Assembly: GCA_036496605.1 (NCBI GenBank)
Contig: DASXKV010000063.1
Coordinates: 1 to 41,470 of the forward strand
From: Gemmatimonadaceae bacterium
GTDB lineage: Bacteria > Gemmatimonadota > Gemmatimonadetes > Gemmatimonadales > Gemmatimonadaceae
Reading direction: 5' to 3'
DNA: 41,470 nt
Shown here: in pieces, positions 1 to 41,470 of the stretch
Numbering within the stretch: position 1 is the first letter of the stretch
How the letters are laid out: every line of letters starts with the position of its first letter
Program-made: the position numbers and the translations under genes
The notes under the pieces: generated by a model
Databases searched by the model: none
Told to the model about the DNA's origin: nothing
The model's input: the letters and a program-made list of their open reading frames with translations, nothing else

Positions 1-13
1 GGGCCCGAAGTGC

Positions 14-48
14 GTTACGGCCTGCCCCTGATCGGGGCAGGCCGTAAC
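14..48 (-). terminator. Perfect hairpin after the first SusC/SusD pair
   Basis: A perfect 15-bp inverted repeat (14-28 with 34-48) with a 5-nt loop lies about 30 nt past the stop of the SusD-like gene. No T-run follows on the minus strand, so it is either a terminator without a U-tract or a 3' stabilising hairpin. It could also serve an unseen gene to the left. Confidence 0.6.
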
Positions 49-78
49 AGTATACAACGCGGGATGCTACTCGGCCTG

Positions 79-1746
79 TTAGTAGCCGTTGTTTTGCACG
101 AGCAGCGGGTTTCCGCCGAGCGCGTTGATCGAGATCGGGAACAGGATGCGATGGGCATCCCGAGCCGGGCAGCCCTTCGTGTAATCGGCTCCGCAGACAC
201 CGTTCGCCGAGGCCTCCGACCAACTCAGGAACTGGCCGTTGCGAATCAGATCCGTGCGGCGCTTGCCTTCGCCTGCGAACTCGAGGGCCCGTTCGTCGAG
301 GATAGCCTGGCGAATGTTCGCCTGTCCGCTCACCGCCAGCGCCGCCGAGTGCGCCCGCGTGTGGATCACGTTCAGATCCGCCAGCGCCGAGGCACCATTG
401 CCCTGCTCGTTTTCGGCCTCGGCACGAACGAGATACATCTCGGCGAGCCGGAACCACGTGAAATCGTTAGGCTGAGCGGAGCCGTGCGGCGGGTCGGCCT
501 GCGGCGGGAACTTGTTGAAACGAATCCCGTTCCCCTCGTTGGCTTTCGTGAGGTCAGCAATCTGCTGAGTGAATATGAGCGGGTTGCCGTTGCGGTCGTT
601 CACCGGCTGCCCGAACGTCGAAGGCTCGAAGCTGTAACCCTGCCCGGCGAGCCACATCTTGGTACGATCGTCACCCGACGGGAACTTCGCGTAGTACTCG
701 GCCGTGGTGGCAAAGCCGTTCCACGGGCTACCGTCGCCAGTGTTGAGCTGGTTGTAGTGCAGCGTACGCATGGGCCAATCGCCACCGATTGACTGTGTGC
801 TGTTCGAATGTACGACGACGAAGATGTTCTCCTGCGAGCTCTTGTTGGTCAGCGAGAAGTTGTCAGCCCAGTTCGCGCTGAGCTTATACGTGCTTCCACC
901 GCCGGAGTTGATGACGGCGTTGGCAGCGTCTATCGCCGCCTGGCACGCGTCCTTTCCACCGGCCACGGTGACACCGTGACAGCTGTTGTACGAGGTCGCA
1001 CTGACACCGCTACATGGCGCCGGTCCGCAATCCTTGTCGAACACTCCAGCATTTAGATAGAGGCTGGCCAAGATCGCATTAGCGACGCCCTTCGTCACAC
1101 GGCCGTAGTATTGCGACGGCCACTTGTCGGGCAGGTTCGGGATCGAAGCGGTGAGCTCAGTCTCGATGAACGAGAAAATGTCGGTGCGCTTGGAGCGCGC
1201 GACCTGCTTGAGCTCTGTCGACGTCACGAGCGGCACGCCGCCGAACATGTCCTGCAGCATGTAGTAGTACCACGCGCGCAGCGTTCGCAGCTCGGCGCCG
1301 ATCGTGTCCTTGTTCGCCGCGGTGCTCTTGGTGACGACGTCGATCATCAGATTCGCCTTGGCGACTCCGCTGAACAGATCGTTCCAGGAACCGGTGAGGA
1401 AGCTCAAGGCACCGGCGGTGTTGGCGCCCCAAGTCTGGCGATGGATGTCGAGCCACTGGCCGTTGTCATACCAGTCGCTGCCGCGCGTCGGCACGACCAA
1501 CGCGTCGGTCGACAACTCTTCCATCGCGGCGAATTCGCTGTTGCTCTCGGTGGAACGCATCTGCGCGTACACACCCGCCAATCCCGCAAGCACTTCGGCA
1601 TCGGAGTGGAAGGCATTGCCCGGCGTCAGTGCGTTGTGCGGCACTTCGGTGAGCTTCGTGCATGTCTCGGCCACGAAAAAGACCGGGACGACGAGGAGTG
1701 CGCGGAGCCCGAGGCGCAGCACGGGATGCAATGAGGATTTGCTCAT
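79..1746 (-). CDS. SusD/RagB-family outer-membrane nutrient-binding lipoprotein
   Basis: About 555 residues. SusD-type proteins are surface lipoproteins that cap a SusC channel and bind oligosaccharides or peptides. The start chosen (MSKSS) gives a basic n-region and a hydrophobic stretch ending in VAETC-TKLTEVPHNALTP, the usual SusD N-terminus. The residues before the Cys (A-E-T) are a poor lipobox, so lipidation is probable but not certain. TPR-like helices follow (AGVYAQMRS; ANLMIDVV; LRTLRAWYYYMLQDMFGGVPLV), and near the C-terminus FTWFRLAEMYLVRAEAENEQG and DERALEFAGEGKRRTDLIR are classic SusD signatures. An alternative ATG 39 nt upstream (1785) lies only 6 nt after the SusC stop, so the pair is cotranscribed. 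Substrate cannot be read from sequence. Confidence 0.9.
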   Translation of the reverse strand: MSKSSLHPVLRLGLRALLVVPVFFVAETCTKLTEVPHNALTPGNAFHSDAEVLAGLAGVYAQMRSTESNSEFAAMEELSTDALVVPTRGSDWYDNGQWLDIHRQTWGANTAGALSFLTGSWNDLFSGVAKANLMIDVVTKSTAANKDTIGAELRTLRAWYYYMLQDMFGGVPLVTSTELKQVARSKRTDIFSFIETELTASIPNLPDKWPSQYYGRVTKGVANAILASLYLNAGVFDKDCGPAPCSGVSATSYNSCHGVTVAGGKDACQAAIDAANAVINSGGGSTYKLSANWADNFSLTNKSSQENIFVVVHSNSTQSIGGDWPMRTLHYNQLNTGDGSPWNGFATTAEYYAKFPSGDDRTKMWLAGQGYSFEPSTFGQPVNDRNGNPLIFTQQIADLTKANEGNGIRFNKFPPQADPPHGSAQPNDFTWFRLAEMYLVRAEAENEQGNGASALADLNVIHTRAHSAALAVSGQANIRQAILDERALEFAGEGKRRTDLIRNGQFLSWSEASANGVCGADYTKGCPARDAHRILFPISINALGGNPLLVQNNGY

Positions 1747-1791
1747 AGTTGCCCGCTGACTGGGAGAAAGATTAATCGGTGCCATGAAGGC

Positions 1792-4700
1792 TCAGAACTG
1801 GAAGTGGACGCCGAACGTGTAGGTTCGTGCGCGAGGATACGTGAGGTAATCGAGTCCGCGAACCGCGAGTCCGCCGCCAGAGCCATCCGTGGAGTAGACC
1901 TCAGGATCGAGACCCGAGTATTTGGTCAGCAGCACCAGGTTGTCGCCAGAGACGTACACTCGCGCCGTTTGACCAGACATCAGACGCGCCGGGATGTCGA
2001 ACGTGTAGCCGAGCGTCACGTTCTGGAGTCGTACGAAGGTGCGATCCTCGATCCAGCGCGAAGAGAATTTCGCCGGCTCGCTGATGCTGTCCGGATCGGT
2101 CAACGCCGCGGCGAGGAAGTTACGACCTTGCTTGGCGTCGCTCTTCGTTTGATACACGAGCGCCGTGTTGTTGAACACCTTGCCGCCGAACTCGCCGCGC
2201 CATAGCCAGCTCGCGTCAAGCTTGCCCCAGCGGAGGTTGTTGTGGAGGCCGAGCGTGAAATCCGGGTTGGCACTGCCGATGAACTGACGGTCGGCGTCGG
2301 TCGGATCCGTGGTCGCGCCGTTGGTGCAACCCGTCGGGTTCGTGGTCGTCGTGCAGGCGAAGTACTGTTGGCCGCCCTTCACATACAGGAACTTCGGCGC
2401 ATAGAAGCTGCCTAACGGATGCCCTGGGGCGATGAGCTCCGCGTACTGGTTGGACTGACCCTGACCGTTCACGAACGCGGTCTGGATCGACTTCCGCGAC
2501 GTGTCGCCGAGGCTCGTGACCTCGTTGCGCTCGAGGGTGAATACGAGACCGCCCGAGAGCGTCTTGAGACCGCTGTGCCACATGTCGCCGTCGACCGAAG
2601 CCTCGAGACCGCGATTGCGCAGGCTGCCGATGTTCTCGAGCCGGGTCGGAACTACCGCTGGCTGCGGTACACTTACTTCGAAAAGCAGATCGTTGGTGAT
2701 CTTGTTATAGAACTCGACGCTACCCGTTAGGCGATCGCTCCAGAGGCCGTAATCCACGCCGACGTTGGTCTGCGTCGCGGTCTCCCACTTGAGATCGGGG
2801 TTCCCGACCTGCGATGCGCGAAGGCCCGTCGTAACGGTGCCACCGAATGGATACGCGGCACCGTTGTCGGTCACGAGTAAGAGCTGCGTCTGATACGGCT
2901 GCACGGCCTGGTTGCCTTGCTTGCCCCATCCCGCTCGGAGCGAGAGGTTCGAGAACGGACCGCCCTTGAAGAAGGACTCCTCACTCAAACGCCACGAACC
3001 CGAAATCGCGGGAAACAGTTCCCACTGGTGTCCCGGCGCGAGTCGTGACGAGCCGTCTTTGCGCAGGACGCCGGTGAGGAAGTACTTGTTCGCGAAACCA
3101 TAGTTGGCGCGCGTGAAGAAGGAGACTAGCACGCTCGTCGTGTCGAACGATGTCCCGATAGGCGAGGTCAATGCCGTGCCCGCCCCGAGGTTATTCACCC
3201 CGAACGCGTTGGTAACGAAGCCGTTCGACTGCGCGCCGAAGCCGTGGTCATCGACCTTCGTATACTCGTAACCACCAACCACCTCGAGCTCACTCCGCCC
3301 GAAATGCGGCGCGTACGTCAGAAGCTGCTGGAAGTCTTCGTTGTTGAGGGTCAACTGCGCCTGGCTGGCGATGCCGCTCTGGCCGGCCGCAATTGGGCTC
3401 GTGCTCGGATAAAAGGCCTGCCGTACCGCGTTGTTGTTGTCGATACCGACGGTGGTCTGAGCGGTAAGGTTCGAAAGAATGCTCACGGTCGCCGAAGCGT
3501 TGCCGAGCACGCGATCCTCGGGCGAGTTGTCGGTGACCTCGTGGATCAGAGCCACGGGGTTGAGCACACTGGTCTGCCCCGCGAGCTCGTAGTACTTACC
3601 CGATGATAACTTGATCGGTTGCGTCGGGTCGTAAATCACCATGTTGGTGAAGAGACCGCCGGTAAATCCACCGCCGTTCTCCTGCGGCGCGAAGTCATTT
3701 TGGACGCGCGACGCCGTCAGGTTCAGCGCAAGGCGCAGCCGTCCGGTGAATGCGTCGTGGTTCGCGTTGAGCCGGCCCTGATAGCGCTTGATCCCGCTAC
3801 CCCAGATCACACCCTGCTGATCGAAGTAGTTCAGCGAGGCACGATACTGTGTCTGCGCCGACCCACCATTGAAGGCGAGGTTGTGATTGGTCGCGATACC
3901 GGTGCGCAGAACGGCGTCCTGCCAATCGGTATTCGAGGCGCCAAGCGCCGTTAGTGCTTGCGGCGCCAGACCGCCGCGGACCGTCTTACCGGCAACTGAA
4001 TCGGCGATGTACTGAGTCACCTGCTGCTGAATGAAGCTGCGATACTGCTGGCCCGTCGCCAAGTCGAGCTTCTTTGCAGCCGAGGCAGCGCCGACGTAGG
4101 CATCGTACTCCATGTTGCCCGCGCCACGCGCGCCGCGCTTGGTGGTAATGAGAATGACGCCGTTGGCGCCGCGGCTACCATAGATAGCCGTCGCCGCCGC
4201 GTCCTTGAGCACCGTGATCGTCTCTATGTCGCCCGGGTTGATCGAGTTGAGCGGGCTGCGCGGCAACTGGGCATTCCAGCCGATGCCGGTCGCTCCCGGC
4301 GACGTCGATGAGCTCTGTAGCGGAACCCCGTCGACGACGTAGAGCGGATCGTTGCTCGCGCTGATGGACGTGCCGCCGCGAATCACCACCTGCTGGCCCG
4401 AACCTGGATCGCCGTTGTTCGCCGTCAACTGCACACCGGCGACGCGCGCGTCGAGCATCTGATTCACGTTCGTGACGACGCCGACGTTCGCCTGATCTGC
4501 ATCGACGGTCGCGACGGACCCTGAGATCGCCTCACGACGCTGGGTGCCGTAACCGGTGACGACGATTTCGCTGAGTACTGCCGCCTGGCGATTCATGACG
4601 AAGCTGACGTTCGTCGTCGAGCCAGCCGTGACGACGGCCGGTTGCGTCTGCGGTCGGAACCCGATGCGGCTTGCCCGCACGGTGTATGTCCCTACCGCCA

Positions 4701-4908
4701 CGCCGGTCAACGTGAAACCACCGTCATCTCTACTCAGCGTCCCACGCTGGCCACCCATGATCACGATGTTGACATTCGCGATGCCTTGCTGGCTCGCGCT
4801 GTCGACGACGCGACCGCTGATGGTGCCAGTGGTACCCTGTGCGCGCAGCTGGCTGGCGAACAGCAAGCCACCTACGAGCATGGGAACTAGGAAGCGACCC
4901 CTTACCAT
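1792..4908 (-). CDS. SusC/RagA-family TonB-linked outer-membrane transporter
   Basis: About 1038 residues. It imports nutrients through a TonB-energised beta-barrel with the SusD-like lipoprotein as lid. The start at 4908 has a GGAGGA ribosome site 7 nt upstream and gives the signal peptide MVRGRFLVPMLVGGLLFASQLRAQ; the frame stays open a further 49 codons upstream but lacks those signals. Order: signal peptide, carboxypeptidase-D regulatory-like domain (TGTISGRVVDSASQQGIANV), plug with the SusC motif LSEIVVTGYGTQRREAISGS, then VVIRGGTSISASNDPLYVVDG and ATAIYGSRGANGVILITTKRG, then the barrel ending in an aromatic residue (GVHFQF). The first gene of a two-gene unit with the SusD-like gene downstream. 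Confidence 0.95.
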   Translation of the reverse strand: MVRGRFLVPMLVGGLLFASQLRAQGTTGTISGRVVDSASQQGIANVNIVIMGGQRGTLSRDDGGFTLTGVAVGTYTVRASRIGFRPQTQPAVVTAGSTTNVSFVMNRQAAVLSEIVVTGYGTQRREAISGSVATVDADQANVGVVTNVNQMLDARVAGVQLTANNGDPGSGQQVVIRGGTSISASNDPLYVVDGVPLQSSSTSPGATGIGWNAQLPRSPLNSINPGDIETITVLKDAAATAIYGSRGANGVILITTKRGARGAGNMEYDAYVGAASAAKKLDLATGQQYRSFIQQQVTQYIADSVAGKTVRGGLAPQALTALGASNTDWQDAVLRTGIATNHNLAFNGGSAQTQYRASLNYFDQQGVIWGSGIKRYQGRLNANHDAFTGRLRLALNLTASRVQNDFAPQENGGGFTGGLFTNMVIYDPTQPIKLSSGKYYELAGQTSVLNPVALIHEVTDNSPEDRVLGNASATVSILSNLTAQTTVGIDNNNAVRQAFYPSTSPIAAGQSGIASQAQLTLNNEDFQQLLTYAPHFGRSELEVVGGYEYTKVDDHGFGAQSNGFVTNAFGVNNLGAGTALTSPIGTSFDTTSVLVSFFTRANYGFANKYFLTGVLRKDGSSRLAPGHQWELFPAISGSWRLSEESFFKGGPFSNLSLRAGWGKQGNQAVQPYQTQLLLVTDNGAAYPFGGTVTTGLRASQVGNPDLKWETATQTNVGVDYGLWSDRLTGSVEFYNKITNDLLFEVSVPQPAVVPTRLENIGSLRNRGLEASVDGDMWHSGLKTLSGGLVFTLERNEVTSLGDTSRKSIQTAFVNGQGQSNQYAELIAPGHPLGSFYAPKFLYVKGGQQYFACTTTTNPTGCTNGATTDPTDADRQFIGSANPDFTLGLHNNLRWGKLDASWLWRGEFGGKVFNNTALVYQTKSDAKQGRNFLAAALTDPDSISEPAKFSSRWIEDRTFVRLQNVTLGYTFDIPARLMSGQTARVYVSGDNLVLLTKYSGLDPEVYSTDGSGGGLAVRGLDYLTYPRARTYTFGVHFQF

Positions 4909-5034
4909 GCGACTGTCCTCCACGGAGTGAGGAGTGGGAACCACGCCCTCGTCGATCGCTAAAAAACCAACTTTCCGCCGAGCCATTACGTCACAGGGAC
5001 GCAACGACTCGACAGGTGGGATTAACTGGGCGGT

Positions 5035-5063
5035 GATATGGGACCAGGGGCGCACAATGTCAA
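5035..5063 (-). promoter_or_regulatory. Candidate sigma-70 type promoter of SusC/SusD pair 1
   Basis: On the minus strand a perfect -35 (TTGACA, 5058-5063) is separated by 17 nt from CATATC (5035-5040), a weak -10 matching three consensus positions. This leaves a leader of about 120 nt before the SusC start. The rest of the 4909-5182 intergenic stretch shows no ORF, RNA gene or strong terminator for the ABC operon upstream of it. The -10 is the doubtful part. Confidence 0.4.
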
Positions 5064-5182
5064 GACAGATTTTCGCATAGACACTACTATGTCGAAGGCA
5101 CCCATCGACCTATGGCAGCTCTCGGGCGTCGGCGCTCTGGCGAGTTGTGATGTTGCGATACAGTTTTGATCTTGCTCGACGG

Positions 5183-6310
5183 TTACTGCTGCGACGTCGC
5201 GTTACTGGTGCTCGCGGCCGGCTGCTGCGTGCCTAACGCCAGCCGACTACCGTGCTCCGGATCGAAGAGGTGCACCGCGTTCGGGGCCACGCGCAACGCG
5301 ACTGTCTCCTCGATGCGGGGAGCGCGGTCCGCACCCACCGCCGCGACCAGATCGGCGCCACCCGCTACGCGCACGTATACGAGCTGCTCACTCCCCAGCG
5401 GCTCGACGAGTGTCACCACTGCACTCACACCAGTGTCGGCTGCAGCGCCGAGCGAGATATCGTGCGGCCGAACGCCAAGCACCACGGGACCTGCGCGCGT
5501 CGCGGTCGAATCCGACAGGGCGATCGTCACGCCCGGCGCGACGAAGCGTGCGCGCTCGTTCTCGCGCTCGATCGTGCCCCGAACGAAGTTCATCGATGGG
5601 CTGCCGATGAAGCTCGCGACGAATTGATTCCGCGGCTGACGATAGAGCTCCATCGGAGGCGCGATCTGCTGGAGCACACCGTCCTTGAGCACCGCGACGC
5701 GCGTCCCCAACGTCATCGCCTCCACCTGATCGTGCGTGACGTACACCATCGTCGCGCCGAGCCGGCGATGCAGGCGCGCCAGCTCGGCGCGCGTCTCGAC
5801 GCGAAGCTGCGCGTCGAGATTCGAGAGCGGTTCGTCGAAGAGAAATGCCTTCGGCTCTCGCACGATGGCGCGGCCCAGAGCGACGCGCTGCCGCTGTCCC
5901 CCGGAGAGTTGCGCCGGCTTGCGGTCGAGCATCGATGCCAGTCCCAACGCGTCCGCAACCTCACCAATGCGCCGCGCAACCATGTCGTCCGATTGCTTTC
6001 GCAGCCGCAGACCGAAGGCCATGTTCTCGCGCACGGTCATGTGCGGGTACAGCGCGTAGCTCTGGAAAACCATCGCGATATCGCGCTCCTGCGGCGGGAG
6101 CCGCGTGACGTCGCGTTCGCCGATCGCGATCGTGCCGCCGGTGGGCTTCTCGAGACCGGCGATCATGCGCAGCACTGTCGACTTGCCGCTCCCCGACGGC
6201 CCGACGAGAACGAGAAATTCACCGTCAGCGACCTCTAATGAAAGGTCGCGTGACGCGACGAATCCGTTCGGGTAGCGCTTGTCGACGTGGGATAGCGTTA
6301 TGCGCGCCAT
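5183..6310 (-). CDS. Sugar ABC importer ATP-binding protein (MalK/UgpC type)
   Basis: 375 residues. Energises uptake by the two permeases upstream. Walker A GPSGSGKST at residues 37-45, Q-loop in VFQSYALYPHMTVREN, signature LSGGQ at 135-139, Walker B FLFDEP at 156-161, and the switch His in VTHDQ at 193. The C-terminal third is a TOBE-like regulatory domain (GVRPHDISLG and VEPLGSEQLVYVRV), as in MalK, UgpC and MsmK. It is the last gene of the operon, 46 nt downstream of the second permease. Such ATPases sometimes serve several importers, but here the cognate set is complete. Confidence 0.95.
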   Translation of the reverse strand: MARITLSHVDKRYPNGFVASRDLSLEVADGEFLVLVGPSGSGKSTVLRMIAGLEKPTGGTIAIGERDVTRLPPQERDIAMVFQSYALYPHMTVRENMAFGLRLRKQSDDMVARRIGEVADALGLASMLDRKPAQLSGGQRQRVALGRAIVREPKAFLFDEPLSNLDAQLRVETRAELARLHRRLGATMVYVTHDQVEAMTLGTRVAVLKDGVLQQIAPPMELYRQPRNQFVASFIGSPSMNFVRGTIERENERARFVAPGVTIALSDSTATRAGPVVLGVRPHDISLGAAADTGVSAVVTLVEPLGSEQLVYVRVAGGADLVAAVGADRAPRIEETVALRVAPNAVHLFDPEHGSRLALGTQQPAASTSNATSQQ

Positions 6311-6356
6311 GCAGTCTCGTCTCTGTCCGTCGTCGCCGGATGGTTCACTTCTTTCG

Positions 6357-7193
6357 TCATCCCTTCACTGCACCTGCTGTGAGCCCCTGCACGATTCGCC
6401 GCTGAAAAGCGAGAACCACGATCGCCACCGGCGCCGTCGCGACTACCGTCGCCGCCAGTATCTGACCCCAGGGGACCTGATACTGTCCGCGGAACAGCGC
6501 GATCGCGACCGGCACGGTGTAGCGCTCCGGACCGAGCGTGAACGACAACGCGAACAGGAATTCGTTCCAACAATAGATGAAGGTGAGAATCGCGGTCGTC
6601 GCCAGGCCCGGGCCGGTGAGCGGCAAAATCACTCGCGTGAAGCTCTGCCAGCGCGACGCGCCGTCGACCATTGCGGCCTCCTCGAGGTCCGGCGGCAACT
6701 GACGGAAGAATCCGACGAGGAGCCATACCGCGAGGGGCATCGCGAACGTCACATATGGTAGTACGAGTCCCGGATACGTGTTGATGAGCCGCAACGCGCG
6801 CAGCAGCATGTATAGCGGGCTCACGATCGAGATCTGCGGGAACATCGTGACGGCGAGAATGAAGCCCAGGATCGCGCGCTTGAACGGGAACTCGATGCGC
6901 GCAAGCGCGTACGCGGCGAAGGCGCCGATCGTCACGCAGAACACCGTCGTCGTGCCGGCGACGATGAGCGAGTTCTTAATCGGCGTCCAGAAATCCCGTT
7001 CGGTGAAGAGCGCGCGATAGTGATCGAGGAGTAGCTCGCGCGGCCAGAGCGATGGCTCGCGAAACAGCGTTGCTTCGGGTGTGAACGACGCGACGACGGC
7101 CCAGTAGAAGGGAAATGCCGCAAACAGGACGAGCAGCACCAGCCCGACGCGGGCTGCGATCCGCCCTGCGGCACCTCGGGTTTCCGGGCTCAT
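6357..7193 (-). CDS. ABC sugar transporter permease (MalG type)
   Basis: 278 residues from the ATG at 7193, which overlaps the upstream permease stop in an ATGA (7190-7193), so the two are translationally coupled. Six predicted membrane segments, starting with VGLVLLVLFAAFPFYWAVVASF. The binding-protein-dependent transport EAA loop is clear (DLEEAAMVDGASRWQSFTRV), the site that docks on the ATPase. The frame is open for more than 300 codons further upstream, but that part runs through the other permease in a wrong frame. Family knowledge places it as the second transmembrane subunit of a CUT1 carbohydrate importer. Confidence 0.95.
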   Translation of the reverse strand: MSPETRGAAGRIAARVGLVLLVLFAAFPFYWAVVASFTPEATLFREPSLWPRELLLDHYRALFTERDFWTPIKNSLIVAGTTTVFCVTIGAFAAYALARIEFPFKRAILGFILAVTMFPQISIVSPLYMLLRALRLINTYPGLVLPYVTFAMPLAVWLLVGFFRQLPPDLEEAAMVDGASRWQSFTRVILPLTGPGLATTAILTFIYCWNEFLFALSFTLGPERYTVPVAIALFRGQYQVPWGQILAATVVATAPVAIVVLAFQRRIVQGLTAGAVKG

Positions 7194-8107
7194 CGCCGCG
7201 CCCTCGGACCGCCGAGCTCGAGCCCGAGCCCGCGCATGTAGAGCATCGCGAGGCCGAACGTCACGAGAAAGATGATGACGGAAAGCGCCGCGCCGTAGCC
7301 GAATTCGAGGTTCTGCAACAGGGAGTTGAAGGTGTACACGGCAACCGGCTCCGTCGACGTTCCCGGGCCTCCACCTGTCATGACATAGATCAGATCGAAC
7401 ACGCGAAAAGCGTCCAGCGTGCGGAAAATGAGGGCGACGAGAATCGCCGGCTTGAGCAAAGGAATCGTTATGTGCCGGAGCTGCCACCACGCGCCCGCGC
7501 CATCGGTGGCTGCCGCCTCGTAAAGCTCCTTGTCGATGCTCTGCAGGCCCGCGAGGAGCAGGAGTCCGACGAACGGCGTCGTCTTCCACACATCGGCGAG
7601 AATCACGGGTACCCACGCCGTCGACGCGCGGACGAACCACACGAGCGGATGGTGCAGCAGGCCGACGTCGGCGAGGAGGACGTTGGCGATGCCCGCCTGC
7701 GAATCGAACATGAATCGCCAGAGGAGCGCTGCGACCACTGTCGGAATCGCCCATGGCACGAGCACCGCCGCGCGAACGATCCCTCGGCCGCGAAAGGCCT
7801 GGTTCATTGCCAGCGCGAGCGCGAGGCCTAACGAGAGCTCGAGCGAGACGCTGATCACGGCGAAGAACGCCGTATGGCCTAACGCCTGCCAGAAGCGCGC
7901 ATCCTGGAAAATGTCCAGATAATTGCCCAGTCCGACAAAGGGACGGCCGAGCCAGGGCATGCGAAGATCGTGCTGATGAAGGGATTCCCACAGCGTCCAG
8001 CCGAGGGGAAACAGGGCGACGAGCAGGATGACCGAGAGTGCCGGCGCGGTCAGGAGCCAGCCGGCGCGCGCCTCGCTCGAATCGTCGACCGGCTGACGAT
8101 CGTTCAC
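7190..8107 (-). CDS. ABC sugar transporter permease (MalF type)
   Basis: 305 residues with a GTG start that overlaps the stop of the upstream binding-protein gene (GTGA, 8104-8107). Membrane segments begin with WLLTAPALSVILLVALFPLGWTL, the usual N-terminus of MalF/UgpA-type permeases without the extra periplasmic domain. EAA loop ELYEAAATDGAGAWWQLRHI with the invariant G. It forms the membrane channel with the MalG-type subunit. Both 4-nt overlaps in this operon indicate tight coexpression of binding protein and permeases. Confidence 0.95.
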   Translation of the reverse strand: MNDRQPVDDSSEARAGWLLTAPALSVILLVALFPLGWTLWESLHQHDLRMPWLGRPFVGLGNYLDIFQDARFWQALGHTAFFAVISVSLELSLGLALALAMNQAFRGRGIVRAAVLVPWAIPTVVAALLWRFMFDSQAGIANVLLADVGLLHHPLVWFVRASTAWVPVILADVWKTTPFVGLLLLAGLQSIDKELYEAAATDGAGAWWQLRHITIPLLKPAILVALIFRTLDAFRVFDLIYVMTGGGPGTSTEPVAVYTFNSLLQNLEFGYGAALSVIIFLVTFGLAMLYMRGLGLELGGPRARR

Positions 8108-9381
8108 GAGGCCTTTCGCGCTGCGACGAGGTCGCGCACGTGGGTCCGTTCGACAAGTGCATTCATCGCGCGCGCTGCATCGTGCAGCGCCTGCTCGGGC
8201 GCGACCTGGCCCGAGAGCGCCCGATGAAGATCGATCTGCAACAGTTCCGACAGCTGCGAGTAGATCGGCGTCGCCGGACGCGCCGCCGCGCGTTCGACGA
8301 TGCTGCGCGCGAGCGTCACGGGAATGGGGATCACGTCCGCAAGCCGCGGGTCGTCATACAGCGCTCGGCGCGGCGGATAGCCGCCGAGCCGGGAGCGCTC
8401 GAGCATCTGATCGGGCGCGCACAGAAACGCGACGAGCTTCCAGGCCGCGTCGGGGTGTTCGGTGAACGCATTGATGGCGAGCGCCGAGCCGCCTAACGTG
8501 GCGGTCGATACGCCGCCGGGCGCGGCAGGCATCGGTGCGACCGCGAACTTTCCGGCGACCCGCGAGTCCTTCGGGACATTCATGATCGTCACGGCGTAGG
8601 GCCAGTTTCGCATGAACGCAGCGGTGCCATTCTGAAACGCGAAGCGCGACTCCTCCTCGTGCCACGTCAGAACTTCCGCCGGTGTCGCGCCGCTCGTGAG
8701 GAGCTGCCGCATGAACGCGAGCGCACGAATTCCTTCCGGTGAATCGACGACGATCCGGCCGTCGTCCGTCATCACGCGACCACCAAAGGCGCCGAGATAC
8801 TCGAGAAAGCAGGTGACGAGCCCCTCGTAGCGCGAACCCTGCCACACAATTCCGTATGGCGTGCCCGCTCGCCGCGCACGTTGAATATCCGCCACCAAGG
8901 CATCCATCGTTGCTGGAGGTGAGCGAAAGAGATCCGTACGCCAATAGAGCATCCCGACGTCCATGAACCACGGCATCGCAAAGAGCGAGTTCGCCCACGT
9001 ATTGGCCGCGATTGTCGCCGGGAAGAAGTCGCTCGCGTTAGGATGCCAGCGATCGAGCGAGAGCACCCATCCTGCTGCGGCAAACTCCGGCGTCCAGACG
9101 ACGTCGAGCTGCAGCACGTCCGGCTCGCCAGCGCGCGCGTTCAGCCATTGCACGAAGAGTTGATGGCGTTGCGTCGCGTCGTCCGGCGTATGCTGAATGC
9201 GGACGCGAATCCCGGGATTAGCGAGTTCGAATCGCGCGACCTGGCGCGCGAGCACCGCGCCTTCCGCGCCGAGCGCACTGCCCGCGAAGGTGACGACGGG
9301 GCGCGTGTCGTCGGGCCGGCTCCCGTGGCAGGCAAGGACAGCGATGAGTGAGAGGATGGCAGGGCGAAAGTGGGCGCGCAT
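8104..9381 (-). CDS. Extracellular sugar-binding lipoprotein of ABC importer (SBP family 1)
   Basis: 425 residues. The N-terminus MRAHFRPAILSLIAVLAC carries a lipobox (VLAC), so it should be anchored lipoprotein. Family-1 solute-binding features follow: VTFAGSALGAEG, FELANPGIRVRIQHTP, DVLQLDVVWTPEFAAAGWVLSLD, and later FMRNWPYAVTIM and LGGSALAINAFTEHPDAAWKLVAFL. The FMRNWPYA block is typical of trehalose/maltose/multiple-sugar binding proteins (ThuE/LpqY group), so an alpha-glucoside is a reasonable guess but not proven. First gene of the four-gene importer operon. No convincing Shine-Dalgarno is seen before the ATG. A heptamer repeat array lies immediately upstream. Confidence 0.9.
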   Translation of the reverse strand: MRAHFRPAILSLIAVLACHGSRPDDTRPVVTFAGSALGAEGAVLARQVARFELANPGIRVRIQHTPDDATQRHQLFVQWLNARAGEPDVLQLDVVWTPEFAAAGWVLSLDRWHPNASDFFPATIAANTWANSLFAMPWFMDVGMLYWRTDLFRSPPATMDALVADIQRARRAGTPYGIVWQGSRYEGLVTCFLEYLGAFGGRVMTDDGRIVVDSPEGIRALAFMRQLLTSGATPAEVLTWHEEESRFAFQNGTAAFMRNWPYAVTIMNVPKDSRVAGKFAVAPMPAAPGGVSTATLGGSALAINAFTEHPDAAWKLVAFLCAPDQMLERSRLGGYPPRRALYDDPRLADVIPIPVTLARSIVERAAARPATPIYSQLSELLQIDLHRALSGQVAPEQALHDAARAMNALVERTHVRDLVAARKAS

Positions 9382-9410
9382 GCGGGGGCAAGCTTACGTC
9401 ACGCCGTGCG

Positions 9411-9575
9411 CAGAGGGTAGAGGGCGCAGGTGCAGAGGGCAGAGGGCAGAGGGCAGAGGGCAGAGGGCAAAGAGTTGAGCGTGCAACAGAGTGAGCCACG
9501 CACGACACTCAACTCTCTACACTCCACCCTCAACACTCTGCCCTCAACCCTCTGCCCTCAACCCTCTACCATCAA
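9411..9575. repeat. Heptamer inverted array A (agagggc / gccctct)
   Basis: The left part (9411-9469) contains agagggc units in register at 7-nt spacing; the right part (9508-9575) is built of ctctgccctcaac-like units that are its reverse complement. AGAGTTGAG at 9471-9479 pairs perfectly with CTCAACTCT at 9508-9516, so the whole can fold into one long imperfect hairpin. Five GGG tracts at exact 7-nt spacing (9437-9467) also fit a G-quadruplex. It lies between two minus-strand genes, just past the PAP2 gene's 3' end and upstream of the ABC operon. Confidence 0.85.
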
Positions 9576-9578
9576 CGC

Positions 9579-10427
9579 CTAGAATGGCACCGAAAAGCTC
9601 ACCATGACGGGCGCCTTTGACGGAGTCATTGAACGGCGCTCGCGTTCGAGCATTCGCGCCGCGACCGCTTTCCCCGTTGCGTAGCCGAACATCGCGCCGA
9701 CGACGGTGTCGGAAAGCCAGTGGCGTCCATCCATGACCCGCCCGGCACCGATGGCGAGGGTGACGCCGTAGAGCAGCGGCGTCGCAGCGTGCAGATCGAA
9801 GCGGTGCGAGAGAAAGCTCGCGCAACCCAATGAATTCGCGATGTGCCCGCTGAAGAACGAATGCATGTTCCAATCGTGGCTGCCGGGTGAGCGAATGACA
9901 AACGGATCGTCCGGCGAAGTGCGCGGGCGATCGCGCGCCACGAGCAGATAGACGATCTCCCGTGCTCCTGCGCTCGTTAGGTGTGCCGTGGCGCAACCAA
10001 GCCCCGCGTCCCGGAGCGCCTGCGAGCGGCCGATCGACCCCGCGAGATACAACACGCCGGAGATCGGGAGCAGATACTGCCCACTTCCCAGCTCGTACGC
10101 GGGGTATTTCGCCTCCTCGCTCAGCGTGTGTTTGAGCGTGCGCACCGGCCACGCGTCCGGATGATCGCTGATCCATCGCGCGAGGGGCTCGTCGGCGGTC
10201 GCGGCGACGCCGGTGAGCGCGGCCGTCGCCGCGACACCGGCCCAGTCGTCCTCGGTGGCGTGCGCCGGTGACGTCCACACGCTCCACACGTCCCCCACGA
10301 GGTGGCGCAAGTCCTGCCGAACGGAGTCCGCGCGCAGCTGCGCACTCGCCGATAGCGGAAGCGCGACAACGCGGAGAACCAACCAGAAACTCAATTGCCG
10401 CGCCGACGTACGCTGCACTGAACTCAC
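9579..10427 (-). CDS. PAP2-superfamily phosphatase
   Basis: 282 residues from a GTG start. Type 2 phosphatidic acid phosphatase/haloperoxidase superfamily; members dephosphorylate lipid phosphates such as undecaprenyl pyrophosphate or phosphatidate in or at the membrane. The active-site motifs are all present: ARDRP (165-168), SGH (193-195), and R230-x5-H236-x3-D240 in GRVMDGRHWLSD. N-terminal hydrophobic stretch with ASA-Q suggests a signal peptide cut near residue 30. Membrane segments are weaker than in BacA/PgpB-like members, so it may be a periplasmic form. Terminal residue is Phe. Its stop sits a few bases beyond array A. The substrate is unknown. Confidence 0.85.
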   Translation of the reverse strand: MSSVQRTSARQLSFWLVLRVVALPLSASAQLRADSVRQDLRHLVGDVWSVWTSPAHATEDDWAGVAATAALTGVAATADEPLARWISDHPDAWPVRTLKHTLSEEAKYPAYELGSGQYLLPISGVLYLAGSIGRSQALRDAGLGCATAHLTSAGAREIVYLLVARDRPRTSPDDPFVIRSPGSHDWNMHSFFSGHIANSLGCASFLSHRFDLHAATPLLYGVTLAIGAGRVMDGRHWLSDTVVGAMFGYATGKAVAARMLERERRSMTPSKAPVMVSFSVPF

Positions 10428-10510
10428 CGTGTCTTTCGCATTTCAAGGCCGGAGTAAGGAACGAGCGAACCGATCGGACTCACGCATGGTCTAGGCCCGA
10501 GCCAACGCTT

Positions 10511-10777
10511 ATGGATCCCGACATTCTCAGTTTCTTCCAGGTTTGCGCGGGGATCGTGATGACGGTCGGCGCGTTAGCGGCAATCGGCATCACCGCGCGT
10601 GTCATCCTCCTCCGCGCCCATCGCGCTCCGCAGCGGCCGCCCCTGGACGAGAACCGGCTGCAGCATCTGGAGCAGGCGGTCGACGCCATTGCCATCGAAG
10701 TCGAGCGAATTTCCGAAGGCCAGCGATACACCACCAAGCTTCTCGCCGAGCGGGATCGCGATTCCTCTCTACATTAA
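10511..10777 (+). CDS. Small membrane protein with DAIAxExERxSExQR helix
   Basis: 88 residues: short N-terminus, one membrane segment (about residues 9-35, VCAGIVMTVGALAAIGITARVILL), basic linker, then an amphipathic helix (residues 54-81, LEQAVDAIAIEVERISEGQR onward). The helix closely matches residues 73-99 of the protein at 36480-36881, the reason for believing this small gene. It is divergent from the PAP2 gene. The start at 10511 gives the membrane segment at the N-terminus as in its paralogue; the frame stays open upstream but is featureless there. The function is unknown. A cytoplasmic coiled coil on a single-span anchor suggests oligomerisation or a docking role. Confidence 0.7.
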   Translation: MDPDILSFFQVCAGIVMTVGALAAIGITARVILLRAHRAPQRPPLDENRLQHLEQAVDAIAIEVERISEGQRYTTKLLAERDRDSSLH

Positions 10778-10941
10778 GGGAATCGCCAGCGCCTAACGAT
10801 TCTTTCCCCGCACAATTCCTCGGCACGATCGGCAGCCTAGTCGGCCAGCTGCCCGACTGAGCACGACAAATACGTACATATGCGTTGAGCGCGCTCTGGC
10901 ATGGCGTAGAGGCGCGGTCGTTGCACGTTCTCGCGCGCCCG

Positions 10942-11003
10942 ACAGACATCCCGGGGATTCGGAGGGGAATCGCGAAGAACATGCTCGCGCGAGGGATGTC
11001 TGT
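10942..11003. promoter_or_regulatory. Separated inverted repeat upstream of the DJ-1/PfpI gene
   Basis: ACAGACATCCC (10942-10952) recurs as a perfect reverse complement, GGGATGTCTGT (10993-11003), 40 nt apart and just ahead of the PfpI gene. It could be a two-half-site operator or a structured leader. The rest of 10778-11030 holds a short AGTCGG/CCGACT hairpin near 10853 and no gene. No regulator is encoded next to it. The ribosome site GGAGGA (11016-11021) lies 9 nt before the ATG. Confidence 0.4.
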
Positions 11004-11030
11004 GCCACTTGAATCGGAGGAATCGGACTA

Positions 11031-11630
11031 ATGGCAGCAAACAACCTCAGCGGAAAGCGCGTGGCGATTCTCGCGACTGACGGCGTCGAACAGGTCGAGC
11101 TCACGGAACCACGCAAGGCGCTCGATCGAGCGGGAGCGAAGACTGTGGTCGTGTCGCCGAAAAGCGGAAAGATCAAAGGTTGGCAGCACGATCATTGGGG
11201 CGACGAGATCCCCGTCGATCTCACACTCGATCAGGCGAGGGCCGACGATTTCGATGCATTGCTCTTGCCAGGCGGGGTGATGAATCCGGACCACTTGCGG
11301 ACGGACAAGCGCGCGGTCGAGCTCGTGAAGCGCTTCTACACCTCGGGCAAACCGGTCGCGGCGATCTGCCATGGACCGTGGCTACTCGTCGAGGCGGACG
11401 TGGTGCGCGGCCGCTCCGTGACGAGCTGGCCATCGCTCCAGACCGATCTCCGGAACGCGGGCGCCGACTGGAGCGATAAGGAAGTCGTGACCGACGAGGG
11501 GCTCGTCACGAGCCGCAAGCCGGCCGACATCCCGGCGTTCAATGCGAAGATGATCGAGGAGTTCGCCGAGGGCTCGCACGCAGGCCGACGTGAAACGACG
11601 CGCGGCGTGCGGCCGGAGGCGCGCCAATAG
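11031..11630 (+). CDS. DJ-1/PfpI-family protein (deglycase/chaperone-like)
   Basis: 199 residues. Class I glutamine amidotransferase-like fold of the YhbO/YraA/PfpI group, whose members are reported as protein and nucleic-acid deglycases, proteases or stress chaperones. The nucleophile elbow AICHGPW places the conserved Cys at 113 followed by His 114, and the supporting acidic residue is Glu20 (TDGVEQVE). LLLPGGVMNPDHLR is the typical loop. No signal peptide, so cytoplasmic. Good ribosome site GGAGGA. The last 15 or so residues (RRETTRGVRPEARQ) extend past the family core. Convergent with the SusD-like gene across array B. Stress induction is plausible for the family but not shown here. Confidence 0.9.
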   Translation: MAANNLSGKRVAILATDGVEQVELTEPRKALDRAGAKTVVVSPKSGKIKGWQHDHWGDEIPVDLTLDQARADDFDALLLPGGVMNPDHLRTDKRAVELVKRFYTSGKPVAAICHGPWLLVEADVVRGRSVTSWPSLQTDLRNAGADWSDKEVVTDEGLVTSRKPADIPAFNAKMIEEFAEGSHAGRRETTRGVRPEARQ

Positions 11631-11631
11631 A

Positions 11632-11727
11632 GGGGCGAGGGGCTAGGGGCTAGGAGTTAGAATCCGCTCACCAAGCCCCTAACCCCTAACCCAAGCCCCT
11701 AACCTCTAACCCCTAACCCCTACATCC
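11632..11727. repeat. Heptamer inverted array B (aggggct / cccctaa)
   Basis: Left arm of aggggct-type units (11632-11660) and a longer right arm of aacccct-type units (11674-11726), period 7 nt, reverse complementary to each other. It fills the space between the convergent PfpI and SusD-like genes almost completely, so it is positioned to act as a bidirectional terminator. Confidence 0.85.
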
Positions 11728-11733
11728 TCCACC

Positions 11734-13080
11734 CTACGCCTTGCTCTGATCGCACGCCGAACGCTTGAAGTTCGGGTTGCTCTCCTCCTCCTGCGGCACG
11801 GGCAGATTCACGTCCGTGCTGTACTTGTCGCCTTTGAAGTAATCGCCCGTCGGGAACACGGACTCCGCGTTGCGACCGTAGAACGGCTGGCGGACGAGTC
11901 GCCGCAGATCGCCAAGGCGGTGCGCCGTACCGAAGAGCCAGAAGGCTCGCTCGGAGAAGAGCTGGTCCTGCTGCGCTGTGGCGCCCGTGGCCGCTGACAA
12001 AGCCGGCAGACCGGCGTCGGTGCGCAAGGCGTTCAGCAACTCGAGTGTGCCATTGGCGCCACCGTAATTCCCGGCCCTGAGGGCCGCTTCCGCCTCGATC
12101 AGGCGGGCCTCGGTCCCATCGGCGATCACCTCGGGGGCGCTCCAGCTGCCGTACTTCACAGGTGCCAGGATCTCGGTCTCGCCATCGAAGGCGGAGATGT
12201 CGAGATCTTGCGTCGCGGTGCGTGGATCATTCCCGCTCACGAAAGGCAGGCCATTCTGGCCCTCGCGGTCGGAGGTCGTTAGGCGCGTGTCGACCCACAT
12301 CAGCTCGTACATCCCGCTCTTGGTGCGGTCGTTGGCCGGATCGTGCTCCGTCGTGAAGCGGAAGGTGGTCGGCACACCGGCCACGGCGGCAGCAGCCTGG
12401 GCCGGCTGATCGAGGTCGAGCAGCGCGCGCCCCTTCCCGACCATCGCCGTATAGCGCATCAGGTCGTCGCCGCCGGCGACCGCCGCCGCGGAGTCGAATT
12501 TCACGATCGCCGCATTGAGCAGTTCGGTCGTGCTCTCCGGCGTGCCGAAGACGTACGCACCGCTGGCGTCGATGTGGCTGCCAACCGGTACGCCGCTACA
12601 GAAATTTTCGGCAAGGAAGACGTAGTCGAAGCCGGCGAAGTTGAGGACACGCGCGAATCCGGGGTCCGTGGCCGCGAACTGCGCATAACGCGCCGCGGTG
12701 TTGTTCGCGCTCACGATCGAGCGCTGAATGTTGCGCATGACGCGCGAGATGATGTCGTTCGTCGGATTCGCGTCGCGCGAGTCGATCGTGACGTGCGTCG
12801 AGAAGAAGTCCGCGGCGATGAACTCGTCGGTGAAGAGGCCGCTCGTCTGGATGATGGCGTCACTGTTGTCGCCGTTATTGTAGCCGCCATAAGCGACCGC
12901 GAAGTCGCCCGAGGCGCCGGCAAGGAGCGTCGGCAGCGCGGCGGCGCCGGCGGTCGCGTCAGGCGGAACGACATCGGGCGTCGACACGTCGAGATTGCAC
13001 GCCGTCAACGCGCTGCCGAGAGCGACCGCGCCAGCAAGTACCACTCCGCGCAGCGCCCGATATGAAAGTTTATGAATCAT
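11734..13080 (-). CDS. SusD/RagB-like outer-membrane lipoprotein, short form
   Basis: 448 residues. Clear lipoprotein signal: MIHKLSYRALRGVVLAGAVALGSALTAC, lipobox LTAC. Helical RagB/SusD-like body (ARYAQFAATDPGFARVLNFAGFDYVFLAENFCSGVPVG; GKGRALLDLDQPAQAAAAVAGVP; EARLIEAEAALRAGNYGGANGTLELLNALRTDAGLP). Near the C-terminus LFSERAFWLFGTAHRLGDLRRLVR matches the ERAFWLFGEGHRLGDLRR block common in GC-rich soil-lineage SusD proteins. Shorter and clearly diverged from the SusD-like protein at 79-1746, so the two pairs probably take different substrates. It follows its SusC partner after only 12 nt. Confidence 0.88.
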   Translation of the reverse strand: MIHKLSYRALRGVVLAGAVALGSALTACNLDVSTPDVVPPDATAGAAALPTLLAGASGDFAVAYGGYNNGDNSDAIIQTSGLFTDEFIAADFFSTHVTIDSRDANPTNDIISRVMRNIQRSIVSANNTAARYAQFAATDPGFARVLNFAGFDYVFLAENFCSGVPVGSHIDASGAYVFGTPESTTELLNAAIVKFDSAAAVAGGDDLMRYTAMVGKGRALLDLDQPAQAAAAVAGVPTTFRFTTEHDPANDRTKSGMYELMWVDTRLTTSDREGQNGLPFVSGNDPRTATQDLDISAFDGETEILAPVKYGSWSAPEVIADGTEARLIEAEAALRAGNYGGANGTLELLNALRTDAGLPALSAATGATAQQDQLFSERAFWLFGTAHRLGDLRRLVRQPFYGRNAESVFPTGDYFKGDKYSTDVNLPVPQEEESNPNFKRSACDQSKA

Positions 13081-13092
13081 TGGTTGCGACCG

Positions 13093-16089
13093 TCAGAAGG
13101 TCAGGTTGAGGCGCGTGATGAAGTACCGCACTTGCGGCTGCGTCAGGAAGTCTCCAACACCGTTGTTGTCTTGACCCAGAACGTTGACTTCCGGATCCAC
13201 GCCCGAGTACTTGGTCCACGTGCCAAGATTGCGGCCGGCGAAGGTGATCGACAACGCGCTCGCGCGCGCCTTCTGCGCGTAGCGCGCCGGCGCGTTGAGG
13301 GTGAGCGACAGCTCGCGCCATTTGACGAAGCCCGCATCCTCGATGTAGCCGCCGAAGTAATCACCATTCGACATGTAATCGGCGATGGCGTTGGCACGCT
13401 CCATCACCGGCGCGCTCTTGTCGTTCAGGCCGCGACACACGAGCACGAAGGGCAGGCACCGGAACTGCTCACTGCTGTTGTACAGTTTGTTGCCGCCGCG
13501 ATACTCGAAGAGCGTCGAGAGCCTAACGAACTTGAAGAGCGTGAGATCGCCGAGGATCGAGCCCTGACGCGTCGGCAGCACGCTGCCCAGGAAGCGGTAC
13601 TTGTCGGGGTCCGTCGTGAAGAAGACGTCGTTTGGACTGATCGATCCGTCCGGGGAGACCTTCACGCTGTCCACCGTCGTGCCCCAGTATCCGCCGAGCG
13701 GATAACCCTGGACGTGTCGCTGGGAGTACCCAAAAAGTATTGGCGGCTGCCCGCCGAGATTCGTGACGCGATTGCGATTGCCCGACGCCGTGAGGGTCAA
13801 GGCAAGCACGGCGTCGTTCCTCTGCAGAGGCGTTGCGTTGAGCGTGAGCTCCACGCCGCTGTTGGTGACCGCGCCGAGATTCTGGAATTCAGAGGTCGGC
13901 CCGCCAAACGATTGAGCGAGCGGCACGAGGACGAGCGCGTCGCGGGACCGCTTGTCGTAGTAGGTGAAACCAATCGACGCGCGATCGTGGAAGAAACCGG
14001 CGTCGAAACCGACTTCGTACTCGCGGGTCCGCTCGGCCTTGAGGTTCGGATTGCCGAGATTGCCGCTCGTGACTCCAGCGACGTTGGTGGAGTCGAGCCG
14101 CGCCGGCGCCGCGGTAAAGTAGGCGATGGCGTCGAGCACGCCGGGGCGGAGTCCAGACTCGCCGTACGCCGTCCGCAGGCGAAGCTGATTGAGCGTCGTG
14201 CCGCCCTCGGTGACGACGTACGAGGCCGACGCCGATGGATACTGGATGAAGCCGAAGTTCTTGCCGAACGCGCTGTTCTTGTCGCCGCGGAGCGCAAGCG
14301 AGACGTACAGCTTCTCGTTCCAGCTCAACTGCTGGGAAACGAAGCCGCCGACGGTCTTGTTATCGACCGTTGCCTCGTCGACGGTCTTGTCGCTGACCGT
14401 CCCGCCTAACGAACCGCTCCCTGCGGTGAGCGTGCGGCCGAAGGCCTCGGTGCCCTGGTCCTGCGCCTGCTGGTATTGATAGCCCGCCTGCGTCACGCCC
14501 TCGAGGGTCGAGAGAATGTGATACCGGCCGGTGAGCGAGTAGTTGGTCGTGATGTTGAGAATCTGAAACCGATTCGACGTCCGGCTGCCGAGGTTGTCAT
14601 TCGAGAAAAACACGGTGTTCGGCGGGATCGTCTGCTCGTCGAGGCGATTCACGACGTCGAGGCCGAGCGTTGCGTTGCTCGAGAGCCAGGAGAGCGGCCG
14701 CCACGCTGCATTTGCTCCACCCGTGAAGCGATTCACGTCCTGGCGCGTGTCGATGTTATCGAACTGTGCAGGCGGGACTGGATTGTAACCGTCGGTCGGT
14801 CCGTTTCCGGGCCAACCAGCGAGCCCATTGGAGATCGCGCCGTAGTAATTGTTGTCGTTCTGCGGCAGCTGCAGTTGGCTGCGCAGGAATCCCGACGAAA
14901 CGTTGACGTCGATCTTGTCGTTCGGATGCGCGCTGAGATTGCCGCGGAGATTGAGCTTCGCGAGGTTGCTCGTGGTGTAGACTCCCCCCTCCTGCTCCGC
15001 ATCAGCGGATATGAAATACGTCGACGCCGGAACGCCGCCCGACACGGAGCCGCCGAACTTCTGACGACGGCCAACGCGGAAGGGGCTGTTTTGCTCCAGT
15101 GGATCGAAGGTGCTGAGCGAATCGATGGTGCAGTTGCCGAAGGACTGATCGACGAGGTTGCACGTCGGGCTGGGCGTTCTCGACTTCGGCCAGCCGGGGA
15201 AGCCGTAGAGCGGCTGGTTGGTCCAGCCACCGTAGTTAGGCGGGTACGCGTTGTTCTCGTAAATCGAGCCGAGCTCACCGTACGCGTCCCACTTCGCTTG
15301 ACCCGCCCGACCTCGCTTGGTCGTGATCTGAATGACGCCGTTCGCCGCCGCCGTACCGTAGAGGGCCGCGGCCGCCGGACCCTTGACGATCTCGAAGCTC
15401 TCGATGTCTTCGGGATTGATGTCGTTCAATCGCGACGGCGACTGGCCGCCGACGCCAATCGAGTTCGACTCTGGCGTATTGTCGATACGAACGCCGTCGA
15501 TGATGATCAGTGGCTCGTTGGAGAGCGACATCGAGTTGGCGCCGCGAATGCGAATGCGCGCGCCTTCGCCGGTCGTGCCCGTACTCTGCGAGATCGTCAC
15601 GCCGGATGCGCGCGCGGTGACGAGCTCGGAGAAGTTCTGCACGGGCGCGAGCACGATCGTGTCGGTCGAGATCTGCGCGACCGACGCGCCGTTTTCACGC
15701 GCGAGCTGTTGCGTGCCGCTCGCGGTCGTGGTGATCGCGCTGAGTACGGTCGCAACGGAACCAAGGCCGAAGTCGGCCGTCGATTCCTGGGCGCCGGCGA
15801 CGGCGACCTGTCGCGTCGTGCTCTGGAATCCGATTCGGGCCACGCGGAGAGTGACGGTGCCAGCGGGAACGCCCGTGATGCGATATCGACCGTCGACGTC
15901 GGTGCGCGCACCGCGCGTCGTTCCGACGATCGCGATCTGTGCCTCGGGTATCGGGCGTTGGCTCTCCAATTCGGTGACGCGGCCGGCGATGGAACCGGTA
16001 TTCTGCTGCGCGGCGGCGCGCGCGCAGGGCGCGAGCGTCAACGCCGCCGCGGTGCCGGCAGCGAGGAGACAACTGAACAATCGCAACAT
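13093..16089 (-). CDS. SusC/RagA-family TonB-linked outer-membrane transporter, second copy
   Basis: About 998 residues from the ATG at 16089, chosen for a GAGGAA ribosome site and the signal peptide MLRLFSCLLAAGTAAALTLAPCARAAAQ. Order: signal peptide, carboxypeptidase regulatory-like domain (TGSIAGRVTELESQRPIPEA), plug (IRIRGANSMSLSNEPLIIIDG; GPAAAALYGTAAANGVIQIT), barrel ending RLNLTF. No obvious TonB box of the ETVVVTG type: the equivalent place reads VLSAITTTASGTQQLAREN. Partner of the downstream SusD-like lipoprotein. The two SusC proteins in the window share the fold but little barrel sequence. The upstream 16090-16433 stretch holds its leader. Confidence 0.95.
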   Translation of the reverse strand: MLRLFSCLLAAGTAAALTLAPCARAAAQQNTGSIAGRVTELESQRPIPEAQIAIVGTTRGARTDVDGRYRITGVPAGTVTLRVARIGFQSTTRQVAVAGAQESTADFGLGSVATVLSAITTTASGTQQLARENGASVAQISTDTIVLAPVQNFSELVTARASGVTISQSTGTTGEGARIRIRGANSMSLSNEPLIIIDGVRIDNTPESNSIGVGGQSPSRLNDINPEDIESFEIVKGPAAAALYGTAAANGVIQITTKRGRAGQAKWDAYGELGSIYENNAYPPNYGGWTNQPLYGFPGWPKSRTPSPTCNLVDQSFGNCTIDSLSTFDPLEQNSPFRVGRRQKFGGSVSGGVPASTYFISADAEQEGGVYTTSNLAKLNLRGNLSAHPNDKIDVNVSSGFLRSQLQLPQNDNNYYGAISNGLAGWPGNGPTDGYNPVPPAQFDNIDTRQDVNRFTGGANAAWRPLSWLSSNATLGLDVVNRLDEQTIPPNTVFFSNDNLGSRTSNRFQILNITTNYSLTGRYHILSTLEGVTQAGYQYQQAQDQGTEAFGRTLTAGSGSLGGTVSDKTVDEATVDNKTVGGFVSQQLSWNEKLYVSLALRGDKNSAFGKNFGFIQYPSASASYVVTEGGTTLNQLRLRTAYGESGLRPGVLDAIAYFTAAPARLDSTNVAGVTSGNLGNPNLKAERTREYEVGFDAGFFHDRASIGFTYYDKRSRDALVLVPLAQSFGGPTSEFQNLGAVTNSGVELTLNATPLQRNDAVLALTLTASGNRNRVTNLGGQPPILFGYSQRHVQGYPLGGYWGTTVDSVKVSPDGSISPNDVFFTTDPDKYRFLGSVLPTRQGSILGDLTLFKFVRLSTLFEYRGGNKLYNSSEQFRCLPFVLVCRGLNDKSAPVMERANAIADYMSNGDYFGGYIEDAGFVKWRELSLTLNAPARYAQKARASALSITFAGRNLGTWTKYSGVDPEVNVLGQDNNGVGDFLTQPQVRYFITRLNLTF

Positions 16090-16433
16090 GACGGCTGGTT
16101 CCTCAATGCCAGACCAGGTGGATCGGGTCGCGCGTCTCGCCTCGGTGCGAGACGACGCGGATGCGCCGGCGAGATTACGCGGCCGTACGCGCACGGCCGG
16201 CTCGAGTAGTCAAGCCGGCTCAACGTCGTGGGGACGCGTCCACGCAGCGACACGACCACGCGATGCGAATGGGTAACCGCGCGAATGGCAGTGTACGTCA
16301 CCTCGACGTCGATGCGGCCGCATCATGCCAGATTTCACAACTTATGAACCTCCGCCAATCGAGCGCGCCAGGCGGGACGAATACTGTGAATGGCGTGATG
16401 GACCGCACCTGATCGGTGATGAGCATACAAGAA
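16090..16433. other. Gene-free leader region of SusC/SusD pair 2
   Basis: About 340 nt between the SusC start and the terminator of the S9 peptidase gene. It should contain the promoter of pair 2, but I find no convincing -35/-10 on the minus strand and no riboswitch-like or repeat structure. Open frames here are extensions or shadows of the transporter gene. Confidence 0.5.
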
Positions 16434-16460
16434 AGGCCCATGAGCTTCGCTCATGGGCCT
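16430..16460 (-). terminator. Rho-independent terminator of the S9 peptidase gene
   Basis: Perfect 11-bp stem (16434-16444 with 16450-16460) closed by a GAA-type loop, followed on the minus strand by TTTCTT. It lies about 35 nt past the peptidase stop. This is the only classical stem plus U-tract terminator I find in the window. Confidence 0.8.
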
Positions 16461-16494
16461 CGGTACGACAGTACTGCGGTACGGGATGGAGAAC

Positions 16495-17643
16495 TTACTG
16501 CCCCGGGCCCGTCGCTACCTTTGGCGCCGGCTTCGACCGATCCTCGTATGGCCTGAGCCACCACTCGAAGAACACCCACGTCCGATTCCACGAGTCGATC
16601 TGCTCCGGTGAATCGACGCGCTCGAGCGTCTTTGGGTCGACGCGTCGGCTGAACGCGTGCCCGACCGACGCGCCCCAGGGTGCCGGATCGACGTAGACCT
16701 TCGTTTCGGCGAGATCCGGCTTCAGCGCGCGCAGCTTCCACACGAGCTGCTGATCCTCGACATAGTTCACGTCCTGATCGTTCGTCGCGACGTGGACGAG
16801 AATCGGGATGTGGAGATCCTCGACGTGATACAGCGGCGACCGCTTGATGTATTCGTCGGGCTTCTCGAACGGGAGACCGCCGATGGCGGGCTGCGTCGAG
16901 TAACTGCGCTGATAACCAGGACCCTTGTACGAGAGCCGGAAGACGAGATTCGTCACCGGTACGATTGCAGCCGCGGCCTTGAAGGGCGTCTCCGGTCGCA
17001 TCGCGAGATGAGCTGTTATGAAACCGCCGTGGCTCCAGCCCATGATGCCGATGCGATCCGGATCCACGTACGGCAGCGTCTTGAGATAATCGACCGCGGT
17101 GAGAACGTCGTCGAGCTCCTTGCCGCCGTAGTCGATCGCGTTGTAGAACGCTGCGCCGTGCCCGGTGCTGCCGCGATAGTCCGGCGTGACGATGACATAG
17201 CCGCGCGCCACGGCTTCCTTGACGAAGGGCAGCATCGATTGCGTCCAATCGCCGTGGACGCCGCCGTGCACCCACACCATCGCCGCGTGGCCGTGCGGAC
17301 CGCGCTTCGTGAGGGGCGCGAAGAGATAGCCGGGGATCTCCATCCCGTCAGCGTTGCTCTTGTACGTGATCTTCTTGAAGTCGTACGAGCCTGCCGCCCG
17401 CGCGGCGAGAATGCTGTCGGTCGCCTTCTTCGACGCGATCTGCCGCTCGAAGTCGGCTGGCGGCTGATCTTCGGGACGATTGCTGACGTACAGCTCTTCG
17501 GCGCGGGCCGAATCCATCTTCACGACCTGGCGAGGACGGCGCTGACCCTGAGGGCGAGCGCCCTGTTGCTGGGCCGCGAGCGGCGCGGTCGCGACGAGCA
17601 GCACCGCGAGGGCGCGAATGGAAGTGTGCTTACCAATTGTCAT
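16495..17643 (-). CDS. Secreted S9-family peptidase (alpha/beta hydrolase, prolyl-oligopeptidase type)
   Basis: 382 residues from the ATG at 17643 with GGAG 8 nt upstream; MTIGKHTSIRALAVLLVATAPLAAQ is a signal peptide. The catalytic domain stands alone without a beta-propeller: oxyanion region VWVHGGVHGDW, nucleophile elbow GWSHGG (Ser about 204), acid in ATNDQDV (about 289-291), His in GASVGHAF (about 329). Member of the dipeptidyl/acylaminoacyl peptidase group; could equally be an esterase, since the fold alone does not fix the substrate. Closes a possible minus-strand group with the two genes upstream (gap 78 nt) and ends at a good terminator. Confidence 0.88.
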   Translation of the reverse strand: MTIGKHTSIRALAVLLVATAPLAAQQQGARPQGQRRPRQVVKMDSARAEELYVSNRPEDQPPADFERQIASKKATDSILAARAAGSYDFKKITYKSNADGMEIPGYLFAPLTKRGPHGHAAMVWVHGGVHGDWTQSMLPFVKEAVARGYVIVTPDYRGSTGHGAAFYNAIDYGGKELDDVLTAVDYLKTLPYVDPDRIGIMGWSHGGFITAHLAMRPETPFKAAAAIVPVTNLVFRLSYKGPGYQRSYSTQPAIGGLPFEKPDEYIKRSPLYHVEDLHIPILVHVATNDQDVNYVEDQQLVWKLRALKPDLAETKVYVDPAPWGASVGHAFSRRVDPKTLERVDSPEQIDSWNRTWVFFEWWLRPYEDRSKPAPKVATGPGQ

Positions 17644-17721
17644 CGAGGGACTCCGGGTGGGTGCTTCAGGTTCTACGGCCAATGCGAAGATACCGCTGCG
17701 CGCGCGTCGTCAAAAGGAGCC

Positions 17722-18528
17722 TCACCACATCGGCAGAATGCGGCCGACGTTGGTGACGAGGCCCGCATAGACCGCCCGCGGCTGCGGGCCGGCGACGGGA
17801 ATGATGACGCCGACATCGAGCGCGAGCCTGCGCCAGCCGCCTAACGTTGGACCGGTGAGAATCGCGACCGTTGGAGCGCTCGCTGCCGGACCATGCGTCC
17901 CCGGAAAGCCGAAGCACTCGAGCTGCCACCCAACCGGGCCGGCAACGGGGAAACCGCTCGACGCCGTCCAGAAGGTGGTGGTGCGCGGCACGGTCGAGCC
18001 GTCGCCGCCGTGCTTCGTGAGCCCGACGTTGAGATCGAGGCTCACCGGACCGATCGATCGACTGTCGATGAGAATGAGACCGGCGTCGGTCGTGTTCGTG
18101 CCGCGAGTGCCGCCAGTCGGGAATTTGATCAGAGGCAAGATCGCGAAGCGCTGCAGCGGGCCATCGCCATCGATCAGACGCCACTTGAGGCCGGCCGCGA
18201 AGTCACCCGCGCCTAACCGCACTCCCGTCACGCTCTGTACCGGCAGGAACACCGACAGCTGCACACGCGACGCCAGCCCAACCTTGAGCTCGTTGGGCAT
18301 GTCGAAGGCGTGACTCCCGTCGCGGTCGCGGTCGCTTTCGACGCCGGTCTCGATCTCGAGATATCCCGATGCCACGGTCCCGGCATGTGTCGCCACGCTC
18401 GGCCGCTCGGGCTGCACCTGCCGGGGATCGATCGCTGTTGGATTGCCAGATGATAGCGCAGGTGCGCACGCGCTCATGGTCAAGAGCAGCCAGAGTGCAT
18501 GACATGGAGCGTTGGCGTTCTCTTGCAT
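17722..18528 (-). CDS. Putative outer-membrane transporter-like protein (MetA-pathway of phenol degradation type)
   Basis: 268 residues. The pattern GYLEIETGVESDRD, PNELKVGLASRVQLSVFLPVQSV and LGAGDFAAGLKWRLIDGDG followed by amphipathic strands resembles the Phenol_MetA_deg/transporter outer-membrane family, which is named by association and poorly characterised. The N-terminus has LLLTMSAC, a possible lipobox, so it may be lipid-anchored or have a normal signal peptide. It lies 21 nt downstream of the GHL10 gene and is probably cotranscribed with it. Start codon support is weak (no clear ribosome site). Confidence 0.6.
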   Translation of the reverse strand: MQENANAPCHALWLLLTMSACAPALSSGNPTAIDPRQVQPERPSVATHAGTVASGYLEIETGVESDRDRDGSHAFDMPNELKVGLASRVQLSVFLPVQSVTGVRLGAGDFAAGLKWRLIDGDGPLQRFAILPLIKFPTGGTRGTNTTDAGLILIDSRSIGPVSLDLNVGLTKHGGDGSTVPRTTTFWTASSGFPVAGPVGWQLECFGFPGTHGPAASAPTVAILTGPTLGGWRRLALDVGVIIPVAGPQPRAVYAGLVTNVGRILPMW

Positions 18529-18549
18529 TCAACTACGGAGCGGCCCGAG

Positions 18550-20127
18550 TCACGGCTGAGCCGCCACCGCGGCCGAGCGCCCCGAGCGAGCCACGACAGC
18601 CGGACTCAATACGCCGACGCGATCGACCACATTCACCACCACCCGTTCGATCTCTCCAGCGCCAGCCACGCCGAGCCGGTGCGACCGGACTTCGTTAGGC
18701 AGGATCTCGGTCGTCCACTGGCCGCCCTGCAACGTGCGCACCAGCCAGAGCCACGGCTTGCTGCCGTCCGCCGGCGTGAGGCGCACGTACTGCTCACCGG
18801 TGGCCGCAGATGCGAACAGAGTCGCCGTCGGGCGCGGTGGCGGCGTCCGCTCGAGCCACGGACTGGCCGGCACGAGCACGGGCTCGGCGTACAGGGGCGC
18901 GAGCTTCGCGTCGATGCTGTCGACGTCGCGCATCAAGCCTTTCATGCTGAAGAAGACGTTCCCCGTCGCGCCGCCGTTCGGCGCGCTCGTGACGCTCACT
19001 CTCGTTAGGTTCACCTGCTGGATGATCTCGTCGGCGCGCCAACCCGCGCGCGTTCCAGCCGATTTCTGTGTCGTGTCGACGACACGATGCAAGCCATTCC
19101 CGATCCAGAGATTCCGGTGCTTGATGTTCTGTGACGCCCACCAATCCAGCAGCACGGGATAGCTCTGCGGCGAATCGATCGACCAATAGAGCTGCGGCAC
19201 CCAATAGTCCACCCATCCGTTCCGCAGCCACTTCCGTGTGTCGGCGAAGATCTCCTGATACGCGTCGAAGCCCGGTGTCACGCTCGGCGGATTGCCGGGG
19301 CGCCAGATCCCGATCGGACTCACGCCGAAGCGTACCCACCGCTTCGTCGCGTGCACGCCGCGGTCGAGCGCCTCGACGAGTAGATCGACGTTGCGTCGGC
19401 GCCAATCGTCGCGCGCCAAGGTACCCCCGCCACGGCGATAGCGCGCATAGGTCGCGGAATCGGGAAAGTCGATCGCGCGTCCGCTCGAGTCGTTCTCCCG
19501 GTACGGATAGAAGTAGTCGTCGATGTGCACACCGTCGATGTCGTATCGCTTCACGACGTCGAGGACGACCTGCACTGTGCGGGCGCGCACGGCGGGATCG
19601 CCGGGATCCATCCACAGATAGCTGCCGTACTGCCTGACGAGTGATGGCGACGTTCGGCTGACGTGGGTGCGCGCCGCCTCGCTGAGCGGCCTTGCATAAC
19701 GAGCGCGATACGGATTGAACCACGCATGCAGCTCCAGCCCGCGCTGGTGTGCCTCGGTCACCGCAAAGGCGAGCGGATCCCACGCCGGCTCCGGCGCACG
19801 GCCCTGGCGTCCCGTCAGATACTCCGACCAGGGCTCGAGACGCGAATCGTATAGCGCGTCCGTCCCCGGGCGGATCTGGAAAATGATTGCATTGAGATGG
19901 AGCGCGACCGCCTTGTTGAGGATCGCGAGCAGTTCGGCCTGTTGCGACCAGGTGTCGAGATCCGGGCGCGACGGCCAATCGATGTTCCCGACTGTCGCAA
20001 CCCATGCCGCACGAAATTCTCGACGCACGGGAGGGGGGTCCTGCGCGTAGAGGCGAGAGGGTTGAGCGCTGAGCGTGACTACGGAAAGAGCGGCCGCGAA
20101 ACAGGCGGATGATCGACGAATCGGCAT
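18550..20127 (-). CDS. GHL10 (DUF187/YddW-like) secreted glycoside-hydrolase-like protein
   Basis: 525 residues. Signal peptide MPIRRSSACFAAALSVVTLSAQPSRLYAQ. The family TIM barrel starts at REFRAAWVATVGNIDWPSRP, continues with LNAIIFQIRPGTDALYDS, LELHAWFNPYRARYA, YDIDGVHIDDYFYPY, VRFGVSPIGIWRPGN, and WVDYWVPQLYWSIDSPQSYPVLLDWW. These blocks are diagnostic for glycosyl-hydrolase-like 10 proteins; YddW-type relatives act on, or bind, peptidoglycan-type glycans. The C-terminal 120 residues (LVPASPWLERTPPPRPT onward) look like a fibronectin/Ig-type beta domain. Divergent from the lipoprotein gene at 20279. Confidence 0.9.
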   Translation of the reverse strand: MPIRRSSACFAAALSVVTLSAQPSRLYAQDPPPVRREFRAAWVATVGNIDWPSRPDLDTWSQQAELLAILNKAVALHLNAIIFQIRPGTDALYDSRLEPWSEYLTGRQGRAPEPAWDPLAFAVTEAHQRGLELHAWFNPYRARYARPLSEAARTHVSRTSPSLVRQYGSYLWMDPGDPAVRARTVQVVLDVVKRYDIDGVHIDDYFYPYRENDSSGRAIDFPDSATYARYRRGGGTLARDDWRRRNVDLLVEALDRGVHATKRWVRFGVSPIGIWRPGNPPSVTPGFDAYQEIFADTRKWLRNGWVDYWVPQLYWSIDSPQSYPVLLDWWASQNIKHRNLWIGNGLHRVVDTTQKSAGTRAGWRADEIIQQVNLTRVSVTSAPNGGATGNVFFSMKGLMRDVDSIDAKLAPLYAEPVLVPASPWLERTPPPRPTATLFASAATGEQYVRLTPADGSKPWLWLVRTLQGGQWTTEILPNEVRSHRLGVAGAGEIERVVVNVVDRVGVLSPAVVARSGRSAAVAAQP

Positions 20128-20278
20128 GGATGCAACGTGACCATCTGAACGCCTCGATTCAACCGCCTGGGGTCATTCGTCCGAGGGAGAATCGCGGTGA
20201 CAGCGTCTCCGCTCCCGCGTCCATCTACGGAGTGCCGGCCAGGCCAACGTGCCTCTCGAACCATCCCGGAGCCCTTTC

Positions 20279-21397
20279 ATGCACAACCAAGTCGTTGCCC
20301 AGGCGGCGCGAATGAGCGCGCGCTTGTCGATCGTCTTCCTCGCCGTCGTGAGCGCGTGCGAGGTACCGACCAAGCTCCCCATCTGGGACCAGACATGGGT
20401 AATTCCGGGGGACAGCACTCGCGTCAGCGTCAGCGAGCTGCTGCCGAAGAGTGGCGAGATCACCGTCTCCACGTCGGGCGGACAACCCGTCTTCGCACTG
20501 AGCGTGGCGGCGCCGGCGGCGATCAGCCGCTCGCTCGGACAGGTCTGCGGCGCGTGCACGGCGGCAAATGGCATGACGGTGCCGAAGCCGGCGTTCTCGA
20601 TCAGCGACTCGACCGCGGTCGCACTCCCGACCGATCTCGTCGCGGCAACGATCGTGAGCGGTGGCTTCACCTACACCATCACGAACAACTTCTCGTTCGA
20701 TCCGATCCGTCCGAGCGCTGCCGGCGCTCCCTATGGCTACTTCGTGATCAGAGTCATGAATGGGGCGACGCTCGTCGCCCTCGACTCGGTCGACGGATCC
20801 ACGCTCGGCATCGGCAAGAATGGCGCGACGTTACAGCGGCCGCTCCCGCTCAACGTCGGCGGCGGCTCCCTTTCGATCACGAGCGCGACGCCTGTCGAAG
20901 TTTACTTGACGCTCAACTCACCGCAGGGCGACCCGGTGACGATCAACACCAGCCAGAGCTTCTCGGTCGCCATTCAGCCGGCGCCGATTGCGCTCAGTCA
21001 GGCGCAGGTGCAGATGAGCAATCAAACCATCAATGCCGCGCAGACGACAGTCGACCTGAGCTCGGTGAGCGATCAATCGATCGTCAATCGTGTGCAGGGC
21101 GGCGCACTCCACCTGAACATCGACAGTCCGTTCGGAGTTCAGGGAACGCTCACGGCAACGTTCAGCGTTCCCGGCGGCGCGCAAATCGTCAAATCGATCC
21201 CACTCACGACGGCCGCGACGCAAACGCTCGACGTGCCACTCACGGCCGCCGAGCTGAGGTCACTGCTCGGCCATACCGCGGACCTCACCGTGTCGGGGAG
21301 CGTCAACTCACCATCAGGTTCGGTGACGCTGACGCCGACGCAAGTCCTCCGAGTCACGAGCACTTTCCAGATCACCCTGAGCACGACGGAGAGCTGA
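20279..21397 (+). CDS. Uncharacterised surface lipoprotein with beta-rich repeats
   Basis: 372 residues from the ATG at 20279 (GGAGCC ribosome site 7 nt upstream); a second ATG at 20312 is possible. Lipobox VSAC in MSARLSIVFLAVVSACEVPTKLP. The rest is Ser/Thr/Val-rich and beta-stranded with no Cys pairs beyond CGAC near residue 92; the C-terminal half has alternating domains of 60-70 residues (DPVTINTSQSFSVAIQ; LHLNIDSPFGVQGTLTATFSVPGG; HTADLTVSGSVNSPSGSVTLTP). I do not recognise a named family. It is 3 nt upstream of the outer-membrane protein at 21401, so the two form a unit and may form a complex. Confidence 0.75.
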   Translation: MHNQVVAQAARMSARLSIVFLAVVSACEVPTKLPIWDQTWVIPGDSTRVSVSELLPKSGEITVSTSGGQPVFALSVAAPAAISRSLGQVCGACTAANGMTVPKPAFSISDSTAVALPTDLVAATIVSGGFTYTITNNFSFDPIRPSAAGAPYGYFVIRVMNGATLVALDSVDGSTLGIGKNGATLQRPLPLNVGGGSLSITSATPVEVYLTLNSPQGDPVTINTSQSFSVAIQPAPIALSQAQVQMSNQTINAAQTTVDLSSVSDQSIVNRVQGGALHLNIDSPFGVQGTLTATFSVPGGAQIVKSIPLTTAATQTLDVPLTAAELRSLLGHTADLTVSGSVNSPSGSVTLTPTQVLRVTSTFQITLSTTES

Positions 21398-21400
21398 GCC

Positions 21401-22717
21401 ATGACACGCTATCACATCGCGATCACCCGGCCGGCACTCGTTGCATTGCTCGCCGCGGCGACGTTCGCGCCCAAGGCACGCGCGCAGCTCGCGAGCGCCA
21501 GCGCGGCCTCCCTCGCGTTAGGCGACAACTACACCGCGCTCGCTCGCGGCTTCAACGCCGTCAACTGGAATCCAGCGGGACTCGGCATGCCGGAGAATCC
21601 GCTCCTGTCGTTCGCGTTCGCGGGACGGGGCGATGCAGGAATGGATCCGATCTCGATGAGCGATCTGGCAAAGTACAGTGGCGCCGTCGTTCCGAATGCC
21701 GTGCTCGCGAACTGGATGTCGCGCGTGCGGGCGCAAGGCGGTCAGAAGGTCGATGCAGAAGGCACTGGATCCTTCGCGTTGAGCGTCGGACCGTTTGCCT
21801 TCCAGCTGGCCACGAATGCCTACGAGCGCGGCAAGCTCAATCCGGACGCCGTCGAAGTGCTTCTGTACGGAAACTCCACGCAGACCGGCACGCCGCGGGA
21901 CATGAACTTCACCGGCTCCCGCACCGAAGCGGCGGTGGTGACGACCGCGGCGGCGAGCTTCGGGCAATCCGTTGACATCGGCCTCGGTCCGCTCACACAA
22001 CATTTCGCGTTCGGCGCAACCGTGAAGTACATCGTCGGCAACGCCCTCTTGATCGGTCAGGACGCTGGCTCGCAGCTCGCCGCGAGTCCCCTCGCGCTCG
22101 ACGTGCAGTTCCCGATCATCCAGTCGGACACCTCACTCAATGGTATGCCGCAGCGCGGAAAGGGTGTCGGCCTCGACGTCGGCGCGGCCTGGGAGTTTGG
22201 TCCTTTCGCCGCTGGCGCAACGATTCAGAATCTCGTCAACACGTTCAAATGGAACGTGAACGAGATGTACTTCCGCCCGGGCAACGCGGTCTTCAGCGCC
22301 GCCACGCGGACGACGAATTTCGACGTGATGTCGATGGCGTCGGTGCCCGATTCGCTGCGCGCCCGCTCCGACGCGCTGAGCGCCGAGGTGGCCGCGATGC
22401 GCTTTACGCCGTCGCTCAACATCGGGGTGTCGATGAAGGTCCTTCCCTTCCTCACGGCGATGGCGGACGTCCGCCAGAATCTCGGCGACGGGATGCACCT
22501 TGCGGAGCGCACGCACGTCGGCGCGGGTGCGGAGCTCAGGATCATCCCCTTCCTTCCAATTCGCGCTGGCCTCTCGATGATCAGCGGCGGCTACGTGGCC
22601 TCGGCTGGCGCGGGTCTCGAGGTGGCATTCTTCCATCTCAATGCGGGGATCGCGGCGCGGAAGACCGAGTACGGGCAATACCCGTCCGGCGCGCTGACGG
22701 TCTCGATTGGGCAGTAA
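21401..22717 (+). CDS. PorV/TraF-like outer-membrane beta-barrel protein (DUF5723-type)
   Basis: 438 residues. Signal peptide ending PKARAQ. N-terminal block SLALGDNYTALARGFNAVNWNPAGLGMPENPLL is the hallmark of the FadL/PorV/TraF_2 superfamily (a WNPAGL-type turn). Repeating beta strands follow (FAFGATVKYIVGNALL, GVGLDVGAAWEFGPFAAGATIQNLVN, LNIGVSMKVLPFLTAMADVRQ, LRIIPFLPIRAGLSMISGG, GLEVAFFHLNAGIAAR). Possible roles in the family include transport of hydrophobic compounds or docking of secreted proteins at the surface. Translated with the lipoprotein upstream (stop and start 3 nt apart). Confidence 0.8.
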   Translation: MTRYHIAITRPALVALLAAATFAPKARAQLASASAASLALGDNYTALARGFNAVNWNPAGLGMPENPLLSFAFAGRGDAGMDPISMSDLAKYSGAVVPNAVLANWMSRVRAQGGQKVDAEGTGSFALSVGPFAFQLATNAYERGKLNPDAVEVLLYGNSTQTGTPRDMNFTGSRTEAAVVTTAAASFGQSVDIGLGPLTQHFAFGATVKYIVGNALLIGQDAGSQLAASPLALDVQFPIIQSDTSLNGMPQRGKGVGLDVGAAWEFGPFAAGATIQNLVNTFKWNVNEMYFRPGNAVFSAATRTTNFDVMSMASVPDSLRARSDALSAEVAAMRFTPSLNIGVSMKVLPFLTAMADVRQNLGDGMHLAERTHVGAGAELRIIPFLPIRAGLSMISGGYVASAGAGLEVAFFHLNAGIAARKTEYGQYPSGALTVSIGQ

Positions 22718-22738
22718 GACTCGGTAGAGTAGAAGGGC

Positions 22739-23012
22739 GCGCGTCGGGAGGGGCGCGTCGAATACGGCGCGTCGAATACGGCGCGTCGAAAGGGGCGTTT
22801 TGCGAATTCTGTAACGCGCGCGCAACGCGGCGCCCGATTTCCTTGTCTAGTCGCAGTTTCGACGCGCTCCCCTCGACGCGCTCCTCTCGACGCGCCCCTC
22901 TCGACGCGCTCCTCTCGACGCGCCCCTCTCGACGCGCCCCTCTCGACGCGCCCCTCTCGACGCGCTCCCCTCGACGCGCCTTTTTCGACGCGCCTTTTTC
23001 GACGCGCCCCTT
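22739..23012. repeat. 14-bp tandem repeat in two opposed blocks
   Basis: Left block: GCGCGTCG recurs at 22739, 22753, 22767 and 22781, exactly 14 nt apart. Right block: TCGACGCGC recurs at 22859, 22873, 22887, 22901, 22915, 22929, 22943, 22957, 22971, 22985 and 22999, again every 14 nt (11 units), with variable CCCCTC/CTCCTC/CTTTT tails. The right unit is the reverse complement of the left, with about 70 nt of unrelated sequence between. It fills the 362-nt gap between the outer-membrane gene and the ABC exporter. All six frames can be read through it, but the products are low-complexity and not credible protein. Confidence 0.95.
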
Positions 23013-23043
23013 CAGGCAGTCCCCGCCCTGCCCGTCCGCCGGA

Positions 23044-23049
23044 TATATT
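23044..23049 (+). promoter_or_regulatory. Possible -10 element of the ABC exporter gene
   Basis: TATATT sits 30 nt before the ATG, directly after the 14-bp repeat array, in an otherwise GC-rich stretch. No good -35 lies 16-18 nt upstream, so the call rests on the hexamer only. Confidence 0.3.
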
Positions 23050-23079
23050 GCGGCTCACCCCAAACGCGTTTCCTGCCGG

Positions 23080-24933
23080 ATGACTGCGCCCGCTGCTGCC
23101 GTAACTGCTCCCCAAAAGAAGAAAGTCGACACTGCCCGCGCCTGGGCCGAGACTCGCCAGCTCATTCGCGAGCACCGCGGATCCCTTACGATCGGCATGA
23201 CCCTCATGCTGATCAATCGCGTCGCCGGGCTGGTGCTTCCATGGACCTCCAAGTTCCTCATCGACGACGTCATCGGTAAAGGGCACGCACAGTTGCTCAT
23301 GCCCCTCGCCGGCGCGGCGGCGCTCGCGACGCTCATCCAGGCCGCAACAGGATTCGCGAACTCTCAGGTCGTCAGCGTCGCCGCACAGCGCGCGATCACC
23401 GAGATGCGCAAGCGGGTCCAGGAGCACGTTCTCCGACTGCCCGTCTCCTATTTCGATTCGACCAAGACCGGCGTCCTCATCTCGCGCGTGATGAGCGACG
23501 CCGAGGGCGTGCGCAACATCGTCGGAACAGGGCTCATTCAGCTCGTCGGCAGCTTGATCACGGCTGTGCTCGCGCTGGGCATCCTGGTCTGGCTGAACTG
23601 GAAGCTCACTGCTCTCACGATCGTGGTCCTTGCGGCGTTCGGTGGCATGATGGCGATTGCGTTCAAGCGTCTGCGGCCGCTGTTCCGCGAGCGGAGCATC
23701 ATCAACGCCGAAGTCACTGGTCGCCTCGCCGAAAGCCTCGGTGGCGTGCGACTCGTAAAGGTCTACGTGGCCGAGCGGCGCGAGCGGTTGGTCTTCGCCA
23801 AGGGTGTCCACAAGCTGTTCCGGAACGTGGCGAAGACGATCACGGGGACATCGGCCGTGGGCGCGGGCGCGTCGGTCATCGTTGGGCTCATCGGCGTCGT
23901 GATGATCATCGTCGGTGGACGCGCGATCCTCGCCCACCAGATGACGCTCGGCGATTTCATCATGTACATCTTCTTCGTCGGGCTGATGGCGGCGCCGCTC
24001 GTGCAGATGGCGTCGATCGGCACGCAGGTCAGCGAGGCGTTCGCGGGGCTCGATCGCATTCGCGAGATCATGCAGACACCAACCGAAGACCAGGCGGACG
24101 CGGGGAAAGCGCCGCTGTCGGACGTCCTCGGCGAGGTGAAGTTCGAGGACGTCAGCTTCGAGTACAACCCGGGCGTGCCCGTGCTCAAGCACGTCACATT
24201 CGAGGCCGAAGCCGGCTCCACGACGGCGCTCGTAGGGCCGAGTGGCTCTGGTAAGAGCACGCTCATCAACCTCGTGATGGCGTTCACGCATCCCAAGAGC
24301 GGTCGCGTCATCGTCGACGGGCACGATCTCGAGACCGCGCGACTCCACGATTATCGGGGGCAGCTCGGCGCCGTTATGCAGGACAACTTCCTCTTCGACG
24401 GCACGATCCGGGAGAACATCATCTACGCGAAACCGGGCGCGACGAACGAGGAGGTGCGCGCCGTCGCTCGCATTGCCCACGTCGACGAATTCGCGGAGAA
24501 GTTCGAGAACAAGTACGAGACCATCGTTGGTGAGCGCGGTGTGAAGCTATCGGGCGGGCAGCGCCAGCGCATCGCGATCGCGCGCGCGATCCTGGCTGAT
24601 CCACGAATTCTCATTCTCGACGAAGCGACGTCGAGCCTCGACAGCGAGAGCGAGGCCCTGATCCGCGACGGACTCCGCTCGCTGCGTCGCGGACGCACGA
24701 CGTTCGTCATCGCGCATCGTCTGTCGACGATCGAGAGCGCGGATCAGATTCTCGTCCTCGACAACGGCATCGTGGTCGAGCGCGGTACGCACCGCGAGCT
24801 CCTCGCCCTCGGCGGTCGTTATCGCCAGCTGTACGACAAGCAGTACGGCGCCGAGCGCGATCGGTTCATCAATCCGGGGGAGGATTTCATTCCCGTGCCG
24901 CCCTCGCCGAGGGAGCAGGTCAAGGTCCGCTGA
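23080..24933 (+). CDS. ABC exporter, fused membrane and ATPase domains (MsbA/multidrug type)
   Basis: 617 residues from the ATG at 23080; the frame is open far upstream through the repeat array, but residues before this ATG are low-complexity. Type-1 exporter: six membrane helices from about residue 35 (LTIGMTLMLINRVAGLVLPW) to 310, with the coupling segment ERSIINAEVTGRLAESLGGVRLVKVY. ATPase domain: GPSGSGKST, Q-loop VMQDNFLFDGTIREN, signature LSGGQRQR, Walker B ILILDEATSSLD, switch His in IAHRLST. Works as a homodimer or paired half transporter; lipid or drug export is the family role. No partner gene is adjacent. It contains no copy of the CGTTAGGC word. Confidence 0.95.
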   Translation: MTAPAAAVTAPQKKKVDTARAWAETRQLIREHRGSLTIGMTLMLINRVAGLVLPWTSKFLIDDVIGKGHAQLLMPLAGAAALATLIQAATGFANSQVVSVAAQRAITEMRKRVQEHVLRLPVSYFDSTKTGVLISRVMSDAEGVRNIVGTGLIQLVGSLITAVLALGILVWLNWKLTALTIVVLAAFGGMMAIAFKRLRPLFRERSIINAEVTGRLAESLGGVRLVKVYVAERRERLVFAKGVHKLFRNVAKTITGTSAVGAGASVIVGLIGVVMIIVGGRAILAHQMTLGDFIMYIFFVGLMAAPLVQMASIGTQVSEAFAGLDRIREIMQTPTEDQADAGKAPLSDVLGEVKFEDVSFEYNPGVPVLKHVTFEAEAGSTTALVGPSGSGKSTLINLVMAFTHPKSGRVIVDGHDLETARLHDYRGQLGAVMQDNFLFDGTIRENIIYAKPGATNEEVRAVARIAHVDEFAEKFENKYETIVGERGVKLSGGQRQRIAIARAILADPRILILDEATSSLDSESEALIRDGLRSLRRGRTTFVIAHRLSTIESADQILVLDNGIVVERGTHRELLALGGRYRQLYDKQYGAERDRFINPGEDFIPVPPSPREQVKVR

Positions 24934-25026
24934 GTACGAAACGCGGCAGAGCGAGATCTTCACCACTTCGCGGGGTATGAAGATTGGTGCGTCTTCCGCG
25001 TCACTTCTAAGCAGCAGCCCCAGCGC

Positions 25027-25032
25027 TAGATT
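25027..25032 (+). promoter_or_regulatory. Candidate -10 with a very short leader before the DUF3108 gene
   Basis: TAGATT lies only 6 nt ahead of the ATG at 25039. If used, the transcript would be leaderless or start at the ATG. A similar TAGATT occurs at 41292-41297, 10 nt before the ATG at 41308. -35 boxes are poor in both cases. Confidence 0.3.
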
Positions 25033-25038
25033 CGAGTT

Positions 25039-25818
25039 ATGCTGCGATCGATCTCAGTACTTGCCCTTTGCACAGTCGTCGCTCTCGGCTTTGGCGCCGC
25101 ACGAGCGGAGGTTGTTCATCCGTTGGCGCCGCCTGCGGAGCCTAACGCCGAAGGCAGGCCGTTTGCCGTTGGCGAGAAGCTGACCTACAACGCGAAGGTC
25201 AACTTCCTTCACGCCGGCACAGGGACGATGAGTGTCGTCGGCATCGACACCGTCCGTGGACACACGGCGTACCACACCGTCTTCGACGTCCACGGCGGAA
25301 TCCCGTTCTATAGAGTAAACGACCATTACGAGAGCTGGTTCGACACGACGACGATGGTGTCGCTGCGCTACAGGCAGAAGATCGACGAGGGCCCCTACGA
25401 GCGGGAGCGTACATACGAGATGTACCCGGAGAAAGCGACATTTAGCGAAAACGGCAAACCGGAGGAGCCGAGCGTCAGCCTGCCTCTCGACGACGGGTCC
25501 TTCATTTACTTCGTCCGCACATTGTCGCTCGATCTCGGCCAGACGTACGAGTTCAATCGCTACTTTCGTCCCGATCGGAACCCCGTTCGGCTGGAAGTCG
25601 TACGGAAAGAGCGGATCAAGGTGCCGGCCGGCGAGTTCGACGCGATTGTCGTTAGGCCTTCGATCAAGACGAACGGCATCTTCTCTCAGCACAGCAACGC
25701 GGAAATCTGGTTCTCGAACGATTCGCTCCGACTGATGCTTCGTATGAAGTCGGGGCTACCCTTTGGCACGCTGCAACTCGAGCTCAAGGACATCAACCGC
25801 GGAGGAGTGCGAGAATGA
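25039..25818 (+). CDS. DUF3108-domain secreted protein
   Basis: 259 residues. Signal peptide MLRSISVLALCTVVALGFGAARAE. The domain begins at FAVGEKLTYNAKVNFLHAGTGTMSV, with YHTVFDVHGGIPFYRVNDHYESWFDTTTMVSLRYRQKIDEG and later GQTYEFNRYFRPDRNPVRLEVVRKERIKVPAGEFDAIVVRP and AEIWFSNDSLRLMLRMKSGLPFGTLQLEL, all DUF3108 signatures. DUF3108 proteins are predicted periplasmic beta-structures of unknown role, often near outer-membrane biogenesis genes. Overlaps the next gene by ATGA. The first gene of the two-gene unit. Confidence 0.9.
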   Translation: MLRSISVLALCTVVALGFGAARAEVVHPLAPPAEPNAEGRPFAVGEKLTYNAKVNFLHAGTGTMSVVGIDTVRGHTAYHTVFDVHGGIPFYRVNDHYESWFDTTTMVSLRYRQKIDEGPYERERTYEMYPEKATFSENGKPEEPSVSLPLDDGSFIYFVRTLSLDLGQTYEFNRYFRPDRNPVRLEVVRKERIKVPAGEFDAIVVRPSIKTNGIFSQHSNAEIWFSNDSLRLMLRMKSGLPFGTLQLELKDINRGGVRE

Positions 25819-26339
25819 GACGTTCGACTTCGGTGTGGATCGGCGTGGCCGTCCTGGCGGCGATGGCATGCGGCAGACATGACGCCGATGGCGGCAGCGC
25901 CCAGGTTCAGGGCAACATCGCGCACCGTGACAGTGCAGTGACGCTCGGCCCCGGCGACGTGCGCATCGTGAACGAGGACAGCAGCGTCGAGATGGCAGTC
26001 GTCGGCCAGCAGATCATCGTGCGACTGTCGGAGAAGACGATGAATAAGGTGCGTCAGGAGACCGATACCACGCACACCGATTCGGGCTTCGGCGGCTCGA
26101 TCGAGCGCATGGTGAAGCGCACGGTGCAGTCCGCGCTGGGGCAGCAGATGACGTATCCCCTGTCCGACGTGCGCGACGCGAAGTACGAGGATGGCGCGAT
26201 CGTCCTCGACGTCAACGGCAACAAACAGCCGCGGTTGTTATCGAATACTAAATTCAACGGCCGGAAGCTTCTGGAAAGTTTCCGCCCGGACGACGCGCGG
26301 CGGTTCGTTGCGGCGGTGAACAAGAAGAAGGGCCTATAG
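25815..26339 (+). CDS. Uncharacterised lipoprotein
   Basis: 174 residues; its ATG overlaps the DUF3108 stop. Lipobox AMAC in MRRSTSVWIGVAVLAAMACGRHDADGG. The mature part is hydrophilic: a beta-rich segment (GPGDVRIVNEDSSVEMAVVGQQIIVRLSEKT), a helix (GGSIERMVKRTVQSALGQQMTYPLSDV), then YEDGAIVLDVNGNKQPRLLSNTKFNG and a basic tail with DDARRFVAAVNKKKG. No family recognised. Translational coupling suggests it works with the DUF3108 protein at the membrane. Confidence 0.75.
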   Translation: MRRSTSVWIGVAVLAAMACGRHDADGGSAQVQGNIAHRDSAVTLGPGDVRIVNEDSSVEMAVVGQQIIVRLSEKTMNKVRQETDTTHTDSGFGGSIERMVKRTVQSALGQQMTYPLSDVRDAKYEDGAIVLDVNGNKQPRLLSNTKFNGRKLLESFRPDDARRFVAAVNKKKGL

Positions 26340-26361
26340 CCCTCTGGCAGGCCGGAGGGCT
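26338..26361 (+). terminator. Hairpin at the end of the DUF3108/lipoprotein unit
   Basis: AGCCCTC (26338-26344) pairs with GAGGGCT (26355-26361); with one wobble pair the stem grows to 10 bp around a CAGG loop. It begins inside the stop codon of the lipoprotein gene. No T-run follows. Confidence 0.5.
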
Positions 26362-26413
26362 TGCAGGCGCCCCTTCTCCTGAGCAGGTTAGGCCCACCCT
26401 CTCCCCTCCGCAG

Positions 26414-27145
26414 ATGCCTCATCGTCCGATTCGCTTCGCCGCGCTTTCGAGCGCCATTGTCTTCGCGGCCGCGGGCGCCTATGCCCAAGTACCGGCCGGC
26501 CACCCTCGAGCTCAGGCCAACACCCTCACCGACGCCGAGAAGGCGACCGGGTGGAAGCTCCTTTTCGACGGCACCACGCTGAACGGCTGGCGCGGTTACA
26601 AGTCGCAGTCGGTCCCGTCGGCGTGGCACATCGCCAACGGCACGCTCACCAAGGATGTCGGCACCGACGACATCATCACCACCGACAAGTATGCCAACTT
26701 CGATCTCCAGGTCGACTGGAAGATCGCGCCGAAAGGCAACGCCGGCATTTTCTATCGGGGCACCGAGGAGTACGATCACATCTACTGGAGCGGGCCCGAG
26801 TATCAGCTCCTTGACGACAAGGGGCACGTCGACGGCAAGAGCCGCCTAACGGCGGCGGCGTCGGCTTACGCGGTCTATGCGTCGCCGAAAGGCTACCTGC
26901 ATCCGGCTGGCCAATGGAACCACACGCGCATCGTCGTCAACGGCGATCACGTCGAGCACTGGCTCAACGGCCACAAGATGGTGACATACACGTTAGGCAG
27001 TAAAGATTGGACGGCACGCGTGGATTCGAGCAAGTTCAAGGACTACCCGAACTACGGCAAGGCGACGGAGGGGTACATCGGCATTCAGGGCGACCACGAT
27101 GGAGCGCTCGCGCTCCGCAACATCAAAATCAAGGTGCTTCCATGA
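26414..27145 (+). CDS. Secreted DUF1080 protein (3-keto-disaccharide hydrolase family)
   Basis: 243 residues. Signal peptide cut after AYA (about residue 24). The concanavalin-like domain starts at GWKLLFDGTTLNGWRGY, with WHIANGTLTKD, FDLQVDWKIAPKGNAGIFYRG, SGPEYQLLDD and HPAGQWNHTRIVVNGDHVEHWLNGHKMVTY, typical of DUF1080. Characterised members hydrolyse the glycosidic bond of 3-keto-glycosides, which are labile by alpha-elimination. Stop and start overlap the transporter gene (ATGA at 27142-27145). Its secreted state fits with the exported dehydrogenase parts at 32.8-35.1 kb. A structural carbohydrate-binding role would be an alternative. Confidence 0.88.
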   Translation: MPHRPIRFAALSSAIVFAAAGAYAQVPAGHPRAQANTLTDAEKATGWKLLFDGTTLNGWRGYKSQSVPSAWHIANGTLTKDVGTDDIITTDKYANFDLQVDWKIAPKGNAGIFYRGTEEYDHIYWSGPEYQLLDDKGHVDGKSRLTAAASAYAVYASPKGYLHPAGQWNHTRIVVNGDHVEHWLNGHKMVTYTLGSKDWTARVDSSKFKDYPNYGKATEGYIGIQGDHDGALALRNIKIKVLP

Positions 27146-28434
27146 GAGGAATCCGGACGCGCCTTTCGGTGATGATGTTCCTCCAGTTCTTCATCTGGGG
27201 GGCGTGGTACACGATGATCGGTGTGTACATGGCGAAGGTGGGGATGGAGCGACTCACGTTCTGGCCATTCACGGTGAATCCGCTTGCCGCGATCGTCGCG
27301 CCATTCTTCGTCGGACTGGTGGCAGATCGGTTCTTCGCCACCGAGCGCGTATTCGGTCTTCTGCATCTCATCGGCGGCGTTGTCCTTCTCGCCGTTCCGA
27401 GCACGTCCAATAATCCCGGGTTGTTCATCGGACTCCTGCTCCTGTACAACCTCTGCTACATGCCGACGCTTGGCTTGTCGAGCTCGTTAGGCTTCCATCA
27501 CATTCCCGACCAGGAGAAGGACTTCCCGAAGATCCGCGTCTGGGGAACGATCGGCTGGATCATCGCGGGGCTGTTCATCGACTACGTGCTCGTGCACTTC
27601 GCCAACGGCCTCAAGGCGGAGGAAACGGCGCTACCCATCTACGCAGCGGCGGTCGCGAGCTTCCTGCTCGCCGCGTTCAGCCTGTCTCTTCCGCACACGC
27701 CGGCACCGGCGCGCGGACAGCACGTGTCGGCGCGCAGCATCATTGGTCTCGACGCGTTCAAGCAACTCGGCAGCAAGTCGTTCTATGTCTTCATCGCCAG
27801 CGCGCTCCTGATCTGCATCCCGCTCGCCGCGTATTACAACTTCACGCAGCTCTACCTCGTGGGCGCGAAGGTGCAGAACATCACCGCGACGCAGTCGCTG
27901 GGGCAGATGAGCGAGATGCTCTTCATGCTCGCGATGCCGTTGATGTTCGCGCGCTGGGGCGTGAAGAAGATGCTCATGGCCGGCATGGCCGCGTGGGTGC
28001 TTCGGTACGCGCTGTTTGCCGCCGCGGCGCCGAGCGCGATCTACTGGATGATCGCGTTAGGCATCCTGCTCCACGGGATCTGCTACGACTTCTTCTTCGT
28101 GACGGGCATGATTTACGTCGACAAAAAGTCCACGCCCGCGATCCGCGGCCAGGCGCAGGGCTTCTTCGTCTTCGTGACATACGGTGTCGGGATGTTGATT
28201 GGTGCGTACGTCGCCGGGAACATGGTCTACAACCGCTTCCTCGGAACGGCCCCGGCACTCACGCTGGATCAGTGGCGGAGCTTCTGGATTCTGCCGTCGG
28301 CGTTCGCGCTCGTGATCCTGATCTTCTTCGCGCTCGCGTTCCACGATCGAGAAGCGGAAGTGAAGCCGGTTGCTGCTGGTGCGGGAGCTGGTCCCACGGC
28401 CCGCGCGGAGGCGGCGACGCCAGCGGGGAGATAA
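27142..28434 (+). CDS. MFS transporter, nucleoside/sugar:H+ symporter-like (NupG-type)
   Basis: 430 residues from the ATG at 27142, coupled to the DUF1080 gene. Twelve predicted helices beginning MMFLQFFIWGAWYTMIGVYM (the WGAWY block is typical), FTVNPLAAIVAPFFVGLVADRFFATERVFGLLHLIGG, and RVWGTIGWIIAGLFIDYVL; second half SKSFYVFIASALLICIPLAAYYNFTQLYL. Close in pattern to the nucleoside:proton symporter group often found beside Gfo/Idh/MocA and DUF1080 genes in Bacteroidetes and Planctomycetes, where it may carry keto-sugars or glucose. Ala/Gly-rich C-terminal tail of about 25 residues. Substrate here is inferred from the neighbour, not seen. Confidence 0.85.
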   Translation: MRGIRTRLSVMMFLQFFIWGAWYTMIGVYMAKVGMERLTFWPFTVNPLAAIVAPFFVGLVADRFFATERVFGLLHLIGGVVLLAVPSTSNNPGLFIGLLLLYNLCYMPTLGLSSSLGFHHIPDQEKDFPKIRVWGTIGWIIAGLFIDYVLVHFANGLKAEETALPIYAAAVASFLLAAFSLSLPHTPAPARGQHVSARSIIGLDAFKQLGSKSFYVFIASALLICIPLAAYYNFTQLYLVGAKVQNITATQSLGQMSEMLFMLAMPLMFARWGVKKMLMAGMAAWVLRYALFAAAAPSAIYWMIALGILLHGICYDFFFVTGMIYVDKKSTPAIRGQAQGFFVFVTYGVGMLIGAYVAGNMVYNRFLGTAPALTLDQWRSFWILPSAFALVILIFFALAFHDREAEVKPVAAGAGAGPTARAEAATPAGR

Positions 28435-28462
28435 GACGACTCGAATCTGCTCGAGACCTCGT

Positions 28463-28656
28463 CCCAGACCGTCGGCGGCCCTCTTGAGGCAATCATCCAC
28501 TGCTTGAACGCGGACACAGCCGGACACAACGGACAAAGCCGGACAAACAAGAGAAGGTTGACGATCTTATGAAAAGTTCGTTCCGCGCTCTTTGGTTTTG
28601 TCCGGCTTTGTCCGTCGTGTCCGGCTGTGTCCGTGGTAACAGCTGTTGAGAGCTGC
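28463..28656. repeat. Dispersed repeat, copy 1 (cggaca family, inverted arms)
   Basis: Left arm of cggaca-type units (spacing 9-10 nt) and right arm of tgtccg-type units, about 60 nt apart; the arms are reverse complements. It shares its outer ends and inner words with copy 2 at 36235-36432 in the same orientation, including the identical 12-mer CCCAGACCGTCG at the left edge and AGCTGC at the right. It lies between the convergent transporter gene and the 28708 gene. The 28435-28707 stretch contains nothing else I can name. Confidence 0.85.
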
Positions 28657-28707
28657 ACTGCGAATGGGTTGAGTCGACAGGGATCCTTCCCCTCGCTCGG
28701 GATCGCC

Positions 28708-29214
28708 TCAGAGCGCTCCCCATTTCGTGTACGGGACCGGCTTCGTGAATGGCGGGCCGACCTGAATGACGATGTCGGCGTGCGCGGTGAGCGGGATCGT
28801 CGCCGGATTCCCCGAGTACGGCTTGCCGTTGAGCCACACACGCATCGATTGGCTCTTCTTCGTCGACGCACCGGCAGCGTGCGTGCGGTCGAGCGGTTGA
28901 CCCCACACCGCGAAGAAGTCGCCGAGCGTGAACGAGCGATCCATCGGCGCCTCGATGTGAATGATGCCGTCCGGCGTGTGGGTGTGCAGCCAGTAGATGC
29001 AGCGCGACTCGCGCGGGATGCCGATGAACTGCGGGATCGTCATCGCTTTGCCGTGATCGAAAATCGCGAGGTGTTGATGGATGTGAATGCGCTGGCCTTC
29101 CTGCGCATCGCACGAGATGCCGTTGATCGTCTGGCCCATCGCCTGTGACGCGGCACGCGACGCGGGAATGAGGAGGGCGCAGGCGAGGACAGTCGTAAGA
29201 CGAGCAATGTTCAT
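28708..29214 (-). CDS. Secreted His-rich protein of unknown function
   Basis: 168 residues. Signal peptide MNIARLTTVLACALLIPASRAAS. Recognisable but unnamed pattern: QRIHIHQHLAIFDHGKAMTIPQFIGIP, one Cys in SCDAQEG and one in RESRCIYWLHTHTPDGIIHIEAP, then RSFTLGDFFAVWGQPL. The HIHQH, LHTHTPDGIIH and two conserved Cys suggest a metal site. The same layout is known to me from other soil-lineage hypothetical proteins, but no function is attached. Last residues TKPVPYTKWGAL. Divergent from the methyltransferase gene, convergent with the transporter across repeat copy 1. No ribosome site seen. Confidence 0.8.
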   Translation of the reverse strand: MNIARLTTVLACALLIPASRAASQAMGQTINGISCDAQEGQRIHIHQHLAIFDHGKAMTIPQFIGIPRESRCIYWLHTHTPDGIIHIEAPMDRSFTLGDFFAVWGQPLDRTHAAGASTKKSQSMRVWLNGKPYSGNPATIPLTAHADIVIQVGPPFTKPVPYTKWGAL

Positions 29215-29320
29215 GATTCGCGAATGGGTGAGGGTCGAGATAGCCCGGCGGGACGTTGAACGACCCTAGATTAATGCCCTGCTCATCGGACCGCATCACA
29301 TCGTCGCCATCATACCACAC

Positions 29321-30019
29321 GTGACAGTTCTCGCACCCGTTGTCGGAGTGCTCGCCGGCGCCGCCGCCGGTGGTCTCCTCATGATCCGCGCATCGCGCCA
29401 GTGCCGCAAACCTTCCGACCGCGCCGGTCGCGTCGTGCTGCAGCGCATGAACCTCAGTCACGCCGCGGTGACCGCGTGGGGTCTGAGCCATGTCCAGATC
29501 AGGGACGACTTCACGATCCTCGACATCGGATGCGGCGGCGGGCGCACGATCGACCGCCTCGCGTCGATCGCGACGCGCGGGAAGATCTACGGCGTCGACT
29601 ACTCCGAAGCGAGCGTCGCCTCGGCGCGCGAGACGAACCAGCGATGGATCGCGGAGGGGCGTGTCGACATTCAGCAGGCGAATGTCTCACGGCAGCCATT
29701 CCCGGACGCGACGTTCGATCTCGTCACCGCGGTGGAGACGCATTACTACTGGCCCGACTTGCCGCGCGACGTGCGCGAGGTGATGCGCGTGCTCAAGCCC
29801 GGCGGGACGTTCCTGATCATCGCCGAGACCTATCGAGGCCGAAAGAACGATTGGTTATACCGTCCCACCATGACGCTCGTCCTGCGCGCATCGTACCTCA
29901 CGCCCGAACAGCACCGCCAACTGCTCGTCGACGCTGGCTACGTCGATGTCCGGGTGATCGAGGAGGAATCGAGAGGGTGGATTAGCGCGATCGGACTCGT
30001 TCCGCCGGCGCTGCCTTGA
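29321..30019 (+). CDS. Class I SAM-dependent methyltransferase
   Basis: 232 residues from a GTG start that has no ribosome site; a start at a downstream ATG is possible. The N-terminal 22 residues are hydrophobic (VLAPVVGVLAGAAAGGLLMI). SAM motif I TILDIGCGGGRTIDRLA, motif II acid in YGVDYS, post-I NVSRQPFPDATFDLVTAVETHYYW and motif III VLKPGGTFLIIAE. UbiE/COQ5-like small-molecule or lipid methyltransferase; target not readable. Followed by a Gfo/Idh/MocA gene 56 nt later. Confidence 0.85.
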   Translation: MTVLAPVVGVLAGAAAGGLLMIRASRQCRKPSDRAGRVVLQRMNLSHAAVTAWGLSHVQIRDDFTILDIGCGGGRTIDRLASIATRGKIYGVDYSEASVASARETNQRWIAEGRVDIQQANVSRQPFPDATFDLVTAVETHYYWPDLPRDVREVMRVLKPGGTFLIIAETYRGRKNDWLYRPTMTLVLRASYLTPEQHRQLLVDAGYVDVRVIEEESRGWISAIGLVPPALP

Positions 30020-30075
30020 TGCCCGGCTATTCAGGGAGTATCTCTCACCGTCCAGTCGAAACAGCGAGAGACCCG

Positions 30076-31413
30076 ATGCCTAACGATGATCCGATAACCC
30101 GCCGCTCCTTCGTCGGCGAAGTCGCCTCGACGACCGCCGCCTTCACCATCGTCCCCTCACACGTCCTCGGGCGTCGCCACGTCGCGCCCTCCGACAAGCT
30201 CAACGTCGCCTGCATCGGCGTCGGCGGAATGGGTGCGAGCGACGTGCGCGGCATGGGCGCGATCGAGACGATCTACGCGCTGTGCGACGTCGACGAGAAG
30301 AACGCCGCCGACAGCTTTAATGCCTTTCCCAAGGCGAAGCGCTACAAGGACTACCGCGAGATGCTCGATAAAGAAGCTCGTAACATCGACGCGGTCACGG
30401 TCACGATTCCCGACCACTCGCACGCGATGGCGGCGATGGCGGCACTCAAAGCGGGAAAACACGTCTACACGCAGAAGCCGCTCACGCGCACGATCTGGGA
30501 AGCGCGGCAGCTTGCCGCCGAGGCGGCGCGCCGTCCCAAGCAGGCCACGCAGATGGGCAATCAGGGACACGCGGGCGAAGGGACACGTCAGATCCGCGAG
30601 TGGGTCGAGGCGGGCGCGATCGGCAACGTCCACACCATCGAGCTCTGGACCAACCGCCCGATCTGGCCGCAGGGGATGCTCCGCCCGACCGAGATGCATC
30701 ACGTCCCGTCGACGCTCGACTGGGAGCTCTGGCTCGGCCCCGCGCCGACGCGTCCGTATCATCCGTCGTACGCACCATTCAACTGGCGCGGCTATTGGGA
30801 TTTCGGGACCGGCGCGTTAGGCGACATGGCCTGCCACATCATGGACGCGTGCTTCTGGACGCTCCAGCTCCGCTATCCGACGCGCATCACCGCCGAGACG
30901 TCGCAGACCTTCCCGGAGACCGCGCCGAAGGCGTCCCGAATCACGTACGAGTTCCCGGCTGCAGCTGGTCGCGGCCCAGTGATCGTAAATTGGCGCGACG
31001 GCAACATCGTCCCGCCAAAGCCGCACGATTGGACGTGGGAGCGCCCATGGCCTTTCGACTCGAGCGGCCAACTCTGGATCGGCGACAAGGGGACGATGAT
31101 CGCGGGCACGTATGGCGAGAACCCACACCTGTCCGACGAGAAAAAGCATAACGAGTTGATGGCCCACCCGCCGGCGGTGAAGTATCCGCGCGTGAAAAGC
31201 GTCTACCAGGAGTGGGTTGACGCGATTCGCGGCGGCACGCAACCGGGCTCGAACTTCCCCGGCCACGCGGCGCCTTTGACAGAGATGGTCTTGTTAGGCG
31301 ACCTCGCGCTGAAGCTCGGGCGAGTCGATGTGAATCCGGCAAATGGATCGTTCGGATCGACCGTTCCAGAGGATCTCATCAAGCCGGAGTACCGGGAGGG
31401 GTGGAAACTCTAG
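30076..31413 (+). CDS. Tat-exported Gfo/Idh/MocA oxidoreductase
   Basis: 445 residues from the ATG at 30076. Twin-arginine signal TRRSFVGEVASTTAAF (R9-R10), so it is a periplasmic or membrane-bound member. Rossmann GVGGMG at 48-53, then the variant catalytic lysine motif TQKPL (QKP about 133-135 where family members read EKP), and a C-terminal domain with WDFGTGALGDMACHIMDACFWTL as in Bacteroidetes-type members. Exported members keep NAD(P) tightly bound, as the glucose-fructose oxidoreductase of Zymomonas does. With DUF1080 and TIM-barrel neighbours, a role in oxidising or reducing sugar carbon 3 is likely but unproven. Confidence 0.9.
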   Translation: MPNDDPITRRSFVGEVASTTAAFTIVPSHVLGRRHVAPSDKLNVACIGVGGMGASDVRGMGAIETIYALCDVDEKNAADSFNAFPKAKRYKDYREMLDKEARNIDAVTVTIPDHSHAMAAMAALKAGKHVYTQKPLTRTIWEARQLAAEAARRPKQATQMGNQGHAGEGTRQIREWVEAGAIGNVHTIELWTNRPIWPQGMLRPTEMHHVPSTLDWELWLGPAPTRPYHPSYAPFNWRGYWDFGTGALGDMACHIMDACFWTLQLRYPTRITAETSQTFPETAPKASRITYEFPAAAGRGPVIVNWRDGNIVPPKPHDWTWERPWPFDSSGQLWIGDKGTMIAGTYGENPHLSDEKKHNELMAHPPAVKYPRVKSVYQEWVDAIRGGTQPGSNFPGHAAPLTEMVLLGDLALKLGRVDVNPANGSFGSTVPEDLIKPEYREGWKL

Positions 31414-31415
31414 TC

Positions 31416-31503
31416 GGGTGGAGCGTGGAGGGTAGAAGGTGGTAGAGGGTAGAGGTAGCGGCGTTGACCCTCTGCCCTCTACCCTCTACCCTTCCACTCT
31501 CCC
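31416..31503. repeat. Heptamer inverted array C (agggtag / ctaccct)
   Basis: Left arm of gtggagg/agggtag units (31416-31455), right arm of ctctaccc units (31467-31503), period 7 nt. It starts 3 nt past the stop of the exported Gfo/Idh/MocA gene. The right arm runs into the 3' end of the next (minus-strand) gene, whose stop codon TAG is inside a repeat unit. Confidence 0.85.
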
Positions 31504-32729
31504 TTCGCGACCGCGGGCACAAATTGATCAATACCCTTTGGCGGGAATGACAACGTCTTCCCCTGTTCGGCGCTCTGATACGCCGTCATGAGCATCTTCA
31601 CGACTTCGATGCCGTCGTCGAAAGTCAGCAGTGGATCCGCCGTGCCCTGGAAGACGCGGCAGAAGTGCCGGTCCTCGGCCTCGTAGCCGTACGCGACGGC
31701 CTCGCTCGGCACAACGGGCATCAAGCCCATTTCCGCGTTCTGCTTCTCGACGAGATCCTCGCCGGCCTTCCCCTTCACTTCGCGGCTGAAGAAGAGATGG
31801 AGTCCCGAGTCGAGCGAGTTCCACTGCATCGAGTACTCGGGGCCAAGGAGCTCGGCCGAGAGGCGCAGGCCGGCCCCGACGAAACTCCAGGACGTCGATG
31901 CCTCGCCTAACACAACTGCGCCGTCGGCTGTTTGAAACTCGATGAGAACGCTCGCAAAATCCTCGCTTGGCGATTTTGTATAGTCGACGTCACTGCCCAT
32001 CTGTTTCTTGAGCTTCGCCGCGTACTCGGGACGTGTCCACTTGAGGCTGGCGATGTGGCCGGTGACGCGTACGGGCTTCACGGTCGAGAGCGACTCGCCG
32101 GGTTTCGTGAGGAGGTGCCTAACGACCAACGCCGAATGGCACATCATGTCGTTGAGGACGCCGCCACCTTGCAGGCGGCCTTGCCAGAACCACGGCGTGT
32201 GCGGCCCGCTGTGCTCTTCCGCGGCGCGCGCGAGGTAGGGACGCCCCGTCGTCGCCGCACCGCGTGCCCACAGGAGCATGCGTCCACGCTCGACGTGTGG
32301 CGCGAAGGCCTGATTCTCGAGGTAGCCGGTCGCGAGGCCGACGCTCTTGACGAGGTCCCGCACCTGCTTCGCTTCGGCGACGTTCCGCGCGAGCGGCTTC
32401 TCGCAGGCGATGCCCTTCAGATCACCCTTGCCGCTCTTATATGCGTTGACGATTTCCTCGACGTTCTCGACGCGGGAGTGGTTCGGCCCGGTGAGCCAGA
32501 TCGCCTCGATCGCAGGATCGGCGACCATGTCGGTGATCGTCTTGTGGGGCTTGCAGTCACCGATGTCGAGCTGTTTCGCGTACGCCGCGGCGGCAGCGGC
32601 GTTCTTCCGGTTCGGGCTCCAGACGCCGCGCACGTCGCCGTCGCGGATGCCTGTCCAGCCGAGCATGTGGAACTTCGCGTTGAATCCCGAGCCGATGAAG
32701 CCGACACCTAACGGTTGTCTGGAGGGCAT
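31479..32729 (-). CDS. Cytoplasmic Gfo/Idh/MocA oxidoreductase
   Basis: 416 residues from the ATG at 32729; the frame is open 22 codons upstream, but that runs through repeat array D. No signal sequence. Rossmann GFIGSGFNAKFHM (residues 10-22), catalytic EKPLARN (110-116), C-terminal substrate domain (GGGVLNDMMCHSALVVRHLL and VLIEFQTADGAVVLGEASTSW). Unlike the Tat-exported relative at 30076 it should work in the cytoplasm with soluble NAD(P). The last residues WKGRG are encoded by repeat array C. Family: sugar dehydrogenases and inositol dehydrogenases; likely oxidoreduction of an imported (keto-)sugar. Confidence 0.9.
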   Translation of the reverse strand: MPSRQPLGVGFIGSGFNAKFHMLGWTGIRDGDVRGVWSPNRKNAAAAAAYAKQLDIGDCKPHKTITDMVADPAIEAIWLTGPNHSRVENVEEIVNAYKSGKGDLKGIACEKPLARNVAEAKQVRDLVKSVGLATGYLENQAFAPHVERGRMLLWARGAATTGRPYLARAAEEHSGPHTPWFWQGRLQGGGVLNDMMCHSALVVRHLLTKPGESLSTVKPVRVTGHIASLKWTRPEYAAKLKKQMGSDVDYTKSPSEDFASVLIEFQTADGAVVLGEASTSWSFVGAGLRLSAELLGPEYSMQWNSLDSGLHLFFSREVKGKAGEDLVEKQNAEMGLMPVVPSEAVAYGYEAEDRHFCRVFQGTADPLLTFDDGIEVVKMLMTAYQSAEQGKTLSFPPKGIDQFVPAVAKGEWKGRG

Positions 32730-32734
32730 GCGCT

Positions 32735-32814
32735 GGTGATTGGTTGTTGGTGGATGGTGGTTAGTTGCAGTGTTGGCACGCTCGCCAATCACCAATCACC
32801 AACCGCCAACTACG
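32735..32814. repeat. Heptamer inverted array D (ggtgatt / aatcacc)
   Basis: Left units of 7 nt (GGTGATT, GGTTGTT, GGTGGAT, GGTGGTT at 32735-32762), right units AATCACC, AATCACC, AACCGCC, AACTACG at 32787-32814. It fills the gap between two minus-strand genes; the TAG stop of the upstream gluconate-dehydrogenase-like subunit gene lies in the last right unit. Confidence 0.9.
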
Positions 32815-33415
32815 AATAACTGACTCCAAGCTTCGCGAGCGCCTCGGGCGGGCACCCGTTCCATGCCGGCAGCGCGACGTTCCCCTTGTACTGGACGTCC
32901 TGCCAGCCCATCTGCGTCGAGTAGAAGCCGGACGCCGTGAGATCGCGGAAGTGGCTGAAGAACAGGACGCCGTGATGCATCTCGGGTCGCGCCTTCTTCG
33001 GCCAGGCGATGTCGTCGAGCACCTGCCGCCGCTGCGTGTCGGTTGCGGTGACGAAGATCTTCGAGAAGCGATGCTGACATTCGTTGTCGAGCCAGGCGAG
33101 GCCGCCCTGGATCGACGTCTTCTGTGTCACCGTGGCATCCTTATCGGCGAGAAGGAAGTCCATGAACTCCGGGACTTTCGCGTCGGTCGCGCTGCCCGAG
33201 CGCTCGTCGCGCGGAATGATGTAGTCGACGAGGAGCCTAACGGCGGCCCATTCGTGTGCGGTGAAGAAGGCCGGCGCGGCTGGTGCTCCGGTGGCCTCGA
33301 GCTTCTCCATAGCGCGGACGACACGCTCGAGGTGTTTCGGGGCAACTCCTATCGAGGCCGCCAATGGAGTGAGCGCCAGAGCTTTCAATGCATCTCGTCG
33401 ATTCACATCCGTCAT
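32810..33415 (-). CDS. Gluconate 2-dehydrogenase subunit 3-type protein
   Basis: 201 residues from the ATG at 33415 (AGGAG ribosome site); an ATG five codons earlier has none. A Tat-like N-terminus VNRRDALKALALTPLAASIG lets the pair be exported together. Family body FFTAHEWAAVRLLVDYIIPRDERSGSATDAKVPEFMDFLL and WLDNECQHRFSKIF matches subunit 3 (the small 'hitch-hiker' subunit) of membrane-bound FAD dehydrogenases. In such enzymes the large GMC subunit has no export signal of its own. It precedes nothing but is 60 nt downstream of the GMC gene, so both are one unit. Confidence 0.9.
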   Translation of the reverse strand: MTDVNRRDALKALALTPLAASIGVAPKHLERVVRAMEKLEATGAPAAPAFFTAHEWAAVRLLVDYIIPRDERSGSATDAKVPEFMDFLLADKDATVTQKTSIQGGLAWLDNECQHRFSKIFVTATDTQRRQVLDDIAWPKKARPEMHHGVLFFSHFRDLTASGFYSTQMGWQDVQYKGNVALPAWNGCPPEALAKLGVSYS

Positions 33416-33475
33416 ATTCTCTCCTGCCATTCAACAACGTTCGTCCGTGCCAAATGCTTCATTCGGGATGACAGC

Positions 33476-35146
33476 CTACAAGGCCCCTTCCTTCCTCTGA
33501 CTCGCGATGTAGTCCGCGGTCCGCCACGAGAGCGCGAGGATCGTCCACGTCGGATTCTTGTCCGCCTGCGACACGAACGGCGACCCATCCGCGACGAAGA
33601 GGTTCTTGCACTCGTGCGCCTGACAATTCGCGTTCACGACCGATGTCTTCGGATCGCTTCCCATCCGTGCGCCACCGAGCTCGTGGATGATCTGACCACC
33701 CGTCGAGATGTTGTATCCCTGCTCCTTCGTCGGCATCGGTGAGAAGATCTCCCCGCCCATCTCGGTGAGGAGCGCGCGGAAAGTCTCGTGCATGTGCTTC
33801 ACCTGGTTGAACTCGTGATCGGTCCAACCCCAGTGGAACCGCGCGACGGGTATCCCCCAACGATCCACGACATTCGGGTCGATCTCGAGATACGATTCGT
33901 CGTTGGGTATCATCTCGCCGCGTCCGGAGAAGCCGATCGTCGCGCCGTAATACTTGCGATAATCCTGCTTCAGCTGCTTGCCATACCCGCCACCGCCCGG
34001 GTACCGCTCGATCCCGCCCATGAACCCGGCACTCGGCTGATACAGACCGCCCCACACTTCGATGTGGTAGCCGCGCGGGAAGTCGAGTTTCGAGTTATCC
34101 AACCACCAGGGCATGTAGAGGTGCATCCCGCCGACGCCATCCTCGTTATGCGTGACGTGATCCGCCATCGCCGGGATGAACCCGGCGAGGTCGGTGCCCG
34201 TCGTATCGGTGAGATACTTGCCAACCGTACCGCTGCCGTTGGCGAGACCCTGCGGGAAGAACGACGACTTCGAGTTCAGGAGAAGGCGCGACGTCTCGCA
34301 CGCGCTCGCCGAGAGGACGACGATCCGCGCCTCGACGTGCTTGTCCTCACCCGTGCGCTTGTCGATATACGAGACGCCCGTCGCCAGGCCGTCCTTCCCG
34401 ACCGTCACTTCGCGCACCATCGAGCTCGTCAGCAGCGTTAGGCGCTTCGTCGCCAAGGCCGGGGCGATGAGGACATCAGGGCTCGAGAAGTTCGCCTTCA
34501 CGCCGCAGCCGCGGTTGCACTGGCCGCAATAGTGACACTTGAGGCGCCCGTTCAATGGTTGGGTGATGATCGAAAGGCGCGCCGGGATACAGGTCACGTT
34601 CAACTTGTCCGAGGCCTTCTTGACGAGCAGTTCGTAACAGCGCGGCTTCGGTGGCGGCTGGAAGATGCCGTTCGGTTCGTTAGGCAAATTCTCGTGACTG
34701 CCGAAGAGCCCGATCAGCCGGTCGACGCGGTCGTAGTACGGCGCGACGTCGTCGTAACCGATCGGCCAGTCTTCCCCGAGTCCATCGCGTGTCTTCCCCT
34801 GGAAATCCCTCGGGCCAAAGCGGAGCGAGATGCGTCCCCAGTGATTCGTGCGTCCGCCAAGCATGCGGGCGCGCCACCACATGAACTTGGATCCGGGAGC
34901 GACCGTGTAGGGCTCGCCTTCGATCTCCCAACCCCCGTCGCAGGCATCGAACTCGCCGAAGGGACGCGTCTTGGTCGACGCCCCACGCCTTGGCGACGCG
35001 TACGACGGCATGAGCATCTTCGAATCGCGCGAGGCGAACCACGACGGTCCGGCCTCGAGCAACACGACGTTCGCGCCCGCTTTCGTGAGCGCGTACGCAG
35101 CCATCCCGCCGCCCGCGCCAGAACCGACTATACAGACGTCATACAC
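33476..35146 (-). CDS. GMC-family FAD oxidoreductase (glucoside 3-dehydrogenase / gluconate-dehydrogenase type)
   Basis: 556 residues. I choose the GTG at 35146 because it has AAGGAG 9 nt upstream and starts just before the FAD motif (YDVCIVGSGAGGG, residues 2-14); further ATGs fall in repeat array E. GMC features: LLEAGPSW, RMLGGRTNHWGRISLRF, then GGQIIHELGGARMG and NPTWTILALSWRTADYI with the His-Asn pair region. It also has CHYCGQCNRGCG, Cys at 204, 207, 210 and 214 (C-x2-C-x2-C-x3-C). That matches the iron-sulphur-binding insertion reported for glucoside 3-dehydrogenases. Together with subunit 3 it should form the periplasmic sugar 3-dehydrogenase core. No cytochrome c electron acceptor is encoded nearby. 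Confidence 0.92.
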   Translation of the reverse strand: MYDVCIVGSGAGGGMAAYALTKAGANVVLLEAGPSWFASRDSKMLMPSYASPRRGASTKTRPFGEFDACDGGWEIEGEPYTVAPGSKFMWWRARMLGGRTNHWGRISLRFGPRDFQGKTRDGLGEDWPIGYDDVAPYYDRVDRLIGLFGSHENLPNEPNGIFQPPPKPRCYELLVKKASDKLNVTCIPARLSIITQPLNGRLKCHYCGQCNRGCGVKANFSSPDVLIAPALATKRLTLLTSSMVREVTVGKDGLATGVSYIDKRTGEDKHVEARIVVLSASACETSRLLLNSKSSFFPQGLANGSGTVGKYLTDTTGTDLAGFIPAMADHVTHNEDGVGGMHLYMPWWLDNSKLDFPRGYHIEVWGGLYQPSAGFMGGIERYPGGGGYGKQLKQDYRKYYGATIGFSGRGEMIPNDESYLEIDPNVVDRWGIPVARFHWGWTDHEFNQVKHMHETFRALLTEMGGEIFSPMPTKEQGYNISTGGQIIHELGGARMGSDPKTSVVNANCQAHECKNLFVADGSPFVSQADKNPTWTILALSWRTADYIASQRKEGAL

Positions 35147-35163
35147 GAGCGAGATCTCCTTGA

Positions 35164-35244
35164 GGTTGTTGGTGCTTGGTCGCTGGTCATTGGTGTCCGG
35201 TGTAACACCGAGCACCAACCACCAGCCACCAGCTACCGGCCACC
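35164..35244. repeat. Heptamer inverted array E (GGTnnnn / caccnnn)
   Basis: Six GGT-starting 7-nt units (35164-35205: GGTTGTT, GGTGCTT, GGTCGCT, GGTCATT, GGTGTCC, GGTGTAA) followed by CACCGAG, CACCAAC, CACCAGC, CACCAGC, TACCGGC and CACC (35206-35244). The units vary at four positions but keep the heptamer register. It lies right behind the TIM-barrel gene (stop at 35246) and ahead of the GMC gene. Confidence 0.9.
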
Positions 35245-35245
35245 T

Positions 35246-36124
35246 TTAGTAATTCATCTTCGCCAAATACTCATAGCTCGTCGTGATCGACGCGAACGGA
35301 TCCGCCGGCTGATCGTGCTCGACGAACGCGTGCTTGATGTGCGAGCCGTGCGCGGCGTCGTAGGCGAAGATCTTCGGGAAGTCGATCGACCCCTGGCCGA
35401 CTGCCGTCATCGTGTGTTCCGGATCAGCCTTCGCGTCCTTGACGTGCACCATCGATACGCGTCCCGGATACTTCTTCATGTACGCGAGCGGATCGGCGCC
35501 GCCGTGGACCATCCAGTAGAGGTCCATCTCGAAAGTCACGAGCGCGGGATCCGTGCTCTCGAAGAGCACGTCGAGCGGCAACGCGCCTTCGCCCGTGGAC
35601 GCGAGCTCGTAGTCGTGGTTGTGATAGGCGAACTGAAGACCCGCCTTCTTCGCGACCGCGCCCGCCTTGTTGAAATCGTCGGCGACGTGCTTGTAGGCGT
35701 CCGGCCCTTTCCGCTTCTCTTCCGGCGTCCACGCGATGGTCACGTATTGATGGCCGGCGATCTTCGCCTCGTCGACGGTCTTCTCCCACGCCGCGTGGTC
35801 CGCGGGATACGGGACGTGCGACGACGGCGCCGTGAGCTTGTACTTCGCCACCATCTCGCGGATCTCGTTAGGCGAGTGGTTGAAGTAGCCGGCGAACTCC
35901 ACTTCCTTGTAACCGATCTGTGCCACGCGTTCGAGCGTTCCCGGCACGTCCTTCGCCATCGCGTCGCGGACGGTGTAGAGTTGCAGGCCGACTTTCTTCA
36001 ACTTCCGGCTACCGAGCTGGAGTGAAAGCTCCTCGACTCGCCCCGGCTGCGGTCGCGCGGCCAGAGTCAATGCGGCGGCACCAAGTGTCGCGAGAAATGT
36101 GCGTCGATCCGTGGAATCGGACAT
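35246..36124 (-). CDS. Tat-exported sugar phosphate isomerase/epimerase-like TIM barrel
   Basis: 292 residues from the ATG at 36124. Tat signal DRRTFLATLGAAALTLAA. AP-endonuclease-2/xylose-isomerase-like barrel: KKVGLQLYTVRDAM, YKEVEFAGYFNH, GLQFAYHNHDYEL, VTFEMDLYWMVHGGADP, RVSMVHVKDAK, KHAFVEHDQP; the Glu, His, Asp and Glu residues in these blocks form the usual metal site. Family members isomerise or epimerise sugars, or act on 3-keto sugars, and sit next to DUF1080 and Gfo/Idh/MocA genes in glycoside-utilisation loci. First gene of a possible minus-strand group with the GMC and subunit-3 genes. Confidence 0.9.
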   Translation of the reverse strand: MSDSTDRRTFLATLGAAALTLAARPQPGRVEELSLQLGSRKLKKVGLQLYTVRDAMAKDVPGTLERVAQIGYKEVEFAGYFNHSPNEIREMVAKYKLTAPSSHVPYPADHAAWEKTVDEAKIAGHQYVTIAWTPEEKRKGPDAYKHVADDFNKAGAVAKKAGLQFAYHNHDYELASTGEGALPLDVLFESTDPALVTFEMDLYWMVHGGADPLAYMKKYPGRVSMVHVKDAKADPEHTMTAVGQGSIDFPKIFAYDAAHGSHIKHAFVEHDQPADPFASITTSYEYLAKMNY

Positions 36125-36234
36125 CGCAAGCGCTCCCGTGGAGGGTACAAGGTCGCGAAAGTATGAACTTGTGAGGCGGGGATGGGAAGGTGTAGCCCTC
36201 ATCCCAAAAGCGGCGAGGATCAGCAGTTCCGCAT

Positions 36235-36432
36235 CCCAGACCGTCGTTGGCCCCTGACGCAGCGAGAATCAACGGCTGTTTAACACGGACAAGGCCGGAC
36301 ACGCGCGGACAAAGCCGGACACTGCAAAAAAACGCGAGCGACTCCTTCAAGAGATCGTTAAACGCCCTCTTGATTTGTCCGGCTTTGTCGCAGTTGTCCG
36401 GCTTTGTCCGTTCACAGTCTGTTGATAGCTGC
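36235..36432. repeat. Dispersed repeat, copy 2 (cggaca family, inverted arms)
   Basis: About 198 bp, same orientation and end-to-end similar to copy 1 at 28463-28656: left arm of cggacaaggccgg-type units, right arm of tgtccggctttg-type units, identical 12-mer CCCAGACCGTCG at the left edge. Internal spacers differ. It occupies most of the 36125-36479 gap; the remaining 36125-36234 piece must carry the promoter of the TIM-barrel gene, but I see no clear one. No ORF, tnp gene or target-site duplication recognised. Confidence 0.85.
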
Positions 36433-36479
36433 GCCGCCGGTGACCGGCCATGGACCACGACGCAGAACAGCCAGATCAG

Positions 36480-36881
36480 CTAATGCGGCGTGATCGCCTC
36501 CGCCTCCCGCCTCGGGATCGCCACCGCCGTCACTGTCGGCGCCGCGACCGCCACCGTTGGCGCGCTCAGTGCGCCAGTTGCTCCACGCTCGACGAGCATC
36601 TTTGCGGCGAAGCGCTGTGCCTCCGAGAGACGCTCGATCTCGAGCGCGATCGCGTCGATTGCTCGTGAGAGCTCATCGTAGCGGACCTCGGTCACGAGCG
36701 ACGGAATCTCGATTCGATCGCGGAACGCTCGCCGCACGGCTCGCTTGGCCCCGAAATGCGCGCCGAGCCACGCACTGACGCTACCGACGAAGAGCGCGAC
36801 GCCGCCCGCGTAGACGAGGAGCATCGCTTCGCGATCGCGAAGCGCGCCATGAAATATCGAGTGAGAGATCCACGACCACAT
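36480..36881 (-). CDS. Small membrane protein with DAIAxExERxSExQR helix, second copy
   Basis: 133 residues from the ATG at 36881 (GAGG 8 nt upstream). N-terminal amphipathic segment MWSWISHSIFHGALRDRE, one membrane span (about 20-41, MLLVYAGGVALFVGSVSAWLG), basic linker, then the helix LSRAIDAIALEIERLSEAQR (residues 71-90) that matches the 88-residue protein at 10511-10777 in 17 of 29 aligned positions. The C-terminal 35 residues are Ala/Pro/Val-rich and probably disordered. Role unknown; same architecture in two places suggests a lineage-specific small family. Confidence 0.75.
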   Translation of the reverse strand: MWSWISHSIFHGALRDREAMLLVYAGGVALFVGSVSAWLGAHFGAKRAVRRAFRDRIEIPSLVTEVRYDELSRAIDAIALEIERLSEAQRFAAKMLVERGATGALSAPTVAVAAPTVTAVAIPRREAEAITPH

Positions 36882-36967
36882 TGGACGGTCCTCGACTGCG
36901 TGTGCCCTCGGAGTTGCGCCGGCGTCGGTGCGCTTCCCTACGCGGCCCACTCAGGATCTGGATTCAA

Positions 36968-37651
36968 TTACCGCGGCGCAATTGACCGTTGGAGCAACGG
37001 CCACGGATCGATCGCTTCGCCCGTCCACCACAGCTTCACGTCCTTGGGATGCGCGATCGCGAAGTGCAGGTGCGGCGTGTTCGCGGGGGCATCCCCCGTC
37101 GTCCCCACATAGCCGATCACTTCACCCTGCCGCAAGGGGAGTCCGTCGCGCATGCCGTCCGCATAGTGGTCGAGGTGCGCATACATCAGGACGAATCGGT
37201 CGCTCGCGTCGGCGGCGTAAACCATGAGGCCGCCATCGACGCTATTGTGCAGCTTCAGAATTCGGCCATCCGACGCCGAAACGACTGGCGTCCTCCCCGG
37301 CGCGAGAATGTCGAGCGCCTCGTGCTTCCGCGATCCTCCACCGCGGCGTTCGTTGAAGGTGTCACGGAGCTCGGACGGTTGCACGCCGGGCACGGGGATG
37401 ATCAGCTCCGCGCTCAAGGTCGCGAGATCCGACGAGGACGGCGGCAGCGCAACCGAGTCCGCAATCTCGCCAGGCGAGAGCGTCGTGCGCGGCGTCACGG
37501 AGACGGACTCCGGCGCTGGACGCGTCGCACTCAACACGATCGTCGTGTCGGTCGGGGTCGTGTCACGCGCGCTGTCCGAGGCGTGCTCGATCACGACCTT
37601 GCAGCCTAACGACAGGAGCCAAGGGAAGGCAGTGAGCAAACGCCAACGCAT
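36968..37651 (-). CDS. M23-family peptidase lipoprotein (LytM type)
   Basis: 227 residues. Signal with LSLGC (lipobox, Cys17). Disordered linker to about residue 82, then the LytM/peptidase-M23 domain: HEALDI (H110, D114) as first zinc ligands, YAHLDH (H159), and PHLHFAI (H194, H196), so all catalytic ligands are present. Cuts peptide cross-links of peptidoglycan or activates amidases; a lipoprotein anchor puts it at the envelope. Start position rests on the signal sequence. Upstream 37652-37749 is a short gap before the small membrane protein. Confidence 0.9.
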   Translation of the reverse strand: MRWRLLTAFPWLLSLGCKVVIEHASDSARDTTPTDTTIVLSATRPAPESVSVTPRTTLSPGEIADSVALPPSSSDLATLSAELIIPVPGVQPSELRDTFNERRGGGSRKHEALDILAPGRTPVVSASDGRILKLHNSVDGGLMVYAADASDRFVLMYAHLDHYADGMRDGLPLRQGEVIGYVGTTGDAPANTPHLHFAIAHPKDVKLWWTGEAIDPWPLLQRSIAPR

Positions 37652-37749
37652 TGTCGGAATCCCGGCAGCTGTTCAGCATGCGACACAGCGGGAATGACTA
37701 TTCCCCGCCGACTGGCCGAGATCTCGACTATGCCAGAATCGCGCCGAAC

Positions 37750-38049
37750 TCAGCTCTCCAGACCCGTCGTGTGCTCGCGACTCTCGGTGGCGCGACCCAT
37801 CGGAGAGTCCGCCGCTTCCACCGCGCCGGAGGGATGGTGACGTCGCGTTGCCCGCATTCCCATCGCGAGCATAATCAGCCCCACGACGAGCATGACGATC
37901 CCCCACCAGAGATTGATGTTGATGTCGAGGGATGTCTCGTACATCGCGTTGCCGTTCGTCGCGATGCCGTAGCCGCCGATGACGATGCCGAGCGCGGTGA
38001 AAAGCCCGCCAATGGGAAGTCGAAGATCGAGAGACGCAGCGCCGGACAT
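37750..38049 (-). CDS. Small two-helix membrane protein
   Basis: 99 residues. Two predicted membrane segments: LPIGGLFTALGIVIGGYGIAT and LWWGIVMLVVGLIMLAMGMRAT, joined by a polar loop with YETSLDININ, then a charged tail of about 30 residues. No enzyme motif; function unknown. It lies 118 nt downstream of the SSS symporter on the same strand, with a REP-like hairpin between them. Confidence 0.65.
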   Translation of the reverse strand: MSGAASLDLRLPIGGLFTALGIVIGGYGIATNGNAMYETSLDININLWWGIVMLVVGLIMLAMGMRATRRHHPSGAVEAADSPMGRATESREHTTGLES

Positions 38050-38065
38050 GGGTTCTCAGGTTGTT

Positions 38066-38163
38066 GTCATCCTGAGGAGCGAAGCGACGAAGGATCTACT
38101 GTTCTTGCCTAGATGGTTGCTTCCAAGAAGGGACGCTAGATCCTTCGCTTCGCTCAGGATGAC
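38066..38163. repeat. REP-like palindromic hairpin (catcctgag ... aaggatct)
   Basis: Left arm at 38066-38097 (starts GTCATCCTGAGGAGCGAAGC, ends AAGGATCT) and right arm at 38138-38163, its reverse complement (AGATCCTTCGCTTCGCTCAG onward). About 40 nt separate them. The word CATCCTGAGCGAAGCGAAGG is an abundant intergenic palindrome in many soil-bacterial genomes. It sits 5 nt past the symporter's stop, so it may protect its mRNA 3' end or end transcription. Confidence 0.85.
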
Positions 38164-38167
38164 ATGG

Positions 38168-39925
38168 TCAAAAGAATACAAAGTTCAGTAACAACGTCAT
38201 CACCAACACGATCCCGCCGAGTGTCATCGGCCGCTGCCAGAAGTGGCGCTCATTGTCGCGTGGACGTGGCGTGAGTGCATAGACGAGACCATGAAGCTCC
38301 TTGTCCGGGCGCGGTTGCGTCGCGAGACTGACGACGATCGTCACCACAGTGCACGTCAGCCAAGCGGTGATCGCGGTCCAGAACGTCTGCGACATCTCAC
38401 TCGGATACATGTGAATGACGCCGAGGTAACCGCCCTTGATGCCTGGCACCGCGCCCGCCGGCAACGTGAGCCCATGATGGACTGCGGCGCCTAACGTGCC
38501 GCAGAGCAGTCCAGTGAACGCGCCGTGTCCCGTGCTGCGACGCCAGAACATGCCGAGGAAAAAGGTGGCGAACAGGGGCGCATTCACAAAGGCAAAGACA
38601 AGCTGCAACAGATCCATGATGTTATTGAAGGCGCTCGCGACGTATGCGGCCGCGATCGCGAGCACGATGCCCGCGACCGTCGCCGCGCGGCCCATCCAGA
38701 GATAGTGCGAGTCGGACGCGCCTTTCCGGATATGCGCCTGGTAGATGTCGTACGTCCACACCGTATTGAATGCGGTGACGTTCCCCGCCATGCCCGACAT
38801 GAAGGATGCGAGCAGCGCCGTTAGGCCAAGGCCGAGCATCCCTGTCGGGAAGAGACGCATCAGCAGCATTGGCGTCGCGAGATCATAGTCGAGCACCGGA
38901 TGTCCGGCGCCATCGAGGAGCGGCGCACCGGCCGCGGTCAGCTTCGCGGGAATCAAACCCTGACCGATGCCGTGCGTACCGCTCAGCACCAGCGCGATCA
39001 TTCCCGGGAGAATGACAAGAAATGGGAAGAACATCTTCGGGAACGCGGCGATGAGCGGCGTTCGCCGTGCCGCCGTCATCGACTCGGCGGCCATCGCGCG
39101 CTGCACGACGAGGAAGTCCGTACACCAGTAGCCGAACGACAGCACGAATCCGAGTCCCATGACGAGCCCGAACCATTCGACGCCGATGGGATTCTGCGAC
39201 GCGCTCCCCATCGTGCGCCAGGCGTGCGTGTACGCGTCAGGGGCGAACCCGCGCGACGTAGACAGCGCGGCGAGTTGTGTCGAGAGGCCGTGCCACCCGC
39301 CGACGGCCGTCAACCCGAGATACACCAGCGGCAGGAAACCGAATACGATGAGGAAAAACTGAAGCACTTCGTTATAAATGGCGCTCGTAAGGCCGCCCAA
39401 CAGGATGTAGACGAGGACGATGATCGCGGCAACGATGATACTCGCGTCGAAGCTCCAACCGAGGAGCAGGTTCAGCAACTTGCCAAGCGCGTACATCGAG
39501 ATGCCGGACGAGAAGACCGTCATGACCGCGAACGACACCGCATTCAATGTTCGCGTCTTCTCATCGAAGCGCATCTTCAGGTATTCGGGGACGGAGCGCG
39601 CGCGCGATCCATAGTAAAACGGCATCATGAACAGGCCGACGAACACCATCGCCGGGATTGCGCCGATCCAGTAGAAATGGCTCGTCGCAATGCCATACTT
39701 CGCGCCGGACGCCCCCATCCCCAGGACCTCCTGCGCGCCCAGATTCGCGGAAATAAATGCGAGCCCCGTGACCCACGGCGGCAGCGACCGGCCGGAGAGA
39801 AAGAAGTCCGTGCTCGTGCGCATCAGACGCCGCAGCAGCCAGCCGACCGCGAGGACAGCGGCGAAGTACACCGCCATCACGACGTAGTCGATCGGGGCGA
39901 GGTGGGCCTGGCGTACGATGTCCAT
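38168..39925 (-). CDS. Sodium:solute symporter (SSS family, SGLT-like)
   Basis: 585 residues, at least 13 predicted helices. Start at 39925 has a GAGGTG ribosome site. Family landmarks: DYVVMAVYFAAVLAVGWLLRRLMRTSTDFFLSGRSLPPWVTGLAFISANLGAQE, RSVPEYLKMRF, LLGGLTSAIYNEVLQFF and FSYWCTDFLVVQRAMAAES-like YWCTDFLVVQRAMAAES. Resembles bacterial sodium/glucose (galactose) symporters; sugars or another organic solute are the likely substrate. It could take up monosaccharides released by the exported enzymes upstream, an inference from the neighbourhood. Confidence 0.9.
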   Translation of the reverse strand: MDIVRQAHLAPIDYVVMAVYFAAVLAVGWLLRRLMRTSTDFFLSGRSLPPWVTGLAFISANLGAQEVLGMGASGAKYGIATSHFYWIGAIPAMVFVGLFMMPFYYGSRARSVPEYLKMRFDEKTRTLNAVSFAVMTVFSSGISMYALGKLLNLLLGWSFDASIIVAAIIVLVYILLGGLTSAIYNEVLQFFLIVFGFLPLVYLGLTAVGGWHGLSTQLAALSTSRGFAPDAYTHAWRTMGSASQNPIGVEWFGLVMGLGFVLSFGYWCTDFLVVQRAMAAESMTAARRTPLIAAFPKMFFPFLVILPGMIALVLSGTHGIGQGLIPAKLTAAGAPLLDGAGHPVLDYDLATPMLLMRLFPTGMLGLGLTALLASFMSGMAGNVTAFNTVWTYDIYQAHIRKGASDSHYLWMGRAATVAGIVLAIAAAYVASAFNNIMDLLQLVFAFVNAPLFATFFLGMFWRRSTGHGAFTGLLCGTLGAAVHHGLTLPAGAVPGIKGGYLGVIHMYPSEMSQTFWTAITAWLTCTVVTIVVSLATQPRPDKELHGLVYALTPRPRDNERHFWQRPMTLGGIVLVMTLLLNFVFF

Positions 39926-39946
39926 GTCACCTCGGCATTGTGAGGG

Positions 39947-40204
39947 TTAGACCTCGGGACTGGTGCGACGGATTCGCTCGCTCCGGTACCAGTGCACAAC
40001 GCGTTGCTCGACCTCGCTCGCGCGCTCCTGGCAGTCGAGCAGCTGCAGCGATCCAAAGAGCACGCCGTCGACGCGCACGCTCCAGAATGCCTCCCAGTGC
40101 AGCTCGTCGCGCTCGAAGCCGATCAACTCGGCAACGCGAAAACAGAGCGTGCACTCGAAGACGCGCGTATCGCGGAAAAAGACGAGCGTTTCGCCGACGG
40201 TCAC
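39947..40204 (-). CDS. Small hypothetical protein
   Basis: 85 residues from a GTG start with no clear ribosome site. Sequence ELHWEAFWSVRVDGVLFGSLQLLDCQERASEVEQRVVHWYR looks like a real folded alpha/beta protein, with two Cys at positions 18 and 21 in VFECTLCF. It could be a member of an uncharacterised group; I recognise no family. It sits between the symporter and the nitrilase-family gene, 21 nt ahead of the former on the same strand, so it may be the first gene of the unit. Overlapping plus-strand frames look worse. Confidence 0.45.
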   Translation of the reverse strand: MTVGETLVFFRDTRVFECTLCFRVAELIGFERDELHWEAFWSVRVDGVLFGSLQLLDCQERASEVEQRVVHWYRSERIRRTSPEV

Positions 40205-40284
40205 GGTGCGTGTTGGTGGGAGCTTCCTGCGTCGAAGCTACCGGGACTTCGAGGACTTCGAGATTGGCCTAACGACGAAGAGTC

Positions 40285-41130
40285 TTACTGGAACTCGACC
40301 TGCGTCTCGCGGGCCGCTTCGAGCTCGCGCAGGAACGGATATCGCGCGCGCACCAACTTAACCCGCGCCGGATCGATGTCGACCACCCTCGGCGCGTTGA
40401 CGCCGCCGCCGATGCCGACCGGCTCACCCCACGGATCGTACGCCACCGATCCGCCGTCGTATTCGACGCCGTCACCGATCCCCGTGCGATTGACCGCAAC
40501 CACGTAGCACTGATTCTCGATCGCCCGTGCGCGCGTCAGCACGTCCCAGTGTGCGCGGCGACGGTCCGGCCAATTGGCGACGAGGAGCACCGCGTCCACA
40601 TCCGGTGCCACCGCGCGGAACAGTTCGGGGAAACGAAGATCGAAGCAGATGAAAAGCCCGACGCGTGCCCCTTCGATCGTCACCACAACGGGTCCATCGC
40701 CTGGTGCGTAGACCTCGTGTTCGCCCGCGTACGCGAAGAGCCGCTGCTTGCGATAGATCGCAGCGATGCTTCCCGCGGGATCGAAGAGCACCGCGGCGTT
40801 CACCAAACGCGCGGGCGTTGTTTCACGCACTGCGAGTCCCGCGAGCACCCATACACGGTGCTCCCGCGCGGCAGCCGCGAGCGCGCCGCTCGCGCCTTTC
40901 TCCGGCGTAAGTGCCTCCGCCCACCGGGTGCCTTCCATCGTGAAGCCCGTCGAACACATCTCGGGTAGTACGACGACTCGCGCGCGCAACCGCGCTGCGC
41001 CCGCGATCACGTCACGTGCGCGTCGTAATGATGTGTCGGGATCGTGCCAACCGGTGTCGTACTCGCCGAGCGCAACGCGCAGTGGCGGCGCGGCGGATGT
41101 ACCGGATTCGGGGGAAGTGAACTCCGGCAC
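40285..41130 (-). CDS. Carbon-nitrogen hydrolase (nitrilase superfamily, omega-amidase-like)
   Basis: 281 residues from the GTG at 41130, which has GAGGAG 5 nt upstream; the open frame continues into the tRNA gene, so the earlier ATG is excluded. Catalytic triad: Glu57 in LPEMCSTGF, Lys128 in YRKQRLFAY, Cys162 in ICFDLRFPE. The motifs match the Nit2/YafV group, which hydrolyse alpha-ketoglutaramate and related omega-amides in cytoplasmic metabolite repair. C-terminal tail ends RETQVEFQ. Upstream of it lies tRNA-Asn on the same strand, about 50 nt away. Confidence 0.9.
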   Translation of the reverse strand: MPEFTSPESGTSAAPPLRVALGEYDTGWHDPDTSLRRARDVIAGAARLRARVVVLPEMCSTGFTMEGTRWAEALTPEKGASGALAAAAREHRVWVLAGLAVRETTPARLVNAAVLFDPAGSIAAIYRKQRLFAYAGEHEVYAPGDGPVVVTIEGARVGLFICFDLRFPELFRAVAPDVDAVLLVANWPDRRRAHWDVLTRARAIENQCYVVAVNRTGIGDGVEYDGGSVAYDPWGEPVGIGGGVNAPRVVDIDPARVKLVRARYPFLRELEAARETQVEFQ

Positions 41131-41181
41131 TGCGACTCCTCGAGGAGGGTGCGTCGTGCGACGAATGCTGCGGCGAAAAAA

Positions 41182-41254
41182 CTGGGGCGGGAGGACTCGA
41201 ACCTCCAACTTCCCGGTTAACAGCCGGGCGGTCTGCCAGTTGACCTACACCCCA
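41182..41254 (-). tRNA. tRNA-Asn (anticodon GTT)
   Basis: 73 nt on the minus strand. Acceptor stem TGGGGTG pairs with CGCCCCA (one G-U), discriminator G as usual for tRNA-Asn, anticodon loop CTGTTAA with GTT at the centre between 5-bp CCCGG stems, T arm GGAGGTTCGAGTCCTCC. No CCA is encoded. A run of six T follows, which may end transcription. Confidence 0.95.
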
Positions 41255-41307
41255 AAAGGATAGACGCCGAGGAAACCCAAACAAAACACGATAGATTAGG
41301 CGTGTCA

Positions 41308-41470
41308 ATGAACATCGTCACCGCAACACCGAGTGATCTGCCCGACATCGTGTCGCTGCTCAAGGCGGCGGCGCTCCCGGTCGCCGGAGTCGAGAACCAC
41401 ATCGAGACGTTTCTGGTTGCGCGCGATTCCGAGCGACTCTTGGGATGTGCAGCGGTGGAAGTGTACGGCC
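41308..41470 (+). CDS. GNAT acetyltransferase, ArsN2-like (truncated by window edge)
   Basis: Only the first 54 codons are visible. MNIVTATPSDLPDIVSLLKAAALPVAGVENHIETFLVARDSERLLGCAAVEVYG matches the start of ArsN2-type GNAT N-acetyltransferases (LLxAAxLPxxGVxxH and FLVAxDxxRLxGCAxLEVYG), which are linked to arsinothricin/arsenic resistance loci. The catalytic acetyl-CoA-binding part lies outside. A TAGATT hexamer 10 nt before the ATG may be its -10. Divergent from tRNA-Asn. Confidence 0.75.
   Translation, partial: MNIVTATPSDLPDIVSLLKAAALPVAGVENHIETFLVARDSERLLGCAAVEVYG

Follow-up and report, generated by a model that had tools for sequence, protein, structure and literature searches.

Bacterial intergenic regions have long been seen to contain short tandem arrays for which a cause is lacking. 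The window analysed here, a 41,470-nucleotide stretch of the draft genome of a Gemmatimonadaceae bacterium, contains such an array between two protein genes, composed of two opposed blocks of 14-bp units located ahead of an ABC exporter. The original prediction for this locus was a protein-binding array serving the exporter, and the question is what the array is and how it came to lie there. The reading that we hold with moderate confidence is that it is a non-autonomous copy, lacking an S23 gene, of a dispersed selfish element similar to the intervening sequences (IVSs) of 23S rRNA.

The array (22739–23012) consists of four reversed units starting at 22739, 22753, 22767 and 22781, a centre of 69 bp, and eleven forward units running from 22859 to 23007, and unit mapping bears out the exact 14-nt steps that had been described. 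Of the 15 units, 14 have the core TCGACGCGC without mismatch (11/11 on the right, 3/4 on the left), and the identical core claimed for all of them therefore holds with the exception of the first left unit, GCGCGTCGG, which has one core mismatch. TRF reports a period of 14 with 10.9 copies (score 222), and the core is counted 20 times in the window against 5.2 expected, a number reached by no shuffle. The two blocks are predicted to pair into a very stable stem (RNA MFE -186.8 kcal/mol, z -7.45), as had been proposed. Unique sequence bounds the copy on both sides, its unit count is that of the draft assembly, and it carries no S23 gene itself. Comparison with a plasmid collection by DNA similarity gave no match, and over the stretches searched the sole Rfam match in the window is a tRNA (41182–41254).

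Table 1. Opposed arrays of the window and the genes on either side of the 14-bp array.
Feature	Position	Strand	Remark
5' purine-rich arm, 4 x 14-bp units	22739..22789	-	core GCGCGTCGA on the + strand, equal to TCGACGCGC on the - strand
Centre, 69 bp, type A hairpin family (GCGCCCGATTTCCTT)	22790..22858		common to L009, L010, L025 and L027 of the same genome
3' pyrimidine-rich arm, 11 x 14-bp units: TCGACGCGC + 5 variable bases	22859..23012	+	
Upstream neighbour: outer-membrane-type protein (TraF_2 / DUF5723 match)	21401..22717	+	context only
Downstream neighbour: ABC exporter (ABC_membrane + ABC_tran)	23080..24933	+	context only
Opposed heptamer pair (GCAGAGG arm / ACCCTCT arm), S23-less	9410..9580		unit type of the C40 S23 gene of the same genome
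Opposed heptamer pair (GGGGCTA arm / CCCCTAA arm), S23-less	11630..11722		unit type of the C4 S23 gene of the same genome
Opposed heptamer pair (GGGTAGA / ACCCTCT), S23-less	31416..31504		unit type of the C40 S23 gene
Opposed heptamer pair (TGGTGGT / TCACCAA), S23-less	32734..32820		unit type of the C30 S23 gene

Heptamer arrays also occur in the window, and all four are opposed pairs with the purine-rich arm first. The tie that had been drawn between them and the 14-bp array, 14 being twice seven, stands for this shared architecture but not for the unit as a doubled heptamer. Reading the unit as two heptamers was rejected, since its halves TCGACGC and GCCCCTC agree at 3/7 positions only, and the relation is thus purely numerical. 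Opposed 10-bp arrays are present as well, at 28511–28633 (CGGACACAGC / TGTCCGGCTG) and 36286–36410 (CGGACAAGGC / TTTGTCCGGC), with centres of ~54 bp, and another lies on contig C18 (L220 13247–13379). No S23 gene with this unit was found in the genome; the 10-bp unit and the 17-bp unit of the S23 gene on C59 have CCGGACA in common.

The TCGACGCGC array belongs to a family present at about 29 places in the 6.0-Mb, 70-contig genome. A two-unit pattern gave 225 matches genome-wide and 0 for the reversed control, and the 14-bp unit was found in 0/59 genomes of relatives. Wherever both arms are visible the order is reversed units, centre and forward units, a fixed outward orientation. The centres are of two types, alike within each type: type A is found in the window and the copies named in Table 1, and type B in L014, L015, L024, L026 and L028 (twice). 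The window centre is identical to that of L025 at 55/65 positions (z 12.8). No homology was found outside the arrays among copies with like centres, and such sharing of centres between unrelated flanks has the appearance of dispersed copies. The neighbouring genes encode PaaA, PurH, SOD, FTCD, PadR, an amidase, an NhaP-type protein and other products, and lie in every orientation. Contigs C19, C32, C40, C45, C46, C48, C49, C50, C52, C54, C55 and C60 start or end inside TCGACGCGC arrays. Since many contigs end in this way, the assembly breaks at the arrays; the family fragments the genome, and its arrays are probably longer than they appear.

The original prediction missed that related arrays have an S23 gene at their centre. 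Such genes occur within TCGACGCGC arrays on C10 and C16 and match PF05635 (E-values 5e-19 and 1e-18), the 'S23 / 23S rRNA intervening-sequence' family of Avd-like four-helix bundles; on C10 a single arm is visible because the contig begins at the S23 gene. The predicted S23 model (pLDDT 95) matches Xanthomonas XCC0516 (2gsc) and Bacteroides BT_0352 (2rld), and, after these, Avd, a protein of retroelements (4dwl, 8ub7). Further S23 genes in this genome are set within opposed arrays of 14-bp GGCGCGCGAGGAAC units on C15, of 17-bp GCGCGAAGTGCCGGACA units on C59, and of heptamers on C40, C30, C4 and C15. Several S23 types, each with different units, are present per genome, and most arrays are without S23. 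The gene is under purifying selection (dN 0.09 / dS 1.03), with dN/dS of about 0.09, 0.27 and 0.05 in three pairs. Structures of S23 proteins have been solved since 2006, and to our knowledge the family still lacks a function; we also know of no nuclease or polymerase activity of S23. An array-less S23 gene on C23 (L069) is orthologous to one on C6 of genome G002 (L258), with 77.5% DNA identity over 3.5 kb and a dN/dS of about 0.05. This is a vertically inherited locus, and it possibly represents a domesticated S23.

Within the family Gemmatimonadaceae, PF05635 is present in 47/59 genomes. Sixty S23 loci were taken with 5 kb on each side, and their 300-bp flanks were scored as mutual inverted repeats. 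A score of at least 22 was reached at 49/60 S23 loci (82%) and at 0/719 shifted positions in the same loci, these controls being mostly coding sequence; about one fifth of the S23 genes are without inverted flanks. Despite the mostly coding controls, chance pairs should rarely span a whole gene, as nearly all S23-less pairs in random stretches of the bacterium's own genome have centres of less than 75 bp. A strict tandem detector (3 copies, 85%) gave 20/60 S23 loci against 0/480 controls, and the inverted-flank score was adopted in its place because many arms have diverged. Around S23, array periods of 7 or 14 predominate, followed by 8, and 9, 13, 15, 17 and 18 occur once each; G outnumbers C in the 5' arm at 95% of 103 loci. 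In genome G016 (L118), an S23-less opposed 8-bp pair (GGGCGTAA / ACGCCCCG, 676–847) is located ~4 kb from an S23 gene (~4921–5482) with near-identical 8-bp flanks (GGGCGTCA / ACGCCTCG).

The units of S23-less pairs resemble those around the S23 genes of the same genome. S23-less heptamer pairs agree with own-genome S23 heptamers at 6.7/7 positions and with the S23 heptamers of other genomes at 4.7, and 0/5000 draws reached the own-genome value in this test, which used random stretches plus the window and heptamer units listed by hand. TCGGGAC, the S23 unit of the complete family member G018, was counted 548 times in that genome and 4 times in G007, and was absent from four others. S23 type and unit are also inherited together. 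The S23 proteins of C10 and C16 are close and their unit is common to both, and related pairs between genomes are found for C15b and G001 C167 (69% identity, units GGCGCGCGAGGAAC and GCGCGCGAGGAAGA), C4 and G001 C92 (58% identity, GGGGCTA and GGTGCTA), and C59 and G002 C199 (74% identity, both with 17-bp units). On the cut contig G002 C199 the two sides of S23 are in the same direction. In a test on 93 loci, the arms of close S23 pairs were more similar than in any of 2000 permutations, the pairs not being independent, and the effect fades quickly with S23 protein distance. Over all protein pairs the relation is weak (Spearman 0.12) and is visible among close S23s only, because the units change fast.

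Homology between the C16 and C10 copies is found only within the arrays and the gene, with differing flanks, and likewise C15b and G001 C167 are homologous in arrays and gene and not in flanks. Orthologous sites were compared with the sister species G001, a congener; both sister genomes are drafts of about 80% completeness. The G001 site of the C16 element is 243 bp long without S23 and TCGACGCGC units, that of the C35 copy is 108 bp without arrays, that of the C18 copy holds the sister unit GGCGCGCGAGGAAG, and at the window site the gene pair is kept with a different, heptamer-like palindrome in place of the array. The search for an unoccupied G001 counterpart of the window copy found none, and of the four sites compared, those of the window and C18 are filled in G001 by another palindrome or a sister array and are not clean gaps. 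These differences indicate that elements are gained, lost or replaced at shared sites and, together with the absence of the unit from all 59 relatives, they support rapid turnover. With respect to a MITE or IS-derived element, no transposase was found inside the elements, and the edges of the G001 sites have diverged, which obscures any target-site duplication. A short AGTCCATAG repeat is present at three of the compared G001 sites; the same repeat lies beside a G001 S23 gene, and 400 kb of the bacterium's own sequence contain no copy of it. In the G001 loci L242, L243 and L271 the type A hairpin GCGCCCGATTTCCTTGTT has 14-bp GAAGAGCGCGCC units as its arm on one side and a short CTATGGACTGATAG repeat on the other, so that one conserved hairpin is combined with two different arms.

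The same layout is observed in other bacteria. A scan with the XCC0516 fragment gave 80 named loci, of which 70 were usable, in genomes from many phyla; an inverted-flank score of at least 15 was found at 44/70 loci and 5/678 controls, and the inverted flanks outside Gemmatimonadaceae are often short. S23 genes within opposed repeats occur, among other groups, in Xanthomonadales, Bacteroidota, Planctomycetota and Cyanobacteria. Heptamers of the GGGAATC type flank the S23 orthologues of Xanthomonas arboricola, X. dyei, Rhodanobacter, Dyella and Luteimonas on both sides, and cyanobacterial plasmids have the layout with GGGAACA in Nostoc edaphicum and GGGTGTA in Calothrix brevissima. Rehm and colleagues described the GGGAATC heptamers of Xanthomonas, with 70–75 opposed pairs per genome, and saw no connection to mobile elements (PMC4692102). 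One of the S23 genes reported from within cas loci lies between cmr3 and cmr2 of Pleurocapsa PCC 7327 (PMC3936711). No report of a general association of S23 with tandem arrays was found in the non-subscription literature searched.

On this reading the full element is a palindrome composed of a purine-rich tandem array, the S23 gene and the same array in reverse complement, and short copies such as that of the window keep the two arms with a small hairpin at the centre in place of the gene. S23 is the probable trans-acting part, suggested by the co-inheritance of unit and protein and by the kinship with Avd, and it may recognise its own unit as a stem of DNA or RNA. Acting in trans, it could cause cognate elements to be copied, or their arms to be expanded, at intergenic sites. 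The association of S23 with the arrays is directly observed, and the copying mechanism is what we infer from it. No copying enzyme was found and no copying event was observed.

The proposed operator for the downstream exporter draws on the location of the array between the upstream gene and the exporter, but the roughly 29 copies adjoin functionally unrelated genes and the congener G001 has the same gene pair with a different repeat; we consider this role very improbable. Simple-sequence expansion by replication slippage, to which the S23 link would be incidental, is disfavoured and only a little less improbable. The number of units does vary among arrays, and heptamers are over-represented in many bacteria with slippage proposed as the cause (PMC4692102), but slippage leaves unexplained the opposed pairs and their purine-first polarity, the like centres at unrelated sites, and the 82% of S23 genes in inverted flanks against 0% of controls.

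Two other explanations give S23 a different part, and both are unlikely, the second slightly more so. S23 genes may parasitise the repeats, with opposed arrays arising by themselves through slippage and inversion and S23 cassettes inserting into the hairpin loops. The IVSs with S23 ORFs in helices 9, 25 and 45 of 23S rRNA (PMC4990558) are consistent with such insertion, as is the majority of arrays without S23. The shared arrays and gene of C15b and G001 C167, without shared flanks, instead show S23 and unit travelling together; C10 and C16 have one unit at different places, S23-less arrays match the S23 units of their own genome, and the G001 site orthologous to the C16 element lacks both the TCGACGCGC arrays and S23. 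The other possibility is a regulatory or RNA-structural network, in which S23 is an RNA-binding regulator and the opposed arrays are stem-loop sites in untranslated regions or terminators. The strong array hairpins often abut gene ends, and the S23 model is structurally close to Avd, which is part of an RNA-protein complex, but the neighbours are without common function or orientation, units are replaced at the same site between sister species, and several S23 types, differing in their units, coexist in each genome.

Taken as an S23-less copy of a dispersed IVS-like element, the window array adds a member to an association that had not been recognised before; among known systems, IVS elements and heptameric repeats come closest to it. 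IVSs are removed from rRNA by RNase III, and resemble the elements described here in having an S23 gene within terminal inverted repeats. That of Coxiella burnetii has an S23p ORF and terminal inverted repeats and was called a selfish element, with tandem heptamers (GACAGAT) just upstream of S23p that vary in number among strains (PMC4990558). The window array has terminal inverted repeats that can form a stem, and its family includes S23 ORFs in the C10 and C16 copies, but it lies between protein genes, and this location outside rRNA excludes it from the IVS definition. The elements here are in general intergenic, outside rRNA genes and in many copies per genome, and differ further from IVSs in their long tandem-array arms of many periods and in their S23-less copies. 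The heptamer arrays GGGAATC of Xanthomonas and GGGGAYT of Nostoc (PMC4692102) and the STRRs of cyanobacteria are likewise short-period intergenic arrays, with opposed pairs in Xanthomonas, but that study made no link to S23 or a mobile element, and the periods here also include 8, 9, 10, 13, 14, 15 and 17. The window array, with a period of 14 and no internal 7-nt repeat, is not a heptameric SSR or STRR.

REPIN/RAYT systems (PMC3116915) share a single-gene source and many short palindromic, non-autonomous and lineage-specific intergenic copies. Their repeats are adjoined by a Y1 (HUH) tyrosine transposase and consist of single hairpins, whereas the arms here are tandem arrays and the associated gene encodes the four-helix bundle of PF05635; as it is not a transposase, the element is outside the REPIN/RAYT definition. 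The DGR protein Avd (4dwl, 8ub7) has the same fold as the S23 model and acts in a nucleic-acid complex, but no template/variable repeat pair, RT or target gene was found next to the S23 genes. A DGR explanation was rejected, as there are no RT genes near the S23 loci; the single RVT_1 locus of the genome (C38) is elsewhere, and nothing ties RVT_1 to the element.

Beyond this genome, we propose tentatively, and with less confidence than for the window array itself, that opposed arrays with a central S23 gene form one widespread selfish class in bacteria and some archaea, in which each S23 lineage recognises its own unit and spreads it. Many of the intergenic arrays of heptamers or other short units that lack an explanation would then be non-autonomous copies, driven in trans by S23 proteins. 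There is a real chance that the general association of S23 with arrays is a new class. The array family accounts for many contig breaks in such genomes. If the proposal is true, it would join two puzzles, the short arrays without a cause and the S23 family without a function, would broaden the concept of rRNA intervening sequences to that of a selfish element spread over the genome, and would provide a testable protein-repeat pair in many species.
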